Shown one piece after another: positions 1-64,000 of a DNA stretch of 64,000 nucleotides (the first letter of the stretch is position 1; the number at the start of each line of letters is the position of its first letter). The position numbers were made by a program, and so were the translations under genes. The stretch comes from Alphaproteobacteria bacterium (lineage in GTDB: Bacteria > Pseudomonadota > Alphaproteobacteria > JANQMY01). The notes under the pieces are model-generated. The model was given only the letters and a program-made list of their open reading frames with translations. It was not told where the DNA came from and made no database searches. Where the stretch lies: positions 1 to 64,000 of the forward strand of contig JANQPL010000003.1 of assembly GCA_028289425.1 (NCBI GenBank), in the 5' to 3' direction.

Positions 1-397
1 ATTTTTGCCGTGGCTCGTCCTTCTTAAACCCCGGACCGGTATCGAATAGCATCAGCGCGGAAACCCGTTCCGGATAAGCCAGGTAAAAGGCCAAGGACAT
101 ATACCCACCAAGGGACAAGCCCCCGATGACGGCCCGGTCCATCCCGCACGCATCCATGAGAGCTGCTATGTCTTCGACCGTGTGACGTTCCGAATAGTCG
201 GTCACTTTGTCCGAACATTCCGTGGCGCCATGCCCATGCATATCCCAAGTCAGCACTTGGCAGTTGGCGGAAAGAGCGTCGACCTGCCCGCGCCACATGG
301 CATGGGTCGCACTGAAACCATGGGTCAGGACGACCGGCTGTCCGGTCCCGCGCACTTGGTAATGGAGACGGTAGGAGTTTCGTTCGAGAAATGACAT
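1..397 (-). CDS. alpha/beta hydrolase, C-terminal part outside window
   Basis: The gene runs off the left edge, so only the first 132 codons are visible. The start ATG is at 397. The protein opens like a soluble alpha/beta hydrolase: an oxyanion-hole THGF around residues 25-28, a WDMHGHG segment at 51-57, and the nucleophile elbow GLSLGG at 93-98 with Ser95 as the likely nucleophile. The acid and histidine of the triad would lie beyond the edge. There is no signal peptide, so it is probably cytoplasmic. The substrate cannot be told; the family includes esterases, lactonases and C-C hydrolases. The next gene, also minus, encodes another hydrolase of the same fold but is separated by about 100 bp, so co-transcription is possible but not shown. 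Confidence 0.85.
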   Translation of the reverse strand, partial: MSFLERNSYRLHYQVRGTGQPVVLTHGFSATHAMWRGQVDALSANCQVLTWDMHGHGATECSDKVTDYSERHTVEDIAALMDACGMDRAVIGGLSLGGYMSLAFYLAYPERVSALMLFDTGPGFKKDEPRQK

Positions 398-497
398 GAG
401 CAACACCGAGCTATTATTAATTGCTCGGTATGGTGACGGCATGGACCGCCGGGCGCAATGATTATGTCATTTAGTCGAGCGGAGCGAAGTGAAGGCG

Positions 498-1229
498 TCA
501 GGCGGCACGGGACTCCTCAAGCGCGCCAAGAATCTCGATCAATCGATCGGGCATGGAAAAGAAAGGCGAATGTGCAGATTGCAGGCTGATCACATCTGTG
601 ATGCCCGCATCTCTCAGCATACCACGCTGTGCCCCCAGGGGGATCGTCTTATCTTTTGTGCACTCCACATACATTTTGGGAATTGCGGCAAAACTCTTGT
701 CTGCCACCTGTACTGGCGTCAGCATCGGCATGAGGGGCTCGGGGCGCAGGTTCCCAATAAAACGGCCTGTCTGTTCCGGATTGCAATCGGTATAGAACAA
801 ATCATGGGCACAATCAGGCTTGACGACGCCTACCAATCCTTCGACTTCCACAGAGACGTCGAGGAGGCGGGGTTCCGGAATGTGCCGCTCCTTGACGTCG
901 ACCAATGTGTCGTTGTGCAAGGGAACCAATGCAGCGATATACACAATTCTTGAAACGTGATTTGCTAAGTCCCTACAAGCGGCGGAGATCGCAAACCCTC
1001 CCATGCTGTGTCCTACCAAAATGACCGATCCACCCATTTCACTTAACTCGGCGCGTATTGCGGCACCGTAGTGCGCCAAGGTGACATCGGCCGGATCTCG
1101 GGAGTCCTCACCATGTCCAGGCAGGTCTATCGCACGGGCCGTATGTCCCGCCGCTTTCAACCCCTTCACCACATGATCCCAACACCAGGATCCATGCCAT
1201 GATCCGTGTACAAATAAAAACTGCGCCAT
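498..1229 (-). CDS. alpha/beta hydrolase (hydroxynitrile-lyase/esterase-like)
   Basis: A 243-residue protein. I chose the ATG at 1229 because an AGGA element precedes it and the fold starts directly with FLFVHGSWHG; the longer frame to 1292 adds an unrelated leader. The HGSWHGSWCW oxyanion region (residues 8-17), DLPGHG (35-40) and GHSMGG elbow (73-78, Ser75) are typical of the small single-domain branch that includes hydroxynitrile lyase and methylesterase relatives. The likely catalytic His is in AHSPFF near residue 220. No signal peptide is present. The substrate is unknown, and the name is a fold assignment only. Confidence 0.85.
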   Translation of the reverse strand: MAQFLFVHGSWHGSWCWDHVVKGLKAAGHTARAIDLPGHGEDSRDPADVTLAHYGAAIRAELSEMGGSVILVGHSMGGFAISAACRDLANHVSRIVYIAALVPLHNDTLVDVKERHIPEPRLLDVSVEVEGLVGVVKPDCAHDLFYTDCNPEQTGRFIGNLRPEPLMPMLTPVQVADKSFAAIPKMYVECTKDKTIPLGAQRGMLRDAGITDVISLQSAHSPFFSMPDRLIEILGALEESRAA

Positions 1230-1780
1230 CTGTAATCCTGTCTCAACACCGGCTGCAGGGCATCGCGGAACGGGCGTATGCCGTTCGCACAATCTCCCGC
1301 AGGAAATGAAGTCAAAGGGACTTTACGCCTCGAAAGCCTCACCCAAGTCGAGGGTCCCAGTTTGAAACGAAGTGAATCGTTTCAACGCCTCCAATTGTTA
1401 AGGGCATAAGGTTTAGAAAATATTTATAGTTGCATCGCAGAAGCAGATATATTCCTTGGAACAGTGCAAAACCCTCACAAAAATGCGCAAAATTCGGGGA
1501 CAGGCTCTCACATTCCCTCATTAGGCGATTGTTCAAGAAAGTAAACGCCTAACAAGCGGCATTACTTAAAGTTGCCAGTTCCGCGCCATCGGAAGGCATT
1601 CTTGGCCACCATCGGCCGCTTTCACAAAGAATTCACCGGATTTGTTTGCAGGTGTTTTCAATCGCGAGAAGAACGCCGGTATGAGTGGTGACGCGGCGCC
1701 CTGGCATGCAATTCGCCCCCGGAAGACAAACCACAAAAAGCCCTGAGTGTCAGCTGTCCGGAGAGCAGGAGACAAGATCT
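1230..1780. other. intergenic region without a supported gene
   Basis: About 550 bp between the divergent hydrolase and DUF547 genes. It is visibly richer in A and T than its surroundings around 1400-1460. Short open frames occur on the minus strand (1339-1536 and 1566-1775), but they have no ribosome-binding site or recognisable protein features. The promoters of both flanking genes must lie here; I could not pick -35/-10 boxes with confidence. Confidence 0.5.
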
Positions 1781-2674
1781 ATGACACAAACGACCCCGTC
1801 GCTATTCGAATGGCGAACCACTTTTGCTGCAGTATTGCTTGGCATCGCGGCGGCGACCGTATCCGTCCATGAAGCCCACGCCGAAAGTCGGTGGTCCGTT
1901 TACAACCCGCAAAACACGCAAACGCCAGACTACGCGCCTCTTGATGTGTTTTTTGGTGCGTATGCGGACACGAAACGCGCACAAACCACTTTTGCCTATC
2001 AGGCGATGGGCAGCCGGGGCGCCAAGTTTCTGAATGATTATGTTTCGTACCTTCAATCCATTCCGGTATCGCAATTAAACCGCGACCAGCAATTGGCATT
2101 CTGGCTGAACTTGCACAATGCGGCCGCCATGCGAGAGACACTGGGCGCCTACCCCACAAGGCGCGTGGAGGCTCTGGTGACAGGTACGGGGTCAGCCTGG
2201 AGCCGAAAGACTCTCATTGTCGAAGGCGTTCCCCTGTCCCTCGCCGAAATTGAGACCGACATTCTGCTCACGGAATGGCAAGACCCTCGCGTCATCTACG
2301 GAATCTATTTGCCGGCCAAGGCAGCGCCCGCCCTGCCCACAAGAGCGTTCAAAGCGGACTCTGTTTATAAAAAGCTTGAAGAGGCGGCCGGGCGATATGT
2401 GAATGGCCGATACGCGGTCACGAAGACGGGCAACAACCCCACGGTCTCTCTTGTCTACCAGCGTTTCAAAAGAGCATTTGGCGATGACGAGACGACAATG
2501 ATTTCCCATCTGCAATCTTATGCGAAATCTCGACTGGCGCGGCGGATTGCGGACGCCCAATCCATTGGCGGATATGAGTTCGATTGGGCTCTAAACGAAC
2601 ACAAGCCCCGACAACCGAGCAGAAGCCTGGGCGCCGGCGGTGTCGGCAGCCGTGGGGGCGGCTTTGGCTCTTAA
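1781..2674 (+). CDS. DUF547 family secreted protein
   Basis: 297 residues, starting at ATG 1781 preceded by GGAG about nine bases upstream; longer in-frame starts lack this. The N-terminus (residues 1-35) is a signal peptide with a hydrophobic core AAVLLGIAAATV and an AxA-type end near HAHA, so the protein is exported. The body carries the DUF547 core motif QQLAFWLNLHNA followed by a second conserved part around PRVIYGIYL. The C-terminus is a Gly/Ser-rich tail. DUF547 proteins are exported and of unknown activity. It overlaps the following membrane glycosyltransferase gene by 35 bp, suggesting one operon and perhaps a cell-envelope role. Confidence 0.85.
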   Translation: MTQTTPSLFEWRTTFAAVLLGIAAATVSVHEAHAESRWSVYNPQNTQTPDYAPLDVFFGAYADTKRAQTTFAYQAMGSRGAKFLNDYVSYLQSIPVSQLNRDQQLAFWLNLHNAAAMRETLGAYPTRRVEALVTGTGSAWSRKTLIVEGVPLSLAEIETDILLTEWQDPRVIYGIYLPAKAAPALPTRAFKADSVYKKLEEAAGRYVNGRYAVTKTGNNPTVSLVYQRFKRAFGDDETTMISHLQSYAKSRLARRIADAQSIGGYEFDWALNEHKPRQPSRSLGAGGVGSRGGGFGS

Positions 2675-4154
2675 CCCCAGCCAACACCAAACTTTCACGC
2701 TCACGCACGCCTACGCACAAAGCACGCCCGAGCGTCTCTCCTTAGCATCCGGCCTGTGTCTAACCGGTATCTGCGCGGGGCTCGCTTATATTTCCTCCGC
2801 TTTTGTCTATGGAAGTGGGATCAGTGATCATCCGGTCGGCCTCTTCATTGCGCTTTACGCAGGGGCTGCGCTCATAACTTTCCCGCTCATTTGGCTGATT
2901 CCAAAAATTCAAGACACCCGGCAGCTGCTGTTTATTGCCATCGGTATCGGGCTCGCGGCGCGCCTTGTGTTCGTAACGTCCACACCAATCTATGAAGACG
3001 ACTTCTATCGGTATCTGTGGGACGGGGCGGTTACAGCCCAAGGGATCGATCCCTTCAAATATCCGCCCTCGGACTTTCAATCGGAAGATGACGCGTTGGC
3101 GGCGCTGCTGGGCCCTCAATCCGCCCCCGAAAATCAAGATTGGCAAACGTTAAAGGCATTGGCGGTGGATTCGGGACCCGTCATTACACGTATCAATTAT
3201 CCGTACATCAAAACCGAATATCCGCTTGTGGCGCAGGGCGCTTTCGCCCTCTCCTATATCATCGAGCCCTGGAGCCTAATCGTCTGGCGTCTCCTTTGTT
3301 TGGCCTGCGAGCTTTTGGCGCTTCATTTCTTGCTCAAGGCGCTCGTTGCCGTTGGCCGATCTCCCTTGTGGAGCCTCCTTTATTGGTGGAATCCGATCGC
3401 CATCGTTGAGCTTGCCAACCGCGTTCATATGGAAGCTCTTCTCATGCCGGCCTTGGCCGCTACAATCTTCTTTGTTGTGTCGCGCAGACCGATTTTCGCA
3501 TGTGCTGCCCTGTCGGTCGCTGTCGGCATCAAGTTCTGGCCGGCGCTCTTATTTCCCGTGCTGATGCGCAGCCAACTGCACAATCCCAAAAAATTGGCCT
3601 GTATGGCGGCAACGGCAGTCATCCTTTGCGCTGCTTTTCTCGCGCCGCAGATTCCCAATGGTCTCGATCCCAATTCCGGCCTCATCACCTACAGCCAATC
3701 CTGGCAAACCAACAGTTTTGCGTTTTCCCAACTCGAGCGCCTCTTCAGCGCGCTGGGCGCAGCGGACGCAGATCTGATCGCTCGGCTCCTTGTATTCGTG
3801 ATTGTGTCCGGTTGTGCGCTCCTCGTGACCATTCCGCGCCCAAACCACCCGCAAGACATTGTGAGCAGAATGCTGATCGTAACGGCGACCCTGTTTCTCT
3901 TAAGTCCGACCCAATACCCTTGGTATTTTCTTTGGTTGCTGCCGTTCTTGGTATTTCTTCCCGTTTGGCCCTTACTCGCGACTCCCATCACGCTGCCGCT
4001 TTACTTTCTGAGATACCATTATGCCGATATTCAGCAAACTGATTTTTTTGAAAACGTGATTGTTCCGCTCGAATTCGCTCCCATCTTTATCCTATTGCTC
4101 TTGTGGCTATGGCGACAACGCACGAACCAAACGGAAAAAACGCATGTTTCGTGA
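2640..4154 (+). CDS. integral membrane glycosyltransferase (GT87/DUF2029-like)
   Basis: 504 residues with about ten to twelve hydrophobic segments. The EDDFYRYLWDG segment near residue 120 resembles the acidic catalytic loop of GT-C enzymes that use polyprenyl-phosphate sugars, as in GT87/DUF2029 mannosyltransferases. The start is uncertain: GTG at 2640 lies inside the end of the DUF547 gene, with further in-frame GTG at 2652 and TTG at 2664. It overlaps the downstream GT2 gene by 11 bp. The pairing suggests that the GT2 enzyme makes a lipid-linked sugar donor and this protein transfers it on the outer face of the inner membrane. That step is inference. Confidence 0.8.
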   Translation: MSAAVGAALALNPSQHQTFTLTHAYAQSTPERLSLASGLCLTGICAGLAYISSAFVYGSGISDHPVGLFIALYAGAALITFPLIWLIPKIQDTRQLLFIAIGIGLAARLVFVTSTPIYEDDFYRYLWDGAVTAQGIDPFKYPPSDFQSEDDALAALLGPQSAPENQDWQTLKALAVDSGPVITRINYPYIKTEYPLVAQGAFALSYIIEPWSLIVWRLLCLACELLALHFLLKALVAVGRSPLWSLLYWWNPIAIVELANRVHMEALLMPALAATIFFVVSRRPIFACAALSVAVGIKFWPALLFPVLMRSQLHNPKKLACMAATAVILCAAFLAPQIPNGLDPNSGLITYSQSWQTNSFAFSQLERLFSALGAADADLIARLLVFVIVSGCALLVTIPRPNHPQDIVSRMLIVTATLFLLSPTQYPWYFLWLLPFLVFLPVWPLLATPITLPLYFLRYHYADIQQTDFFENVIVPLEFAPIFILLLLWLWRQRTNQTEKTHVS

Positions 4155-4896
4155 TCAACACATCGCGGTTGTCATTCCCGCGCGAAATGAATCCGCCGCA
4201 TTGCCCGACGTGCTGGGGGATATTCCGAACTGGGTCGATGACATTATCGTTGCAGACAACGATTCCTCTGACGGTACGGCCGAGACGGCCGCGCGCCACG
4301 GCGCAACCGTCGTCAGTGAAAAACGCCTCGGCTATGGATTTGCCTGCATGGCAGGCCTGCGCACCGCACCCGATGCGGACATAATCGTCTTCCTCGACGG
4401 CGACCGCAGCGACTATCCGGAACAGATGGACCGGCTGGTGCGCCCCATCGCCTGCGGTGACACTGACTTTGTTGTCGGCAGCCGTACCCTTGGCCAATGC
4501 GCCCCCGGTGCGCTGTCCCCTCAGCAGCGCTACGGTAATGCGTTGGCATGCACTTTGATCGCGCGCTTCTGGGGCCACGCCTATTCCGATCTTGGACCTT
4601 TCCGGGCCATTCGACGGGACGCACTTATCGCAATGAATATGTGCGAAATGACTTATGGCTGGACGGTGGAGATGCAGATCAGGGCCGTCCAACTGGGCCT
4701 ACGCGTGCGCGAAGCGCCGGTCGATTACCGCCACCGCATCGGCAAATCCAAGGTTTCCGGCACTCTTCGTGGTGTCTGGGGGGCGGGCACAAAAATCTTG
4801 TTGTGCATTTTCCGATCCGCCTGGCGGGATCGGCAGACACAAAGGTCTGCTGCCGCCTCTTTCGGCGGTGAAATAACTGTCACAAAAAAACCGTAG
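4144..4896 (+). CDS. family 2 glycosyltransferase, polyprenyl-phosphate sugar synthase-like
   Basis: 250 residues. The ATG at 4144 is preceded by GGA and overlaps the end of the membrane glycosyltransferase gene. The GT-A fold begins with VVIPARNESAALP, continues through the nucleotide-binding ADNDSSDGT and carries the metal-binding DGD motif in VFLDGDRSDYP. The central DLGPFRAIRR and TYGWTVEMQ segments are typical of dolichol-phosphate mannose synthase-like enzymes without a C-terminal membrane domain. It probably transfers a nucleotide sugar to polyprenyl phosphate in the cytoplasm, supplying the membrane glycosyltransferase before it. The sugar cannot be told. Confidence 0.85.
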   Translation: MFRDQHIAVVIPARNESAALPDVLGDIPNWVDDIIVADNDSSDGTAETAARHGATVVSEKRLGYGFACMAGLRTAPDADIIVFLDGDRSDYPEQMDRLVRPIACGDTDFVVGSRTLGQCAPGALSPQQRYGNALACTLIARFWGHAYSDLGPFRAIRRDALIAMNMCEMTYGWTVEMQIRAVQLGLRVREAPVDYRHRIGKSKVSGTLRGVWGAGTKILLCIFRSAWRDRQTQRSAAASFGGEITVTKKP

Positions 4897-4977
4897 AAGC
4901 TGAACCCGATTTCGAGTCGTTGCGTGAGTCGCGGTCGGTGTCTGCCGTCGGCGGCCACTCCACACGAGATGGGTTCC

Positions 4978-5829
4978 ATGCAAAACCACATCGTTGATAC
5001 GCTGATCGAAGAGCGCTCGGGACGGTTCGGCAAGAACCCCGCGATTTGGTCCATGACCAAACTGGTCTTGTATCCGCTTTTGAAATATCGCCGGGCGGTC
5101 CGGCTGGCAGATCAGATCCGGCACATGGATGCTGAAGATGTGTTTGAATTCACGCGAGACCTTCTGCGCCTGAATGTGCAAGTTGCCGGTGCTGAAAACA
5201 TTCCGAAGGATGGTCGCTTCATCCTTGCGCCGAACCACCCCACCTTGGCGGACATGTTTCCCATCTATGATGTGCTGCGTTCCATCCGTCCGGACTTTAC
5301 ATTGATCGCCACGAAAGACGCGGTGCGGGTGGCACAGAACCTGATGGACCTGCTCATCCCGGTGGATGTAGATGCCGCAGCGCAAGACCGGCGCACGTCT
5401 CGCCAGGTGCTGCAGCGGGTGATGAAGACGTTCAAGGACGAACGGGCACTGATCATCTTTCCGTCGGGCGGGCTCGCCCGATTGCGGGACGGTCAGCTGC
5501 GCGAACAGCCCTGGCTTCCGACACCGATCAACCTGTCCCGGAAGTTCAATGCACCCATCCTGCCGCTGCACATTTCCGGGCAGAACTCGTGGCTCTACTA
5601 CATGTTCGGCAAGATCAGCCGGGAACTGCGCGACATGACCGTCTTTTACGAGATCCTCAACAAAGAACGCACAACCTACAAGCTCACCTTCGGGCCACTG
5701 ATCGACCCGGTGAGAATTCCCAACGAACCGCACACGGCGATCTCCAAATTGCAGGCCTATGTGGAGGATGTGTTGCCGTCTCTGCACCAGCCGCGCCCCA
5801 CCGGCAGCGCGGTTCTGTCGCCCTTCTAA
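4978..5829 (+). CDS. PlsC-like lysophospholipid acyltransferase family protein
   Basis: 283 residues from ATG 4978; an ATG nine bases upstream (4969) is also possible. The NHPTLAD sequence near residue 92 is the NHx4D acyltransferase motif, and IIFPSGGLAR corresponds to the FPEG substrate-binding motif with Ser-Gly in place of Glu-Gly. The enzyme should transfer an acyl chain to a lipid head such as lysophosphatidate or an ornithine-lipid precursor at the inner membrane. It follows the two glycosyltransferase genes by about 80 bp in the same direction, consistent with an envelope-lipid operon. The altered motif III makes the acceptor uncertain. Confidence 0.75.
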   Translation: MQNHIVDTLIEERSGRFGKNPAIWSMTKLVLYPLLKYRRAVRLADQIRHMDAEDVFEFTRDLLRLNVQVAGAENIPKDGRFILAPNHPTLADMFPIYDVLRSIRPDFTLIATKDAVRVAQNLMDLLIPVDVDAAAQDRRTSRQVLQRVMKTFKDERALIIFPSGGLARLRDGQLREQPWLPTPINLSRKFNAPILPLHISGQNSWLYYMFGKISRELRDMTVFYEILNKERTTYKLTFGPLIDPVRIPNEPHTAISKLQAYVEDVLPSLHQPRPTGSAVLSPF

Positions 5830-5881
5830 TTTCACCAGAAGACCTGTAGGGTCCTCGGTCGGATTTTGATCGGTGGACCCC

Positions 5882-6850
5882 ATGAGCCCCATGGCCCGCA
5901 GCCCCCGCGACTGGGTGCTGTTTTGCATTCTTGTGTTTCTGTACGGATCAGCGTTCATGTTCATTGAACTGAGCGTTGAAACAATCCCGCCATTGACGGT
6001 GGTGGCAAGCCGATTGGTGCTGGGCGCTGCTTTCGTCTATGGCTGGATGCGCTATCAAGGCCACAGGCTGCCGCCGCTTACCGACACAACCGCACCATAT
6101 GCGCGCCTGCCGGTCAGCCTCATCTGGCTGTACTTTTTCGTCTTGGCGATGGTTGGCAATGTGCTTCCTTTCTTTCTCATCTCTTGGGGCCAGCTTGCGA
6201 TCGAAAGCAGCTTGGCCGGCATTCTGATGGCCTTCATGCCGCTGGCGACCATGATGCTCGCCCATTTCTTCGTGCCCGGCGAACCGCTGACGCCCGCCAA
6301 GATCGCCGGCTTCGTCTTGGGCTTTTGCGGCGTCTTGGTTCTGATGGGACCAAGCGCGCTTGGTACACTGTCTTCTGAGGGCGCCCGCCTGGCGGCCCAA
6401 TTAGCCGTTCTCGGCGGGGCGTTTTGTTATGCGCTCAACGCCATCATCGCCCGCCATGCGCCACGTGTGCCCGCTATCGTCTCGTCGACAGGCATCCTTC
6501 TCATCGGCGCGGTGGTGAGTGTTCTGCTGGCACTCATCCTAGAGCGCCCCTGGACCATCGAAGTCAGCACAGGCGCCCTGCTTGCGGTCATCTTCCTGGG
6601 CATATTTACCACCGCGCTGGCAACCGTCGTCTACATGGAACTGGTTCAGACGGCGGGTCCAAGTTTCTTTGCGCTCACCAATTATCTGGTGCCGGTGCTC
6701 GCCGTGTTCTTAGGGGCGCTGGTACTGGGCGAAGTGCTGGACTGGCGCGCCTTTGCTGCCCTTGCCCTTGTGCTCTTGGGCATCTTCATCAGCCAAGCGC
6801 GCGTGACCCGCACGCTGATTGGTCAGATCTTCAGCTCTCCTTCCAAATAG
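5882..6850 (+). CDS. EamA/DMT-family permease
   Basis: 322 residues with ten hydrophobic helices in two EamA repeats, the usual size for drug/metabolite transporters. The start ATG at 5882 has GGTGGA just upstream; the GTG at 5873 is part of that sequence and is a less likely start. The second repeat contains the family-typical YMELVQTAGPSFFALTNYLVPVLAVFLG. The direction of transport and substrate cannot be read from sequence; most relatives export amino acids or other metabolites. The last 28 bp overlap the convergent phzF-like gene. Confidence 0.9.
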   Translation: MSPMARSPRDWVLFCILVFLYGSAFMFIELSVETIPPLTVVASRLVLGAAFVYGWMRYQGHRLPPLTDTTAPYARLPVSLIWLYFFVLAMVGNVLPFFLISWGQLAIESSLAGILMAFMPLATMMLAHFFVPGEPLTPAKIAGFVLGFCGVLVLMGPSALGTLSSEGARLAAQLAVLGGAFCYALNAIIARHAPRVPAIVSSTGILLIGAVVSVLLALILERPWTIEVSTGALLAVIFLGIFTTALATVVYMELVQTAGPSFFALTNYLVPVLAVFLGALVLGEVLDWRAFAALALVLLGIFISQARVTRTLIGQIFSSPSK

Positions 6851-7638
6851 GGGGTACACTGACCATAGAGCGTGACGCGCTCCCCCCGATGGACGCACCG
6901 TAGTTGACCTCCGCGCGGCGACAATTGCCGCGCCGCCAATTCTTTCTTCCCGAGGCGCTCTGCCCAATAGGGCGTCATGGCGCAATGGGCAGACCCCGTG
7001 ACCGGATCTTCCGGAACGCCCTTAGCGGGCGCAAAGAATCGGGACACGAAATCGACACCGCTGCCGGGCCGCCCCGGCGCCGTGACCATCATGCCCCAAA
7101 AATCGATTTGCTTGAGCGCGGGCCCAATGGCGCTGGTATAGGTGAGCCCTTCGATCTGCTCTTGATTTTCCAGGATCACCATGAGATTTGCGGAACCCCG
7201 CAATGCCACCGGCGCCACACCTAGAAGATCGGTAACCACCGCCATCGCCTTATCGTCTTCAAGCGGCGTTGACGGGATCGCCGGCAGATCCATCGACAAC
7301 CACCCGTCTTCTTCCCGAGACACCACCAGCGTGCCGCTGCGCGTTTCGAACGACACTTGGTCAAGCGACGGCACAAGTTCGTTAAACACCACAAAGGCAC
7401 TGGCCAACGTCGCGTGACCGCACAAATCCACTTCAACGCCGGGGGTAAACCAGCGCAGATCGTAGTGGCCGGCCGCCCCATCGGAGGCCGGCACAAAAAA
7501 AGCCGTTTCCGAAATGTTGTTTTCAGCGGCAATCTGCAGCATCAACTCATCTGCGATCCATTTCTCGAGCGGCACCACACCCGCCGGATTACCGCGAAAC
7601 AATTCATCCGCAAACGCATCGATTTGGAAAAACTTCAT
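6823..7638 (-). CDS. PhzF-family isomerase/epimerase
   Basis: 271 residues, ATG at 7638, one base after the TAA of the DUF427 gene, so the two are translationally linked. The protein shows the PhzF fold: FQIDAFAD...GNPAGVV at the N-terminus, NNISETAFFV with the catalytic Glu of the family, GHATLASA, and EDPVTGSAHC before the C-terminal half. PhzF relatives isomerise or epimerise small acids and amino-acid-like substrates. Nothing nearby suggests phenazine synthesis, so the role is probably metabolic or detoxifying. It is the last gene of a tetR-DUF427-phzF operon. Confidence 0.9.
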   Translation of the reverse strand: MKFFQIDAFADELFRGNPAGVVPLEKWIADELMLQIAAENNISETAFFVPASDGAAGHYDLRWFTPGVEVDLCGHATLASAFVVFNELVPSLDQVSFETRSGTLVVSREEDGWLSMDLPAIPSTPLEDDKAMAVVTDLLGVAPVALRGSANLMVILENQEQIEGLTYTSAIGPALKQIDFWGMMVTAPGRPGSGVDFVSRFFAPAKGVPEDPVTGSAHCAMTPYWAERLGKKELAARQLSPRGGQLRCVHRGERVTLYGQCTPYLEGELKI

Positions 7639-7639
7639 C

Positions 7640-8140
7640 TTACCAAAACTCGGTACCCGGCTCACCTTTGAACGGCCCCACAATGTCGGACGTAATCCAG
7701 CCACCATAAAACGAACCGGGCTGAGGGATAACTTTCTCACCGTCCACGAAACAAGCATCCATCATGGCCGGGTAGAACGCTACATAGTCCTTCATGGGCA
7801 CAAAAGCCGCCGAAGGATTGGGATAACTCCAGGCGGCATTTTGGGCGACTTTGTCGCCTACCACCACCGACCAATAGCGCGCTTCGCCCTTCCATTCACA
7901 AAAGCTGCGCCTGATCTCCTGCCGGAGGAATTCTTGCCGAATATCCGTGGGCGGAAGGTAATAACCGGGCGGGTGGCTGGTTTCCAAAACCCGAAAGGCC
8001 CCGGTTGTCTCCGCAATCACTTCGCCGCCAAACTCAATCCGAATAGGGCGGGTCGTCCGCTCGCAGATTGCCGGCCGCGGATAATCCCAAACGGACTCTT
8101 GGCCCGGCCCCGGCTCGATGCGCGCGGCCCGGCCGCTCAC
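7640..8140 (-). CDS. DUF427 domain protein
   Basis: 166 residues, starting with GTG at 8140 that overlaps the TGA of the upstream tetR gene (GTGA). The sequence contains the DUF427 features: VWDYPRP near the start, RIEFGGEVIAET, and the WSYPNPSAAF segment with aromatic and proline conservation. The function of the family is not established. The gene sits between a TetR regulator and a PhzF-like enzyme with no gaps, so the three products very likely act in one inducible process. Confidence 0.85.
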   Translation of the reverse strand: MSGRAARIEPGPGQESVWDYPRPAICERTTRPIRIEFGGEVIAETTGAFRVLETSHPPGYYLPPTDIRQEFLRQEIRRSFCEWKGEARYWSVVVGDKVAQNAAWSYPNPSAAFVPMKDYVAFYPAMMDACFVDGEKVIPQPGSFYGGWITSDIVGPFKGEPGTEFW

Positions 8141-8781
8141 GCATCATCCTTTTCCGTCAGCGCGCTGAGACCGTTCAGCAATAGAGTGGTCGCGAAGTCA
8201 GTCGCCTCTTCCACACTGGGGTCCTCCCGCAGCACCAAGCGATCGCTCATTTCAAAGGCGATCCCAATCATCGCAGCAGACAGATAATCAATATCCACTT
8301 TCGGCGCGATGCCCTCGGCCACCGCCTTTTCCAAATCAGCCTGCAGCTCGTCAAACCCGGCAATAATCTCGGGCGTATCCATGCGCACCCGCAAGGCGCC
8401 CGTGTTGCGCCGAATGATGCGGAAATTGCTCTGATCGTTCACCACATAATCGAAGAACACGAAGAACATTCCGCGCACCCATTCTTCGAAATTCTTCGCA
8501 CGAATACGTTCCGATCGCAGCCGCGGGCGCACCCGCAACGCATTCTCGTCCATAATGGCTTGGAACACTTCTTCCTTCGATTTGAAGTAATTGTAGAACG
8601 TGCCCGAGGCGAGCCCGGTTTTACGGATGATGTCGCGCACGGTGGTCTCGCCATAGCCGAGCTCGGCGAATACGTACCGGCCGGCTTCGATAATCGCGCG
8701 CCGGTTATTCGCTTTGGTTTGTTCCCGCTTGCCCGGCTTCTGGCGCGCTAAGGTATCGGTTGTTGATGAAGGATCAGCCAT
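8137..8781 (-). CDS. TetR/AcrR family transcriptional regulator
   Basis: 214 residues. The N-terminal part has the TetR helix-turn-helix: AIIEAGRYVFAELGYGETTVRDI, then KTGLASGTFYNYFKSKEEVF. The remainder is the variable ligand-binding domain. It is the first gene of an operon with DUF427 and phzF and is divergent from the thioesterase gene at 8892, so the 110-bp gap probably holds an operator controlling both directions. I found no convincing long palindrome there. The ligand is unknown; acyl-CoA or a related small molecule would fit the neighbours. Confidence 0.9.
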   Translation of the reverse strand: MADPSSTTDTLARQKPGKREQTKANNRRAIIEAGRYVFAELGYGETTVRDIIRKTGLASGTFYNYFKSKEEVFQAIMDENALRVRPRLRSERIRAKNFEEWVRGMFFVFFDYVVNDQSNFRIIRRNTGALRVRMDTPEIIAGFDELQADLEKAVAEGIAPKVDIDYLSAAMIGIAFEMSDRLVLREDPSVEEATDFATTLLLNGLSALTEKDDA

Positions 8782-8891
8782 AAATCTGTGTTACTTTCTT
8801 GTGGCAGAGTCGCGGCGCCACTGTACCCGTTCGGGACCCTGCGTCAACTTGTCCTCTGACGTGGCAGCGTTGCAAAAATTTCGGGTCAATC

Positions 8892-9365
8892 ATGGCGAAC
8901 CACCCTCTTCTCGATCAGATTCTCGCCCACAAAAGCGAAGTGATCGCCCGCGTGCCCCATGCGGCCGCCATGGGTATCGAATTGGTGGACGCCACCGAAG
9001 AAGGCGCGTGGATGAAGATCCCCTATGCCCCCCACCTGATCGGTAATCCAGAAACGGGTGTGGTGCATGGCGGCGTGGTGACCACATTGCTCGATCATGC
9101 GTCGGGCCTTGCGGTCATGTGCGCGCTGACGGAATTCATGTCGATTGCCACGCTGGACCTGCGCATCGACTATCACGCGCCCGCCACCCCCAAACGGGAC
9201 ATTATGTGCCACGCTTTCTGCTACAAGCGCACCAAGAACATCGCGTTTGTTCGGGGCAGCGCCTACCATGACACCCCCGACGACCCGATTGCCGGTTCTG
9301 TGGGCGCGTTCATGTTGGGGGCCAATCGTGCGCCCAGCACTTTCCAGACCGGAGCAATGTCATGA
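8892..9365 (+). CDS. PaaI-like hotdog thioesterase
   Basis: 157 residues from ATG 8892. The hotdog signature VVHGGVVTTLLDHASGLA lies in the first half, and TLDLRIDYHAPA corresponds to the central strand. Such enzymes hydrolyse acyl-CoA thioesters, often of aromatic or medium-chain acids, and work as dimers or tetramers in the cytoplasm. The start of the next hotdog gene overlaps its stop by four bases (ATGA), so the two are co-translated and could form a mixed oligomer. Confidence 0.88.
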   Translation: MANHPLLDQILAHKSEVIARVPHAAAMGIELVDATEEGAWMKIPYAPHLIGNPETGVVHGGVVTTLLDHASGLAVMCALTEFMSIATLDLRIDYHAPATPKRDIMCHAFCYKRTKNIAFVRGSAYHDTPDDPIAGSVGAFMLGANRAPSTFQTGAMS

Positions 9366-9805
9366 GCGCGTCCAAGACCGATCCGTCGCCCAATGAGGCA
9401 GGGCTGCACAAGCGCTTCACAAACATTCCGTATGTTGATTTTTTGGGTATTCGTGTGGAGCGGCGCGGCAGCGAGCTTACAACCATATTGCCGTTTAACG
9501 AAAAGCTGATCGGCAACCCCACCCTGCCGGCACTGCATGGCGGGGTCATCGGTGCTTTTTTGGAAACCTCGGCCCTGGCCCAAATCACCTGGGAAGATAC
9601 GCTCAACCGGCTGCCGAAAACGATCGACATCTCCATCGATTATCTGCGCTCTGGCCAGCCGCGCGACACCTATGCCCGGTCGATCATCGCGAAGCACGGA
9701 CGACGCGTTGCCAATGTGCGGGTTCATGCCTGGCAGGACGATATCAACCGGCCCATTGCCACCGCCCACGGACACTTTCTGTTGCCGCCGCCCGATGAAG
9801 AATAA
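9362..9805 (+). CDS. PaaI-like hotdog thioesterase, second of a tandem pair
   Basis: 147 residues, beginning in the ATGA overlap with the preceding thioesterase. The hotdog helix signature is ALHGGVIGAFLETSALA, with Glu where the upstream paralogue has Asp. The central strand is TIDISIDYLRSG. The two proteins share the fold but are clearly diverged, so this is not a recent duplication. A MATE exporter gene begins 21 bp downstream in the same direction. The substrate is unknown. Confidence 0.88.
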   Translation: MSASKTDPSPNEAGLHKRFTNIPYVDFLGIRVERRGSELTTILPFNEKLIGNPTLPALHGGVIGAFLETSALAQITWEDTLNRLPKTIDISIDYLRSGQPRDTYARSIIAKHGRRVANVRVHAWQDDINRPIATAHGHFLLPPPDEE

Positions 9806-9826
9806 CAGGGCACCCCAAAGCGGCCC

Positions 9827-11206
9827 ATGACGGAGCTTACCGACCAGCCTCAACGCGGCCGCCCGGCCGTGCGCTATCGGGACATTGTGCGCATCGCCTG
9901 GCCGATCATATTGGCCAATGCGGCTATCCCGTTGCTGGGGCTGGTGGATACGGCCGTCGTGGGCAATTTGGGGGACCCGATCTATCTGGGGGCCGTTGCG
10001 ATCGGCGCGACGATCTTCAATTTCATCTATTGGGGCTTCGGCTTTTTGCGCATGGCAACCACCGGTCTGACGGCGCAGGCCATGGGTGCCAAAAACCCGC
10101 GCGAAGTGGATGCCACCCTGTTTCGCGCAACCCTTGCCGGCGCCGCGCTGGGGGTGGGGTTCCTGGTGCTGCAATGGCCCATCGGTGCAACGGCGCTTTA
10201 TTTGATCGGCGGCAGCGAGCAAGTGCAGACGCTTGCCTGGTCTTACTTCACCATCCGCATTTGGGGCGCGCCGGCCATGTTCGCCACCATGGCGATTATG
10301 GGGTGGTTCATTGGTCAGGAAAAAACCCGCCTGGTACTGATCATTCAGCTGTTGCTCAACGGGCTGAACATCCTGCTGGATATTTGGTTCGTGATTGGAC
10401 TGGGGTGGGCCGCCGACGGTGTAGCGGCGGCGACCGCCATCGCCGAATGGACCGCTTTCGCGGCGGCCGTGGGATTGGTGCTGTTCGTGCGCCACCAACA
10501 GCATGGGGCCCATCCGGAGAAAGGCGCTACCCACATCCCGCCTTTGTCGGAAATCCTGGAACCGCGCGCGGTTCGGCGAACGGTGATGGTCAATTCGGAT
10601 GTGATGATCAGATCGTTTTGCTTGGTGATCGGCTTTACCTGGTTCACCGCCCAAGGCGCCAAGATGGGCGATATCATCCTCGCGGCTAACGCGGTGCTTA
10701 TGCAGTTCTTCTTTGTGTCCACCTATTTGGTGGACGGCATTGCCATCGCCACGGAGACGCTGGTTGGCAAATTCAAAGGAGCACGCGACCGGGGCGCCCT
10801 GCGCGAAACGGTTCAGCGCGCGTTTGTGATGGGCGGTGTCATTTCCGTCGTGATGTCCGGGCTGATTTTCGTGTTTGGCGTGCCTGGTATTCATGGGCTG
10901 ACCAATGTGGCCAGCGTGCAGGAAACAGCCACCACGTTCCTGCCCTACATGATTCTGATGCCCATGATCGGCGTTTGGTGTTTTGTGTTGGACGGTATTT
11001 TCATCGGCGCGACCCGCACGGCGGACATGCGCAACGCCATGTTGGTATCGATTGCGGTTTATATCGCGGCTTGGTTCGCATTGGCGCCGGCTTTCGGCAA
11101 TCACGGTCACTGGATTGCATTCCTGGGATTCTTTGCGATCCGCGGGATCACGCTGGGCATGCTCTATCCGGGACTTGAACGGGATACGGCTAATCCTCAT
11201 GCGTGA
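9827..11206 (+). CDS. MATE-family efflux transporter (DinF-like)
   Basis: 459 residues with twelve hydrophobic helices. The opening RIAWPIILANAAIPLLGLVDTAVVGNLG is the typical first helix and loop of DinF-like MATE proteins, and the motif recurs in the second half of the protein. MATE pumps expel cationic drugs or metabolites against Na+ or H+ flow across the inner membrane. It follows the two thioesterase genes closely, so it is probably in their operon. Its last ten bases overlap the end of the convergent pyrD. Confidence 0.9.
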   Translation: MTELTDQPQRGRPAVRYRDIVRIAWPIILANAAIPLLGLVDTAVVGNLGDPIYLGAVAIGATIFNFIYWGFGFLRMATTGLTAQAMGAKNPREVDATLFRATLAGAALGVGFLVLQWPIGATALYLIGGSEQVQTLAWSYFTIRIWGAPAMFATMAIMGWFIGQEKTRLVLIIQLLLNGLNILLDIWFVIGLGWAADGVAAATAIAEWTAFAAAVGLVLFVRHQQHGAHPEKGATHIPPLSEILEPRAVRRTVMVNSDVMIRSFCLVIGFTWFTAQGAKMGDIILAANAVLMQFFFVSTYLVDGIAIATETLVGKFKGARDRGALRETVQRAFVMGGVISVVMSGLIFVFGVPGIHGLTNVASVQETATTFLPYMILMPMIGVWCFVLDGIFIGATRTADMRNAMLVSIAVYIAAWFALAPAFGNHGHWIAFLGFFAIRGITLGMLYPGLERDTANPHA

Positions 11207-12258
11207 TCGGCCCCCACCGCATCAGCCACGTTGGCAAATCCATCCGCCTGCAGATGTTTCAGAAGATCCGCTTTGATCCGGGTAACAAGGCCCGGCCCCT
11301 CATAAATGAGGGCCGTGTACAGTTGGACCAGCGACGCGCCGGCCCGGATCTTGGCATAGGCATCGGCACCGCTACCGATGCCGCCGACGCCGATTAAGGG
11401 CAATTTTCCTTTCGTGAGCCGATAAACTTCCGACAACACACGGGTGGACAAATCAAACAGGGGCCGGCCACTCAATCCGCCGGTTTCGGCGGCGTGCGGT
11501 CCGGAAATTCTATCCCGTTCGCCAATCGTGGTGTTGCTGACAATGAGGCCATCAATCGCTGAACCGGATACCACTTGCGCGATGTCTTCCAGCTCTTCGT
11601 CAATAAGATCGGGCGCGATCTTTAGAAGCACCGGCGGATCATTGGCGAGCGTGCGCCGTGCCCTATCCACGGCTTCAATCAGTGCTTCCAGTTCGTCGCG
11701 GCCCTGAAGCGCCCGCAAACCGGGTGTGTTAGGGGACGACACATTGACCGTGATATAGGACGCGTGCGCGCCCAACACCTCCACCCCCTGCACATAATCC
11801 GCCTGCCGATCCTCGGAGTCTTTGTTGGCCCCCAGATTGACGCCCACAATGCCGTGCCGATGGGGCCGCTTCTCAAGCCTCGACAAGGCCGCATCGTGCC
11901 CTTCATTGTTGAAGCCGAGACGGTTGATCACGGCGCGCTCGTTCGGCAAGCGAAAAATGCGCGGACGCGGGTTTCCAGATTGCGGACGCGGGGTGATCGA
12001 CCCCACTTCCACAAACCCAAATCCAAGGGCCAACATTTGGTCAGGCACCTCGGCATTCTTATCGAACCCGGCCGACAACCCAACCGGGTTTGGAAAAGCC
12101 AAGCCAAACAGATTGACCGCAAGGGCCGGATCATCCGGTTTCGGACGAAGGAACCCTGTGACACCGGATTTGAGCCCAAGCAAAGTGGCGGAATGGGCCA
12201 TTTCCGGTTCAAGGAAGCGGAGGAAAGGCAATCCCAAACGGAAGGGGTCGAGCGTCAT
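11197..12258 (-). CDS. pyrD: dihydroorotate dehydrogenase (quinone), class 2
   Basis: 353 residues. It oxidises dihydroorotate to orotate in pyrimidine synthesis and passes electrons to the quinone pool at the inner membrane. Class 2 is shown by the N-terminal helix extension before the barrel and by NVSSPNTPGLRALQ, which carries the catalytic Ser of this class. GLSAGFDKNAEV and GVGGIGSG are FMN-binding segments. Its ATG overlaps the TGA of the small DUF952 gene (ATGA), so the two are co-translated. Confidence 0.95.
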   Translation of the reverse strand: MTLDPFRLGLPFLRFLEPEMAHSATLLGLKSGVTGFLRPKPDDPALAVNLFGLAFPNPVGLSAGFDKNAEVPDQMLALGFGFVEVGSITPRPQSGNPRPRIFRLPNERAVINRLGFNNEGHDAALSRLEKRPHRHGIVGVNLGANKDSEDRQADYVQGVEVLGAHASYITVNVSSPNTPGLRALQGRDELEALIEAVDRARRTLANDPPVLLKIAPDLIDEELEDIAQVVSGSAIDGLIVSNTTIGERDRISGPHAAETGGLSGRPLFDLSTRVLSEVYRLTKGKLPLIGVGGIGSGADAYAKIRAGASLVQLYTALIYEGPGLVTRIKADLLKHLQADGFANVADAVGADHA

Positions 12259-12602
12259 GCAAGCTCCGGGAAATCATGCGCCCCCGCTTCGGCGTTCCAA
12301 GGCAGCGGTTTGACCCACCGCACCGCGTCACGATTAAGGGGCCCATAGATGTGTGGGAATTGCTGCCCACCCCTCGACTCTTCCCACTTGAGTTCTTGGG
12401 TCACCTTGTCGGGATCTACCGCCACCAGCACCAAATCCGGCTGGTCGGCAAAGTAAAGAGCCGCCGTTTGTTTGACGGTGGCCGGACCACTCAAGTGGAT
12501 AAAACCGTCGGATTTGTCGAGGGCCGACCCATCATAGGCCCCCGCGGCCTCCGCCGCCCGCCATTCTTCGGTGGTGCAAATCTTGAAAATCAACTCGGCC
12601 AT
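12255..12602 (-). CDS. DUF952 domain protein
   Basis: 115 residues beginning FKICTTEEW and containing GFIHLSGPATV and FPHIYGPLN, which match the small DUF952 family. No catalytic function has been established for it; it may bind glutathione- or nucleotide-like ligands, but that is conjecture. It lies directly upstream of pyrD with a four-base overlap. A dispersed palindromic repeat begins just upstream of its start. Confidence 0.85.
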   Translation of the reverse strand: MAELIFKICTTEEWRAAEAAGAYDGSALDKSDGFIHLSGPATVKQTAALYFADQPDLVLVAVDPDKVTQELKWEESRGGQQFPHIYGPLNRDAVRWVKPLPWNAEAGAHDFPELA

Positions 12603-12648
12603 CAGACCGCAACTTCCTTCTTGTTAACCATCACACCTAGGGCAAAAA

Positions 12649-12796
12649 GATGGGTGCATGGGGTTCATCCAGTTTATTGGGACTCGGCCATCCCACTCCC
12701 CCGTCCCAGCCACCCGATAGGGTACCCTTAGGGGTGGCTGGGACGGGGGAGCGGGCAGGCCGGGCCCGTCAGAAAGATGGGCGCTGGGGTTCATCC
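12649..12796. repeat. composite palindromic repeat, copy 1
   Basis: A near-perfect inverted repeat with arms 12692-12715 and 12732-12755 (23 of 24 pairs) and a 16-base centre holding GGGTACCC. It is framed by two direct copies of a sequence reading GATGGG..TGGGGTTCATCC (12649-12670 and 12776-12796). The same arrangement occurs at 34021-34168, and a related bare palindrome at 31133-31197. It fills most of the otherwise geneless stretch 12603-12935. It is neither an insertion sequence nor a classical terminator, because there is no T run. Confidence 0.85.
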
Positions 12797-12935
12797 AAAT
12801 TTCCCATGTCCACCCGCATTCCTGCCGATTTCCGCCCTTCTCGCCACCATTCTCGATTCTGCCACGCCTCTCAAGTCAACAGCCCGCCAGATCCGACTAT
12901 AAGCTTAACCTATTTCTCGTCGCTATGCACTTTTC

Positions 12936-13859
12936 TCACGGTGTCGCCGAAGAAAGCGCCGCTTGCAGAGCAGACGTGTTTGGTAAAGGTGTGGGCCCAA
13001 TCACCACAAGCTGCGAAACAGCGTCGGCCGGTTCAGGCGTCTTTGCCCATTCGATCCGTGCTCCAACCATTTGAAGAAGCGACCACTCGCTTGGTGACGT
13101 TTGCAAAATACCTTTTGCGCGGATGATGTGCGGAGAGAGAGCGCGCAATTCATTCTCCAGCGAATGCGCGGAAACGACTTGGTCTGACGTAAACGACAGT
13201 GTCTCGAAGGGTATGTGGTGAGGCTTGTGGGATGAAGAAGAGTGGTCAGGTGCCATATCCATTCCGAACAGAAGCTCGAACGGCGCGTTGGCTTGCACCA
13301 CATCATAAATGAACAGGTGCTGTCGGCGATTGGCGATCCAGCCCCGGCACGCCCTCAACGCCGCTTCGTCAGCCAGATCGGTCTTGTTCAGCAACACAAG
13401 ATCGGCGCTGTCCACCTGGCGTTCGATCGTATCGGCAAGCCGTGAATCGGCCATTTGCGCGATGAGTTGTGATGCATCTGCCAACACAATAACGCCGTCG
13501 AGCCGCAGATCTTTTTCGATTGACGCGATATCGGCAATGCGCGCCGGGTCCGCCACCCCGCTTGCCTCCACAACAATGTGGTCCGGCGTTGGGGTCATTT
13601 TCAAGGCGTCGAGCAGGGTACGGAGGAAATTGTCGCCAATGGTGCAGCAGACGCATCCATTGGCCAGCGCGATGGTTTGCCCCTCATGTGAGGTAATGAG
13701 TTTGTCGTCGATGGTAATCGCGCCGAAATCATTGACAATGACTGCAAAACGCTGGCCGCGAGGTTCTGCCAATAGGCGGTTGAGCAAGGTGGTCTTGCCG
13801 CTGCCGAGAAAGCCGCCAATGATGGTTAGCGGGACGGGCACATCATCCCTCGGGGGCAC
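12936..13859 (-). CDS. COG0523 (CobW/YjiA/ZNG-type) metal-handling GTPase
   Basis: 307 residues. The P-loop GGFLGSGKTT is at residues 15-24, the metal-binding CxCC motif GCVCC at 68-72, and the guanine-specificity NKTD near 155. The C-terminal domain starts around residue 230. Family members are G3E GTPases that insert or hand over metals, often zinc or cobalt; the His/Ser run SSSSHKPHH near residue 205 could bind metal. The GTG start at 13859 overlaps the end of the amidohydrolase gene by 17 bp. Because amidohydrolases are metal enzymes, this GTPase may load its neighbour; that is inference. Confidence 0.88.
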   Translation of the reverse strand: MPPRDDVPVPLTIIGGFLGSGKTTLLNRLLAEPRGQRFAVIVNDFGAITIDDKLITSHEGQTIALANGCVCCTIGDNFLRTLLDALKMTPTPDHIVVEASGVADPARIADIASIEKDLRLDGVIVLADASQLIAQMADSRLADTIERQVDSADLVLLNKTDLADEAALRACRGWIANRRQHLFIYDVVQANAPFELLFGMDMAPDHSSSSHKPHHIPFETLSFTSDQVVSAHSLENELRALSPHIIRAKGILQTSPSEWSLLQMVGARIEWAKTPEPADAVSQLVVIGPTPLPNTSALQAALSSATP

Positions 13860-15495
13860 TCACGGGCGCCTCAAAGACCTCGCCGCCCAAAACGGTGCCC
13901 CATATGCGCACATCCTTGAGGTGGGCGGCGCCAACCTCGTAAGGATCGTCTTCCAGCACGGCAAAGTCGGCGAATTTGCCGATTTCGATGCTGCCCACCC
14001 GGTCATCCATCTTCAGAGACCGGGCGGCCCCCATGGTGATGGTGTAAAGCGCCTCGTCGAGCGTGATGGCTTCCGCCTCGCCACCCAGACGGTCGCCTTC
14101 CGAGGTCAGGCGATTGATCGCGCACCAGGCCGAAAACAGAGGGCCGATCGCCGTAATGGGTGCATCGGAATGGATCGACAAATCGACGCCGTTTTCCAGA
14201 GCCGCACCGGCATTATCGATTTTGGCCGACCGGTCCGGTCCCAATGTCAGTGCCTTGTGCGCTTCGCCCCAATAAAAGATGTGGTTGCTAAACAGGTTCA
14301 CGCCGACACCCAACGCCGCCATGCGCTGAAACTGCGCTTCATCCGCCATCTGACAATGCTGCAGCGTGTGCCGGTGGTCGGGCCTGGGCGACGTGGTGAG
14401 CACCGCTTCCACCGCATCGAGCGCGAGATCCGTAGCCTCATTGCCGTTGGTATGCATATGCACCTGAAAACCCGCCTCGTGATAGGCACGCAAAATGCCT
14501 TCCACCTCGTTGGGCGCGATGTACCACAGACCGTTTTCGTGGCCGTTGAAATAGCCCGGCCATTTCAAGCGCGCCGTAAATCCTTGGATCGAACCGTCGA
14601 GCACCAGTTTGACAATGCCGAAAATGGCCTTGTCGGTGGATTTGGGCACCAAAGATTTCAGGCGCTCCACCCCTTGGGGTGCCGCCATCAAGGTGCCGCC
14701 GAAAGCCGGCACAATGCGAATGGGATAGCGCGGGTCCGACGTGGCGGACACGAACCTGTCGACGATCGTATCGTCCAGGGCGCTGTGAAGATCCGTTGCC
14801 GTGGTCACCCCGGCCAATTGCGCCACGCGGGCAAAATTCCACAAGGATGACGGCCGGGTCGATGCGTCCATTATGTCATAGTCGATGGTTTTGGTGGCCA
14901 AGTACATGGCAACCATGCCGGCGAACTCTCCCGTGGGCGCACCGCTTTCGTCTTTCATCACGCCTTGCGCGTTGGTCGACCCGTCGATGCCGCCACGCTC
15001 CAGCACCACACTGTTGGTGTTCAGAAAATGCAGGCTGGCGTGTAGAACCACAACAGGCCGCGTTTCCGAGACACGATCCAAATCGGCCGCGCACATGCGC
15101 CGTTCGCCGAAAAAGATCGGATCGAACCCCCAAGCCAGCAGCGGCGCATCGGGCTCTGCCATCTCATCGGAAACTTGTCGCAATCGATCCACCACCTGGT
15201 CGATGGATTTAAGGCCCGGCCATGTGGTGCCGTCGGGCCCTGTGCGGTCGTAAAAGCCCGCATAAGGATGATCCCACACGGAGCCTTCCATGATATGCGA
15301 ATGGCCCTCGATCAGCCCGGGCATCAGGACTTTGCTCTCGAAGCGGCTGTCCACTTGCGCATTGCCCCATTGGCTCACTTGATCGAGCGTGCCCACCGCC
15401 AAGATGCGCCCGTCCCGCACGGCCACATGGGTGGCCGTCGGGCGGGAGGCATCCATGGTGATGATTTTGCCGGCGGCGAAGATCTTGGTGGTCAT
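13843..15495 (-). CDS. metal-dependent amidohydrolase family 3 (YtcJ-like)
   Basis: 550 residues, the usual length for the YtcJ branch. The first metal-binding pair is GHSH at residues 64-67 after LMPGLIEG, and a second is HMHTNGN near 345. The C-terminal SIEIGKFADFAVL closes the composite beta-sandwich typical of the superfamily. The enzyme should hydrolyse an amide or cyclic amide of unknown identity in the cytoplasm. It overlaps the COG0523 GTPase gene and follows an alpha/beta hydrolase gene by 70 bp, so the three form a likely operon. Confidence 0.88.
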   Translation of the reverse strand: MTTKIFAAGKIITMDASRPTATHVAVRDGRILAVGTLDQVSQWGNAQVDSRFESKVLMPGLIEGHSHIMEGSVWDHPYAGFYDRTGPDGTTWPGLKSIDQVVDRLRQVSDEMAEPDAPLLAWGFDPIFFGERRMCAADLDRVSETRPVVVLHASLHFLNTNSVVLERGGIDGSTNAQGVMKDESGAPTGEFAGMVAMYLATKTIDYDIMDASTRPSSLWNFARVAQLAGVTTATDLHSALDDTIVDRFVSATSDPRYPIRIVPAFGGTLMAAPQGVERLKSLVPKSTDKAIFGIVKLVLDGSIQGFTARLKWPGYFNGHENGLWYIAPNEVEGILRAYHEAGFQVHMHTNGNEATDLALDAVEAVLTTSPRPDHRHTLQHCQMADEAQFQRMAALGVGVNLFSNHIFYWGEAHKALTLGPDRSAKIDNAGAALENGVDLSIHSDAPITAIGPLFSAWCAINRLTSEGDRLGGEAEAITLDEALYTITMGAARSLKMDDRVGSIEIGKFADFAVLEDDPYEVGAAHLKDVRIWGTVLGGEVFEAPVSAPEG

Positions 15496-15564
15496 GGGAT
15501 CCGCTTCCTTCTTGTTGTTTTGCGGATCGTAGCCGGGTTTGGCGCCCGTGAAAACAGAGATGGC

Positions 15565-16479
15565 CTACTTGGCGGCAGTCAACACCTGGGATCTAAGAGC
15601 ACCGCAAATCCGGTTGATTTCTTGCGCCATGCGGTCCGGGTGTTCCATGGGCAGAAAGTAGCTTGCCCCATCCATCTGTACACGTTTCATATCCGGCTTT
15701 TGCCGTTGGAGCATCTTGGCGCGGGCCGGCGGGCAGGTAGCGCCCTTCTCAGTTGCATGAAACAAGGTGACCGGCGACACCACATGGGCGAAATCGTTCC
15801 AGACGTCATTGAAGCTTAGGGAGAAATTCGCGGCCTCCCACGCGGGCGCGCAGGCCAAGCGAAAAGTACCGTCCGCGTTCGGCAATGTGCCCCCGTCGAT
15901 GTAGTCGCGCAGCATATTATCCGGCCACGACACAAATGCCCCGCGCCCTTGATACGACTTAAAGACCGTATCCCGATCGGGATAATGGGACCGTCGCCGT
16001 TTGGCACCTTCCGCCAACTTACTGGGCACAAAGAAAGGCACGATGAACAATCGAACAAGAAGATTTGGGTTCGGATAAACCACCGGATCCATCAGAAACA
16101 GGTGGGCGACCCGTCCCGGCCGGTCATGGGCCACCATGACGCTCGTGGTGCCACCCATGGAATGCCCCGCCATCACCAGCGGCCGGTTGCGCGTCACCGC
16201 CAATCCGTCAACAAATGCCATCATGTCGTCACGATATTGGTTCCAGCTGGTCAGTTGTTCCGGCTGTGCAGGCAGTGTCGATTGCCCATGCCCGCGCATG
16301 TCCGGCGCGATCAAATGAATGTCCGGGGACAGCAAATCGTAAATGTGCCGATAGGTCTGTCCGTTAAATCCGTTGGCGTGCAAGAAGACCAGGGCCACGC
16401 CGGGGCCCGGCCGCTCGAGATAGGACATCTCGCCTCCGGGCAGCGGCAATGTCTTGCGTTGGATTTGCTCGGCCGCCAT
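15565..16479 (-). CDS. alpha/beta hydrolase
   Basis: 304 residues with LVFLHANGFNGQTY (oxyanion region), APDMRGHGQS and the nucleophile elbow GHSMGG. The likely catalytic His is in the C-terminal MEHPDRM stretch, a common position in this fold. No signal peptide is visible. It appears to be the first gene of a minus-strand operon with an amidohydrolase and a COG0523 GTPase. The divergent plus-strand gene starts at 16615, so a shared promoter region lies between 16480 and 16614. The substrate is unknown. Confidence 0.85.
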   Translation of the reverse strand: MAAEQIQRKTLPLPGGEMSYLERPGPGVALVFLHANGFNGQTYRHIYDLLSPDIHLIAPDMRGHGQSTLPAQPEQLTSWNQYRDDMMAFVDGLAVTRNRPLVMAGHSMGGTTSVMVAHDRPGRVAHLFLMDPVVYPNPNLLVRLFIVPFFVPSKLAEGAKRRRSHYPDRDTVFKSYQGRGAFVSWPDNMLRDYIDGGTLPNADGTFRLACAPAWEAANFSLSFNDVWNDFAHVVSPVTLFHATEKGATCPPARAKMLQRQKPDMKRVQMDGASYFLPMEHPDRMAQEINRICGALRSQVLTAAK

Positions 16480-16614
16480 GCGCCCCCCAAGATCCTTCCA
16501 CCACGCGCCGCAATGGCCTAATTTAAATCCTAATGACGCGCGCCGGATTTTTGGTCAAAATAGGCAGAACGGCGCCGGATGCAACGTTTGAGGCGCTTAG
16601 AGCTGGAGAGGGGC

Positions 16615-17145
16615 ATGCGTATTTTCGCCACATCACTGTTATTCCTGGCGCTTAGTTTGGGGAATGCTGTCGCGCAAAACCGCCCTTTGGCGGATTTTTT
16701 TGGCCAGTATACCGGGGCCGGCATTGCAGATACCGGTGCCCTCGAGACCACCGATATATCCCATCGCGATCTGGCCGTCTTGATCGAACCGGCGGAGAAC
16801 GGCTTCAAACTCACCTGGACAACCTATTTCGTGTCGGAGGCGGAGAATACGGATGTCTCCTTCAAAGAAAAATCGGCGACATTGACCTTTGCAAAGACCG
16901 ATGACGAAAGCCGTTTCGATGCCGTGGGGACCGGTGACCCGCTCACCGGTGCGCCGGCCACCTGGGCACGCCTCGACGGCGCATCACTGATCGTGAATAG
17001 CGTTCAGGTGAAACCGAACGGCAAATATGACGTAACGAGCTATATCCGTACCCTGACGGATGATGGTTTGGATGTCACTTTCATTCGGTTTAAGAACGGC
17101 AACGTCACCCGGCGGGTGCGCGCCGACCTTATGCGCGACAACTGA
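16615..17145 (+). CDS. conserved secreted protein of unknown function
   Basis: 176 residues from ATG 16615, which has GGAG and GAGGGG just upstream; the ORF upstream to 16579 lacks such a site. A signal peptide covers residues 1-21 and ends AVAQ. The mature part is rich in beta-strand-like alternation (LAVLIEPAENGFKLTWTTYF, SLIVNSVQVKPNG) with no cysteines or recognisable active-site motif, so it may be a small beta-barrel or sandwich protein of the periplasm. I do not recognise the family. Confidence 0.7.
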   Translation: MRIFATSLLFLALSLGNAVAQNRPLADFFGQYTGAGIADTGALETTDISHRDLAVLIEPAENGFKLTWTTYFVSEAENTDVSFKEKSATLTFAKTDDESRFDAVGTGDPLTGAPATWARLDGASLIVNSVQVKPNGKYDVTSYIRTLTDDGLDVTFIRFKNGNVTRRVRADLMRDN

Positions 17146-17341
17146 TCTTCTAACGCCTATATTTTTTTGCGCCCGAACTGCGCCCAAAAATCGGCACGAA
17201 ACCGCGGAAACCGTGGCCGCGCGCCATTGAAAATGCACGTTATGATGCCCATCTATCAGGCGGACCAACCGCACAGTTTTCCACGACAGTAAGGAGAGCG
17301 TTTGAACCATCAACAATCCAACATGGGAGGAGAGAGCACGC

Positions 17342-17788
17342 ATGAGATATACGCTGAACACCTTGGCACCGGACGAAGAAATTCTCGCTGTCGGCAGGTT
17401 TCATTGGACGTATACGCTCACTTCTCTTCTTTGGTTGGTATTGTTGGGATGGGCGGTGATCGGTCTCTACATGTTCATCGTCCGCACTGTCCGTAAAAAC
17501 ACCACGGAATTGGTGGTCACAAACCACCGGTTCGTCTACAAACGCGGTCTCATTTCTCGGTATACGGATGAACTGACCACAGCCCGCATCTTGCACGTAA
17601 CATTGGTGCAGGGCTTCTGGGGGCGCATTCTGGGCTATGGCCAAGTGGTCATCCACAGCGCCGATATCGGGAAACTGGGCCTGCCGACGATTGCAAGACC
17701 GCTGGCATTCCGGCGCGCGCTGATCGAATCCGGTGGCGGCACCGTGTCTACGGACCCAGAGCCGGAAGATTATCGGGAAGCCGCCTAA
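17342..17788 (+). CDS. membrane protein with bacterial PH domain (bPH2/DUF304)
   Basis: 148 residues. A strong GGAG site precedes ATG 17342. The N-terminal half has a hydrophobic hairpin (TSLLWLVLLGWAVIGLYMFIV). It is followed by a PH-like domain with TELVVTNHRFVYKRGLISR and the GYGQVVI strand characteristic of bPH2 proteins. These are small membrane proteins of unknown molecular role. It ends only six bases from the convergent ferritin-like hydrolase gene. Confidence 0.85.
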   Translation: MRYTLNTLAPDEEILAVGRFHWTYTLTSLLWLVLLGWAVIGLYMFIVRTVRKNTTELVVTNHRFVYKRGLISRYTDELTTARILHVTLVQGFWGRILGYGQVVIHSADIGKLGLPTIARPLAFRRALIESGGGTVSTDPEPEDYREAA

Positions 17789-17794
17789 GCACGC

Positions 17795-18676
17795 TTACCC
17801 ATCCGCAGCGAACAACTGTGGATGGGTCATTGCCTCACGCTTTTTGGTTTCAACATAAAGGTTGCGCCATTTTACAACCTCGGGCCCCGGATCCCGCTGG
17901 CTTGGATGGAAGCCCGGACGGTAATAGTCCAGGATGCCGACGCACAAGCGCCGCCAAATACCGGGGGCAACCCACATGTGCCGGAACGCCCGGCCCCAGG
18001 ATTTCATGTTGAACAACTGCCCGCGCTTGCGCATGAGGTGTATCTGCATCAGGGGGATGCCGATGAGAATGTCCTGGGCCACAAACAGCATGGCGGACAC
18101 CCGCAGAAGATAGCCACCCACGCCGCCGCTGACGGTTTGATAGACGTCATAGGCCACACTTTTGTGTTCTTCCTCTTCCATGGCATGCCAGCGCCACAGA
18201 TCCTGATAGAAGGGGTGCGCGTCTTTCATGATGCGCGGGTCGGACAGGATCGCTTCGGCAAACAGCGCCGTCAGATGTTCATCCGCACACGTTACCGCCA
18301 GCTGAAATTTCTTGGGCGTCTTTCGCATGAAAGCGACGCCATGATTCATCAACCAATCGACGAAGCTGGTGTCTACTCCATGGGCCGCAAGCAGTCTGTT
18401 GTAGCTGCGGTGCTCGCGGGCATGGATCGATTCCTGCTTGATGAAGTCGTCTACACGGGCCTTCAGCTCGGGATCGTCAATCCGATCGGCGTAGTGCCGA
18501 ACGCTGTCCACAAAGAATTTCTCACCTTCGGGGAATGTCAGAGAAAGCGCATCGTAAAGATGCGTGATGGCCGGGTCGTTGGAATGCCAGTCCAGCGGCA
18601 GATTTTCTTCGAATTCGAAATGTATGTTGCGGGGGATAATCCCGGTGCTCACGCCCGAAGCGCTATCTGAAGCCAT
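17795..18676 (-). CDS. predicted metal-dependent hydrolase (PF10118/COG3687-like)
   Basis: 293 residues. Acidic and histidine pairs in helices (QESIHAREH near residue 85 and WHAMEEEEHKS near 170) resemble a di-metal helical site and match the COG3687 family, which was named a hydrolase by prediction. NIHFEFEENLPLDW at the start is also family-typical. A hydrophobic stretch around residue 190-210 suggests membrane association. The biochemical activity is not established; it could equally be an oxygen-using di-iron enzyme. It stands alone between convergent and divergent neighbours. Confidence 0.8.
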   Translation of the reverse strand: MASDSASGVSTGIIPRNIHFEFEENLPLDWHSNDPAITHLYDALSLTFPEGEKFFVDSVRHYADRIDDPELKARVDDFIKQESIHAREHRSYNRLLAAHGVDTSFVDWLMNHGVAFMRKTPKKFQLAVTCADEHLTALFAEAILSDPRIMKDAHPFYQDLWRWHAMEEEEHKSVAYDVYQTVSGGVGGYLLRVSAMLFVAQDILIGIPLMQIHLMRKRGQLFNMKSWGRAFRHMWVAPGIWRRLCVGILDYYRPGFHPSQRDPGPEVVKWRNLYVETKKREAMTHPQLFAADG

Positions 18677-18752
18677 AATCTGCCGCTCTGATCTTGCCTG
18701 TCCATCTAGATATGAGCATCAGGCCATGGCGGCACAAGGGGCCACACAAGAA

Positions 18753-18776
18753 AGGGCGGACCAATAGGTCCGCCCT
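18753..18776 (-). terminator. rho-independent terminator of the fad operon
   Basis: Read on the minus strand, a perfect 10-bp stem AGGGCGGACC / GGTCCGCCCT with a four-base loop is followed by TTTCTT. It lies about 50 bp after the stop of fadB (18828), so it should end the beta-oxidation operon. Confidence 0.75.
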
Positions 18777-18827
18777 CCCCATCGTATTCCGGTCTTTCGA
18801 CGCCTTTTTGTTATTCAATGAACCGGA

Positions 18828-21020
18828 TCATGCGGCCGCCTTCTTGGGGTCGAACCGCTTGTAAAAGGTCTCGCCCTTATCAGCCATTTCTCTCAACAGA
18901 GGGGTCGGCAGGAAGCGTTCACCGTATTTCTGCGCCAGCCGGTCACATTCTTCGACAAATGTCTTCGCACCGACCGTATCGATCAGCGAGAGCGGCCCGC
19001 CAGTGTAAGGCGCAAAGCCCCAGCCCATAATGGCGCCCACATCCGCATCGCGCACGTCGGTCAGCACGTTTTCTTCGAAGCAACGGGCCGTTTCGAGTGC
19101 TTGAATGTACAAGAAACGCTTCTTCAGCTCGTCCACATCGGGCTGCTCGTCCGCTTCCTGAATGATCTCGCTCAAGCCCGGCCACAGACGCTTCTGACCG
19201 CCTTCCGGATAGTCATAAAAGCCCTTGCCGTTCTTCTTTCCTTTGCGGCCACGCTTGACCACCATTTCTTCAAGCAGCGTGTCGGCCGGTCCCGACTTGT
19301 ATTTGTCGCCCAGATCCTTCTTGGTCTGTTCACGCACGTGGTAGCCAAGCTCGAGCGACACCTCGTCATTAAGCGCTAACGGGGCGACCGGCATGCCGGT
19401 CATCTTGCCGGCATTTTCGATCAGCGCCGGCGTCACACCTTCCGACAGCATGGCCACGCCTTCGCCCACATAAGTGCCGAAAACGCGGGACGTGTAGAAA
19501 CCGCGGCTATCATTCACCACAATGGGTGTTTTGCGGATCTTCTTCACATAATCCATGGAGCGGGCAAGTGCCGCATCGGAGGTCTTCTCGCCACGGATGA
19601 TTTCCACAAGCGGCATGCGATCCACCGGCGAGAAGAAGTGAATGCCGATGAAATTATCGGGCCGGGAGCTTGCTTCCGCCAGGCCGGTAATGGGCAGCGT
19701 GGAGGTGTTCGAGCCGAAAATGGCATCGTTTGCGATCTGCGCCTCCGCCTTCGCCGTGACGTCTGCTTTGATCGCCCGGTCCTCGAACACCGCCTCGATG
19801 ATGAGGTCCGATCCCTTCAGCAGATCATAGTCGGTTGTCGGCGTGATTAGTTCCAGGATCTTCGCCTTGCCCTCTTCGCTCTGCCGCTTTTTGGAGATCG
19901 CCTTGTCCAGCAGCTTGACCGAGTAGTCTTTGCCCTTGTCGGCGGCCTCTTGGTCCCGGTCGATCAAGATCACCTCGATCCCCGCCAAGGCAGACACATA
20001 GGCAATGCCCGCCCCCATCATGCCGGCCCCCAGCACACCAATCTTTTTGACATCCGTGGTCGGAATATCTTTCGGGCGGCGCGCCAGCTTGTTGAGCTCC
20101 TGGCTCGACAGAAACAGCGACCGGATCATGTTGCGCGAGGCCGGATCGTTCAACAGCTTCACGAAGTACCGTTGTTCGATGCGAATACCCGCTTCGATCG
20201 GCACCTGAACGCCTTCATAGACGCAGCGCATGATGTATTTCTGCGCCGGGAAGTTGCCGTACGTGGTCTTGCGCAGCATGGCGTTGCCCATGACCCAAGT
20301 GATCCCGCCGCCCCGGTCGTAAGGCCCACCGCCGGGAATGCGATAGCCCTTCTTATCCCAAGGCTGTTCGGCATCGCCTTCTTCTTTGATCCAGCGCTTG
20401 GCTTCGGAAATCAGCTCGGCCTCGGGCACCACCTTGTGCACAATGCCTTGCTTGGCCGCTTTTTGTGGGTTGAGCGCCGTGCCCTGCATGATCAACGGAA
20501 GCGCCGCCGCACAGCCGATCAAACGCGGCAGGCGCTGGGTGCCGCCGCCGCCGGGCAGCAAACCCACCTTCGCTTCGGGAAGGCCCAGTTGAGTTTTCGG
20601 ATTATCGGACGCAACCCGATAGTGGCATGCCAAACATACTTCCAAGCCACCACCGAGCGCCGTGCCGTTGATAGCGGCCGCTACCGGCTTGCCGCAGGTT
20701 TCCAATTCCCGCAGCAGCATGTTGAACTTGAGGCCGCTTTCAAACTGCCCCCGGACACGCTCTTCTTCCGATTTCGGTGCACCGGCGCCCGACGCGCTGC
20801 CTTCCATCTCGCTCAAATCCGCGCCGGCAATAAAGGCCGGCTTGCCGCTGGTGATCACCAGACCCTTGATCGCGTCATCGGTCATCACTTTTTGGATGAC
20901 TTCGCCGAAATCCTTCAGCGAGCCTGCGCCCAGCACATTCATAGACCGGCCGGGCATATCCCATGTGAGCAAACCAATGCCGTCGCCGTCCACGTCCAAT
21001 GTCATGTTTTCCCAAGACAT
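18828..21020 (-). CDS. fadB: bifunctional enoyl-CoA hydratase / 3-hydroxyacyl-CoA dehydrogenase, FadB/FadJ type
   Basis: 730 residues, the usual size of the fatty-acid oxidation alpha subunit. The N-terminal crotonase domain has the oxyanion segments IAGADLSEM and [17 protein letters not shown], and [13 protein letters not shown] further on. The dehydrogenase half starts near residue 330 with the NAD-binding [17 protein letters not shown], followed by [17 protein letters not shown]. It catalyses steps two and three of beta-oxidation and should pair with the thiolase gene directly upstream. ATG 21020 has an AGGAG site. It is last in the operon, before a clear terminator. Confidence 0.93.
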
Positions 21021-21090
21021 AATTGATATCTCCTATTCGCCTCGCACCCATTTGCCATCGGCCGGTAGGTCGGACTGACGAAACTGACAC

Positions 21091-21232
21091 GTCATTGCGA
21101 GGAGCAGTAGCAACGAAGCAATCCAGAGCACTTTGCTTGGTATTTGTGGCTCTGGATCGCCTGCCTGCGCGAAGCTGGAGCTTCGCTTCGGCGAAGGCAG
21201 GCCGCGCCCGCTACCGCGGGCTCGCGATGACG
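21091..21232. repeat. GTCATTGCGAG / CTCGCGATGAC inverted repeat, copy 1
   Basis: The element has terminal inverted repeats GTCATTGCGAG and CTCGCGATGAC, with internal AGCAATCCAGAG and CTCTGGATCGC segments that also pair. It lies between fadB and fadA inside the operon. A shorter copy occupies 53602-53694. It carries no ORF of its own. Confidence 0.8.
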
Positions 21233-21288
21233 ATCTGAGTCAGTTTTCTCCTTGGACCGAATGGCAATCTGGGTGACTCGTTCTTGTG

Positions 21289-22494
21289 TTAAACCCGCTC
21301 GATGATCGTCGCGGTACCCATGCCGGCACCGACGCACAGAGTGGTCAGTGCCGTTTCTTTATCACTGCGTTCCAACTCATCGAGAACCGTGCCCAAGATC
21401 ATGGCGCCCGTTGCCCCCAGCGGGTGACCCATGGCGATGGCGCCGCCATTCACATTGATCTTGTCATGATCGATGTTGAGCACTTTCATAAAGCGCAACA
21501 CCACGGACGCGAAGGCTTCATTGAGTTCATAAAGGTCGATATCGCCCACTGCCATGCCGGCGCGCTTGAGCGCCTTCTCTGTCACGTAGGACGGACCGGT
21601 GAGCATGATCGCCGGTTCCGACCCAATGGAAGCAAAAGACTTAATCCGTGCACGGGGCTTCAGACCCAATTTTTCGCCAATCTCCTTCGTGCCCAGCAGA
21701 ACGGCTGCCGCGCCGTCCACAATGCCGGACGAGTTGCCCGCATGATGCACGTGATCGAGCCTCTCTACTTCCGGATAGCGCTGCTGTGCGACCGCGTCGA
21801 ACGCAAACTCGCCCTGCTCCGCGAAGGACGGCTTGAGCGAGGCCAATGATTGCATGGTGCTTTCGGGCCGCATGTGTTCGTCATTGTCAAGAATGGTCAG
21901 GCCGTTTATGTCCTTCACCGCGACCACCGATTTTTCGAAACGGCCTTCATCCCAGGCCTGTTTGGCGCGCTTCTGAGATTCCATGGCATAGGCGTCCACG
22001 TCATCGCGGCTGAACCCATCGATGGTAGCGATCAGATCCGCGCCAATGCCCTGCGGCAGGAAATAGGACTTAAAGGCGATCGACGGATCGGTCGCCCACG
22101 ACCCTTTGTCCGCCCCCATGGGCACCCGACTCATGCTTTCCACACCCCCGCCGATGGTCATGTCGTGCTGGCCTGCCATGACTTGCGCTGCTGCCGTATT
22201 CACGGCTTCCAAGCCCGACGCGCAAAACCGGTTCACCTGAACGCCGGAGACACTTTGGTCGTATTCCGCATTCAGCACGGCGATCCGGGCAATATCGCCG
22301 CCTTGCTCATTCACCGGGCTCACACAGCCAAGCACCACATCGTCCACTTCCGCCGTGTCCAGTTCGTTGCGTTCCTTGATCGCCTTCAGCGTCTGGGTCG
22401 CCAGCTCCAGGGCCGTTACTTCGTGCAACGAGCCGTCTTTCTTTCCTTTGCCGCGCGGCGTGCGCACGGCATCGTAGATGTAGCAATCGGTCAT
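21289..22494 (-). CDS. fadA: acetyl-CoA C-acyltransferase (3-ketoacyl-CoA thiolase)
   Basis: 401 residues with the full thiolase set: nucleophile Cys in [12 protein letters not shown], the His-containing [15 protein letters not shown], and the C-terminal [13 protein letters not shown] with the second active-site Cys. It cleaves 3-ketoacyl-CoA with CoA, the last step of beta-oxidation, and should form a complex with the FadB-like protein downstream. ATG 22494 is preceded by GGAGAA. The 270-bp gap to fadB contains a dispersed repeat, but both genes read the same way without a terminator. Confidence 0.93.
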
Positions 22495-22541
22495 GGTTTT
22501 CTCCGTAGACTTTGGGTCGCTTGGTTGACGCCGGTTTCGAA

Positions 22542-23699
22542 CTATAGGGAGCGGCTGATGAGTTCCTTCATGATCTCATTCGTGCCGCCGTAAATCTTCT
22601 GAACGCGCGCATCGGCATACATGCGAGCGATGGGATACTCATTCATGTATCCATAACCACCGAAAAGCTGCAAGCACTCATCGATCACGTCGCATTGTTG
22701 CTGGGTGCACCACCATTTTGCCATGGACGCGGTTTCCGCATCGAGCTTTCCGGCGAGCAACTGTTCGGTACATCTGTTGACAAAGATTTTGGCCACACGG
22801 GTGACCGTCTTGGCTTCCGCCAATTTGAACTTAGTGTTCTGGAAATCCATGATGGATTTGCCGAACGCTTTACGCTCTTTGGTATATTTGACGGTCTCTT
22901 CCACGGCCGCTTCCATTGCGCCGACCGCCTGCACAGCAATGATCAAACGCTCCTGGGGCAATTGCTGCATCAGCTGGATAAACCCTTGACCTTCTTCACT
23001 GCCGAGAAGGTTCGCCGTCGGCACACGCACATCGTCGAAGAAGAGTTCCGACGTGTCCTGAGCTTTCAGGCCGATCTTGTCCAAGTTGCGCCCGCGTCGA
23101 AACCCCTCTGCTTCGTCCGTTTCGACGATCATTAGCGACGTACCTTTGGCGCCTTCGGTCGGATCGGTTTTTGCTACCACGATCACCAGGTTTGCTTGTT
23201 GCCCGTTGGTGATAAAGGTCTTTGACCCGTTGATCACATATTGATTGCCGTCGAGCTTTGCGGTGGTTTTGACCGACTGGAGATCAGAGCCGGTTCCGGG
23301 CTCCGTCATCGCGATGGCGCCCACCATTTCTCCGCTCGCCAATTTCGGAAGCCAGCGCTGTTTCTGCTCTTCGGTGCCGTAGTGCTCAATATAGGGGGCG
23401 ACGATCCCGGAATGGACGCTTTCGCCCCACCCCTGAATACCTTTCTTGGAGGCCTCATAAGTCAGAATCGATTGATGCGCGAAATTGCCGCCCGGACATC
23501 CATACTCTTCCGAAAGCGACGTGCACAGAAGACCATTGTCGCCGGCCTTATTCCAAAAATCCCGGTCGATTTGACCTTCTTTGGCCCATCGGTCGCAATG
23601 GGGGACAGCCTCTTTCTCTAGAAACTTGCCGACGGCATCCTTGTAAATCTCAAGGTCTTCCGTCATGTAACTCGGTTTTTCTAGTTCTACGCCGGACAT
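22542..23699 (-). CDS. acyl-CoA dehydrogenase
   Basis: 385 residues from ATG 23699, chosen for the AGGAG site about nine bases upstream; the open frame extends to 24026 inside the previous gene, but that part is out of family. The signatures are [16 protein letters not shown], the central helical domain, and [23 protein letters not shown] followed by YGGTNEI near the C-terminus. It oxidises acyl-CoA to enoyl-CoA with FAD and passes electrons to ETF. It lies between the larger dehydrogenase gene and fadA. Chain-length preference cannot be read from sequence. Confidence 0.93.
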
Positions 23700-23740
23700 C
23701 CCCAACTCTCCTGTAATTTCTTGATGACGCCGGCTCTTTC

Positions 23741-25531
23741 TTAGAACGCCTCGGCGGACAACGCCATCATTGATTCCGATCCGGACTTCACCCGGGCCAG
23801 AAGCGAACTTGTGTCGGGCAGCACACGTTCCACGAAATAGCGGCCGGTCGTCAATTTGCTTTCGTAGAACGGGTCGCCGGCAGAGCCGTTCGCCAATCTG
23901 GTTTGCGCGCTTTCGGCCATCAACGCCCACATATAGGCGAAGGTGACCAGACCGAACATATGCAAATAGTCGGTCGATGCGGCGCCCGCTTCGTCCGGAT
24001 TTGCCAGTCCGTTTTTCATGAGCCAATCGGTGGCGTCCGCCAAATCCGCCTTCGCCTTTTTGAGGCCCTCGATGTAGATCGCAACCGCCGCATCGTTCTC
24101 CCGCTCGGCGATGTACTCATCCAGCTCCTTAAAGAAGGCAAACAAGGCACGGCCACCATTTTGAGCAAGCTTCCGCCCGACCAAATCCAACGCCTGAATG
24201 CCATTCGCCCCTTCATAGATCATGGCGATCCGCGCATCGCGCACGAACTGTTCCATGCCCCATTCGGAAATGTAGCCGTGTCCGCCATACACTTGCTGGG
24301 CATTCACCGCGTGGGCAAATCCAAGGTCAGTCAGATAGGCTTTAATGACGGGCGTAAACAAACCCATGTAGTCATCGGCCGCCTCACGCTCTCCTTCGCC
24401 CTCGCCCTTTATGGCAATATCGCCTTTGAGCGCCGTCCAGAAGACCAGTGCGCGCGCACCTTCGTTGAATGCCCGCTGATTCATCAGCATACGGCGGATG
24501 TCCGGGTGAACGATGATCGGGTCGGCCGGTTTATCGGGCTCCTTAGCACCTGAAATCGACCGGCCTTGCAACCGGTCTTTCGCATAGGTGACGGCGTTTT
24601 GATACGATACTTCCGATTGGGACAGGCCTTGCAGCCCGACATTTAACCGCGCTTCATTCATCATGGTAAACATGGCGCGCATGCCTTTGTGTTCGTCGCC
24701 AATCAGCCACCCGGTGGCGTCTTCATAGTTCAGAACGCAAGTGGAGTTACCGTGTATGCCCATCTTGTGTTCGATGGAGCCGCAGGTCACCCCGTTCCGC
24801 GCGCCAAGCGAGCCGTCATCGTTGACGAGAAACTTGGGCACGACGAACAAGGAGACGCCGCCAATACCTTCCGGACCGCCGGGAATCTTTGCCAGCACCA
24901 GGTGAATAATGTTGTCCGTAAGGTCGTGTTCGCCTGCCGAAATGAAGATCTTCGTGCCGGTAATCTTGTAGGACCCGTCGGCCTGTGGTTCGGCTTTGGT
25001 GCGCATCAACCCCAAATCCGTGCCGCAATGGGGTTCCGTCAGATTCATCGTGCCGGTCCATTCGCCGCTTATCAGTTTCGGCAGATAGATACGCCTCTGC
25101 TCCTCCGTACCATGAGCATGGATGGCGGAATAGGCGCCGTGGCTCAGTCCCGGATACATGCCGAACGCCATATTGGCAGACGACATAATCTCTAGGATCC
25201 CGGAATTAAGGACATGGGGCAGCCCTTGCCCTCCATATTCGGGATCTGCCGACAGAGCGGACCATCCGCCTTCGATAAAGGTCTTATAAGCCTCTTTGAA
25301 ACCTGTGGGCGTGGTCACCTCACCGTCCTTCAGTGTACAGCCTTCTTGGTCGCCGACAACATTGAGCGGCTGCAACACTTCTTCGGCGACTTTGGCGCCT
25401 TCTTCCAATATGGCGTTGATGACATCTTCCGTTGCTTCCGCAAAGCCCGGAAGGTTCGAGTATTTTTCGATTTGGAGCATGTCGTGCAGCAGGAATTGCA
25501 TGTCACGAACAGGCGCGGTGTATGTCGGCAT
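23741..25531 (-). CDS. acyl-CoA dehydrogenase with C-terminal extension domain
   Basis: 596 residues from ATG 25531, which follows an AAGGAAGA site. It opens [16 protein letters not shown], as in the long acyl-CoA dehydrogenases with an extra C-terminal domain (ACAD_C type). The flavin and substrate motifs are [39 protein letters not shown] and [19 protein letters not shown]. It is the first enzyme gene of the fad operon, just after the MerR regulator gene. It is likely active on medium or long saturated chains, by analogy only. Confidence 0.92.
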
Positions 25532-25643
25532 CGTTCTTCCTTTAAAAAAGAAAAAGTCTTCAACCAATTACGCAGACATTTAATGTCCGATCAGTTAAAT
25601 GCGACATCGAACGCAGAATTGTGAACTTCACTGGCTGTGAAAG

Positions 25644-25674
25644 CATCGTCCCGGCTTTGTGCGCCAGGACGATG
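25644..25674 (-). terminator. stem-loop after the merR gene
   Basis: On the minus strand an 8-bp stem CATCGTCC / GGACGATG with an inner GGC/GCC pairing follows the regulator stop codon within three bases. The T stretch after it is short (CTTTC), so it is more likely an attenuator or weak terminator than a strong stop. It stands between the regulator and the enzyme genes. Confidence 0.5.
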
Positions 25675-25676
25675 GC

Positions 25677-26144
25677 TCAGTCTGCGGCAAGGAACGAATC
25701 CGAGACCCGCTCCTGCATCACCTCACCTTGCCGGGCCCGCTCGTCGAGCATCGCCTCAACCATTTCGATCGACTGGGTAAGACCGGCAATCGACTCGTCG
25801 ATGTCGTCCTTTTGACGCTTAAGGCTTTCGATACGCTCACGGAACTTTTTCAGGCTCACTTCAAGCTGCGTCCGCTGGCCGTCCTTGACGTCGTACAGAT
25901 CGAGCATTTCTCTGATATCGGCGAGTGTAAAACCGACCCGCTTTCCTTGAAGAATGAGCATCAAGCGCACCCGGTCGCGCGGAGCGTAAATGCGGGTCTG
26001 GCCGGCCCGGCTGGGGCTCAGCAATCCCTTGTCTTCATAAAAGCGGATGGCCCGCGGGGTCACCGAAAATTCGTTCGCGAGCTGTGATATGGAATAGGTG
26101 GGTAGAGGGGGTTTCGTTTCCTGTGACGTGTTCATCTCGTTCAT
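25677..26144 (-). CDS. MerR-family regulator, LiuR-like
   Basis: 155 residues. I chose ATG 26144, preceded by AGGA; ATG 26135 is an alternative. The N-terminal winged HTH reads YSISQLANEFSVTPRAIRFYEDKGLL and continues with TRIYAPRDRVRL and FTLADIREML. A coiled coil (FRERIESLKRQKDDIDESI) follows, without the cysteines of metal-sensing MerR proteins. This form matches LiuR-type regulators, which control branched-chain amino acid and fatty-acid degradation. A perfect palindrome lies 56 bp upstream (26200-26215), so it probably regulates itself and the fad genes downstream. Confidence 0.88.
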   Translation of the reverse strand: MNEMNTSQETKPPLPTYSISQLANEFSVTPRAIRFYEDKGLLSPSRAGQTRIYAPRDRVRLMLILQGKRVGFTLADIREMLDLYDVKDGQRTQLEVSLKKFRERIESLKRQKDDIDESIAGLTQSIEMVEAMLDERARQGEVMQERVSDSFLAAD

Positions 26145-26199
26145 GATCAGACGGTTCCTAGGTCGTTTCGCCTCTCGTGCTGTTGTCAATCTAACGTAA

Positions 26200-26215
26200 T
26201 TGACGTTAACGTCAA
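26200..26215. promoter_or_regulatory. palindromic operator, probable MerR/LiuR-type site
   Basis: TTGACGTTAACGTCAA is a perfect 16-bp palindrome. Extra half-sites ACGTAA (26194-26199) and ACGTCAA (26215-26221) flank it. It lies between the minus-strand regulator gene (26144) and the plus-strand CAP lipoprotein gene (26241), so it could control both. Assignment to the adjacent MerR protein rests on position and on the symmetric ACGT-centred form. Confidence 0.75.
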
Positions 26216-26240
26216 CGTCAATTGGGAGACGTGGTAAACC

Positions 26241-26789
26241 ATGACGCATTTCGCAAGAAAAGGCCGTTTTCTGGGAGTTTTCGCCGCCATCACATTTGTG
26301 TTTCTGGCCTCGTGCGGCGGTCCAACACGGCAAGACGCTCAAGAAATCCCGCAAGATGACAGCCTCCAAACGCTGCTGGAGCGTCAGGTGCTGACCAATG
26401 TTCTCGCCGAGCGGCGGATTGCCGGCCTGCCAAGCCCCCTGCTCGAAGAAGATGGAGACCTGAAAGCGTCCGCCCGTGCCCATTCTCTGGATATGGCGAC
26501 GCGGGATTATTTCAGCCATATCAACCCGGAAGGCCAAGGCCCCCTTGCCCGCCACCGCAAACGGGTGACCTTTGTTCAGGGGCGGATTGGCGAGAACATC
26601 TGGAGCACCCGGCTGACCCCCGGGCAGGAGCCAAATCTGGGTGTTCTGGCCCGGCGCAGCGTGACGGCCTGGATGGGCAGCCCCGACCACCGCGCCTTGC
26701 TTCTGGATGGGCAAATGAAACGGGTAGGCATCGGCGCCGCATTCACCGATGAATGGGTTTTCGTCACCCTGCTCATGCAGAGCCCTTGA
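26241..26789 (+). CDS. CAP-domain lipoprotein
   Basis: 182 residues. A lipoprotein signal ends in the lipobox LASC with Cys25, so the protein should be anchored to a membrane facing the periplasm or outside. The CAP/SCP domain follows: ARAHSLDMATRDYFSHINPEG, GRIGENIW and WMGSPDHRALLL, the three conserved parts with the His and Glu residues of the family. The molecular role of bacterial CAP proteins is largely unknown. The gene is divergent from the MerR regulator and its start is only 26 bp from the palindromic operator. Confidence 0.88.
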   Translation: MTHFARKGRFLGVFAAITFVFLASCGGPTRQDAQEIPQDDSLQTLLERQVLTNVLAERRIAGLPSPLLEEDGDLKASARAHSLDMATRDYFSHINPEGQGPLARHRKRVTFVQGRIGENIWSTRLTPGQEPNLGVLARRSVTAWMGSPDHRALLLDGQMKRVGIGAAFTDEWVFVTLLMQSP

Positions 26790-26954
26790 GCCCGGCACAC
26801 GCCTCAAAAACAAGGTTAAGCGTTTATTAAGCCCGGCTTGCGAGACAGGAGGCATGTGATTTGTCTTTAACGCATCGGCTCGGCCGATGCCGGTTCTTGC
26901 GATGGCCCAACGCCCGTTCAACCCAGTCGACGCCCATGTTTGTGAGGGGACCTC

Positions 26955-28487
26955 ATGAACGCGCGGTCGACATGGAATGTGAAGGGTGTGGACGCGGCCA
27001 CCAAGGAAGCGGCCAAGCGCGCCGCCGAAAAAGCAGGCATACCGCTCGGCGATTGGTTGAGCGACGTTATCGAGTCTGCCCGGCGCAACGAAACACTGCG
27101 CGGACCCTCTGACGAACCGCTGCTCCTGACCGACCAGGCGGACCAAGTGCCGGTGGCCAAATCGGGCACCGCCGCCGTGGAAGCAGTGCGCGCCGCCATC
27201 AAAACCCTGCTTGATCGGCTCCAGGAAAGCCAATCCCAAGGTGCCCTCACGCTCGAGAACTTGGAATCGTCGCTGCGCGACCTCGCAGGTGAGCTTGAGT
27301 CATCGCAAGACACGCTGGCCGCGTGCGAACGAGACCAGCACATGTATTTGGCGGGCTTGAGCAAAGATCTGTTCGACCTCAGCACCCGCGTCAGCCTGAT
27401 GGAGAACAGCCGCGGCGGCAACACGGAAGCCGCGGCCATCCAGATCCTGGAAGAGGCCATCGGCAAGATCACCGCCTTCATCGAAGCCGCCGACAAACGG
27501 CAAACAGAAGCGATTGCCTCCATCGGCACCACCCTCGACAATCTGGCGGGAGAGGTTAGCCGGCAGAGCAAGTCGCTCGACGCGGACCGCAGTTCGTTCC
27601 TGATCAAGTCCAAATCCGCCGACCAAAAAATCTCGGCGGTGACGGAAACCGCCGAACAGCACCACGAGAAGATTCTGGAGATCCAATCGCGGGTATCGAC
27701 GGTGGAGCGCCGCCAGTCGGACAATGCGCGCCTCATCGAAGACAAGATCGATACGCGCTTCGACGATCTGGACGAAAACTTTACGCGGCTGCGCGACCGG
27801 TTGCGCGGGCTTGAAAAACGCCAGGCCGAAGAAACAGACACACCGGTCGCCGCGATCGAAGTGGCCATCGACCGCCTCAGCCGGCGGGTCGACCAGGTAG
27901 AAACCCAGCCTAACGCCGTGCTGGACGAAAAAATGCGGCAGCAAGAAACCGCCATCAAAGAGAACGAACAGCGCATGAGAGAGGGCTTCACCGCCGTCAC
28001 CAGCGCCGTGGAAGAATTGGCGGGCCGGATCTCGACACTCGAAACCGGCGACACTAAGGCTGCGTCCCCTAAACCGGGCAAGGGCGCGGCGGCGTTGCGC
28101 GACAAGGTGCCCGTCGACGATGAGAGCGATGAAACGGCCGCCGATAATGACGCGGGTAAATCTAAGACCGAAACACGACCGGGCCGTATCGGACCGGCCT
28201 TGCTGCTTGACCAACAAGAAGACGAAAGCGCGTATGACGAAAACAACGGTCTCATGCGTTACCTGTTCGCGCTCATCCTAATCATCTTCTTGGGCACCAG
28301 CCTGTTGCTGCTGCTCAACCAGGACGGCGACCAGCCCGGCGGCGGCGATCGCCCCAACCCGGGATCGAGCCTGATCGAGTTCTTTCGCACACTGATCACG
28401 GATACCTCCGCAGCCCCGGTGGAAGACGCTCCGGTGCTCGTGGTTCAAGAACCAAGTGCTGGTTATCAACCGGAAAGGGGCAACTAG
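26955..28487 (+). CDS. PodJ-like coiled-coil membrane protein, short form
   Basis: 510 residues after a GAGGGG site. The N-terminus (WNVKGVDAATKEAAKRAAE, then GIPLGDWLSDVI) closely resembles the start of PodJ-type polarity proteins. A long coiled-coil region rich in Glu, Arg and Ala covers roughly residues 60-400. One transmembrane helix (YLFALILIIFLGTSLLLLL) lies near 435-455, leaving about 55 residues outside the membrane. PodJ proteins are usually about twice this size, with a periplasmic Sel1/peptidoglycan-binding part, which is missing here. A role at the cell pole is inferred from the N-terminus only. Confidence 0.65.
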   Translation: MNARSTWNVKGVDAATKEAAKRAAEKAGIPLGDWLSDVIESARRNETLRGPSDEPLLLTDQADQVPVAKSGTAAVEAVRAAIKTLLDRLQESQSQGALTLENLESSLRDLAGELESSQDTLAACERDQHMYLAGLSKDLFDLSTRVSLMENSRGGNTEAAAIQILEEAIGKITAFIEAADKRQTEAIASIGTTLDNLAGEVSRQSKSLDADRSSFLIKSKSADQKISAVTETAEQHHEKILEIQSRVSTVERRQSDNARLIEDKIDTRFDDLDENFTRLRDRLRGLEKRQAEETDTPVAAIEVAIDRLSRRVDQVETQPNAVLDEKMRQQETAIKENEQRMREGFTAVTSAVEELAGRISTLETGDTKAASPKPGKGAAALRDKVPVDDESDETAADNDAGKSKTETRPGRIGPALLLDQQEDESAYDENNGLMRYLFALILIIFLGTSLLLLLNQDGDQPGGGDRPNPGSSLIEFFRTLITDTSAAPVEDAPVLVVQEPSAGYQPERGN

Positions 28488-28645
28488 ATTTTCGGGCGCT
28501 GCACCTATGAATGACCCCCCAAAACGTGATACCCGATGGGAAGGGGTTCCGTCTCTTCGCTTCCCTGTTGAGTAGATTGATCACCCGCATCGGCCGGGCT
28601 TGCCGATATTGAGTTTCAGCCTTATTTGGCCCGTCAGCGCCGCAC

Positions 28646-29569
28646 ATGCAGATTTACCTTCCCATTGCCGAAATGTCGGTGAACGCCTTTTTGCTGTTGG
28701 GCATGGGAGGCGCTGTGGGATTTCTGTCGGGCCTGTTCGGCGTCGGCGGCGGCTTTTTGATGACGCCGCTTTTGATCTTTTCCGGCATTCCGCCTGCCGT
28801 TGCCGTTGCCACCGAAGCCAACCAGATCGTTGCATCCTCCGTCTCCGGAGTACTTGCCCAATGGCGCCGCAAGGCGGTCGATTTCAAAATGGGCACGGTG
28901 CTGCTGAGCGGCGGCGTTGTCGGTTCCGGCGTCGGCGTGTTCATCTTCAGCCGCCTGAAGGAGCAAGGCCAGGTGGAGCTGCTGATCTCGCTCTCATATG
29001 TGGTCTTTCTGGGCACGGTGGGCTCGCTCATGCTGTATGAAAGCGTGCGGGCTTTGCGCCGCCACCGGGCCGGCATGGCACCGGCCCGCCGGAAGCCGGG
29101 CCAACATAGCTGGATCCACGGCCTGCCCTTCAAGATGCGCTTTCGCCAATCCAAGCTGTACATCTCAGCGATCCCGCCGATCGTGATCGGATTTGCCGTC
29201 GGCGTGCTTGCCGCCATTATGGGTGTGGGCGGTGGCTTTATCATGGTGCCCGCCATGATCTACCTCCTGCGTATGCCGACCAACATCGTGATCGGCACGT
29301 CGCTGTTCCAAATCATCTTCGTCACCGCGCTGGTCACCATCCTCCATTCGGTAAACAGCCAGACGGTCGACGTGGTGCTCGCCATCTTGCTGCTGACCGG
29401 CGGCGTCATCGGCGCGCAGATCGGCGTTCGGGTCGGCCACAGGCTGCGCGGCGAACAATTGCGCGCCCTGCTGGCGCTGATGGTGCTCGCCGTTTGCTTC
29501 CGCCTGGGATACGACCTGGTGAGCACTCCGTCAGACCTCTTCTCCCTCGCCCCGATTGGAGAAGGCTGA
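28646..29569 (+). CDS. TauE/SafE-family permease
   Basis: 307 residues with about eight hydrophobic helices and the family repeat GFLSGLFGVGGGFLMTPLL near the start, echoed by GVLAAIMGVGGGFIMVPAM in the second half. TauE/SafE proteins move sulfite, sulfonates or other sulfur-containing anions. Its TGA overlaps the ATG of the next gene (TGATG), which encodes a TIGR02186-type membrane protein; this pair occurs widely in alphaproteobacteria and suggests that the two proteins act together. Confidence 0.9.
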   Translation: MQIYLPIAEMSVNAFLLLGMGGAVGFLSGLFGVGGGFLMTPLLIFSGIPPAVAVATEANQIVASSVSGVLAQWRRKAVDFKMGTVLLSGGVVGSGVGVFIFSRLKEQGQVELLISLSYVVFLGTVGSLMLYESVRALRRHRAGMAPARRKPGQHSWIHGLPFKMRFRQSKLYISAIPPIVIGFAVGVLAAIMGVGGGFIMVPAMIYLLRMPTNIVIGTSLFQIIFVTALVTILHSVNSQTVDVVLAILLLTGGVIGAQIGVRVGHRLRGEQLRALLALMVLAVCFRLGYDLVSTPSDLFSLAPIGEG

Positions 29570-30393
29570 TGCACCGGGTTCACCGCCATAGCCTGATCCT
29601 GTTTTTGAGCCTGTTGGCGTTGGCGCAGGCCGCGCGCGCGGACACGCTGGTCACCGACATTTCCAAAGACCGGGTGGCCATCAGTTCGATTTTCGCCGGC
29701 GCCGAACTTTTGCTCTACGGCACCATCGACCGGGACCCGTCGCAAACCGGCCCGCGGCCGCGCAACGACATTGTGGTCATTCTGCGCGGGCCCACCGAGG
29801 AATTGGTGGTGCGCGAAAAAGAACGCACGGCAGGCATCTGGGTCAATCGCAAGTCGGTGGAGTTCGCCCTGGTGCCGAGCTTCTATTTCTTGGCGTCCAC
29901 CCGGCGGCTCGAAGACATTGGCGATGTGACCGAATTGCGCGCGCGGGAGATCGGCATTCGCTATTTGCGCATGCGGCCCAAACGCAGCGCGCCGGCAAGC
30001 GCGCTCACGCCGGTGGGGATCGCCGAAGCGCTGGCGGGTAACCTCAATCGCTATCGCGCGGCTGTCATTCGCAACAAAAAGCGCGAGGGACTTTACCGGG
30101 AAATCGAAGGATCGGACGAGGAAGGCGTGCGCTTCCGGAGCGGCAGCCTGTTCCGCGCCAAGCTCAAAATTCCCGCCAATGTGCCGGTGGGCAATCATAC
30201 GGCGGAGGTCCATCTGTTACGCGATGGCAAAATCATCAGTACAACAACTAAAAGTATCTACATTCACAAAACCGGTGTGGAGCGCAGCATTTATCAGTTC
30301 GCGCACCGCCAGCCATTTCTCTACGGCATTGCCGCCGTCCTAACTGCGCTCTTCGCGGGCTGGATCGCGTCCGTCGCCTTCCGAAATAGTTGA
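29569..30393 (+). CDS. TIGR02186-type (Alph_Pro_TM) membrane protein
   Basis: 274 residues. It begins with a signal peptide (ILFLSLLALAQAARA) and ends with one transmembrane helix (LYGIAAVLTALFAGWIASVAF), leaving a large periplasmic domain. VAISSIFAGAELLLYGTI and ERTAGIWVNRKSVEF are typical of the alphaproteobacterial TM family. It is translationally coupled to the TauE/SafE permease gene and probably assists it in the periplasm. The function is otherwise unknown. It ends 11 bp from the convergent pdeM. Confidence 0.87.
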   Translation: MHRVHRHSLILFLSLLALAQAARADTLVTDISKDRVAISSIFAGAELLLYGTIDRDPSQTGPRPRNDIVVILRGPTEELVVREKERTAGIWVNRKSVEFALVPSFYFLASTRRLEDIGDVTELRAREIGIRYLRMRPKRSAPASALTPVGIAEALAGNLNRYRAAVIRNKKREGLYREIEGSDEEGVRFRSGSLFRAKLKIPANVPVGNHTAEVHLLRDGKIISTTTKSIYIHKTGVERSIYQFAHRQPFLYGIAAVLTALFAGWIASVAFRNS

Positions 30394-30404
30394 TGACCCG
30401 GACA

Positions 30405-31085
30405 TCAAGCTGCTCTGCCGCGCAGGCGTCCGCGGCTCACCGCATAGACCCGCCCTCGCCCCAGCATCCACGCTTGAAAGGCCGCCGGGAAGTAAGGCTG
30501 CAGCGCCGGGTCGAACACATCAAGCCCGCCGGTGTAAGCGCCGAAGGCGGGCAGGATCATGCGCACGCCATCGGTGACGAAACACCGGCGGCGCATGGAC
30601 CGGCCGCGCACCCGCACCCGAGCGCAAGGATGAAAGTGGCCCGCCACTTCGCCCTCAAACCCTTCATCGAGGGGTTCGTGGCGGAACGCCAGTGAGCCGA
30701 TGGCGATTTCCTGCACCACGGACCCGCCGAAATGGGGCGGCGGCGCGGGGTCGTGATTGCCGGCGATCCACAGCCAGTCATGAGCATTGGTCAGTTGGCG
30801 GATGGTTTCCGCATCTTTGTCGGCGATGCGCGTGTCGGCCCGTTCGTCATGGAAACTGTCGCCCAGTGCAATCACACGAGCAGGCTTTAGCCGTCCGCAC
30901 ACATCAGCGAGCCGCGCGAGGGTCGAGCGGCTGTCATAGGGCGGCAACAGCACACCTTTCTCGGCAAAAAACGACCCCTTCTCGAAGTGCAGATCGGCCA
31001 CGATCAATGTGGACTCTTCCGGCCAATAAAGCGCGCCCGACCAATCGGGCATGACGTTGGCGCCGTTCAATTCAATGGTGGGCAT
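30405..31085 (-). CDS. pdeM: ligase-associated DNA damage response metallophosphoesterase PdeM
   Basis: 226 residues from ATG 31085, preceded by GGAAG. It contains the calcineurin-like metal motifs in order: VADLHFEKG, GDSFHDE, AGNHDP and GHFHP. This matches the nuclease/phosphoesterase of the bacterial ligase-associated repair set, thought to process DNA ends. The partner helicase gene lies upstream on the same strand, 124 bp away, with a palindromic repeat between them. The exonuclease and ligase of the set are at 51-53.6 kb. Confidence 0.9.
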   Translation of the reverse strand: MPTIELNGANVMPDWSGALYWPEESTLIVADLHFEKGSFFAEKGVLLPPYDSRSTLARLADVCGRLKPARVIALGDSFHDERADTRIADKDAETIRQLTNAHDWLWIAGNHDPAPPPHFGGSVVQEIAIGSLAFRHEPLDEGFEGEVAGHFHPCARVRVRGRSMRRRCFVTDGVRMILPAFGAYTGGLDVFDPALQPYFPAAFQAWMLGRGRVYAVSRGRLRGRAA

Positions 31086-31132
31086 GCCATCTTCCGGGGA
31101 ACGCTTATTCATTTGTCCAATTGCATCACCAG

Positions 31133-31197
31133 CCCGCTCCCCCTTCCCAACCACCCCAAGGGTACCCTGGTTCGGGTGGTTGGGAAGGGGGAGTGGG
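31133..31197. repeat. palindromic repeat, copy 3, between lhr and pdeM
   Basis: Inverted repeat with arms 31133-31156 and 31174-31197 (23 of 24 pairs) and a 17-base centre with GGGTACCC. Compared with the copies at 12692 and 34064, two stem positions are changed, and in both the opposite arm carries the matching change (G:C to T:A and G:C to A:T). The pairing is therefore conserved while sequence drifts. It lacks the framing direct repeats of the other copies. Confidence 0.85.
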
Positions 31198-31209
31198 CCG
31201 GCCAGGTAT

Positions 31210-33825
31210 TCATTCAAGCCTCGTTGCTTCTTCGATGAGCGCTTCAGCGGCTTCCGCCAACAGCACTTCCGCAACCTCGCCATGGACGGTTTCCTTGCCG
31301 ATATCGAGCAACACGGGCACCGCCAATGGCGAGACGCGGTCGAGGTTTCGTAGCACGATTCGGCCCTTGATCCGTTTGAGCAACTGTCCCAGCCGGGCGA
31401 TGTCGAGCAAGCCGGTGGCCGCATCCTGCTGGGTTGCCTGCATCAGAATGTGGTCGGGCTCGTGGTCGCGCAGCACGTCGTAAATGAGGTCCGACGAAAA
31501 CGTCACTTGCCGCCCGGTCTTTTCCTGGCCCGGATAGTGCTTTTCAATGAGCCCGGAAATGATCGCGCAATTGCGGAAGGTGCGTTTGAGCAAGTTGGAA
31601 TCCGCAAGCCAGGCGTCGAGGTCATCCCCCATCATATCTTCGTCAAACAGGGCGGCCATATCGATCCGTCCCAAATCCCGTGCACCCCAAATGGCGAGCG
31701 CGTATTCAGAGGCGACGAACCCCATGGGCGCCGCCCGCATGCGGTCGAGCCGTTTGGTGAGCAGCATGCCCAGGGACTGGTGTGCCAATCGGCCATCGAA
31801 CGGGTAGCACACCATGTAGTATTTGTCGGAACGGGGAAAGCATTCCACCAGCATTTGATCCGCCCTCGGAAGAACGGATCGGTATTTCTGGATCTTGAGC
31901 CATTCCGACACTTGCGGCGGCAGGGAACCCCAGGCTTTCGGTTCCGCCAGAATGTGGCGCACCCGCTCCGCCAAATAGGTGGAGAGCGGAAACTTGCCGC
32001 CATAATAAGACGGCACCATGGGGGTATCGTCGCGGGTGCGGGTGACAATTGCTTCGGCCTCGGCCATTCCTTCAAAGCGCAACACCTTACCGGAAAAAAG
32101 GAACGTATCGCCCCAGGTGAGCTGTTCGATGAACCATTCTTCGATTTCTCCCAGAATGCGACCGCCGCGGCCGGCCCGCCCGGCGCTTGTCACCTTTTTC
32201 ACCAGGCGGATTTTGATCTTGGGCACGTCCACAATGGTACCTACGTTCAACCGGTATTGCTGAGCCACCCGCGGTGACGCCGCATAGAACTTGCCGTCGG
32301 GCCGCTCCACCATGCGCTTGTAGCGGTCATAGGTGCGCAAGGCATAACCGCCGGTGGCGACGAAATCGATCACCCGGTCGAAGGTTGCGCGCGGCAAGGT
32401 GGCGTAGGGTGCGGCCGACGTGACCTCCTTATACAGATCATCGGCCCGGAATGGGGCGGAACAGGCAACCCCCAACACGTGTTGCGCCAGCACGTCCAAG
32501 CCGCCCAAGCGGCGCCCGCCCCCATCGAGCACATTGTTGATGGCGGCTTCCCGGGCCGCTTCACATTCCAGCACCTCAAAGCGGTTCGCGGGCACCAGCA
32601 GCGCTTGGCTCGGGTCGTCGAGCCGGTGATTGGCGCGGCCAATCCGCTGAAGCAAGCGGCTTGCCCCTTTGGGCGCGCCGATGTGAATGACCAAATCCAC
32701 ATCGCCCCAGTCGATGCCCAGATCGAGCGTTGACGTGCACACAACGGCGCGCAAGCCCCCGGCTGCCATGGCCGCTTCCACCTTTCGGCGCTGTTCCCGG
32801 GCAAGCGAGCCATGATGCAGCGCGATGGGCAGGTTCTCATCATTCACATGCCACAAATGCTGAAAAATCATTTCCGCCTGGCTGCGCGTGTTCACGAAAA
32901 CCAGCGTGGTCTTCCGCTGCTTGATGATGTCGTAGATCTCCGGCACCGCATGGCGCGCCGTATGGCCCGACCAGGGGATGCGCTCTTCCGACGACAAGAT
33001 GCGCACATCGGGCCGGGCGCCGGCACGCCCCATGACCAGGTGCGCATGCTTCTCTTTCTTGGGCACGGCGCGTTCAAGGGATAGAGCGTAGACGGACGAT
33101 ACGGTGGGCACCGCAGTGTCTGCCGTATCGGCGCTCACGCTTTTCTGGTCCGGCGAATCCTGCGGCATGAGAAAGCCACGCAGAATGTCGGGCTCCGCCA
33201 CCGTGGCAGACAGGCCGATACGCCGGTAGCCAGGCGCATAGGCCTCCAGCCGGGCAAGACCCAATGACAGCAAATCGCCGCGCTTGGTGGGCTGCAGGGC
33301 GTGCAGTTCGTCCAGGATCACGCATTTCAAGCTTTTGAAGAAACGTTCGGCATCCTTATAGGCCAGCAGCAGAGCGAGCTGTTCGGGCGTGGTCAGCAAA
33401 ATGTCCGGCGGCTGACGAAGTTGCCGCTGCCGCCGGTTGGACGGCGTGTCGCCCGTGCGGGTTTCTATGGTGACCGGCAACCCCATCTCTTCCACCGGCG
33501 TTTCCAGATTGCGCGCGATGTCGACCGCCAGCGCCTTCAGCGGCGACATATAAAGCGTGTGCAAGCGGGGTGCGCGCAGGCCCGGCTTGCGCGGCCCCTT
33601 GCCGGCAAGCTCCACCAGGCTCGGCAGGAAACCCGCCAGCGTCTTGCCGCCCCCGGTGGGCGCGATCAGCAGAGACGACTTGCCCGCTCGGGCGGCCTCC
33701 AGCAGGGCGAGCTGATGGTCTCGCGGCGCCCAGCCCCGCGATCGGAACCAGTCGAGAAAGACCGGCGGCAGCAGATCGCGGGCTTCGGCCGAAATTTCCG
33801 GGGCTGGCGCATCGATGAGGGTCAT
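31210..33825 (-). CDS. ligase-associated DNA damage response DEXH box helicase (Lhr-like)
   Basis: 871 residues; ATG 33825 is chosen for the TGAGGA site upstream. The helicase motifs are Q-like RDHQ, Walker A APTGGGKT, the DExH box ILDELHAL, LSATVAE (motif III), LVFVNTR, and the C-terminal RIGRANHR (motif VI). After the two RecA domains comes the Lhr-specific winged-helix and beta part to the end. It unwinds DNA or RNA:DNA in the four-gene ligase-associated repair set. The family name rests on length, motifs and the neighbouring pdeM. Confidence 0.92.
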   Translation of the reverse strand: MTLIDAPAPEISAEARDLLPPVFLDWFRSRGWAPRDHQLALLEAARAGKSSLLIAPTGGGKTLAGFLPSLVELAGKGPRKPGLRAPRLHTLYMSPLKALAVDIARNLETPVEEMGLPVTIETRTGDTPSNRRQRQLRQPPDILLTTPEQLALLLAYKDAERFFKSLKCVILDELHALQPTKRGDLLSLGLARLEAYAPGYRRIGLSATVAEPDILRGFLMPQDSPDQKSVSADTADTAVPTVSSVYALSLERAVPKKEKHAHLVMGRAGARPDVRILSSEERIPWSGHTARHAVPEIYDIIKQRKTTLVFVNTRSQAEMIFQHLWHVNDENLPIALHHGSLAREQRRKVEAAMAAGGLRAVVCTSTLDLGIDWGDVDLVIHIGAPKGASRLLQRIGRANHRLDDPSQALLVPANRFEVLECEAAREAAINNVLDGGGRRLGGLDVLAQHVLGVACSAPFRADDLYKEVTSAAPYATLPRATFDRVIDFVATGGYALRTYDRYKRMVERPDGKFYAASPRVAQQYRLNVGTIVDVPKIKIRLVKKVTSAGRAGRGGRILGEIEEWFIEQLTWGDTFLFSGKVLRFEGMAEAEAIVTRTRDDTPMVPSYYGGKFPLSTYLAERVRHILAEPKAWGSLPPQVSEWLKIQKYRSVLPRADQMLVECFPRSDKYYMVCYPFDGRLAHQSLGMLLTKRLDRMRAAPMGFVASEYALAIWGARDLGRIDMAALFDEDMMGDDLDAWLADSNLLKRTFRNCAIISGLIEKHYPGQEKTGRQVTFSSDLIYDVLRDHEPDHILMQATQQDAATGLLDIARLGQLLKRIKGRIVLRNLDRVSPLAVPVLLDIGKETVHGEVAEVLLAEAAEALIEEATRLE

Positions 33826-33852
33826 CGCCAATTCCTCACCCATTCTTCATCG

Positions 33853-33975
33853 GTCATCCCTGCGCCCGTGTCTGGCCTCCGGCCAGCACGAGCATAAACT
33901 CCAGCAGGGATCCATATCCCCTGTGCCCGAAGCTTTATCTCAGGGGTTATGGGCCCCTGCCTTTGCAGGGGCGAC
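33853..33975. repeat. two-hairpin dispersed repeat, copy 1
   Basis: Two hairpins in a row. The first (33853-33914) is bounded by GTCATCCCTGC and GCAGGGATCCA, with GGCCTCCGGCC inside. The second (33946-33975) is GTTATGGGCCCCTGC paired with GCAGGGGCGAC. The same pair of hairpins occurs at 40681-40804 with compensating base changes in both stems. No gene is present; the region belongs to the geneless stretch 33826-34578. Confidence 0.85.
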
Positions 33976-34020
33976 AGCCTTCCTTTGGGGTTCCTGTTTC
34001 CGCCAAATTCCCCTTGACGA

Positions 34021-34168
34021 GATGGGTGCATGGGGTTCATGCGGATTTCGACGACTCCGCCATCCCACTCCCCCGTCCCAGCCACCCGATAAGGGTACCC
34101 TAGGGGTGGCTGGGACGGGGGAGTGGGACGGGCCAAGCCGGTAATAGATGGGCGCATGGGGTTCATCC
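34021..34168. repeat. composite palindromic repeat, copy 2
   Basis: Perfect 24-bp inverted repeat, arms 34064-34087 and 34104-34127, with centre containing GGGTACCC, framed by direct repeats GATGGG..TGGGGTTCAT at 34021 and 34147. The layout matches the copy at 12649-12796. A minus-strand open frame crossing it (33822-34274) is made of repeat sequence and is not a gene. The remainder to 34578 holds one more short hairpin (34404-34423) and the promoter of the SDR gene. Confidence 0.87.
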
Positions 34169-34403
34169 AAGAGTCCACGTTGAACCCCCCAGTGTACGGG
34201 GCAAGGTCTTCGATTGTCAGGAAAAAACTGTGCCGAATTGGGACCGTCTGCGGCGCGGCCATGGCGCTCTCCATCCCCCGGAGATGCCTCCCTTAAGCGC
34301 ACTATAGCACAATTTGCGTTGTCCGCCCGCCGCCGGGTCACACCTGGCACCACCTGCCATGTTTCATTCGCCAGGTCTTGACGACGAAGCGTTCTCCCCG
34401 CTC

Positions 34404-34423
34404 ATTCCCGCGAACGCGGGAAT
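34404..34423. repeat. short GTCAT-type hairpin
   Basis: ATTCCCGCG and CGCGGGAAT form a perfect 9-bp stem with a two-base loop. It is one of several short hairpins in this window with a similar frame (CAT before, TC or CCA after) but different stem sequences. Confidence 0.7.
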
Positions 34424-34578
34424 CTCGTTGCCAACAGGATTGATCAATTCGGAGATCCCGGATCTACGCGATCTTCGATCGCTTGTCCGGGACGAGCGGA
34501 AAATGTGTTTGGCGGGGATTTGTGGCGCGTCTCGCCCGGGATTGGCTATAGTTTCCAAAACCGAAAGAGGACAGCCAC

Positions 34579-35346
34579 ATGGATTTGGAACTGAAGGGCA
34601 AGAAAGCCATCATCTCAGGCGCAAGCCGGGGCATCGGCCTTGCCATTGCCCACAAATTTCTCGATGAAGGCGCGTCGGTCGGATTCTTTGCCCGCGGCGC
34701 TGAAGGCGTTCAGCAGGCGGTCGAAGAGTTGTCGAAAAAAGGCACGGTGGTTGGCGATGCGGTGGACGCGGCCGATTTCGACGCGGTCAAAGCCTGGGTG
34801 GCCAAAACCGGCGACGCGCTGGGCGGCATCGACATTGTGGTGAATTGCGCCAGTGCGTCCGCGCAAATGGATTGGACCGAAGAGTCCTGGCAAAATAGTT
34901 TCAATACGGACTTTATGAGCGCGGTTGCCATGGTGGATGCGGCAAAACCGTTTCTTGAGAAATCGAATGCCGCCGCCGTGTTGCAAATCGCCACCATCAC
35001 CGCCATCGAACATCACGACATGCCCATCAGCCCCAGCTATGGCGCCATGAAGGCGGCCACCATCAATTTGAATGCGCAATTGGCCCAACGCTGGGGGGCC
35101 GAAGGCATTCGCGCCAACACGGTATCGCCCGGCCCCATCTATATCGAGGGCGGCGCTTGGAACATGATCAAGGACAATATGTTCGATCTGTACGAGCGCG
35201 ACCGGCTGGACCATCCCAGCGGCCGCCTGGGCACAGCGGAAGAAGTGGCCAATGTGGCCGTGTTCCTGTGCAGCCCGGCGGCTAGCTGGGTGACCGGCGC
35301 CAACGTGCCGGTAGATGGCGGATTCACCAAGCAAGTGGGGTTCTGA
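34579..35346 (+). CDS. short-chain dehydrogenase/reductase
   Basis: 255 residues with an AGAGGA site before ATG 34579. The Rossmann fold begins KKAIISGASRGIG, a Ser version of TGxxxGxG. NCASA corresponds to the NNAG stretch, and the active-site SYGAMKAA supplies Tyr and Lys; the classical Ser position reads IATITAIEHH and has no obvious Ser, which is unusual. SPGPIYIEGGAW and VPVDGGFTKQVGF close the cofactor and C-terminal regions. It probably acts on hydroxyacyl or other small alcohols with NAD(P). It stands alone ahead of an AT-rich foreign-looking gene. Confidence 0.88.
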   Translation: MDLELKGKKAIISGASRGIGLAIAHKFLDEGASVGFFARGAEGVQQAVEELSKKGTVVGDAVDAADFDAVKAWVAKTGDALGGIDIVVNCASASAQMDWTEESWQNSFNTDFMSAVAMVDAAKPFLEKSNAAAVLQIATITAIEHHDMPISPSYGAMKAATINLNAQLAQRWGAEGIRANTVSPGPIYIEGGAWNMIKDNMFDLYERDRLDHPSGRLGTAEEVANVAVFLCSPAASWVTGANVPVDGGFTKQVGF

Positions 35347-35370
35347 CGGCCCTAGGGGTTCAAAAGGTCA

Positions 35371-36333
35371 ATGCTAATCGAAGAAAGATTTGCGCCTCTG
35401 TTCGAAGCTATAGAATACGGAGGCGGACTTGATGAGGGGCCGGAATTGCTCGCCCATTACACATCCTCGACCGTCCTAATAAAAATACTGGAAAACGAAG
35501 AGATCTGGTTCTCGAGTCCGTTTCTCATGAACGACTATGAGGAACTCATTTTCGGCGTCGATTTGGGTTTGGCAATTCTAAAGGATCGAATCGCTATAGA
35601 GCGACAGATGCTAACAGACCCCCAGCGCGCAAATCTTCTTGGCACGATTCAAAATATCCACTCCGAATTCTTAAGCAACCGTGCGCGCGAGATTTTTATC
35701 TGTTGTTTTTCCGAACATGAGCCCGACTCAGATGATGGAAAGCTCTCCATGTGGAGGGCATATGGAGGAAATGGCAAAGGAGCAGCTCTGGTCTTTGATG
35801 CCAGAAAAATGTACTCGCCGGAGCAAAAATCACCAATCCAGTATGCCAAAGTATCGTATCGAACAAGGATTGAACGAGAACACGACATACACAGATTGGT
35901 GGACGTGTTCTTTGGTTTTTTGAGAAACACGACCATAACTGATCAGTTACTATCTAGCTCTGCGGCTCACATCTTTCTCGCTCTATTGCATCTTGCCGCC
36001 ATTTCGAAACACAAGGGATTTGAAGGCGAAGCGGAGTGGCGTTTCATATATTGGAGAGACTTTGATCCAAAGAACCTTTTGACAAAGTACCTGAGTTACT
36101 TTGATGGTCCAAATGGAGTAGAGCCAAAATTCAAACTAAAGATCCAACCCGATGCCGGAATAGGAATTGATGAGTTTCGACTAGAAGAAATTGTCAAAAA
36201 AATCATCATTGGCCCGTCCGCCCACAAACAACTTGCCGAAGACGCAACTCGATTGATGGTAGCCGAACTCGGTCTTCCCACTTTGTCTAGCAAAATCGTT
36301 GTTTCATCAATACCGCTTCGTCCGCAAAGATAG
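35371..36333 (+). CDS. DUF2971 domain protein in an AT-rich island
   Basis: 320 residues. LAHYTSSTVLIKILENEEIWFSS near the N-terminus and SMWRAYGGNGKGAALVFD in the middle match the DUF2971 family, and GEAEWRFIY is its conserved C-terminal part. The biochemical function is not established. The gene is visibly richer in A and T, with AAA, ATA and TTT codons that are rare in neighbouring genes, suggesting recent acquisition. It starts 25 bp after the SDR stop and is followed by a terminator-like hairpin. DUF2971 genes often sit in variable islands, so a defence role is possible but unproven. Confidence 0.8.
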   Translation: MLIEERFAPLFEAIEYGGGLDEGPELLAHYTSSTVLIKILENEEIWFSSPFLMNDYEELIFGVDLGLAILKDRIAIERQMLTDPQRANLLGTIQNIHSEFLSNRAREIFICCFSEHEPDSDDGKLSMWRAYGGNGKGAALVFDARKMYSPEQKSPIQYAKVSYRTRIEREHDIHRLVDVFFGFLRNTTITDQLLSSSAAHIFLALLHLAAISKHKGFEGEAEWRFIYWRDFDPKNLLTKYLSYFDGPNGVEPKFKLKIQPDAGIGIDEFRLEEIVKKIIIGPSAHKQLAEDATRLMVAELGLPTLSSKIVVSSIPLRPQR

Positions 36334-36359
36334 CCTCATACCCTACTCGCAATACCCTC

Positions 36360-36381
36360 AAAAGTGACGCCCGTCACTTTT
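36360..36381 (+). terminator. bidirectional terminator-like hairpin after DUF2971
   Basis: AAAAGTGAC and GTCACTTTT form a perfect 9-bp stem with the loop GCCC, 26 bp after the DUF2971 stop. The A4/T4 ends would give a U tract on either strand. Confidence 0.6.
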
Positions 36382-36440
36382 AGGCACCGCGCCCCTTCCC
36401 ATCTGTAGGCGACCGCAGCTTCAGGGAAGGAGAGACCAAA

Positions 36441-36770
36441 ATGTCCCGCTTGTTTTCGATATTGCGTCGAAGGGACGACACCGAGGACCTTTACGAATCC
36501 TATGTTGTGGCCGACGAAATCGGCCAAATGGCGGACTTGCCCTTGGACCACACCATCACCTTTGTGCACACGAAGTGGTGGCGGTTCGGCAAGCGCCTGA
36601 GCGCCGATGCGCTTATTCCATTCCGGCCGATCCGCTCCGATACGCTGCAAACGGTCGGCCATTTGGTGCGGGCCATCAAAAAGGAATACCGGGATCTGGG
36701 TTTTACCGCCCAGGTGGTGGGACCCGACGGGCTGGTTTCCGGCCGCATGCGCCTGCGGCGCATTCGATAG
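36441..36770 (+). CDS. small conserved hypothetical protein
   Basis: 109 residues after a strong AAGGAG site. The protein is basic with no signal peptide or membrane helix. It opens MSRLFSILRRRDD, and its middle contains HTITFVHTKWWRFGKRLSADAL. I do not recognise a family. The last nine bases of spacing separate it from a convergent DUF4919-type gene. Good codon use and a strong ribosome site argue that it is real. Confidence 0.65.
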   Translation: MSRLFSILRRRDDTEDLYESYVVADEIGQMADLPLDHTITFVHTKWWRFGKRLSADALIPFRPIRSDTLQTVGHLVRAIKKEYRDLGFTAQVVGPDGLVSGRMRLRRIR

Positions 36771-36779
36771 GCGCGCCGA

Positions 36780-37442
36780 TTACTCTTCACCGCCGGCAGC
36801 TTCGGAACGGCCGCTGATGTTGAACATGTCGAACATGCGAATGAAGTGCCAGGACGGGTTGAAGTAAACCGTGGACTCATTGCCCTCTTCATCCTCAACC
36901 GTGAACACGTCAATCTGGCCCATCAGCGCCTGGCCGATGGGGCGCAGCCCCAGATAGTTCAGGGTTTCGTATTCCTCTTCCACCGAAATGGTTTCGTAGG
37001 CGGTCTCGGCCGTCTTGCCGTCGCCGGAGTTGAGGATGGATTGGATCAGGCCTTCGAACCAGCGGGCATGGGTCTGCCCTTGTTCATTCTGGCCGACTTC
37101 CCGCGAAGAGATGGCGCGAAACAGGTGAGAAGCGATGTGCACCGGACATTGAGCAAGGCATTTTTCCGTGAGCGCGAGAACCTGGGCGTGGTTTTCGTCC
37201 GTATACGCCTGCTGGATGTCCCGCAGCTTGGGCCCGGATTCGCATCTGGTGCCGAAGTCTTTGCGCCGGCCATAAGCGATCCGCAGGTCCAGAAAATCGA
37301 CCTCATCGGACCAGGCCGGCTGGGGCGGCGGTGTGTCTGCCGGGATGAGACCGAGTTCTTCTTCCGCCACCGCCGACACCAGATGGGCCGATATGAGCAA
37401 AAACAGACCGGCACCGACCGCCAAAACCCATTGATTTTTCAT
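36780..37442 (-). CDS. secreted DUF4919-like protein
   Basis: 220 residues from ATG 37442, preceded by GGGAGGG; the frame extends to 37508 without a better site. A signal peptide or N-terminal anchor spans residues 4-24 (WVLAVGAGLFLLISAHLV). The C-terminal half, from the SILNSGDGKTAETAYETIS region through EEYETLNYLGLRPIGQ to STVYFNP, fits my recollection of the DUF4919 family. The middle has four cysteines (RCES, EKCLAQCP). The function is unknown. It is divergent from the esterase gene at 37570. Confidence 0.7.
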   Translation of the reverse strand: MKNQWVLAVGAGLFLLISAHLVSAVAEEELGLIPADTPPPQPAWSDEVDFLDLRIAYGRRKDFGTRCESGPKLRDIQQAYTDENHAQVLALTEKCLAQCPVHIASHLFRAISSREVGQNEQGQTHARWFEGLIQSILNSGDGKTAETAYETISVEEEYETLNYLGLRPIGQALMGQIDVFTVEDEEGNESTVYFNPSWHFIRMFDMFNISGRSEAAGGEE

Positions 37443-37569
37443 GGACCCTCCCGGCATGTATCGTCCTGCACGTGATTGCCGTTGCGCCGCTTGCGCGCTG
37501 GACAGCACCGGAACAGATGGTACGGTGCTCCGTCATTCTACAATACCACTGTCTGCCTGAGGGGATTTT

Positions 37570-38514
37570 ATGTCCACATTGCACCTTTTGGACCCGGAGC
37601 TTCGCGCCGTCATCGAACAAATGCCGGACATGGATTTGTCCCACGACACGGTCCGCCAGCGGCGAGCCGAAATTCTTGAATTGGCGATCGAAGGGGATGC
37701 GGACGGCGCCGGCGTCTTGCGGGAAGAGATCCATGTGCCGGGGATTGACGGTGAACCGTCCGTACGCTGCTTAAAATACACACCCAAGGAGCGGGCAGCA
37801 CCTTCGCCCGCATATTTGCACATTCATGGGGGCGGCTATTTGTTGGGCGCACCGGAAATGTCCGACGATTTGAATGTGCGTGTGGCATCGGGCTTGGGCA
37901 GTGTGGTGGTGTCGGTGGATTACCGTCTGGCGCCGGAACACCCCATCCCCGCGCCCCTTAACGACTGCTTTGCGGCGCTAAAATGGATGCATGAAAATAC
38001 GGACGCGCTGGGCATCGACCCCGCGCGCATCGCCATTGGCGGCGAAAGCGCCGGCGGCGGGCTTGCGGCGGCCCTGGCGCTCAAGGCGCGGGATGCGGGC
38101 AATCTGCCCATCTGTTTTCAGCTATTGGTCTATCCGATGATTGACGATCGCACCGGCACGGCGGAACAGCCGGGCGATCCGCTGACCGGTGAATTTGTTT
38201 GGACACGGGCGCGCAACCAATTCGGCTGGAACGCCTATCTGGGCGATGCGCCGCGGGCGGCACCGCAAGTGCCGGCGCGCGCCGAAACCCTCAAAGGCCT
38301 GCCCACCACTTGGCTTGCGACGGCGGCTCTTGATTTGTTCCGGGATGAGAACATTGCCTATGCCCAGCGGCTGATGGCCGACGGGGTTGAGACCGAGCTG
38401 CAAGTCTATCCCGCCGCTTGTCACGGTTTCCAATTGATCCCCCATGCGGCGGTATCGAAACGCTATACGAAGGATTTCTTCGGCGCACTCAAGCGGGGCT
38501 TGGGGGTTGAGTGA
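37570..38514 (+). CDS. HSL-family alpha/beta hydrolase esterase
   Basis: 314 residues. The oxyanion motif LHIHGGGYLLG and the elbow GGESAGGGLAAAL are the hallmarks of the hormone-sensitive-lipase branch, together with SVDYRLAPEHPIPAPLNDC. The remaining triad members are probably Asp in TAALDLFRDEN and His in ACHGFQLI. It should hydrolyse short-chain esters in the cytoplasm. No close operon partner is evident; a short hairpin repeat follows it. Confidence 0.92.
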   Translation: MSTLHLLDPELRAVIEQMPDMDLSHDTVRQRRAEILELAIEGDADGAGVLREEIHVPGIDGEPSVRCLKYTPKERAAPSPAYLHIHGGGYLLGAPEMSDDLNVRVASGLGSVVVSVDYRLAPEHPIPAPLNDCFAALKWMHENTDALGIDPARIAIGGESAGGGLAAALALKARDAGNLPICFQLLVYPMIDDRTGTAEQPGDPLTGEFVWTRARNQFGWNAYLGDAPRAAPQVPARAETLKGLPTTWLATAALDLFRDENIAYAQRLMADGVETELQVYPAACHGFQLIPHAAVSKRYTKDFFGALKRGLGVE

Positions 38515-38548
38515 AACGGCGGATGACCTGTCAGCACATCAACCTGTC

Positions 38549-38570
38549 ATGCCCGCCCTAAGGCGGGCAT
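38549..38570. repeat. short GTCAT-type hairpin
   Basis: ATGCCCGCC and GGCGGGCAT pair over nine bases around CTAA, in the frame TGTC-hairpin-CCA. It lies in the 170-bp gap between the convergent esterase and hxlR genes. Confidence 0.7.
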
Positions 38571-38687
38571 CCAATAGCAGTTCTATCGACAGATATGCCA
38601 AGCGATTTAAGCAATGAGACGCCATTGGATCCTCGGCCCGCGATGCGGACCAAGGATGACAAAAAGAGAACGCAATGTGCCCTGTCT

Positions 38688-39368
38688 TCACCCCTTCCGG
38701 GCATAAGGCGCGGCGACGCTTAAGCGCAGCCAAGACGGAAATGCTTTTCTAAAGTCGGGCGGTGCTTCGATCTGCATTTCTCCGGCCCGCACGGCGCTGC
38801 GCAGAGGCCGGCGCCCCATCCACACGTCGATCATGGTGGCCACCGGCGTTGTCACCGCCACATCCACCTCGAATCCCGGCCATTTGGTGCAAGCATCCAC
38901 CTCGCGCTTGGTGCACACCAGCCAAGAGCGCCGGTTTTTGGGCGGCGCATCGGGAAAGGTGAATTCAATCACCGTGCGGCCCTTGGGCAGCTTGGTGCGG
39001 TCGATGCGGCTGCGCATGTGCCAGATCAGCACGTTGGGATCGCGGTCCGCGTCCGTCAAGCCGCGCGCCCAGCGCTGGCCCCACCGGCCAAGCTCGTTGA
39101 CGATTGGCTCCAACTCGTTGCAGGCTTGGGTGGGAAGATAGAGATATCCCTTACCATCCGCCGACGGATCTTTGCGCACAATGCCCGCCTCTTCCAGTAA
39201 GTCGAGCCGCTGCGACAGCAACGTTGCCGACATTTTCGGCACCCCATTGCGGATTTCGTTGAAGCGGCGGCTGCCGTCCAGCAACTCGCGCACCACAAGC
39301 AAGGTCCACCGCTCTGCCAACACTTCGGCTGAGAGCGCGACCGGGCAATACTGTCCATAACCTTTCAT
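38688..39368 (-). CDS. HxlR-family transcriptional regulator with C-terminal extension
   Basis: 226 residues. I chose ATG 39368 because GGAGG ends nine bases before it; the ATG at 39377 directly abuts that site and is too close. The winged HTH of HxlR type is at residues 5-95 (YCPVALSAEVLAERWTLLVV, RFNEIRNGVPKMSATLLSQR). A further domain of about 120 residues follows, longer than classical HxlR proteins, and may bind a ligand. The gene is divergent from the acyl-CoA dehydrogenase at 39502 and probably regulates it. Confidence 0.87.
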   Translation of the reverse strand: MKGYGQYCPVALSAEVLAERWTLLVVRELLDGSRRFNEIRNGVPKMSATLLSQRLDLLEEAGIVRKDPSADGKGYLYLPTQACNELEPIVNELGRWGQRWARGLTDADRDPNVLIWHMRSRIDRTKLPKGRTVIEFTFPDAPPKNRRSWLVCTKREVDACTKWPGFEVDVAVTTPVATMIDVWMGRRPLRSAVRAGEMQIEAPPDFRKAFPSWLRLSVAAPYARKG

Positions 39369-39501
39369 GGACGTCATCCTCCGACGGTTTTTGGGGCCTT
39401 CAAGTAAAGAATCTGTACCACGCTGCGGCTCCAGATTCTTGACTATGTCGCTTTCACCACATGGCTATCCTACGCGCAAATGCCAAGTGGAGATAAGCCT
39501 C

Positions 39502-40650
39502 ATGAACATTCACACACCCTCACCCACGACACACCCTCACCGGCTATGCCGAGACATTGACCGGTTGGGGTCCACATTTCTGGAGCGTTCTACTGTCCAT
39601 GACGACACCGATACATTTGTCGCGCGGAACTACGAAGACCTGAAAGAAATCAACTATTTCTCGGCGGGCGTTCCCCTCGAACTTGGTGGCGGGGGCGCCG
39701 GCTATGGCGACATTTGCGCGGCAACGCGGCGGCTTGGCCATTATTGCGCCTCGACGGCGCTGGCCACGGCCATGCACCACCACAATGTGCAACAAATGAT
39801 TTTCCGCTGGCGCCGAGATGAAAACACCGCCTTGGCCGAAAAGCTTGCCCACATCGCCGCCGATCAATTGGTCGTGGTGACCTCCGGGGCCAGCGATTGG
39901 ACAACCCCCAGCGGAGAGGCTGTGAAGACCGATGGCGGCTTCCGGGTGAGTGGGCGAAAAATTTTCGCCAGCGGTTGCCCCAAGGGCGCGGTCCTGACCA
40001 CCAGCGCACCGTATACAGATGAAAACAGCGACCGGCAGGTCATCCACTACACCCTGCCTTTGGAAGATCCTTCCGTATCCATCGACAAAACTTGGAAAGC
40101 GCAAGGCATGCGCGGCACGGGCTCCCACGACATCGTCATTGAGGATTTCTTCGTGCCCGACGAGGCCGTGGCGCTCACCCGTCCGTGCGGGGAATGGCAC
40201 GAGGCGCTCGAAATCGCGATGGGCTGTGCCATGCCCATCGTCATGTCCGCCTATCTGGGCGTGGCGGAACAGGCCGCGGAGATCGCGATCAAGGCCGCGC
40301 GCGGCAAGGACGACCCGGCCGTTCACACGGCCTTGGGCGAGATGGCGAATGCGCTCGAAACCGCGACTCTGGCGGTCGATGCCATGGTCGCCGGTTCCGC
40401 CGGTGTGGACTTCACACCGTCCGTCGCCTTTACGAGCCGATTGGCGTCTCGCAAAACCATCGCCACCCGTGCCGTGATCGACACCGTCGAACGGGCGGTC
40501 GATGTGGTGGGCGGCGCCGCCTTTTTCCGACGTCATCCGCTGGAACGGCTGCAGCGCGACATACGCGCCGCCCGCTTCCACCCCATGCAGGAAAAACGGC
40601 AGTTGGTCTTTACGGGCCGGCTCGCGGCGGGTTTATCGCCGGTTGGTTGA
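39502..40650 (+). CDS. acyl-CoA dehydrogenase family protein
   Basis: 382 residues from ATG 39502, preceded by GGAGAT. FSAGVPLELGGGGAGYGDI, GRKIFASGCPKGAVL and AQGMRGTGSHDIVIEDFFVPD belong to the acyl-CoA dehydrogenase fold. The usual TEPGxGSD and YGGTxE segments are replaced (VVTSGASDW; RFHPMQEKRQ), so it may be a flavin monooxygenase or a dehydrogenase with an unusual catalytic base. The divergent HxlR gene suggests inducible expression. The substrate is unknown. Confidence 0.82.
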   Translation: MNIHTPSPTTHPHRLCRDIDRLGSTFLERSTVHDDTDTFVARNYEDLKEINYFSAGVPLELGGGGAGYGDICAATRRLGHYCASTALATAMHHHNVQQMIFRWRRDENTALAEKLAHIAADQLVVVTSGASDWTTPSGEAVKTDGGFRVSGRKIFASGCPKGAVLTTSAPYTDENSDRQVIHYTLPLEDPSVSIDKTWKAQGMRGTGSHDIVIEDFFVPDEAVALTRPCGEWHEALEIAMGCAMPIVMSAYLGVAEQAAEIAIKAARGKDDPAVHTALGEMANALETATLAVDAMVAGSAGVDFTPSVAFTSRLASRKTIATRAVIDTVERAVDVVGGAAFFRRHPLERLQRDIRAARFHPMQEKRQLVFTGRLAAGLSPVG

Positions 40651-40680
40651 TGCCTGATTTGAGATCCACCATCCTCGACT

Positions 40681-40804
40681 GTCATCCCAGCGCCCGTGTC
40701 TGGCCTCCGGCCAGCACGAGCATAAACTCCAGCTGGGATCCATAATCCCTGCATTAATCGAGCAGTCGGCAGTGGTTATGGGTCCCTGCTTCCGCAGGGA
40801 CGAC
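40681..40804. repeat. two-hairpin dispersed repeat, copy 2
   Basis: The first hairpin (40681-40742) is bounded by GTCATCCCAGC and GCTGGGATCCA, and the second (40775-40804) by GTTATGGGTCCCTGC and GCAGGGACGAC. Against the copy at 33853, T:A becomes A:T in the first stem and C:G becomes T:A in the second, so pairing is kept. The rest of the geneless stretch 40805-40979 shows only the region upstream of the RND gene. Confidence 0.85.
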
Positions 40805-40979
40805 GATTGTTATAGTTTTCGGAGTCCTTGCGAAGGCCGCCCAGGGTGCTGTAAAAACAGCGCCCCGCTTTTTCACGCATGAGTCGGTCACAACAAGCAA
40901 GCGGGCTATCGGGAGGGCCGGGTTGAAGACCTGGCCGGGCAAGAGCCGTGAACGGTGAAACAGACCAAATGATTCAGGT

Positions 40980-43900
40980 ATGAATCCGCTGGTCCGCGTA
41001 GCGCTGGAGCGCTCGCGCACAATCCTCAGTATTCTGACCGCCATCCTGGTCGCCGGGGCGCTCAGTTACATCGCCGTGCCCAAAGAAGGCGATCCGGACG
41101 CCCAGATCCCCTTTGTCATCGTCAATGTCATCCATATCGGCATTTCCCCGGAAGATGGCGAGCGCCTAATCGGGCGGCCGCTGGAGAGCGAGCTCTCGGG
41201 GCTCGATGGTGTGCGGGAAATGAAGATCGTCGCAGCCGAAGGCTATGTAAGCGCGGTGCTCGAGTTTCTGGCCGGAGCCGATATCGATCAGGCACTGATC
41301 GATGTGCGCGAAAAAGTCGACCGGGCGAAGGTCGAGTTTCCCTCGGAAACCGAAGAACCCCAGGTGCAAGAATTCAACTCTGCCCTGCAGCCGGTGATCC
41401 GCGTCAACATTCACGGTTCCGCGCCCGAACGCACCTTGTTCCGGCTGGCACGGCAACTCAAGGACCGGATCGAAGGCCTGCCCCAGGTGCTGGAAGCGCA
41501 AATGTATGGCCACCGGGATGAGATGCTGGAGATCATTATCGATCAAGCGCGCCTGCAGGCCTATGAGATCGGCATCACCGATCTGCTGCGCGCGATCAGC
41601 ACCAACAATGCACTGGTGGCGGCGGGCATGCTGGACACGGGCCGCGGCCGTTTCTCGGTGAAGCTGCCGGGCCTGATCGAAACCCATCGGGATGTGGCGC
41701 ATATTCCCGTTAAACACGACGGCGATGCGGTGGTCACATTGGGGGATGTGGCGTCCGTCCGCCGGACCTTTGTGGATCAACGCCAGATCGCTCACTTAAA
41801 CGGCAAACCCGCCATCGGCATCGGCGTGACCAAACGTTTGGGCGAAAACATCATCGAGACGGTGAACGCAACCAAAGCGATCGTGGGGGCGGAAACCGCC
41901 GATTGGCCGTCCAGCGTGAAAATCACGTATACGGACAACCGGTCCCTGGAAATCTATGAGATCCTGAACGACTTGCAAGCCAATGTGACCATCGCCGTTA
42001 TGTTGGTGATGGCGATCGTTGTCCTGGCGTTGGGCTTTCGGTCGGCGGCCTTGGTGGGAATCGCCATTCCGGCGTCATTCCTGTTCGCCTTTTTGTTCAT
42101 CAACGTCACCGGCAACACGGTCAATATGATGGTGCTGTTCGCGTTGATCGTGGCCGTCGGTATGCTGGTGGACGGGGCCATCGTGGTGATCGAGTATGCG
42201 GACCGAAAGATTGCCCAAGGCTTCGACCGCAGCGTTGCTTATGGTGCTGCGGCCACGCGCATGTTCTGGCCCATCCTATCGTCGACGGCCACCACCCTGT
42301 CCGCCTTTCTGCCGCTGTTGTTTTGGCCGGGCGTGACCGGCGATTACATGTTCTTTCTGCCGGTAACACTGATCCTCACCCTCAGCGGATCGCTGCTGGC
42401 CGCCATTTGGTTCCTGCCGGCGCTGGGCAGCGTTTTGGGTCAAAGCGGCGGTACGAACATGGATGTGGCAAAGGCCCTTGACCCGCAAGTGGACGCCCAG
42501 GCAGGCGCGGTTGCGGGGCGCCAATTGGGGGCCGAGAGCTACGCCAAGTTTCTGCGCACGGCATTGCGTTATCCGTTCGTGATCATCGGGGTCACGCTGG
42601 CCGGTCTCTATGTGATCGTTCAGCTGTATCTCGCCAACAATCACGGTCTCATATTGATTTCCGAGTCCGAACCCACCGGTATGCATGTGGCGGTGAGCGC
42701 GAGGGGAAATCTGTCCGTCCACGAATCACGGCGGCTGGTGGGCGAGATTGAAGCGATCATGCTCAACACGGACGGTGTGCGCGCCGTGTTTTCCAGCGCC
42801 GGCACGCAAGACGGCACGGACCCCTTCTCCAATCTGCCGCGGGATGCCATCGGCGAAATGTTTGTCGATTTCGACTATTGGCGCGGCCGCCGCCCCACCG
42901 ACGACATTGTCCGCGATGTGCGCGAGGCGGCGGCGCTTGTCTCCGGCGTGCGCATCGAAGTCAACCCTTACGAACGCAGTCTTGGCGGCGGTAAGGATGT
43001 GCATCTGGATCTGTTTTCTCAGAACCGAAATGTGTTGCCGGAAACCGCGCGGCGTGTACGCCAACATCTCGAACAGCACGTGCCGGGTCTGATCGACATC
43101 GACGATACGGGCCAATTGCCGGGCATCGAATGGGAAGTGCGCGTCGACCGGGAGCAGGCTAAGCGGTTCGGCGCCGATGTGAGCCGCGTGGGTCACGTGG
43201 TACAGCTGATCACCAACGGCATCAAAGTGGGCGAATACCGGCCCGACGATGCGGACGACGAGCTGGACATCCGCATGCGCTTGCCGGTCGCCGAGCGGGG
43301 CCTCAATGGCCTCGACCGGCTGTTCGTTCAATCGGATAGGGGCATGGTGCCCATCTCGAACTTTGTGGTGCGCGCGGCCCGTCAACAGGTGAGCACGTTG
43401 GAACGCATCGACAAGGCCTGGGTGATCGCCGTGCGCGCCAACACGCAGCCGGGCGTGCTGGCCGACGACAAGGTGCGCGAGATCAAAGCCTGGCTCGGGG
43501 AAGGGGCCAATATCGGGCCGGCCGTTTCCTATCGCTTCGGCGGCGACGACCGGCTGCAGGACGAATCCGCCGGCTTTTTGGGCTATGCGTTTTTGGGGGC
43601 GCTGTTTTTGATGGGCGCCATTTTGCTGACCCAGTTCAACAACTACTACTTTGTGCTGATCACCTTGTCCGCCGTGGTTATGTCGACGGTGGGCGTGCTG
43701 CTGGGCATGATGCTCACGGCCCAGCCCTTCAGCATGATCCTTACCGGTACCGGCGTTATTGCCTTGGCGGGTATTGTGGTGAACAACAACATCGTGCTGA
43801 TCGATACCTATCAGCGGCTGCTCGCCGCGGGGCAAGACCGGTTTGACGCTATTATCGACACGGCCCGCCAGCGGTTCCGCCCCATCTTGCTCACCACGGT

Positions 43901-44150
43901 AACCACCGCGGTGGGCCTGATGCCCATGGTCCTGCAATTCAGCTTCGACATCCGGGCGGGCGAAGTGACCTATGGATCGCCCACCAGCTATTTCTGGAAA
44001 CCTTTGTCTACGGCGATCGTCTTTGGCCTTGGGTTTTCCACCATTCTGACACTGATCATCACCCCCGCCGCCCTGGCCGTGCCGATCCGGCTTAACGAGC
44101 TATGGCACCGGTGGAAACCGTCACTGGGCGCGCTCGCCCGGCTTTCTTGA
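40980..44150 (+). CDS. RND-family efflux permease without adjacent adaptor
   Basis: 1056 residues, the usual size of an AcrB-type pump, with about twelve transmembrane helices in two halves and two large periplasmic loops. The proton-relay helix 4 reads VGMLVDGAIVVIE near residue 395: one Asp is kept where many HAE1 pumps have Asp-Asp. Helix 10 has GIVVNNNIVLID near residue 930, with Asn in place of the relay Lys. No membrane-fusion protein or outer-membrane factor gene is next to it; RidA follows. The pump must borrow an adaptor encoded elsewhere, or act alone. The substrate is unknown. Confidence 0.9.
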   Translation: MNPLVRVALERSRTILSILTAILVAGALSYIAVPKEGDPDAQIPFVIVNVIHIGISPEDGERLIGRPLESELSGLDGVREMKIVAAEGYVSAVLEFLAGADIDQALIDVREKVDRAKVEFPSETEEPQVQEFNSALQPVIRVNIHGSAPERTLFRLARQLKDRIEGLPQVLEAQMYGHRDEMLEIIIDQARLQAYEIGITDLLRAISTNNALVAAGMLDTGRGRFSVKLPGLIETHRDVAHIPVKHDGDAVVTLGDVASVRRTFVDQRQIAHLNGKPAIGIGVTKRLGENIIETVNATKAIVGAETADWPSSVKITYTDNRSLEIYEILNDLQANVTIAVMLVMAIVVLALGFRSAALVGIAIPASFLFAFLFINVTGNTVNMMVLFALIVAVGMLVDGAIVVIEYADRKIAQGFDRSVAYGAAATRMFWPILSSTATTLSAFLPLLFWPGVTGDYMFFLPVTLILTLSGSLLAAIWFLPALGSVLGQSGGTNMDVAKALDPQVDAQAGAVAGRQLGAESYAKFLRTALRYPFVIIGVTLAGLYVIVQLYLANNHGLILISESEPTGMHVAVSARGNLSVHESRRLVGEIEAIMLNTDGVRAVFSSAGTQDGTDPFSNLPRDAIGEMFVDFDYWRGRRPTDDIVRDVREAAALVSGVRIEVNPYERSLGGGKDVHLDLFSQNRNVLPETARRVRQHLEQHVPGLIDIDDTGQLPGIEWEVRVDREQAKRFGADVSRVGHVVQLITNGIKVGEYRPDDADDELDIRMRLPVAERGLNGLDRLFVQSDRGMVPISNFVVRAARQQVSTLERIDKAWVIAVRANTQPGVLADDKVREIKAWLGEGANIGPAVSYRFGGDDRLQDESAGFLGYAFLGALFLMGAILLTQFNNYYFVLITLSAVVMSTVGVLLGMMLTAQPFSMILTGTGVIALAGIVVNNNIVLIDTYQRLLAAGQDRFDAIIDTARQRFRPILLTTVTTAVGLMPMVLQFSFDIRAGEVTYGSPTSYFWKPLSTAIVFGLGFSTILTLIITPAALAVPIRLNELWHRWKPSLGALARLS

Positions 44151-44183
44151 CCGCGCTGAGCGGGCCCGTGTTACGTTTCAAAC

Positions 44184-44606
44184 ATGGCTGGACACCGCAC
44201 CGACAATGAAGCCGTTACCCGCTACGCCACCGCGCGGCGGGCGGGCGACCTGCTGTATCTTGCGGGCGTGAGCGGCCGCGGGGCCGACAATGTCATCCCC
44301 GGCGTTACCGAGAACGCGGACGGCACCGTTAGCCTCGACATGTTTGTGCAAACCATCGGGTGCTTCAAAAACCTGGAGGCGCAGCTGACGTCCCATGGTC
44401 TCACCCTTGAGCATTTGGTGGACCTCACCTGCTACCTCACCAACATGGACGACTATATGCGGTTTGTGGACGCCTTCAATAAAGCGTTCGACGGCCTGAA
44501 CGCCCCGCCCCGCACCACCATCGGGGTCGCTTCCCTGCCGGACCCAAAGCTCTGTATAGAGATTAAAGGTGTGGCGTGTTTCAGCGATAGTCGTGCAACA
44601 GACTGA
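44184..44606 (+). CDS. RidA/YjgF family protein
   Basis: 140 residues. The fold is shown by RAGDLLYLAGVSG, LEHLVDLTCYLTNMDDY and the C-terminal APPRTTIGVASLP with the Arg that deaminating RidA proteins use to bind the imine, then LCIEIKGVA. Such proteins hydrolyse reactive enamine/imine intermediates or act in related catabolic steps. The gene follows the RND pump by 33 bp in the same direction, possibly sharing its transcript. Confidence 0.9.
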   Translation: MAGHRTDNEAVTRYATARRAGDLLYLAGVSGRGADNVIPGVTENADGTVSLDMFVQTIGCFKNLEAQLTSHGLTLEHLVDLTCYLTNMDDYMRFVDAFNKAFDGLNAPPRTTIGVASLPDPKLCIEIKGVACFSDSRATD

Positions 44607-44634
44607 TTGGCAACATCCCATTTCTCTCGGTGTC

Positions 44635-44657
44635 GTTCGCCGGTTTAGCCGGCGAAC
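44635..44657. repeat. short hairpin, left half of a paired element
   Basis: GTTCGCCGG and CCGGCGAAC pair around TTTAG. With the hairpin at 44716-44737 it forms an inverted arrangement (GTGTCGTTCGCC here, GGCGAATGACAC at the far end), about 120 bp in total. Confidence 0.7.
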
Positions 44658-44715
44658 CCATTCCTCGGCACATTCCGAACTCAAGGATTGGATTTCGGAG
44701 TAAAAGGAAGGTTGG

Positions 44716-44737
44716 ATTCGCCGCTTTCGCGGCGAAT
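44716..44737. repeat. short hairpin, right half of a paired element
   Basis: ATTCGCCGC and GCGGCGAAT pair perfectly around TTTC, in the frame TGG-hairpin-GAC, the reverse orientation of the GTCAT-hairpin-CCA elements. Confidence 0.7.
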
Positions 44738-44806
44738 GACACATTTGGTTTTGTCTGCGACAACGCGCCTAATTGGACCGCCGCCGATCCACCCCACGTT
44801 AGATCT

Positions 44807-45301
44807 ATGACCAACATGCGCTGTTTTTCTATAGCGCGGCTTATTGCGGCGCTGCTTCTGGTGCCACCACTCACCCACGGCACCCTAATTGCCGTGATCG
44901 CCGTGCCGATCATCGGGTTTCAAGCGGCAGTGGGGACCATGGAGGACGCGGGCATCCTGATTGTGTCGATCACTTACCTTGTCGGCATGATTGCCTTGCC
45001 AACCACCTTCATCGGTGTGGGGACCATACTGGCCCCCATGTATTACCTTCAAGCCAAACGGCTTGACATCTATTCGGAAGCAACGCTTGCAGCGTTCGGT
45101 CTGGTGGGCGTTCCTATTGCCCTCGCGATCAGCGGACTTGTGATAACCGCTATTTCTACCGGCAGCTATTCACTTACCGACTATTTGGGAAGCATGGCTG
45201 TCATGATTGGCGTCTTCTGGCCATTTGGCGTGATCTATGCGCTGGTTGCCACGGCCTACTTCATTTGGATCACGCGGCCGGCCCCTGCCCTCACCCCCTA
45301 G
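44807..45301 (+). CDS. small membrane protein of unknown function
   Basis: 164 residues from ATG 44807; ATG 44816 is equally possible. Four or five hydrophobic helices fill most of the sequence (LIAVIAVPIIGFQAAVG, ILIVSITYLVGMIALP, LAAFGLVGVPIALAISG, MAVMIGVFWPFGVIYALVATAYF). No family is recognised. Its stop codon lies inside a short sequence that also forms the end of the gene at 46835, so its C-terminus may have been created by a rearrangement. Confidence 0.6.
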   Translation: MTNMRCFSIARLIAALLLVPPLTHGTLIAVIAVPIIGFQAAVGTMEDAGILIVSITYLVGMIALPTTFIGVGTILAPMYYLQAKRLDIYSEATLAAFGLVGVPIALAISGLVITAISTGSYSLTDYLGSMAVMIGVFWPFGVIYALVATAYFIWITRPAPALTP

Positions 45302-45413
45302 ACCGCCCCACCACAGCGACCAACCCGTCCAGGCACAATATGGCCAACCGGCCATCATCTCTCACCAGCGCAATCCAAATTTGCCGGCCTCTTTTTTGGG
45401 CAGGTGAAATGTC
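45291..45413 (-). pseudogene. remnant of a gene end related to the 46835-47308 gene
   Basis: On the minus strand this open stretch ends in the residues LVAVVGRSRG and a stop, the same ten residues and stop position as the membrane protein gene at 46835-47308, with synonymous codon differences. DNA similarity covers about 60 bp (45295-45358 against 46839-46894) with a small gap. Nothing further upstream in this frame resembles that protein, so it is a leftover 3-prime end. It borders the tyrosinase genes. Confidence 0.55.
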
Positions 45414-45477
45414 TCACAAAGCCAACGCAAATTGCGGTCTATTGTTGGCTCCGGCAAACATTAGGGGATACGCACCA

Positions 45478-46269
45478 ATGACTGGCTCGATGGTTTATCG
45501 CCTTAGTGTCGGTGAAGTGACGGCGCCTCACATGGCGACCTACATACAAGCGCTGTCCGAAATTCAAGCGATCTCCGATGATCGTGGTTACAACCATGTC
45601 GCAGGATTTCACGGCGCACCCAACTTTTATTGCTGGCATCATCAAAACAACGCAAACACCGATTTGCAGGCGCGCCTTTTCCTTCCTTGGCATCGAGCAT
45701 ATCTGTGGTGGCTGGAACAGCGCTTGCGAGACCGATTGGAAAATGCGGCGTTGCCTTGGTGGGACTGGACTCTGGTCAGAGATGTCCCAGCGATTTACGA
45801 CGACGACACGATAGGAGGACGGCGAAATCCTCTCGCTTCGTCGACAATAATTCTGCCGACCGTGAATCCGCCGATCAACAGAGAGACTGTCCGCGCCCCA
45901 GGCAGCAATCCTTTTGTCCGGTTGCCGAGAAGGCGCGAAGTAGAAAGAGTACTCGCCCAGTCAGATTGGGCGTCGTTCAGTGATTTAATGGAAAGTCTGC
46001 ATGATCGAGTTCACGTCTGGGTTGGCGGAGATATGGCCAGTGTCGGTACAGCGGCATTCGACCCTATCTTTTTTGCCCATCATTGTATGATCGACCGGAT
46101 TTGGTACTTGTGGCAGGTAAGGCACGGCAATGGAGGGGTTCCTAATGCTCTGTTGGATCTCGAGCTCATCCCGTTTGGACGTCGTGTCAAGGACGTGCTG
46201 GATGTTCAAACACTAGGGTACGAATATGCTGTAGACTCGATGGAGGTACCTGATGCCGATTCACCATAG
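45478..46269 (+). CDS. tyrosinase copper-binding catalytic domain protein
   Basis: 263 residues from ATG 45478 with an AGGGGA site; ATG 45409 is an upstream alternative. The type-3 copper site is complete: first copper ligands in VAGFHGAP, CWHH and FLPWHRAYLWWLEQ; second copper ligands in LHDRVHVWVGGDM and FDPIFFAHHCMIDRIW. It should oxidise phenols to o-quinones. The C-terminal domain normally fused to this enzyme class is encoded by the next, overlapping gene. No secretion signal is visible. The region looks lower in GC than its neighbours and is flanked by a duplicated gene end, suggesting insertion. Confidence 0.9.
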   Translation: MTGSMVYRLSVGEVTAPHMATYIQALSEIQAISDDRGYNHVAGFHGAPNFYCWHHQNNANTDLQARLFLPWHRAYLWWLEQRLRDRLENAALPWWDWTLVRDVPAIYDDDTIGGRRNPLASSTIILPTVNPPINRETVRAPGSNPFVRLPRRREVERVLAQSDWASFSDLMESLHDRVHVWVGGDMASVGTAAFDPIFFAHHCMIDRIWYLWQVRHGNGGVPNALLDLELIPFGRRVKDVLDVQTLGYEYAVDSMEVPDADSP

Positions 46270-46717
46270 GTTCGAGAAGCGTGTGTTCGGCCCAATCGCG
46301 ACACCGACCGATTTGGGATTTAAGCGCGCAGATTTAGAAATCTTCGGCATTCGCCACGCATTTGGTTCGTACACTGCTCTGGTTTTTCTCAATAATCCTG
46401 ATGTGGACTCTGGGGGCGCCTCTAAGCGCTCCCGTGGATACGCCGGCACATTTTCGATATTCGGTCACGGTGGTTGCCTTGGCGACGCCGGTCACTGTGA
46501 TGTGGAGAACACCCGCCGCCGGTTTGATGACAGACCGAGCCACCCGCTAACTCCCGGGTTTCGACGACTGATCATTACTAAACCACTGCGAAAGACATGT
46601 CGAAAGTCCGACGATCTGACCATTACAATCGTGGCCTGCAGCGCAACCGATGAAAATGCGGAACAAGCCAAGCGACTCATAGACATTGGTGGCCTTCAGA
46701 TTTCTACTTTTCGCTAA
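46253..46717 (+). CDS. tyrosinase C-terminal domain as a separate protein
   Basis: 154 residues. Its ATG lies 17 bp inside the end of the tyrosinase gene in another frame. A perfect GGAGGT site, five bases before the ATG and within the tyrosinase coding sequence, supports separate translation. YTALVFLNNPDVDSG, GYAGTFSIFGHGGCLGDAGHCDV and HPLTPGFRRLIITKPLR resemble the beta-rich C-terminal domain that follows the catalytic domain in long bacterial tyrosinases. It is probably a partner or caddie subunit that covers or supplies the copper site. A frameshift of a once-fused gene is the other reading. Confidence 0.75.
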   Translation: MPIHHRFEKRVFGPIATPTDLGFKRADLEIFGIRHAFGSYTALVFLNNPDVDSGGASKRSRGYAGTFSIFGHGGCLGDAGHCDVENTRRRFDDRPSHPLTPGFRRLIITKPLRKTCRKSDDLTITIVACSATDENAEQAKRLIDIGGLQISTFR

Positions 46718-46834
46718 CGTTTATCCGCTTCAGACTGGGCAGTCTATTGACGCCTTCGACAGTGCATTTGGGATTGTCGCGGCGACACCTCCAGAAATCT
46801 TACCGAAACATGCAAGCCGCATTGCACGTCCACG

Positions 46835-47308
46835 TTATCCCCTAGATCGCCCCACCACGGCGACCAGCCAAAACACAAATGCACCGGCCATGATCGGCAC
46901 CGCCATGATGGCGGCTGCGGGTGCGATTTCCGGCAACTGATCCGCTGTCGGAATAATCGGCCCAGAGACCGCCAGCGCAGCCGCGAGTGCCGCCACGGCC
47001 GCGCCGAACAGCAGATACGCAAACAGCCCATCCAACCGCAACAGGACCAATAGCCGGTCATAGATCAGCAGCGGGACCAGCACCATGGCCATGAATAAGG
47101 CGGACAGCACACCCGCCACGACGATTGTCTGCGCCAGGGTGGCGTCGCCCGCCATGATCGCATCCGCGACCCCCCGGTCGAAGGCGACAAACAACACGAT
47201 GATGGAGACCACGGCTTTCACCGCATCCATCACCGCCGGCATGAAGGGCACCGCGATTGCGGCGATCGTTACGCCCCACATAATGTAGCCAAGAACCCAA
47301 CGCCCCAT
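46835..47308 (-). CDS. small membrane protein of unknown function
   Basis: 157 residues with four to five hydrophobic helices (IMWGVTIAAIAVPFMPAV, AVVSIIVLFVAF, VVAGVLSALFMAMVLVPLLI, AYLLFGAAVAALAAALAVSG, AIMAVPIMAGAFVFWLVAVV). No family is recognised. It is unlike the protein at 44807 apart from the general membrane character. The last ten residues and stop recur at 45291-45323 on the same strand, on the other side of the tyrosinase genes. Confidence 0.65.
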   Translation of the reverse strand: MGRWVLGYIMWGVTIAAIAVPFMPAVMDAVKAVVSIIVLFVAFDRGVADAIMAGDATLAQTIVVAGVLSALFMAMVLVPLLIYDRLLVLLRLDGLFAYLLFGAAVAALAAALAVSGPIIPTADQLPEIAPAAAIMAVPIMAGAFVFWLVAVVGRSRG

Positions 47309-47492
47309 ATCGACCCCTCACTTGCGGTCCAAGCGGCGCCACACTAACACCGCGTTAACCATACGACCACAATTTGGTAAACTGCTTAAGACAGAGCCCC
47401 GCACCCATGCTAGTCTGTTCCAAAATGAAACAGGGGAACAGGACGCTGCCCACCGCAGCGCCCCTTGAAGAAGAGCAAAAGTGGGGTTTGTT

Positions 47493-47999
47493 ATGCGTAA
47501 TTTGCTCATCGTGGCAGCGATGGCGTTTGCCGTCACTGCCTCTCAAGCGGCAACGACGCCGCTTATCGAAGCTAAAAATGATGTGGCCAAAGTGATCGGC
47601 GCGGCAGCCCCTTGCCGGGGCGGTGACGCCTCAACACGGCGGATGCACATTGTGGCTTTTGACCGCTGGTCCATCCAACTTCGGGCGCAAGATTCCATCC
47701 GAGGCTACGTTACCGACGAGGTCACGTACAAGGCCGATATGCGGCGTCTTTTCGTGGCGAAATATTATCCGCGGTCGGAGCGTCCCAGTGAACCGACCCC
47801 GCATGTGGTGCTGAATTGCAGGCAAGTGAAGTGTTTTTACAAGTTCCGCGAGGGGCTGCGCCCCGGCCAGCGGCGCCAAGAACGGTCTTCCATGAACATC
47901 ACCCTCTGCAGCGGCGAACAGGGCCGGCCCGATCCGGCGCTCACGCAGCGCTTGTCCCTGGCGCTTAACAATCTCATTCAGGTAGCGCGGCTGCGCTAG
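47493..47999 (+). CDS. secreted protein of unknown function
   Basis: 168 residues from ATG 47493; the GTG at 47481 is part of the upstream purine-rich stretch. A signal peptide (NLLIVAAMAFAVTASQAA) covers the first 20 residues. The mature protein has four cysteines (PCRGGD, LNCRQVKCFY, LCSGEQ) that could form two disulfides in the periplasm. I do not recognise the family. Confidence 0.65.
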   Translation: MRNLLIVAAMAFAVTASQAATTPLIEAKNDVAKVIGAAAPCRGGDASTRRMHIVAFDRWSIQLRAQDSIRGYVTDEVTYKADMRRLFVAKYYPRSERPSEPTPHVVLNCRQVKCFYKFREGLRPGQRRQERSSMNITLCSGEQGRPDPALTQRLSLALNNLIQVARLR

Positions 48000-48183
48000 A
48001 AGCTGTCCGCACGCGGCGTAGCCCTGCTAGAGAAACTGTAAGATCTGCTCGTCCGGGACGAGCGGAAAACAACGGATGCTGCTACCCACCAATCCACCCG
48101 GGCCCCCCTTCCGTATAGAGACCAGAAGAGTGGAATAGCTCCGCCTACTTACGGATTGACCCGAAGGTTTCATGGGAGGTTAC

Positions 48184-48822
48184 ATGCGCCGTCGACCTTT
48201 TGCTCCCTTACTGCCCACGCTCGTATTGCTGATGGGATTGTTCGTGCCGATCGGCTCGAGCCAATCCGCGCTTGTTTTTCAGAAGAGCTTTTCGGTGGAC
48301 CTCGATCGCTATATGGGCGTTTGGCACGAATTCGCGCGCACGCCAAACCGTTTCCAAGACAATACACTTCAACGCGACGGCGGCTCTTACGCGGAATGTT
48401 ACAACGCCACCGCGGAGTACACGCGCCTCAATGACCGGCGGTTCCAAATCACCAATCGCTGCTTGCGCGACAGCGCGGCGGGCGAGGTGTTTCGCGAAGA
48501 AATTACGGGCATTGCAAACATCGCCTCGGGCGAAGCCGGCCGCAAATTCAAGATTGCTTTCGGGTCAAGCGGCGCCCGATTGGCGCAGCGTGTGGCCTTG
48601 AATGGCGGTGCCGACTATTGGGTTTATTGCTTGGGCCCTCTCAATGCAGACGGCGTTTATGATTGGGCGGTGACCGGCGGCTCCAAACAGCGCTATGCAT
48701 TCTTCCTCACCCGCAACCCGTTCGTTTCCGAATCGGTTAGACAAGAGATGATCGCCTGTGCGGCCGATCATGGGTTCGATGCGGGCGCTCTGGTCTATAA
48801 ACAGCGCCGACCGTCGGTCTGA
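48184..48822 (+). CDS. lipocalin family protein (Blc-like)
   Basis: 212 residues from ATG 48184, which has GGAGGT five bases upstream; the ATG at 48172 precedes that site and is rejected. An N-terminal hydrophobic segment (PTLVLLMGLFVPIGSSQSA) looks like a signal peptide without a lipobox Cys. The lipocalin signature VDLDRYMGVWHEFARTP is the GxW region, and YWVYCLG followed by YDWAVTGGSKQRYAFFLTRNP fits the last strands of the barrel. Bacterial lipocalins bind lipids or other hydrophobic ligands at the envelope. It is transcribed alone. Confidence 0.88.
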   Translation: MRRRPFAPLLPTLVLLMGLFVPIGSSQSALVFQKSFSVDLDRYMGVWHEFARTPNRFQDNTLQRDGGSYAECYNATAEYTRLNDRRFQITNRCLRDSAAGEVFREEITGIANIASGEAGRKFKIAFGSSGARLAQRVALNGGADYWVYCLGPLNADGVYDWAVTGGSKQRYAFFLTRNPFVSESVRQEMIACAADHGFDAGALVYKQRRPSV

Positions 48823-48934
48823 TCTGTCTTTTTGTTGCGGCGCAACACCTTAAAATTTGTGGTAATAGTGGATCTGTTTCCTATGTTTGGGGAACCGATT
48901 TGCCGTTGAGCGTTACTTTTGAAGGGGGAATCCC

Positions 48935-50044
48935 ATGGACCCAAGACCGTCCCTGATGTCTGACTTGTTTCGCATGTCCGCCAAACTGGTGGTGGGTGGC
49001 ATCATCGTTGTGGCGTTGATTTTCTTCGGCACCATGGCCTTTGTAGGCGGTATTGCCGGGGGAATCGCCGGCGCGGGCGATGGATCGCGCGGCAAAGACC
49101 CGTATGTGACAATCAAGGGCGATGACGAAGCCGAGAAGACGGTCCTGCGGCTCAATTTGGAAGGTCCGATATTGGCGCATCCGCCGCGGGAAGACGGTTC
49201 CTTCTTTTTTGATGACAACGCCACCTATGGCTACGAAATGAAGGAGGATTTGGAGAAGGCGGCCAAATCCGACCAGGTAGATGCCGTGTTGCTTTATGTG
49301 AGCACGCCCGGCGGCACGATCCATGGGTCGCAGGCCATCCATGACGGCATCAAGACGGTTCAGGCGGCGGACAAAAAAGTAATTGTCTATGTGGACAGCA
49401 TTTCGGTTTCCGGCGGAGCGTGGTCCACGGCCGGCGCCGACATGATCTTTGCGGACCGGGGCAGCTTCCTTGCCATGGTCGGCGTGCTGGGGCCGCAATT
49501 GCTCCAATTTGACGACCCTGTGGGCATCAATGTGTTTTTGGGTACGGGCGTCGATACGCGGGGCGGCGTGAAACTCAACTGGATCCATGCGGGCAAGGGC
49601 AAGGATTTCGGCAATCCCTTCCGGGCGGCCGAACAATGGGAACTGGACTTGTGGCAGGCCAACCTTGATCAATCCTACGACATGTTCGTCGACCACATGG
49701 TGACCCACCGCGGTATCGACCGCGCTCTGCTGGTCAATACGCTGGGGGCGGGGATCGTCAGCAACGATCAAGCCGAACAGTATGGCTTTATCGACGGCAC
49801 CAAAACCTACGACGAAGTGGTCGCCCATCTGGCGTCGGAACTGGGCACGGAAGAAGACAAGCTGAAAATCTTGGGCCCGCGCAAAGATTATTCGAGCCCC
49901 TTCGGCCGGCGCCTAAGCGAAGCCTTTGCCGCCGTTGTGCCGCAAGCGGACGCATCGGCAAGGCTTTCTGCTCTGTGTACAGACCTTATGAGCAAGCCCT
50001 TGGTAATCTGGCAGGTGCATCTGCAAAACATGTGCGGGGAGTAG
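48935..50044 (+). CDS. S49-family membrane peptidase (SppA-like)
   Basis: 369 residues with one N-terminal transmembrane helix (VVGGIIVVALIFFGTMAFVGG). The ClpP-like fold begins with TVLRLNLEGPI. VSTPGGTIHGSQAI and VDSISVSGGAWSTAGADMIFAD contain the nucleophile Ser in the usual S49 position. A Lys in the HAGKGKDFGNPF region could be the general base. It probably degrades signal peptides or other membrane peptides on the periplasmic side. GAAGGGGG lies before the start. Dispersed hairpins follow. Confidence 0.88.
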   Translation: MDPRPSLMSDLFRMSAKLVVGGIIVVALIFFGTMAFVGGIAGGIAGAGDGSRGKDPYVTIKGDDEAEKTVLRLNLEGPILAHPPREDGSFFFDDNATYGYEMKEDLEKAAKSDQVDAVLLYVSTPGGTIHGSQAIHDGIKTVQAADKKVIVYVDSISVSGGAWSTAGADMIFADRGSFLAMVGVLGPQLLQFDDPVGINVFLGTGVDTRGGVKLNWIHAGKGKDFGNPFRAAEQWELDLWQANLDQSYDMFVDHMVTHRGIDRALLVNTLGAGIVSNDQAEQYGFIDGTKTYDEVVAHLASELGTEEDKLKILGPRKDYSSPFGRRLSEAFAAVVPQADASARLSALCTDLMSKPLVIWQVHLQNMCGE

Positions 50045-50064
50045 CTGGTCCACCCAGTTGTCAT

Positions 50065-50161
50065 CCCCGTGAAAACGGGGACCCAGTATCCCGTGTCCCA
50101 ATTGCTTTCTCAGGTCTGTCATACCCGTCTCGGATTACTGGATCCTCGCATGCGCGAGGAT
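50065..50161. repeat. pair of short hairpins after the S49 gene
   Basis: CCCCGT/ACGGGG around GAAA at 50065-50080 (frame GTCAT-hairpin-ACCCAGTAT) and ATCCTCGC/GCGAGGAT around ATGC at 50142-50161 (frame TGG-hairpin-AAC). The two are in opposite orientation and fill the 165-bp gap between convergent genes. Confidence 0.7.
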
Positions 50162-50209
50162 AACAGCTAATTGATCGCCCCGTCGTTTAGGCGGTCTTAC
50201 TGCGCACCT

Positions 50210-50911
50210 CTACCGCAGCCAGGCAAACACCCGTTCGACATAGGCAACCCCGTTTGACCGCTGCCATTCGCCATGAGCCATCACCACTCTCTCGGGCTGC
50301 CAGGCGAGGACCCTCTCTAACGCCTGGCGGGCAGGTGCACGGCGCCACCATGACAACCGCCATTCAAGCGGGGCATAGCCCCAAGGCTCCCGGATCTTCC
50401 AAATGCGCGCAATGAAGCGCGCCCACCAGGGCCAATGGGCGCGCAGGAAGTCGTCGGAAAAATTCTCCGACAGATCCGCAAAGATGACAGTGCGCGAGAA
50501 GCGATGAAAGAACACCACTTCATCCATAAAAGACGAGCCATAAAACCGCACCAGATCCATGTCTTGGCGCCATTCTTCAGGCACTGATTGGTCCAACGCC
50601 GCCTCAAAGACGAGATCCTTTCGTTTGGTGATGGTGGATTGGGGGCCCCACAACCTCGCCTCAGGGAAAGCGTGCTGCCATTCGCCCAAGAAAAGGTGGT
50701 GGATCGGATTGGGGCTGACCAAATGACGGACCGGACCCAGGGCCTCGACTTCCGTTCTAAGGCCTTCACTGAGCGCAATGGGCGACCACACCCACAGGTC
50801 GCCAGAGGTCAGACGCACAATGACGCTGCGCGTATTGTAGGGAAAGCCGTAAAAGCTCACATTCCCGCCTTCCGCAAGCCAGGCATTCTCGCCGATGGGT
50901 TCTAAGGGCAT
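50210..50911 (-). CDS. DUF4336 protein, metallo-beta-lactamase-like fold
   Basis: 233 residues; ATG 50911 is chosen because GGGAGG lies just upstream of the GTG at 50920, which is too close to serve. GENAWLAEGGNVSFYGFPYNTRSVIVRL at the start, VSPNPIHHLFLGEW and VFFHRFSRTVIFADLSENF correspond to the DUF4336 family, distantly related to metallo-beta-lactamases. The usual HxHxDH motif is reduced to HH, so hydrolase activity is doubtful. It is divergent from the repair exonuclease gene at 50989, with 77 bp between them. Confidence 0.82.
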   Translation of the reverse strand: MPLEPIGENAWLAEGGNVSFYGFPYNTRSVIVRLTSGDLWVWSPIALSEGLRTEVEALGPVRHLVSPNPIHHLFLGEWQHAFPEARLWGPQSTITKRKDLVFEAALDQSVPEEWRQDMDLVRFYGSSFMDEVVFFHRFSRTVIFADLSENFSDDFLRAHWPWWARFIARIWKIREPWGYAPLEWRLSWWRRAPARQALERVLAWQPERVVMAHGEWQRSNGVAYVERVFAWLR

Positions 50912-50988
50912 GGGCGGCACCTCCCGGGCGAAGAATACGCCATAGGACTTGCGTTGAAAATCGCCACAAGCTTGTTAGATAGTGAAGC

Positions 50989-51999
50989 ATGGTTCACCCG
51001 TCTGAAATCCTGCGGCCGACCGACGCCGGACTTTATTGTCCGCCTGGGGACTTTTATGTGGACCCGGTGCGTGCCGTCGACCGGGCGGTGATCACCCATG
51101 GCCATGGGGATCATGCCCGTGCCGGCCATAGCCATGTGCTGGCGACCCAGGAAACGCTGGCGATCATGGCGGAGCGCTATGGGGAAGACTTCGCAGGCAA
51201 CGTTCAGCCGGCCGCCTTAAACGAAACCATCTCTCACAATGGCGTCGACATCTCGCTGCATCCGGCGGGGCATGTGCTTGGGAGCGCCCAGGCGGCGATC
51301 ACTTACAAGGGCTGCCGCTTGGTGGTGTCGGGCGATTACAAACGCCGCGCGGACGCTACGTGCGCGCGCTTCGAGCCCGTTGCCTGCGATGTGTTCATCA
51401 CCGAAGCCACGTTCGGCTTGCCGGTCTTCCGACATCCGGATGACGCGGACGAGATCGCAAAACTCTTGCAGTCGTTGAAGACGTTTCCCGACCGCCCCCA
51501 TCTGGTGGGGGCCTATGCATTAGGCAAGGCGCAACGGGTGCTGACCCTCATTCGAGCGGCGGGCTATGACGATCCCATTTACTATCACGGCGCGGTTGCC
51601 AAGCTGAATGCGCTATACCAGCGCCACGGCATCGATCTCGGCACGCTGATCCCGGTGGCGGAAGTGGAACCCGAAACCCTCAACGGCAAGATTATCATTG
51701 CGCCCCCTTCTGCCCTGTCGGACCGCTGGTCACGCCGCACGGAAAATCCTGTGACGGCCTTTGCGTCCGGCTGGATGCGGGTGCGCGCCCGGGCACGCCA
51801 ACGGGGCGTGAGCTTGCCGCTCATCATCTCCGATCACGCGGACTGGGACGAACTCACCACCACCATCGAAGAACTGCACCCGGAAGAAGTGTGGGTAACC
51901 CACGGCCGCGAAGACGCGCTGGTGCATTGGGCCCATTCGAAGGGCATGAACGCCCAACCATTGTCGATCGTCGGCTATGACGACGACGCGGATGAGTGA
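50989..51999 (+). CDS. ligase-associated DNA damage response exonuclease
   Basis: 336 residues of the metallo-beta-lactamase / beta-CASP type. The metal site begins THGHGDHARAGH and continues with HPAGHVLGSAQ and VVSGDYKRRAD; SDHADWDEL and WVTHGRED close the C-terminal metal ligands. The opening SEILRPTDAGLYCPPGDFYVDP is typical of the repair-set exonuclease. It works with the ATP-dependent ligase gene that starts right after its stop codon, and with the helicase and PdeM encoded 17 kb away. Confidence 0.92.
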   Translation: MVHPSEILRPTDAGLYCPPGDFYVDPVRAVDRAVITHGHGDHARAGHSHVLATQETLAIMAERYGEDFAGNVQPAALNETISHNGVDISLHPAGHVLGSAQAAITYKGCRLVVSGDYKRRADATCARFEPVACDVFITEATFGLPVFRHPDDADEIAKLLQSLKTFPDRPHLVGAYALGKAQRVLTLIRAAGYDDPIYYHGAVAKLNALYQRHGIDLGTLIPVAEVEPETLNGKIIIAPPSALSDRWSRRTENPVTAFASGWMRVRARARQRGVSLPLIISDHADWDELTTTIEELHPEEVWVTHGREDALVHWAHSKGMNAQPLSIVGYDDDADE

Positions 52000-52007
52000 G
52001 CGGGGCC

Positions 52008-53591
52008 ATGAAACGGTTCGCGTTGCTGCTCGATCAATTGGCCTATGAAAGCCAGCGCAATGAGAAGATCCGCTTGCTGACTACCCATTTTCAAGAGGTG
52101 CCGGACCCGGACCGGGGCTATGCGCTGGCGGCGCTGACCGGCACACTCGACATTGCGCATGCAAAGCCGGCCTTGCTGCGCGGCCTCATCGAAGAGCGTG
52201 TGGACCCGGTGCTGTTCCGCATGTCCTATGATTATGTGGGCGACATGGCGGAAACCATTTCGCTGCTGTGGCCCGACGGCGACGGCGACGATGCGGGCCT
52301 TTCCCTATCTGAAATGATCACTGCCCTCAACGCCACATCGAAGGCCCACATGCCGGCGCGCATCGCCAATTGGCTGAGCGCCCTGGATACGACGGGCCGA
52401 TGGGCCTTGATCAAACTGATGACCGGGGGCTTGCGCATCGGCGTGTCCGCGCGCTTGGCCAAAACCGCCGTGGCGAAGCTCGGCGCGCTCAAAATCAACG
52501 ACATCGAAGAGGTGTGGACGGGCCTTGAACCACCCTACGAAAGCCTGTTTGCCTGGGCCGAGGGCGCCGGCGCCAAGCCGGCCATCGACCGAGCGGCCCC
52601 CTTCCGTCCCGTCATGCTGGCGCACCCGCTGGATGAGAAGGACCAGGAAAAACTTGAGGCAAGCGACTTTCTGGCCGAGTGGAAATGGGACGGTATTCGC
52701 GTGCAGGCCGCCGGCGACGGGGATACGAAGCGGCTTTACAGCCGAACAGGCGAAGACATTTCCCACAGTTTCCCGGATGTGCTGGACGCGATCCAATTTG
52801 AGGGCGCCATTGACGGCGAACTTTTGATCGTCCGTGAGGGAACGGTAGCCCCCTTCGCCGATCTTCAAAAACGCTTGAACCGGAAACGCGTCACCGGGGC
52901 CCTCATGGAAAGCCACCCTGCGGGGATCATCGCCTATGATTTGCTGCTGGACGGCGCCCACGATCTGCGCCCCCTGCCCTTCGAAGAACGCCGGCGGCGT
53001 CTTGAAGGCTGGTATCAGCGCAATGCCTCCGACCGGTTCATGCTCTCCACTTTGGTGCCGTTCGACACCTGGGACGATCTGGCCGCCCAGCGGACGGCGC
53101 CCGCCGATACCGGCATCGAAGGCCTGATGCTCAAGCGCCGCGATAGTATTTACGAGCCGGGCCGTCCCAAGGGGCCGTGGTTCAAATGGAAGCGCGATCC
53201 CTATCTCATCGACGCGGTGCTGATGCGCGCCCAGCGCGGCCATGGCAAACGGTCGTCTTATTATTCAGACTATACTTTCGGCGTTTGGGATGACGGGGTG
53301 CTGGTGCCCGTGGGCAAGGCCTATTTCGGGTTTACCGACGAGGAACTCAAAAAGATCGACAAGTTCGTCCGGGAGCGGACGGTCGACCGCTATGGTCCCG
53401 TGCGCGAGGTGGTGCACGAGCCCGATGACGGCCTGGTGTTGGAGGTGGCGTTTGAGGGGCTCAACGAGTCGACACGCCACAAATCAGGTGTGGCCATGCG
53501 CTTTCCGCGCATCAGCCAATTGCGCTGGGACAAACCACCCCACGAAGCCGACACCATTGAAACGCTGCGGGCGCTACTGCCGAAATCGTAG
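52008..53591 (+). CDS. ATP-dependent DNA ligase (ligase-associated repair set)
   Basis: 527 residues. I prefer ATG 52008 with GAGCGGGG upstream; a GTG at 51996 overlapping the exonuclease stop is an alternative. The N-terminal helical domain (1-200) precedes the nucleotidyltransferase motif EWKWDGIR, whose Lys226 takes the AMP. DGELLIV is motif III, GIEGLMLKRRD motif IV, and WFKWKRDP motif V. An OB-fold domain ends the protein near PRISQLRWDKP. It seals nicks in repair, distinct from the NAD-dependent replicative ligase expected elsewhere. Confidence 0.93.
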   Translation: MKRFALLLDQLAYESQRNEKIRLLTTHFQEVPDPDRGYALAALTGTLDIAHAKPALLRGLIEERVDPVLFRMSYDYVGDMAETISLLWPDGDGDDAGLSLSEMITALNATSKAHMPARIANWLSALDTTGRWALIKLMTGGLRIGVSARLAKTAVAKLGALKINDIEEVWTGLEPPYESLFAWAEGAGAKPAIDRAAPFRPVMLAHPLDEKDQEKLEASDFLAEWKWDGIRVQAAGDGDTKRLYSRTGEDISHSFPDVLDAIQFEGAIDGELLIVREGTVAPFADLQKRLNRKRVTGALMESHPAGIIAYDLLLDGAHDLRPLPFEERRRRLEGWYQRNASDRFMLSTLVPFDTWDDLAAQRTAPADTGIEGLMLKRRDSIYEPGRPKGPWFKWKRDPYLIDAVLMRAQRGHGKRSSYYSDYTFGVWDDGVLVPVGKAYFGFTDEELKKIDKFVRERTVDRYGPVREVVHEPDDGLVLEVAFEGLNESTRHKSGVAMRFPRISQLRWDKPPHEADTIETLRALLPKS

Positions 53592-53601
53592 CAGTTCTGT
53601 C

Positions 53602-53694
53602 GTCATTGCGAGCGGAGCGAAGCAATCCAGGAGTCACTTGTCATGAGCCAACAGCCCTGGATCGCCGCGCCCGCTTACGCGGGCTCGCGATGAC
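53602..53694. repeat. GTCATTGCGAG / CTCGCGATGAC inverted repeat, copy 2
   Basis: The termini GTCATTGCGAGC and GCTCGCGATGAC are inverted repeats, and the inner AAGCAATCCAGG pairs in part with CCCTGGATCGCC. It is shorter than the copy at 21091-21232. It occupies the gap between the ligase gene and the convergent UGA-containing redox gene. Confidence 0.8.
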
Positions 53695-53722
53695 GTAGAA
53701 AATGCCGCCGAGTCAACCGAAC

Positions 53723-54754
53723 CTATTTCTCCGGCAGCGGATGATACCATTCGTTGCCGGCTTCGGCCCATTCCCCCGCCATTTTGAAGAATTCTTCGCC
53801 CATGGGGTCGATGTCGCGCATGGGCATGGAGCCGCGGCGAATGGTGAAGTCGTGGGGGGCAAGCTCGCCCGCGCGCTCGAAGTGGCGCTTCGCCGCCTCG
53901 GCCTTGCTTTGCGTCCACAGATATTGCGCCATGGCAAATTCAGCACGCGCTTCTTGGTGTTCCGCGGTGGGCAGGGATTGCAGCTCACGGACGCGCCCTA
54001 GTGGAAACGGCACCTCGCCGCCCTTTACCCATTTGCGCAAAGCGCCTTTGTGCACGTCCGCATCCAAGCCCGTCACTTCCTGCCAGGTATTGTCCCCGTA
54101 GGCCACATCATTAGGCCGGACGATTTTGCCCTCCTCATCGATCCACAAAATCGTCGGTACATTGACCATATTATAGAGATCCGCCACCACATGCTTGGTG
54201 TCGATCAGGCTGGGGTGTGTGGGCTTTGCCACCTCGATCCAGGGGCGTGCGGCATCCGCATCTTTGTCCAGCGCCACCGTGACGGGCAGGAAACCGTCGT
54301 CTTTCAGTTCTTCGTAAAGGGCCTGCCAACCTGGCAGGTCATTGCGGCATCCTCACCAACTGGCATAGGCGGCCAGCAAAATTTTCTTGCCGCGATAGTC
54401 CGACAGGCTGTGCAGATTGCCGTCCAGATCCGGTAGCGTGAAATCAGGCGCATCGAGAGACTGGAGCGCACCGCCCCGGTCGCGCGCGGCTGCCCCAAGG
54501 CTGATGGCCCTTTCCGCCTGGTCGATCACCAAGGGCCGGCTCATGAGTTTGGCGAACGCCGCAAGATCGACGGCGCCGTCGGCGGCCACCGCCGCGCCCG
54601 CCGGAACGCAGACCTCGCCTTTGCAGAAGCCTTCCGGCTTCACGTCCCAACCCGTCGCCTGATGAAGCGCGGTGGGGCTGAGTGTCGGCGCGGCGCCGTC
54701 ATCCACCTCCACTTGGGCAATGGTGTCTTGATCGATGAAAGTATAGGCGGTCAT
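53723..54754 (-). CDS. thioredoxin-fold selenoprotein candidate with in-frame UGA
   Basis: A single frame of 344 codons from ATG 54754 to a stop at 53723, interrupted only by TGA at 54355-54353 (residue 134). Around it the frame reads LLAAYASW-UGA-GCRNDLPGW, so UGA occupies the first Cys position of a thioredoxin-like active site, with Cys136 as partner. The downstream VNVPTILWIDEEG supplies the cis-Pro of the fold. Two further cysteines (C44, C49) lie in the N-terminal FCKGEVCVP. The C-terminal region (about 260-343) is helical and TPR-like. No signal peptide is seen, so it is likely a cytoplasmic peroxidase or disulfide reductase. A point mutation giving a pseudogene is the other possibility. 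Confidence 0.8.
54322..54338 (-). promoter_or_regulatory. candidate bacterial SECIS hairpin
   Basis: On the minus strand CCTGCCA pairs perfectly with TGGCAGG around the loop GGT. The stem begins 14 nt after the UGA and the loop 21 nt after it. A short stem with a loop starting in G at about 16-37 nt from the UGA is the known form of bacterial selenocysteine insertion elements, and GG-U loops bind SelB. Confidence 0.75.
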
Positions 54755-55106
54755 GGCGGGCTCACATCTGTTGGCGGTTTGACGGACATCTTAAGGATCG
54801 CAGGCCGGTTGACAACGGCACCCGTCCAGTGGCGCCGGCCCCATACGCGAGTGCCAGCACCATCTCAAAAACGGTCTCGAGGAAGCTCAATTAGGCCGAT
54901 TGGACAAATTTATCATGTGAGATTGATCTCTTTCGTCATTCTCAGCCGCCTGGCCAGCTGTCACGGTTCTCTCACCGAAGCCTGGGTAACCCACCGCGTA
55001 TGACAACGGTGCGGTTGGGCAAGATCCGCCATCCCGCGGGGATCGGCGGGATGGCCGGGAGCCGATAACGCCGATAACAGGGGCGCGGCAAAAGAAGGGG
55101 GAGAAC
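54755..55106. other. upstream region of the TonB receptor gene with a hairpin
   Basis: A 350-bp stretch without a supported gene. A stem GCCATCCCG / CGGGATGGC (55028-55036 and 55047-55055) with a 10-base loop lies about 50 bp before the receptor start, in what would be its leader RNA. I looked for cobalamin- or other riboswitch-like conserved boxes and saw none. Confidence 0.45.
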
Positions 55107-57272
55107 ATGCTCAAGACTTATTGGAAAACGGCGCTGATGGGTTTTGTGGCCGCCGTCATCGCCTATCCCGGCGGGTCGGCCTCATTCGCCCAAACGAATA
55201 GCGGCATCGACGAAATTCTGGTGACGGCCGAAAAGCGCGAAGAACGCATTCCAGATCTGCCGATCGCCATTTCGGCTTATGGCGGTGAGGATCTGAATGC
55301 GGCCGGCGTGCAAGGCGTGCGCGACCTGACGCAGATCGCCCCCAGCCTCAATATCGGTGTGAAGGGCAGCGAAACTTTCATCACCATTCGGGGGATCGGT
55401 TCCGAAGTGGCCAGCATCGGATCGGAACCGGGTGTTACCGTGTCCCAGGATGGTGTGGTGCTTGCGCGTCATCTGTTCTTCAACGCGGACTTTTTGGACG
55501 TCAATCGGGTGGAGGTGTTGCGCGGGCCGCAAGGAACCATCAGTGGACGGAACGCTACCGGTGGTGCCATCAAAATCATTTCGAATGAGCCCACCGACGA
55601 GTTCGAATTGGGCGCCGATGTGACGGTGGGCAACTTCTCACGCTTTGCAAGCCGTGGCTTTGTGAGCGGCCCCATCGAAACCGATCGCGTGCGCGGCCGC
55701 TTCGCGTTCAGCACCGACAATGCTCAGGGGTGGCTGCTTGACCGGGGGCTGCGCCAAGAGCTGGGCAGTCGGCGCAATGTTCACATTCGCGGGTCGCTGG
55801 CGGTCGATTTTTCCGACAATTTCTCGGCGTTGGTCATCTTGGAAGGTGTGCGCGACCGGTCCCTGCCCCAAACGACCGTGAATATTGGGCGCGCCGATGC
55901 CGCCATCCCGTCCATTGGCGAGGTCTTGGGCGTGCCCGACGCGGATGTGGACAATCTCTCGATCTTCCAAAGTCAGGCGCGCGACCATGAAAAGGACATG
56001 TATGGCGCAACGCTGAGGCTCACCTGGGATCCGCTGCCGTCCACCACCATCACGTCGACCACCGCCTATCTGAAGCTCGACATTTTCGATGCCCAGGACA
56101 CGGACGGAACATTGGCGTCGCTGGGCGATTTTCCCTTTTGGAAGTGGGACATCTGGCAGATTTCCGAAGAGCTCACCCTGGTGTCGCAATTATCGGAACA
56201 GTTCGACCTGATCTTGGGCGGGCTGTATTTAAGGGAAAGCGCCGAACAGCCGCTCGAATTCGTGGCCACCACCTTGGGCATTCCGCCCGGGGCTTTCGTG
56301 GTCAACCCGGACCAGGATCTCAAAAGTTATTCCGCCTACGGTCAGATTAGATACCAGATCATCGAGCCGTTGCGCTTTTCCTTCGGCATTCGCTACACGC
56401 GCGATGAGAAGTCTTACTTCGAGGAGGGCATTCAATTTCTGCCGGTCAGCGGCGGCACCCAGGAATCCTGGTCATCCGTCACGCCGCGCTTTGCTTTGGA
56501 CTATGATCCGACCGACAATATTACGGTGTACGCGAACGTATCCCGGGGATTTAAGGCGGGCGGCATCAATACGCTCACGCTGGGCACAAACGTGTTCGAA
56601 CCGGAGACCGTCTGGAACTACGAAGGGGGCATCAAAGCCGGCTGGTTCAATGACCGCCTTCGTACGAGCATCGCGGGCTTTCATATGGATTACACCAACT
56701 TGCAACAACAGCTCTATGGGGCGGGTCCCTTTGGCGTGCCGGTGGCCACAGTAGTCAATGTTCCAAGCGCGGACATCAACGGCGTCGAAGTGGAACTGAA
56801 CGCAGCTCCTGTGGAAGGACTGGCGCTCGCCGCATCGGCAACATGGCTCGATGCAACGCTTGGCACCTTCACGTCGGTCGATCCGGCCGACAGCCTGGCC
56901 AAGACATTTACGGACAGCGATTTGCCCCGCGCGCCGGATTTTCAATTCGCCGTTTCCGGTGAATACACCCACCCGCTTGGCAATTTCGCCATGGGGTCGG
57001 TGCGGGCCGACTTTAGCTGGCGCGACGATCAATTCTTCACCATCTTCAACACACCGTTGAGCCGGCAGAATGCCTATGGCTTGCTTAATCTGAATGTGGG
57101 TGTGGAATCTTTCGACGGCGATTGGGCCATCAACGTGTTTGGCCGGAACGTTACCGACAAGCGTTATTTCGAGAATGGCTTCATTTCGCCCATATTGCCG
57201 GGGACACCCATGAACCTTGCCAGCATTGGCGAACCAAGAACCTTCGGCGCCACGTTCTCATATCGTTACTAG
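55107..57272 (+). CDS. TonB-dependent outer-membrane receptor
   Basis: 721 residues with a signal peptide (ALMGFVAAVIAYPGGSASFAQ), a TonB-box-like EILVTAEKREE, and the plug domain including LTQIAPSLNIG, TIRGIGSEVASIGSEPGVTV and RVEVLRGPQGTISGRNATGGAI. The barrel follows and ends GATFSYRY with the terminal aromatic used for outer-membrane insertion. It belongs to the group that often takes up aromatic, terpene or lipid-like compounds rather than siderophores, but the ligand is unknown. A strong site AAGGGGGAG precedes ATG 55107. A terminator follows, and then genes for a serine hydrolase and an AraC regulator. Confidence 0.93.
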   Translation: MLKTYWKTALMGFVAAVIAYPGGSASFAQTNSGIDEILVTAEKREERIPDLPIAISAYGGEDLNAAGVQGVRDLTQIAPSLNIGVKGSETFITIRGIGSEVASIGSEPGVTVSQDGVVLARHLFFNADFLDVNRVEVLRGPQGTISGRNATGGAIKIISNEPTDEFELGADVTVGNFSRFASRGFVSGPIETDRVRGRFAFSTDNAQGWLLDRGLRQELGSRRNVHIRGSLAVDFSDNFSALVILEGVRDRSLPQTTVNIGRADAAIPSIGEVLGVPDADVDNLSIFQSQARDHEKDMYGATLRLTWDPLPSTTITSTTAYLKLDIFDAQDTDGTLASLGDFPFWKWDIWQISEELTLVSQLSEQFDLILGGLYLRESAEQPLEFVATTLGIPPGAFVVNPDQDLKSYSAYGQIRYQIIEPLRFSFGIRYTRDEKSYFEEGIQFLPVSGGTQESWSSVTPRFALDYDPTDNITVYANVSRGFKAGGINTLTLGTNVFEPETVWNYEGGIKAGWFNDRLRTSIAGFHMDYTNLQQQLYGAGPFGVPVATVVNVPSADINGVEVELNAAPVEGLALAASATWLDATLGTFTSVDPADSLAKTFTDSDLPRAPDFQFAVSGEYTHPLGNFAMGSVRADFSWRDDQFFTIFNTPLSRQNAYGLLNLNVGVESFDGDWAINVFGRNVTDKRYFENGFISPILPGTPMNLASIGEPRTFGATFSYRY

Positions 57273-57291
57273 TTAATTTCCTCCCATTGTG

Positions 57292-57322
57292 GCGGTAGGC
57301 TTCGGCCTACCGCTCTTTTTTT
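57292..57322 (+). terminator. rho-independent terminator after the TonB receptor
   Basis: GCGGTAGGC, loop TTCG and GCCTACCGC, then TCTTTTTTT: a textbook terminator 20 bp after the stop codon. The end of the T run is directly followed by the GGAG site of the next gene. Confidence 0.93.
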
Positions 57323-57335
57323 GGAGACCTGCCTG

Positions 57336-58502
57336 ATGGGCATTCACGGCATATGCACTGACAGATTTGAGGCGGTGTACGACACTTTCGAAAGAAGCTT
57401 CCGGGGCGACCCGGATGATATGCGCACCGAGTTAGGGGCCGCCTTGTCAGTGACCTACCAAGGCGAGACCGTTGTCGATCTTTGGGGCGGCTATGCGGAC
57501 GAAGACCGCAAGGTGCCCTGGTCCGAAGACACGATCGTCTGTGTGCAGTCTGTGGGAAAGGGCATTCTGGCCACATGTGCCGCGATTTTGGCCGATCGCG
57601 GGGAGCTGGACGTAGATCGGCCCGTCGCCCATTATTGGCCCGACTTCGCAAAGAAGGGTAAGGCGCAACTGCCGGTGCGCTGGGCCCTTTCCCATCAGAT
57701 CGGCATGCCCGCCTGGGAAAATCCGGAAAAAGGCATGGCATATGATTGGGAGTGGGCAACATCCGCCTTGGCGGAAAGCGCGCCGGACCTTGCCCCCGGC
57801 ACCTCCCACGCCTATCATCCGTATACCTATGGCTTTTTAGTAGGCGAAGTGATCCGCAGAATAACCGGTATGCCGGTGGAACAGTTTCTTGATGAAGAGC
57901 TGACAGGCAAACTCAACATCGACTTTTCATACGGTGCGAGGGCGCAAAACGCCGGCCGCATCGCAACCTTCTCCCGGTTGCGCCACGGCGATAATGTGGC
58001 GGCTGGCGAAGCAGGCGCGCCGCGGGAATATGCCGACATCATGCGCCGCACCATCGACGTCCTAGACGACGACGAAGACTACAACAGCTCAAAATGGCGG
58101 GGCGCCGTGATCCCGGCGGCCAACGGACACACCAACGCACGCGCGCTTGCGCAGCTCTACACCATGCTCGCACAGAACGGGCAGATCGACGGCACGCGCA
58201 TACTATCCGAGGCCGCGATCGATCATGCGACGGAGCGCCAATGGGGCGGACCGGACCTGATCATTCCGGCCCACACAAATGTGGCGCTGGGCTTCATGCT
58301 CAATTGTCCGTCTTATTATGCCGGACCAAACCCCCGAACATTCGGCCATGCGGGTCTTGGCGGCGCCTATGGCTTTGCCGACCGGGAAAACCGCCTCGCT
58401 TTCGGCTATACGCCAAACAAGATCTGGCTGGGAGAGAAAGTGGAAACCGGTCGGCGTTGCGATGCCCTGGTCAAAGCTGTGTATGATTGCCTTGAATCTT
58501 GA
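57336..58502 (+). CDS. beta-lactamase-family serine hydrolase (EstB-like)
   Basis: 388 residues from ATG 57336 with GGAG upstream; the TTG at 57321 lies in the terminator T run and is not a start. The class-C-like site is SVGK (Ser72, Lys75) in the family position, with YHPYTYG as the Tyr motif and HAGLGGAYG near the C-terminus in place of the KTG triad. There is no signal peptide, so it is more probably a cytoplasmic esterase than a beta-lactamase. It is followed by an AraC regulator gene whose start is 41 bp downstream. Confidence 0.88.
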   Translation: MGIHGICTDRFEAVYDTFERSFRGDPDDMRTELGAALSVTYQGETVVDLWGGYADEDRKVPWSEDTIVCVQSVGKGILATCAAILADRGELDVDRPVAHYWPDFAKKGKAQLPVRWALSHQIGMPAWENPEKGMAYDWEWATSALAESAPDLAPGTSHAYHPYTYGFLVGEVIRRITGMPVEQFLDEELTGKLNIDFSYGARAQNAGRIATFSRLRHGDNVAAGEAGAPREYADIMRRTIDVLDDDEDYNSSKWRGAVIPAANGHTNARALAQLYTMLAQNGQIDGTRILSEAAIDHATERQWGGPDLIIPAHTNVALGFMLNCPSYYAGPNPRTFGHAGLGGAYGFADRENRLAFGYTPNKIWLGEKVETGRRCDALVKAVYDCLES

Positions 58503-58543
58503 CGGTGGGGTCCAAACCCCGCGACGATCTTAAAAGGTACGCC

Positions 58544-59587
58544 ATGAGTGATGGCCACGGACTCAGCATTACCAAAACACTGACCGTGACACGCGAACAC
58601 TTGTTGAGTCACGTGGTCGGCGCCCAATCCTGTGGGCTGGACCTGGGCCCCCTGTATGAACGCGCCGGGGTTTCCGAAGAGCAACTGGAAAATCCCCATT
58701 CGCGCTACCCTTACGATAGCCTCAGCCGGTTACGCATGGATATCTGCCGCATCTTGGATGATGAGAATGCAGGATTTCTCGTGCGTGCCGCCCCGTGGGG
58801 CTCCACCGTCATGTTCTGCGAAGCCATTACGTCCAGCAGAACCCTGCGGGAAGTGCTCACGCGCTACCAGCGGCAAACCAATATCCTCGCTGAAGAAGTC
58901 CACGCGGAATTCATCGAAAGCCCCTACACCTCTTCCTTCAACTTCTACTTCGAGAACAGGAAGCAAATCGACGACCGTGCGGAGATTGAAGCACGATTGT
59001 CGTTCCTGCTCAGCTTTACCCTTTGGCTATCCGGCGGGCGCTTTCGCGCCAACAAGATCAATCTGGCTTTTCCTATAGTTTCGTATGCGGATGATTATTG
59101 CTACATCAATCCGGTGACGCATGTGTTCGGTCACCAAATCAACGGGATAGAGTTTGACACGAGCCTGCTGCGCGAACCGGTGCGCCAACCGCCCCGCGCA
59201 CTCAAACAGTTTCTATCGAACCATTTGTCCTATTTGATCGACGAAAACCTGAAGCTCGGCAACATTGTAGAGCGCGTGAAGCGGGTGATTTCCGCAAGCG
59301 CCGGCATTGCGCCCACACTAGAGACAGTCTCGGGGGCGCTGCGCATGGCGCCAACCACTTTGCGCCGTCGCTTGCGGGAAGAAGGCGCGTCCTTCCAGCG
59401 GCTCAAGGACGAGATCCGCATGGCCAAAGCCATCCATTATCTGAAGGACAAAAAACTCACGGTTGCCGAAACCGCTGAGCTCACCGGGTTTGCCGATCCC
59501 GCCTCGTTCAGCCGCGCCTTCAAGGAATGGACGGGCATCAGTCCGAGAAACTACGAGGAATCGCACAACGCAACTGTGGGAGCGTAG
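58544..59587 (+). CDS. AraC-family transcriptional regulator
   Basis: 347 residues from ATG 58544, preceded by AAGGT. The first two thirds form the domain found in OruR/ArgR-like AraC proteins (LGPLYERAGVSEEQLENPHSR; GRFRANKINLAFP), which senses small ligands. The C-terminal double HTH reads ETVSGALRMAPTTLRRRLREEG, then VAETAELTGFADPASFSRAFKEWTGISP. It probably controls the adjacent serine hydrolase and perhaps the TonB receptor. The ligand is unknown. Confidence 0.9.
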   Translation: MSDGHGLSITKTLTVTREHLLSHVVGAQSCGLDLGPLYERAGVSEEQLENPHSRYPYDSLSRLRMDICRILDDENAGFLVRAAPWGSTVMFCEAITSSRTLREVLTRYQRQTNILAEEVHAEFIESPYTSSFNFYFENRKQIDDRAEIEARLSFLLSFTLWLSGGRFRANKINLAFPIVSYADDYCYINPVTHVFGHQINGIEFDTSLLREPVRQPPRALKQFLSNHLSYLIDENLKLGNIVERVKRVISASAGIAPTLETVSGALRMAPTTLRRRLREEGASFQRLKDEIRMAKAIHYLKDKKLTVAETAELTGFADPASFSRAFKEWTGISPRNYEESHNATVGA

Positions 59588-59611
59588 ATCGTGGTACTCC
59601 CTATTGCCGGA

Positions 59612-59899
59612 CTATAGTGACAGGTCTGGATCTTGCCTGCCAAGAATGCGGGAAATCACGACGCCATCATCGGTGATCCGATAATAGATGGAATGGCTTT
59701 TGTAAACGCAGCGGCGGTATCCGACTCGAATATCGTCAACGGCAGGCCAGCGCAACGGCTGTTCCGCAATACTGGAAAACCGTTCATTGAGTTCATCGCG
59801 GAAGTCCAGCGCTTGTGCAAGACCAAACTGATCGATGCCAAAATCAAAAATGCGATCAAGATCGTCGTCGGCAGCCCGGGAGAGCTTATAGGTCGCCAT
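59612..59899 (-). CDS. parE: ParE/RelE-type toxin
   Basis: 95 residues. KLSRAADDDLDRIFDFGIDQFG, LNERFSSIAEQPLRW and RRCVYKSHSIYYRITDDGVVISRILGRQD are the three conserved parts of the ParE/RelE fold. ParE toxins poison DNA gyrase. The conserved GYRR and the final RILGRQD are as in ParE proteins. Its start overlaps the end of the antitoxin gene by 14 bp, the usual order of antitoxin first. Confidence 0.9.
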   Translation of the reverse strand: MATYKLSRAADDDLDRIFDFGIDQFGLAQALDFRDELNERFSSIAEQPLRWPAVDDIRVGYRRCVYKSHSIYYRITDDGVVISRILGRQDPDLSL

Positions 59900-60143
59900 T
59901 CTTGCGCTTCCGGTCGATCACGGACTGCATGATCTGATCCGGTGTTCTATCGCTTATTCCGCTTTTTTCACCTTCAATCAAGGCTGCACGAATGGTTTCA
60001 ATTTCTTCCTGCTTTTCCTGATCGCGACGAATGAGATCGCGTAAATACTCACTGTCCGTCGCATATCTTCCAGTAGCCACTTGGGATTTCACCCATTCGT
60101 CGTTTTGATCCGTAATGGAATACGTCTTCTTAACCAGGCCCAT
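59886..60143 (-). CDS. parD: ParD/CopG-type antitoxin
   Basis: 85 residues. The N-terminal ribbon-helix-helix is seen in KKTYSITDQNDEWVKSQVATGRYATDSEYLRDLIR, which should bind the promoter DNA. The C-terminal ISDRTPDQIMQSVIDRKR would wrap the toxin. It overlaps the parE start. The pair is autoregulated in this family, and a promoter is visible upstream (60179-60206). Confidence 0.9.
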   Translation of the reverse strand: MGLVKKTYSITDQNDEWVKSQVATGRYATDSEYLRDLIRRDQEKQEEIETIRAALIEGEKSGISDRTPDQIMQSVIDRKRKNGDL

Positions 60144-60178
60144 GGCGCTCCAACTCGATGAGTGTCGAAAGGTCGTAA

Positions 60179-60206
60179 ATTATACCACTTTTATCATACC
60201 AGTGAA
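60179..60206 (-). promoter_or_regulatory. promoter of parDE
   Basis: On the minus strand TATAAT (60184-60179) is preceded by TG two bases before it, an extended -10, and by TTCACT (60206-60201) at a 16-base spacing as -35. The CACT/AGTG symmetry across the spacer may be part of the ParD operator. Confidence 0.7.
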
Positions 60207-60256
60207 CCCGAATGTGACGTCTGGATTCAACGACTTAATGGACGAAGCTTTGGGGT

Positions 60257-61069
60257 TTATTCCGTCAGCGCGTGATTAAGGGGTCCGTGGCCGCTGCCAA
60301 GGCCGGGGGCCAGGCGGATAGCCTCATGCACATAGTCGCGGGCGCGGGTCACCGCATCGGTGAGCGGTAGGCCTTGGGCAAGTCCCGTTGCGATCGCTGA
60401 CGCAAGGGTACACCCGGTGCCGTGGGTGTGAGGCGTGTCGATACGAGGGGACGAGAACACTTCCATCGTTTCCTTTGTGGCCAGCACATCGAACAGCTCG
60501 TCGCCTGGCAGGTGCCCGCCTTTGAGCAGCACTGCGTCGCAATCGAACATCAACAGGGTGCCGGCCGCCTGCTTCATTTGAGCGAGCGAGGTGATATTTG
60601 TACCCAGCAACTGTTCCGCTTCCGGAATATTTGGTGTGATCAGGGTGGCGTCGGGGAGGAGCGCCGATTTGAGAGCATCGACCGCGTCATCGGGCGTCAA
60701 CACCGCGCCGCCCTTTGCCACCATGACCGGGTCGACCACCAGGGCTGCGTCACTGGCATGTTCGTCGATGGTCTTGGCCACCGTTTCGATGATTTCCGCC
60801 GACGGCAGCATGCCGGTCTTGATGGCATCGGCGCCGATATCGCTGAGCACGGCGCCGATTTGAGCGGCAACAACATCCGCCGGCACGGGCATAACGTCAG
60901 TCACGCCCTTTGTGTTCTGAACCGTCAGCGCCGTTATGGCGCTTGCCCCATAGGCGCCCAGCATGGTGATGGTTTTGATATCGCCCTGGATCCCGGCTCC
61001 GCCGCCCGAGTCGGACCCGGCAATGGTCAGCACACGGCCTTTCGGCCCGCCGCCGGCCGCGTCCGTCAA
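60257..61069 (-). CDS. thiD: hydroxymethylpyrimidine/phosphomethylpyrimidine kinase
   Basis: 270 residues. It phosphorylates HMP and HMP-P in thiamine synthesis. [19 protein letters not shown] at the start, the GLLPSAEI-like [30 protein letters not shown] and [16 protein letters not shown] are all conserved ThiD features, the last being the anion hole. It starts with TTG at 61069 in a TTGA overlap with the end of glmM, so it depends on translation of glmM. No thiamine riboswitch is visible. Confidence 0.93.
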
Positions 61070-62412
61070 GCGCAGGCCTGTTCGAGCACCGTGACGATGT
61101 CGCCCACAACGGCTTTGACCATGGCTTCGTCATCCCCTTCCGCCATCACACGGATCAAAGGTTCGGTGCCGGATTTGCGGATGACCAGACGCCCCGTATC
61201 GCCTAGGCGCGCCTTCCCGTCATCGATTACTTTCTTGACGCTTTTTTCTTCAAGGGGCTTGCCCTTCTTGTACCGCACATTTTCCAAAAGCTGCGGCACG
61301 GGCTCGAACAGATTGAGGATTTCGCTGGCAGGCTTGCCGCTGCCGGCAATCACCGCCAGCACCTGTAGCGCGGCAATGATGCCGTCGCCCGTGGTGGTGA
61401 AATCGCTCAAGATGATGTGGCCCGATTGTTCGCCGCCCACATTGTAGCCGGCCTCGCGCATGCGCTCGACCACATAGCGGTCGCCCACTTGGGTGCGTTC
61501 GAATTTGAGTTTCATATCGTTGATGAAACGCTCAAGCCCCAAATTCGACATGACCGTACCCACCACACCGTCCGCAGACAGAATGCCGTCATTGGCCCAG
61601 GATTTGGTGACGAGACCAATCAATTGATCGCCGTCCACCAGCCGGCCTTGTTCGTCAGCTATCAGCACCCGGTCCGCATCGCCATCAAGCGCAATCCCCA
61701 AATCGGCCCGGGTCTCGCGCACTTTGGCGCACATGGTCTGGGTCGCGGTCGAGCCGCAATCAAGATTGATGTTGAGGCCGTTGGGGTCGACGCCCACGGA
61801 AATTACTTCGGCCCCCAGCTCCCACAATACGGCCGGTGCGACCTTGTAGGCCGCGCCATTGGCGCAGTCGACAACGATGCGCAGCCCATCCAGGCGCAAA
61901 TTCTTCGGAAACGTCCGCTTGGCAAATTCGATGTAGCGCGCCTGCGCATCGTCGATCCGCTTTGCCCGGCCGATTTCCTTGGACGCGGCCAGACCGTCTT
62001 CCAGTTTGCCGTCCATGAGGGCCTCGATTTCGAGCTCCACGGAATCGGAAAGCTTGTAGCCGTCCGGACCGAAAAGCTTGATGCCGTTGTCGTGAAACGC
62101 ATTGTGGGAGGCAGAAATCATCACCCCCAAATCGGCGCGCAAGGAGCGCGTGAGCATGGCCACCGCCGGTGTCGGCAACGGTCCGAACAGGAACACGTCC
62201 ATGCCGGCGGAGGTGAAACCGCCCGTCAGCGCATATTCGATCATGTAGCCGGACAGGCGCGTATCCTTGCCGATCACCACCCGGTGGCGGTGATCGCCGC
62301 GCTTGAAATAGCGCCCGGCCGCATGGCCCACGCGCAGCGCCGTTTCCGCCGTCATGGGCGCTGCGTTGGCTTTTCCCCGAATACCGTCCGTGCCGAAATA
62401 TTTGCGGCTCAT
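61066..62412 (-). CDS. glmM: phosphoglucosamine mutase
   Basis: 448 residues from ATG 62412 with AAGAGGG upstream. It converts glucosamine-6-phosphate to glucosamine-1-phosphate for peptidoglycan and LPS. The catalytic phosphoserine is in [17 protein letters not shown], the metal-binding loop is [10 protein letters not shown], and the sugar-binding EQSGHII and the phosphate-binding [12 protein letters not shown] are all present. It lies between folP and thiD on the minus strand, the order common in alphaproteobacteria. Confidence 0.95.
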
Positions 62413-62438
62413 ACCCTCTTCCCTCTTCCGTCCCGATC

Positions 62439-63290
62439 TTAACCGCTTGCCGGGTCGTGGATCGGCGGCAATTGCCCTAGAGCAGACCATATTTTCAACC
62501 CGTCGCGCAACGCGGCCGGATCGTGTGTACGGATAAAATCGGCGCCCTGGGCGGTAACGAACAATTCCGTTGCTAGGCTGGCGGACGCCATCTCGCTTAA
62601 CGGGCGGCCGGTGACCTTTCGCAGAAAAGACTTGCGGGAGACCGACACCAGAATGGGCAGATCGTATCGTTTCCGCAACCGGCCAAGGTTTCGCAACACC
62701 TCGAAGGACACTTCCATATCCGTGCCTAAGAAGAACCCCATTCCTGGGTCCAAAATAAGGCGGTTTCGGTTAATGCGAGCTTGTTCGAGGGCCGCCAGCC
62801 GGTCATCGAAAAACCGCTCAATCCGGCCCCAAATCTCTTGCGGAGAGGTGTCCACAAGGGCAGCCGGCCCACGCTGCTGCACCGCATGCATCACAACAAG
62901 CTTTGCTGGCGCATCCGCCAGCTCCGGGTAGAAGCCGGGATCGGCAAATCCTTGAATGTCATTGAGATAGGCCACGCCCTGGCTCAAGGCGTAACGCTGG
63001 GTTTCCGTTTGAAATGTGTCGATGGACACCGGAATGCCCGCTGCCGCAAAGGCGCCAAGGACGGGTGTAATCCGCTCGATCTCTTCCTTGGCGCTCACCG
63101 GTTTGGAGTTGGGGTGGCTTGAGGCAGGCCCCACATCCAGCACGTCGGCGCCCGCTTCCATAAGGGCATGCCCATGGGCAACGGCTTTGTCGAAATCAAG
63201 ATACCGGCCGCCGTCGGAGAACGAATCTTCCGTAATATTCAGTATGCCGAATATATTCGGGTACGGCACATCGGATTTACGGATCGCCAC
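62439..63290 (-). CDS. folP: dihydropteroate synthase
   Basis: 283 residues starting with GTG 63290. It joins p-aminobenzoate to the pterin diphosphate in folate synthesis. [16 protein letters not shown] (pterin and loop 1), [16 protein letters not shown] (loop 2), [24 protein letters not shown] and [14 protein letters not shown] make up the family signature. DGGRYLD is followed by the expected barrel. The gene follows ftsH by 26 bp and precedes glmM by 26 bp, so it is part of one operon. Confidence 0.93.
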
Positions 63291-63316
63291 TGCCCCGCAC
63301 CCCGGCCCGCGAACAG

Positions 63317-64000
63317 TTAGCTCGGCTGTGGTTCCGGATTGCCGCCAATGCCGCCCGTTTTGGGCTTACCCGCACTCGGCACAGCCGATGTAGGGGGTGG
63401 CGGTGTGGCTTCCGGTTCGTCGAAAACATCTCGATCCGGTTTTTCGCCGCGCAGCAGGCCCATGATTTCTTCGCCGGAAAGAGTTTCGTATTCGAGCAAC
63501 CCTTTGGCCAGCGCATGAAGATCGTCGATATGCTCGGTCAAGATCGTCCGTGCACTGTCATATCCGGCCTGCACGAGGCGTTTGATTTCCATATCGATCT
63601 TACGCGCCGTTTCTTCGGACATGTTCTGCTGCCGGGACACCGAATGGCCCAAGAAAACTTCTTCCTGATTGTCGCCATAGGCTAAGGGGCCAAGTTCTTC
63701 GCTCAAGCCCCATTGGGTGACCATGGCGCGCGCCAGGCCGGTGGCTTGCTTGATGTCGGACGATGCGCCGGACGTGACTTTGTCGTAGCCGAAGATCAAT
63801 TCTTCCGCGACGCGGCCGCCCATCATAATGGCCAATTCCGACGTCATCTGTTCCCGGGACTTGGACAGTTGATCCGCTTCGGGCAATTGCATGACCATAC
63901 CCAGTGCCCGGCCGCGCGGGATGATCGTTGCCTTGTGCACGGGGTGGGCCGCCGGCACGTTAAGCGCCACCAACGCATGCCCGCCTTCGTGATAAGCGGT
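63317..64000 (-). CDS. ftsH: ATP-dependent zinc metalloprotease FtsH, C-terminal part
   Basis: Only the last 227 residues are inside the window; the AAA domain and membrane anchor lie beyond the right edge. The visible part begins [14 protein letters not shown], whose HExxH-type HEGGH binds the catalytic zinc, and continues with [33 protein letters not shown] and [10 protein letters not shown], which supplies the third metal ligand region. The C-terminus is Pro-rich. FtsH degrades membrane and regulatory proteins at the inner membrane. Confidence 0.95.

What the first reader, a model, noticed from the sequence alone, without database searches (positions are those of the whole stretch)
46219..46280. 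Tyrosinase split into catalytic and C-terminal genes with a perfect internal ribosome site
The catalytic gene stops at 46269. The C-terminal domain gene starts at 46253 in another frame, 17 bp inside it, and GGAGGT five bases before that ATG lies in the catalytic gene. This argues for two subunits translated in a coupled way, not a simple frameshift of a fused enzyme. A separate C-terminal domain could act as a removable cap or copper chaperone.
Basis: partly seen in the sequence, partly recalled or inferred. Interest (0 to 1): 0.6.

Follow-up and report, generated by a model that had tools for sequence, protein, structure and literature searches.

The report
Tyrosinase with separately encoded lid domain
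An alphaproteobacterium makes its copper enzyme tyrosinase as two overlapping genes, with the C-terminal 'lid' that other organisms build into the enzyme made as its own small protein, and twenty other, mostly distant, bacterial genomes do the same, so this is a real and apparently undescribed way of building and probably controlling the enzyme rather than a broken gene.

Summary
It is not a frameshift or sequencing error. The same two-gene order occurs in 20 other loci in Alphaproteobacteria and Thermoleophilia (Actinomycetota). Their spacing runs from -17 to +14 bp, always out of frame, with Shine-Dalgarno-like sequence at the junction (p about 1e-10 against internal start codons). Both genes are under purifying selection and their divergence is correlated (r = 0.82). 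In a tree the split enzymes form essentially one group, with one fused copy inside it. The second protein has no Pfam or NCBIfam name. Its predicted fold is closest to the C-terminal lid domain of plant latent polyphenol oxidases and of Ralstonia tyrosinase, and it carries an invariant C-x-G-x3-H-C motif. A published review lists three bacterial architectures: upstream caddie, fused C-terminal extension, neither. This is a fourth: the fused-type lid encoded separately, downstream and closely coupled. A removable lid and/or copper chaperone is the best reading, but this is inferred. The predicted docking of a naturally fused relative did not reproduce the known lid pose.

The parts
45478..46269 (+). 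Catalytic tyrosinase subunit (263 aa, PF00264); CuA H45, C52-x-H54, H72; CuB H175, H179, H201/H202; no recognisable signal peptide by eye
   Evidence: Pfam PF00264 E 8e-35; copper His and C-x-H invariant in 20 homologues; start chosen from homologues L003, L012, L027
46242..46247 (+). GGAGGT Shine-Dalgarno site inside the catalytic gene, 5 nt before ATG 46253
   Evidence: sequence; duplex -10.6 kcal/mol, none of 207 internal start codons as strong
46253..46269 (+). 17-bp out-of-frame gene overlap
46253..46717 (+). Separate C-terminal (lid-type) subunit, 154 aa; no Pfam/NCBIfam match; homologue of the C-terminal domain of fused bacterial tyrosinases; predicted beta-rich fold like the plant PPO C-terminal domain
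46460..46498 (+). F-G-H-G-G-C-L-G-D-A-G-H-C motif (CTD residues 70-82); C75, G77, H81, C82 invariant in 20 split CTDs; candidate copper-handling site (inferred)

Best explanation
This is a two-subunit tyrosinase. One mRNA carries the catalytic type-3 copper gene followed by a separate gene for the C-terminal lid domain that plant enzymes, molluscan hemocyanins and 'fused' bacterial tyrosinases carry on the same chain. Ribosomes that finish, or are near the end of, the catalytic gene restart on the lid gene at the GGAGGT/ATG in the overlap, so the two proteins are made in matched amounts next to each other. The lid then most likely binds the nascent or apo catalytic subunit, helps load copper (the invariant C-x-G-x3-H-C motif) and keeps the site closed until it dissociates, which gives activation without proteolysis. 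Shown: anatomy, conservation, coding constraint, remote fold relationship. Inferred: co-transcription, coupling strength, complex formation, lid/chaperone function. The confidence given is for the two-subunit, coupled-translation reading; for the lid/chaperone role alone it is about 0.5.
For: 20 split loci analysed junction by junction, gap -17 to +14 bp, never in frame, plus a 21st, L053. Close pair L003/L012 differ by one base in spacer length (13 vs 14), so the relative frame is not kept, which excludes an obligatory frameshift fusion. SD-like pairing at junctions: median -6.25 vs -2.1 kcal/mol at internal starts, p 1e-10. dN well below dS in both genes. Mirror-tree r 0.82, Mantel p 0.0005. 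Split rows form one tree group apart from one nested fused copy, 2 changes vs 7.9 in shuffles. That fused copy, L024, lies in the same genome as a split pair and has the same domain order, a Rosetta-stone link. CTD model pLDDT 84.8; best PDB matches are C-terminal domains of plant latent PPO (4z13, 6elt) and Ralstonia TYR (7xio), prob 1.00, E about 5e-4 to 1e-3, TM about 0.5; weak PPO1_KFDV matches in 4 of 20 members. The catalytic chain keeps C-x-H in 20/20, a thioether signature that PMC11608171 reports for all biochemically characterised bacterial tyrosinases with a C-terminal domain.
Against: No experiment. The AlphaFold model of the naturally fused relative L024 matches hemocyanin and PPO over both domains in order, but rmsd is about 20 A and TM about 0.48, so the lid pose over the active site was not reproduced. 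CTD fold similarity is modest (TM about 0.5, rmsd about 5 A). RNA around the junction shows no unusual structure that would force coupling (z 0.94), so independent initiation at GGAGGT is possible. The role of the Cys/His motif in copper binding is inference; a disulfide, zinc or structural role fits too.
Confidence: 0.8

Rival explanations
1. The CTD is a permanent structural subunit of an obligate heterodimer (like the fixed beta-sandwich of molluscan hemocyanin) rather than a removable lid or chaperone.
For: Hemocyanin units are among the closest solved relatives of the catalytic chain and of the fused model; correlated divergence of the two proteins.
Against: Latency by the C-terminal domain is the documented role in fused bacterial, plant and fungal enzymes (PMC9454253, PMC11608171, PMC10526336); separate genes make dissociation easy.
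Confidence: 0.3
2. Programmed +1 frameshifting in the overlap makes a fused enzyme, with or without the separate products.
For: Reading frames overlap from 46235 to 46269, so a +1 shift there would fuse them.
Against: Six of 20 relatives have a stop followed by a gap rather than an overlap; offsets of both kinds occur, even between L003 and L012; each junction has its own start codon and mostly its own SD-like site.
Confidence: 0.04
3. Sequencing or assembly indel (or pseudogene) breaking a fused tyrosinase.
For: Fused homologues do exist.
Against: 21 loci from many genomes split at the same domain boundary; purifying selection on both parts; in-frame stop at 46232 plus SD and ATG; fused enzymes fall outside the split group except L024.
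Confidence: 0.01
4. The CTD is a member of the MelC1 caddie family.
For: Same logic: small separate partner in the same gene pair.
Against: No PF06236 match in any of 20 CTDs or in the genome (a search whose controls were also silent); gene lies downstream, not upstream; best folds are PPO C-terminal domains, no caddie among the top 50.
Confidence: 0.05

Closest known systems
Fused C-terminal-extension (zymogen) tyrosinases, e.g. Verrucomicrobium spinosum, Ralstonia, Burkholderia thailandensis; plant latent PPOs (PF12143 KFDV domain)
   Same: Catalytic domain followed by a beta-rich C-terminal domain of similar predicted fold; C-x-H thioether signature
   Different: Here the domain is a separate gene in another frame with its own start and SD; no proteolysis needed to separate the parts; has C-x-G-x3-H-C motif (the plant segment aligned lacks the cysteines)
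Long fused tyrosinases of Rhizobium/Mesorhizobium plasmids (L009, L010) and relatives L005, L006, L018, L020
   Same: Homologous CTD with the CxGxxGHC motif
   Different: Single chain of about 600-670 aa; catalytic domain in a separate, starred branch of the tree; L009/L010 lie next to multicopper oxidase and LodA-type genes
Streptomyces MelC1/MelC2 (caddie + tyrosinase)
   Same: Two-gene operon, small beta-rich partner that loads copper and caps the site (PMC9454253)
   Different: Caddie gene is upstream, is family PF06236, and in some cases serves Tat export (PMC9454253); Streptomyces enzymes lack the Cys-His link (PMC10526336). Here the partner is downstream, a different family, with no recognisable signal peptide
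Cleaved and separately expressed apple MdPPO1 C-terminal domain (6elt, 6elv)
   Same: An isolated PPO C-terminal domain folds on its own; 6elt is among the best fold matches
   Different: Produced by self-cleavage or cloning, not by a separate natural gene

Membership tests
Tyrosinase / type-3 copper family (PF00264) | Central tyrosinase domain above the curated cut-off | tested here: met
   121.5 bits vs cut-off 22.6
Tyrosinase / type-3 copper family (PF00264) | Six copper-ligand histidines (HisA1-3, HisB1-3) | tested here: met
   H45, H54, H72, H175, H179, H201/202 invariant in 20 homologues
Tyrosinase / type-3 copper family (PF00264) | Monophenolase/diphenolase activity | not testable with these tools
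   needs assay
Fused C-terminal-extension (zymogen) tyrosinase | Lid domain on the same polypeptide | tested here: not met
   separate out-of-frame gene in 21 loci
Fused C-terminal-extension (zymogen) tyrosinase | Lid domain of PPO C-terminal fold | tested here: met
   Foldseek best hits 4z13, 6elt, 7xio, prob 1.00, TM about 0.5
Fused C-terminal-extension (zymogen) tyrosinase | Lid sits over the active site | tested here: inconclusive
   fused relative L024 model: pTM 0.83 but rmsd about 20 A against solved enzymes
MelC1/MelC2 caddie system | Partner belongs to PF06236 | tested here: not met
   no PF06236 in 20 CTDs
MelC1/MelC2 caddie system | Partner gene upstream of the tyrosinase gene | tested here: not met
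   downstream in all 21 loci
MelC1/MelC2 caddie system | Partner binds copper and is required for activity | not testable with these tools
   needs biochemistry
Translationally coupled gene pair | Overlap or short gap with SD at the junction | tested here: met
   gap -17 to +14, SD-like enrichment
Translationally coupled gene pair | Translation of the second gene depends on translation of the first | not testable with these tools
   needs a reporter with an early stop in the first gene

The most novel reading that the evidence does not exclude
A fourth bacterial tyrosinase architecture: a dedicated downstream lid/copper-loading subunit that keeps a cytoplasmic tyrosinase latent and releases it by dissociation, without proteolysis, spread across two phyla and evolutionarily interconvertible with the fused form.
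Probability: 0.5. Interest if true: 0.7.

Novelty: new variant of a known kind. Interest (0 to 1): 0.58.

Why it matters
How the C-terminal domain of tyrosinases controls copper loading and latency is usually studied on a fused chain that must be cut. A natural two-gene version lets each part be expressed, mixed and titrated separately, and gives a simple co-expression route to active or latent enzyme for melanin and catechol chemistry. It also links the fused (plant-like) and caddie (Streptomyces) designs and points to a protein family that Pfam and NCBIfam do not cover.

Tried and rejected
Viral contig scan with the CTD found nothing. PDB sequence searches with single CTDs or small profiles gave no hit; the 20-row profile gave only a weak tomato PPO match, E 0.06. 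Alignment A1 contained a stray catalytic fragment and was ignored. L007 and L008 are spurious weak hits. Neighbour genes differ between loci and gave no shared function. Promoter and terminator scans were uninformative. RNA folding of the junction showed no special structure. Sequencing error, pseudogene and frameshift readings were rejected on comparative grounds.

Full report
Observation. The catalytic ORF ends TAG 46267-46269; ATG 46253 opens a second ORF of 154 codons in the +1 frame; GGAGGT lies at 46242-46247, five bases before that ATG. No other start codon precedes it in that frame after the TAG at 46232. The catalytic protein is a PF00264 tyrosinase most similar in the PDB to molluscan hemocyanin units and Bacillus tyrosinase. 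The second protein matches nothing in Pfam, NCBIfam or PDB sequences.

Relatives. A class-level search and one scan of genome contigs with the second protein brought in relatives, and a profile extended them to the class of L011, a Solirubrobacterales MAG, that is, Thermoleophilia. Mapping the catalytic and C-terminal models onto open frames showed that almost all close relatives are split. They are a Rhodobacteraceae MAG (L003), a Parvularcula MAG (L012), an alphaproteobacterial MAG (L004), two Solirubrobacterales MAGs (L011, L014) and 14 further loci of that class (L025-L038), plus L053. In a sample of 399 genomes of that class 17 had the domain, nearly all split; in 385 genomes of the window's own class only three, the window's included, had the split form. 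That the window belongs to Alphaproteobacteria follows from 'same class' kinship to G251, whose contig is the Rhodobacteraceae record of L013.

Junctions. Across 20 loci the gap runs from -17 to +14 bp. Many junctions are classical ATGA or TGATG overlaps, and none is in frame. The close pair L003/L012 has gaps of 13 and 14, so even the frame offset is not kept. Shine-Dalgarno pairing upstream of the second start is much stronger than at internal out-of-frame start codons of the same genes (median -6.25 vs -2.1 kcal/mol, p about 1e-10). The window's site (-10.6) is the second strongest and is matched by none of the 207 internal codons. The second start codons were chosen by position and SD, which favours the junctions somewhat; for many loci only one candidate exists. 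This excludes a base-calling error or an obligatory frameshift and supports coupled translation of two proteins. RNA folding does not show an occluding structure, so strict coupling versus independent initiation remains open.

Two real genes. Pairwise comparisons give dN well below dS for both genes (w 0.18-0.40 where dS can be estimated; synonymous sites saturated in the other pairs). Distances of the two proteins across 19 genomes correlate (r 0.82, Mantel p 0.0005). In an IQ-TREE of catalytic domains the split enzymes form one group (84/91) with a single fused member, L024. Long fused enzymes of rhizobia and their kin and short fused enzymes L019/L039 form separate starred groups. L024 lies in the same genome as the split pair L014, so split and fused forms seem to interconvert, and the fusion ties the second protein to the catalytic one.

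What the second protein is. It aligns with the C-terminal part of fused bacterial tyrosinases (27-33% identity). Its AlphaFold model (pLDDT 84.8) finds as best PDB matches latent aurone synthase, the isolated C-terminal domain of apple PPO, and Ralstonia tyrosinase. Four of 20 family members match the plant PPO1_KFDV model weakly. All 20 keep C75, G77, H81 and C82 (C-x-G-x3-H-C), usually within FGHGGCxGDxGHC. The catalytic chains all keep C-x-H at CuA; a review states that all biochemically characterised bacterial tyrosinases with a C-terminal domain have the thioether bridge there (PMC11608171). So the catalytic chain looks like one that expects a lid, although the lid is encoded separately.

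Mechanism. By analogy with fused enzymes (latency by the C-terminal extension, PMC9454253, PMC10526336) and with the caddie (copper delivery and capping, PMC9454253), the separate lid most likely binds the apo catalytic subunit as both leave the ribosome, helps copper entry, and keeps the site closed until it leaves. This is inference. A model of the naturally fused L024 (pTM 0.83) aligned with hemocyanins and PPOs through both domains but at about 20 A rmsd, so the known lid position was not reproduced; this counts against, or at least does not support, the capping step.

Comparison with what is known. A review (PMC9454253) lists three bacterial architectures: tyrosinase with upstream caddie, fused C-terminal extension, and neither. 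The present arrangement is none of these. Seven literature searches found no description of a separately encoded C-terminal domain other than the Streptomyces caddie, within an open-access library that lacks many subscription papers. I file it as a new variant of a known kind.

Limits. About 1,960 genome searches plus one contig scan were made, so the true spread is unknown. No experiment bears on the pair.

Noticed in passing
window 45295-45325 and 46839-46869: A 31-nt direct repeat (90% identical, 1,544 bp apart) flanks the tyrosinase pair; the right copy is the 3' end of the membrane-protein gene 46835-47308 (-). G+C falls to 0.51-0.55 across the pair against about 0.6 further out, and the same-genus genome G001 has no CTD match: possible horizontally acquired cassette.
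   Followed up: partly
L059 (G001:C107:2-914); window 46835-47743: The same-genus relative matches the window from exactly 46835 rightwards, but its contig ends there, so the empty site could not be shown.
   Followed up: partly
L009 3435-5432 and L010 3432-5432: Rhizobium/Mesorhizobium plasmids carry the long fused tyrosinase between a multicopper oxidase gene (overlapping by 14 bp) and LodA/GoxA CTQ-oxidase plus FAD oxidoreductase genes: a shared oxidase cluster of unknown purpose.
   Followed up: no
L014 4150-5447 and L024 619-1908 (genome G746): One Solirubrobacteraceae MAG holds both a split pair and a fused version of the same kind of enzyme.
   Followed up: partly
L013 5493-10110: Directly downstream of the split pair in the Rhodobacteraceae MAG lie a 541-aa protein without a Pfam family, a DyP-peroxidase-like protein and an Exo_endo_phos protein, close enough to be one operon.
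   Followed up: no
L019 1435-2703 (-) and L039 about 517-1749: Short fused tyrosinases (about 410-422 aa) with ILGHGxCPGxxGHC form a third, separate lineage with the same motif.
   Followed up: partly
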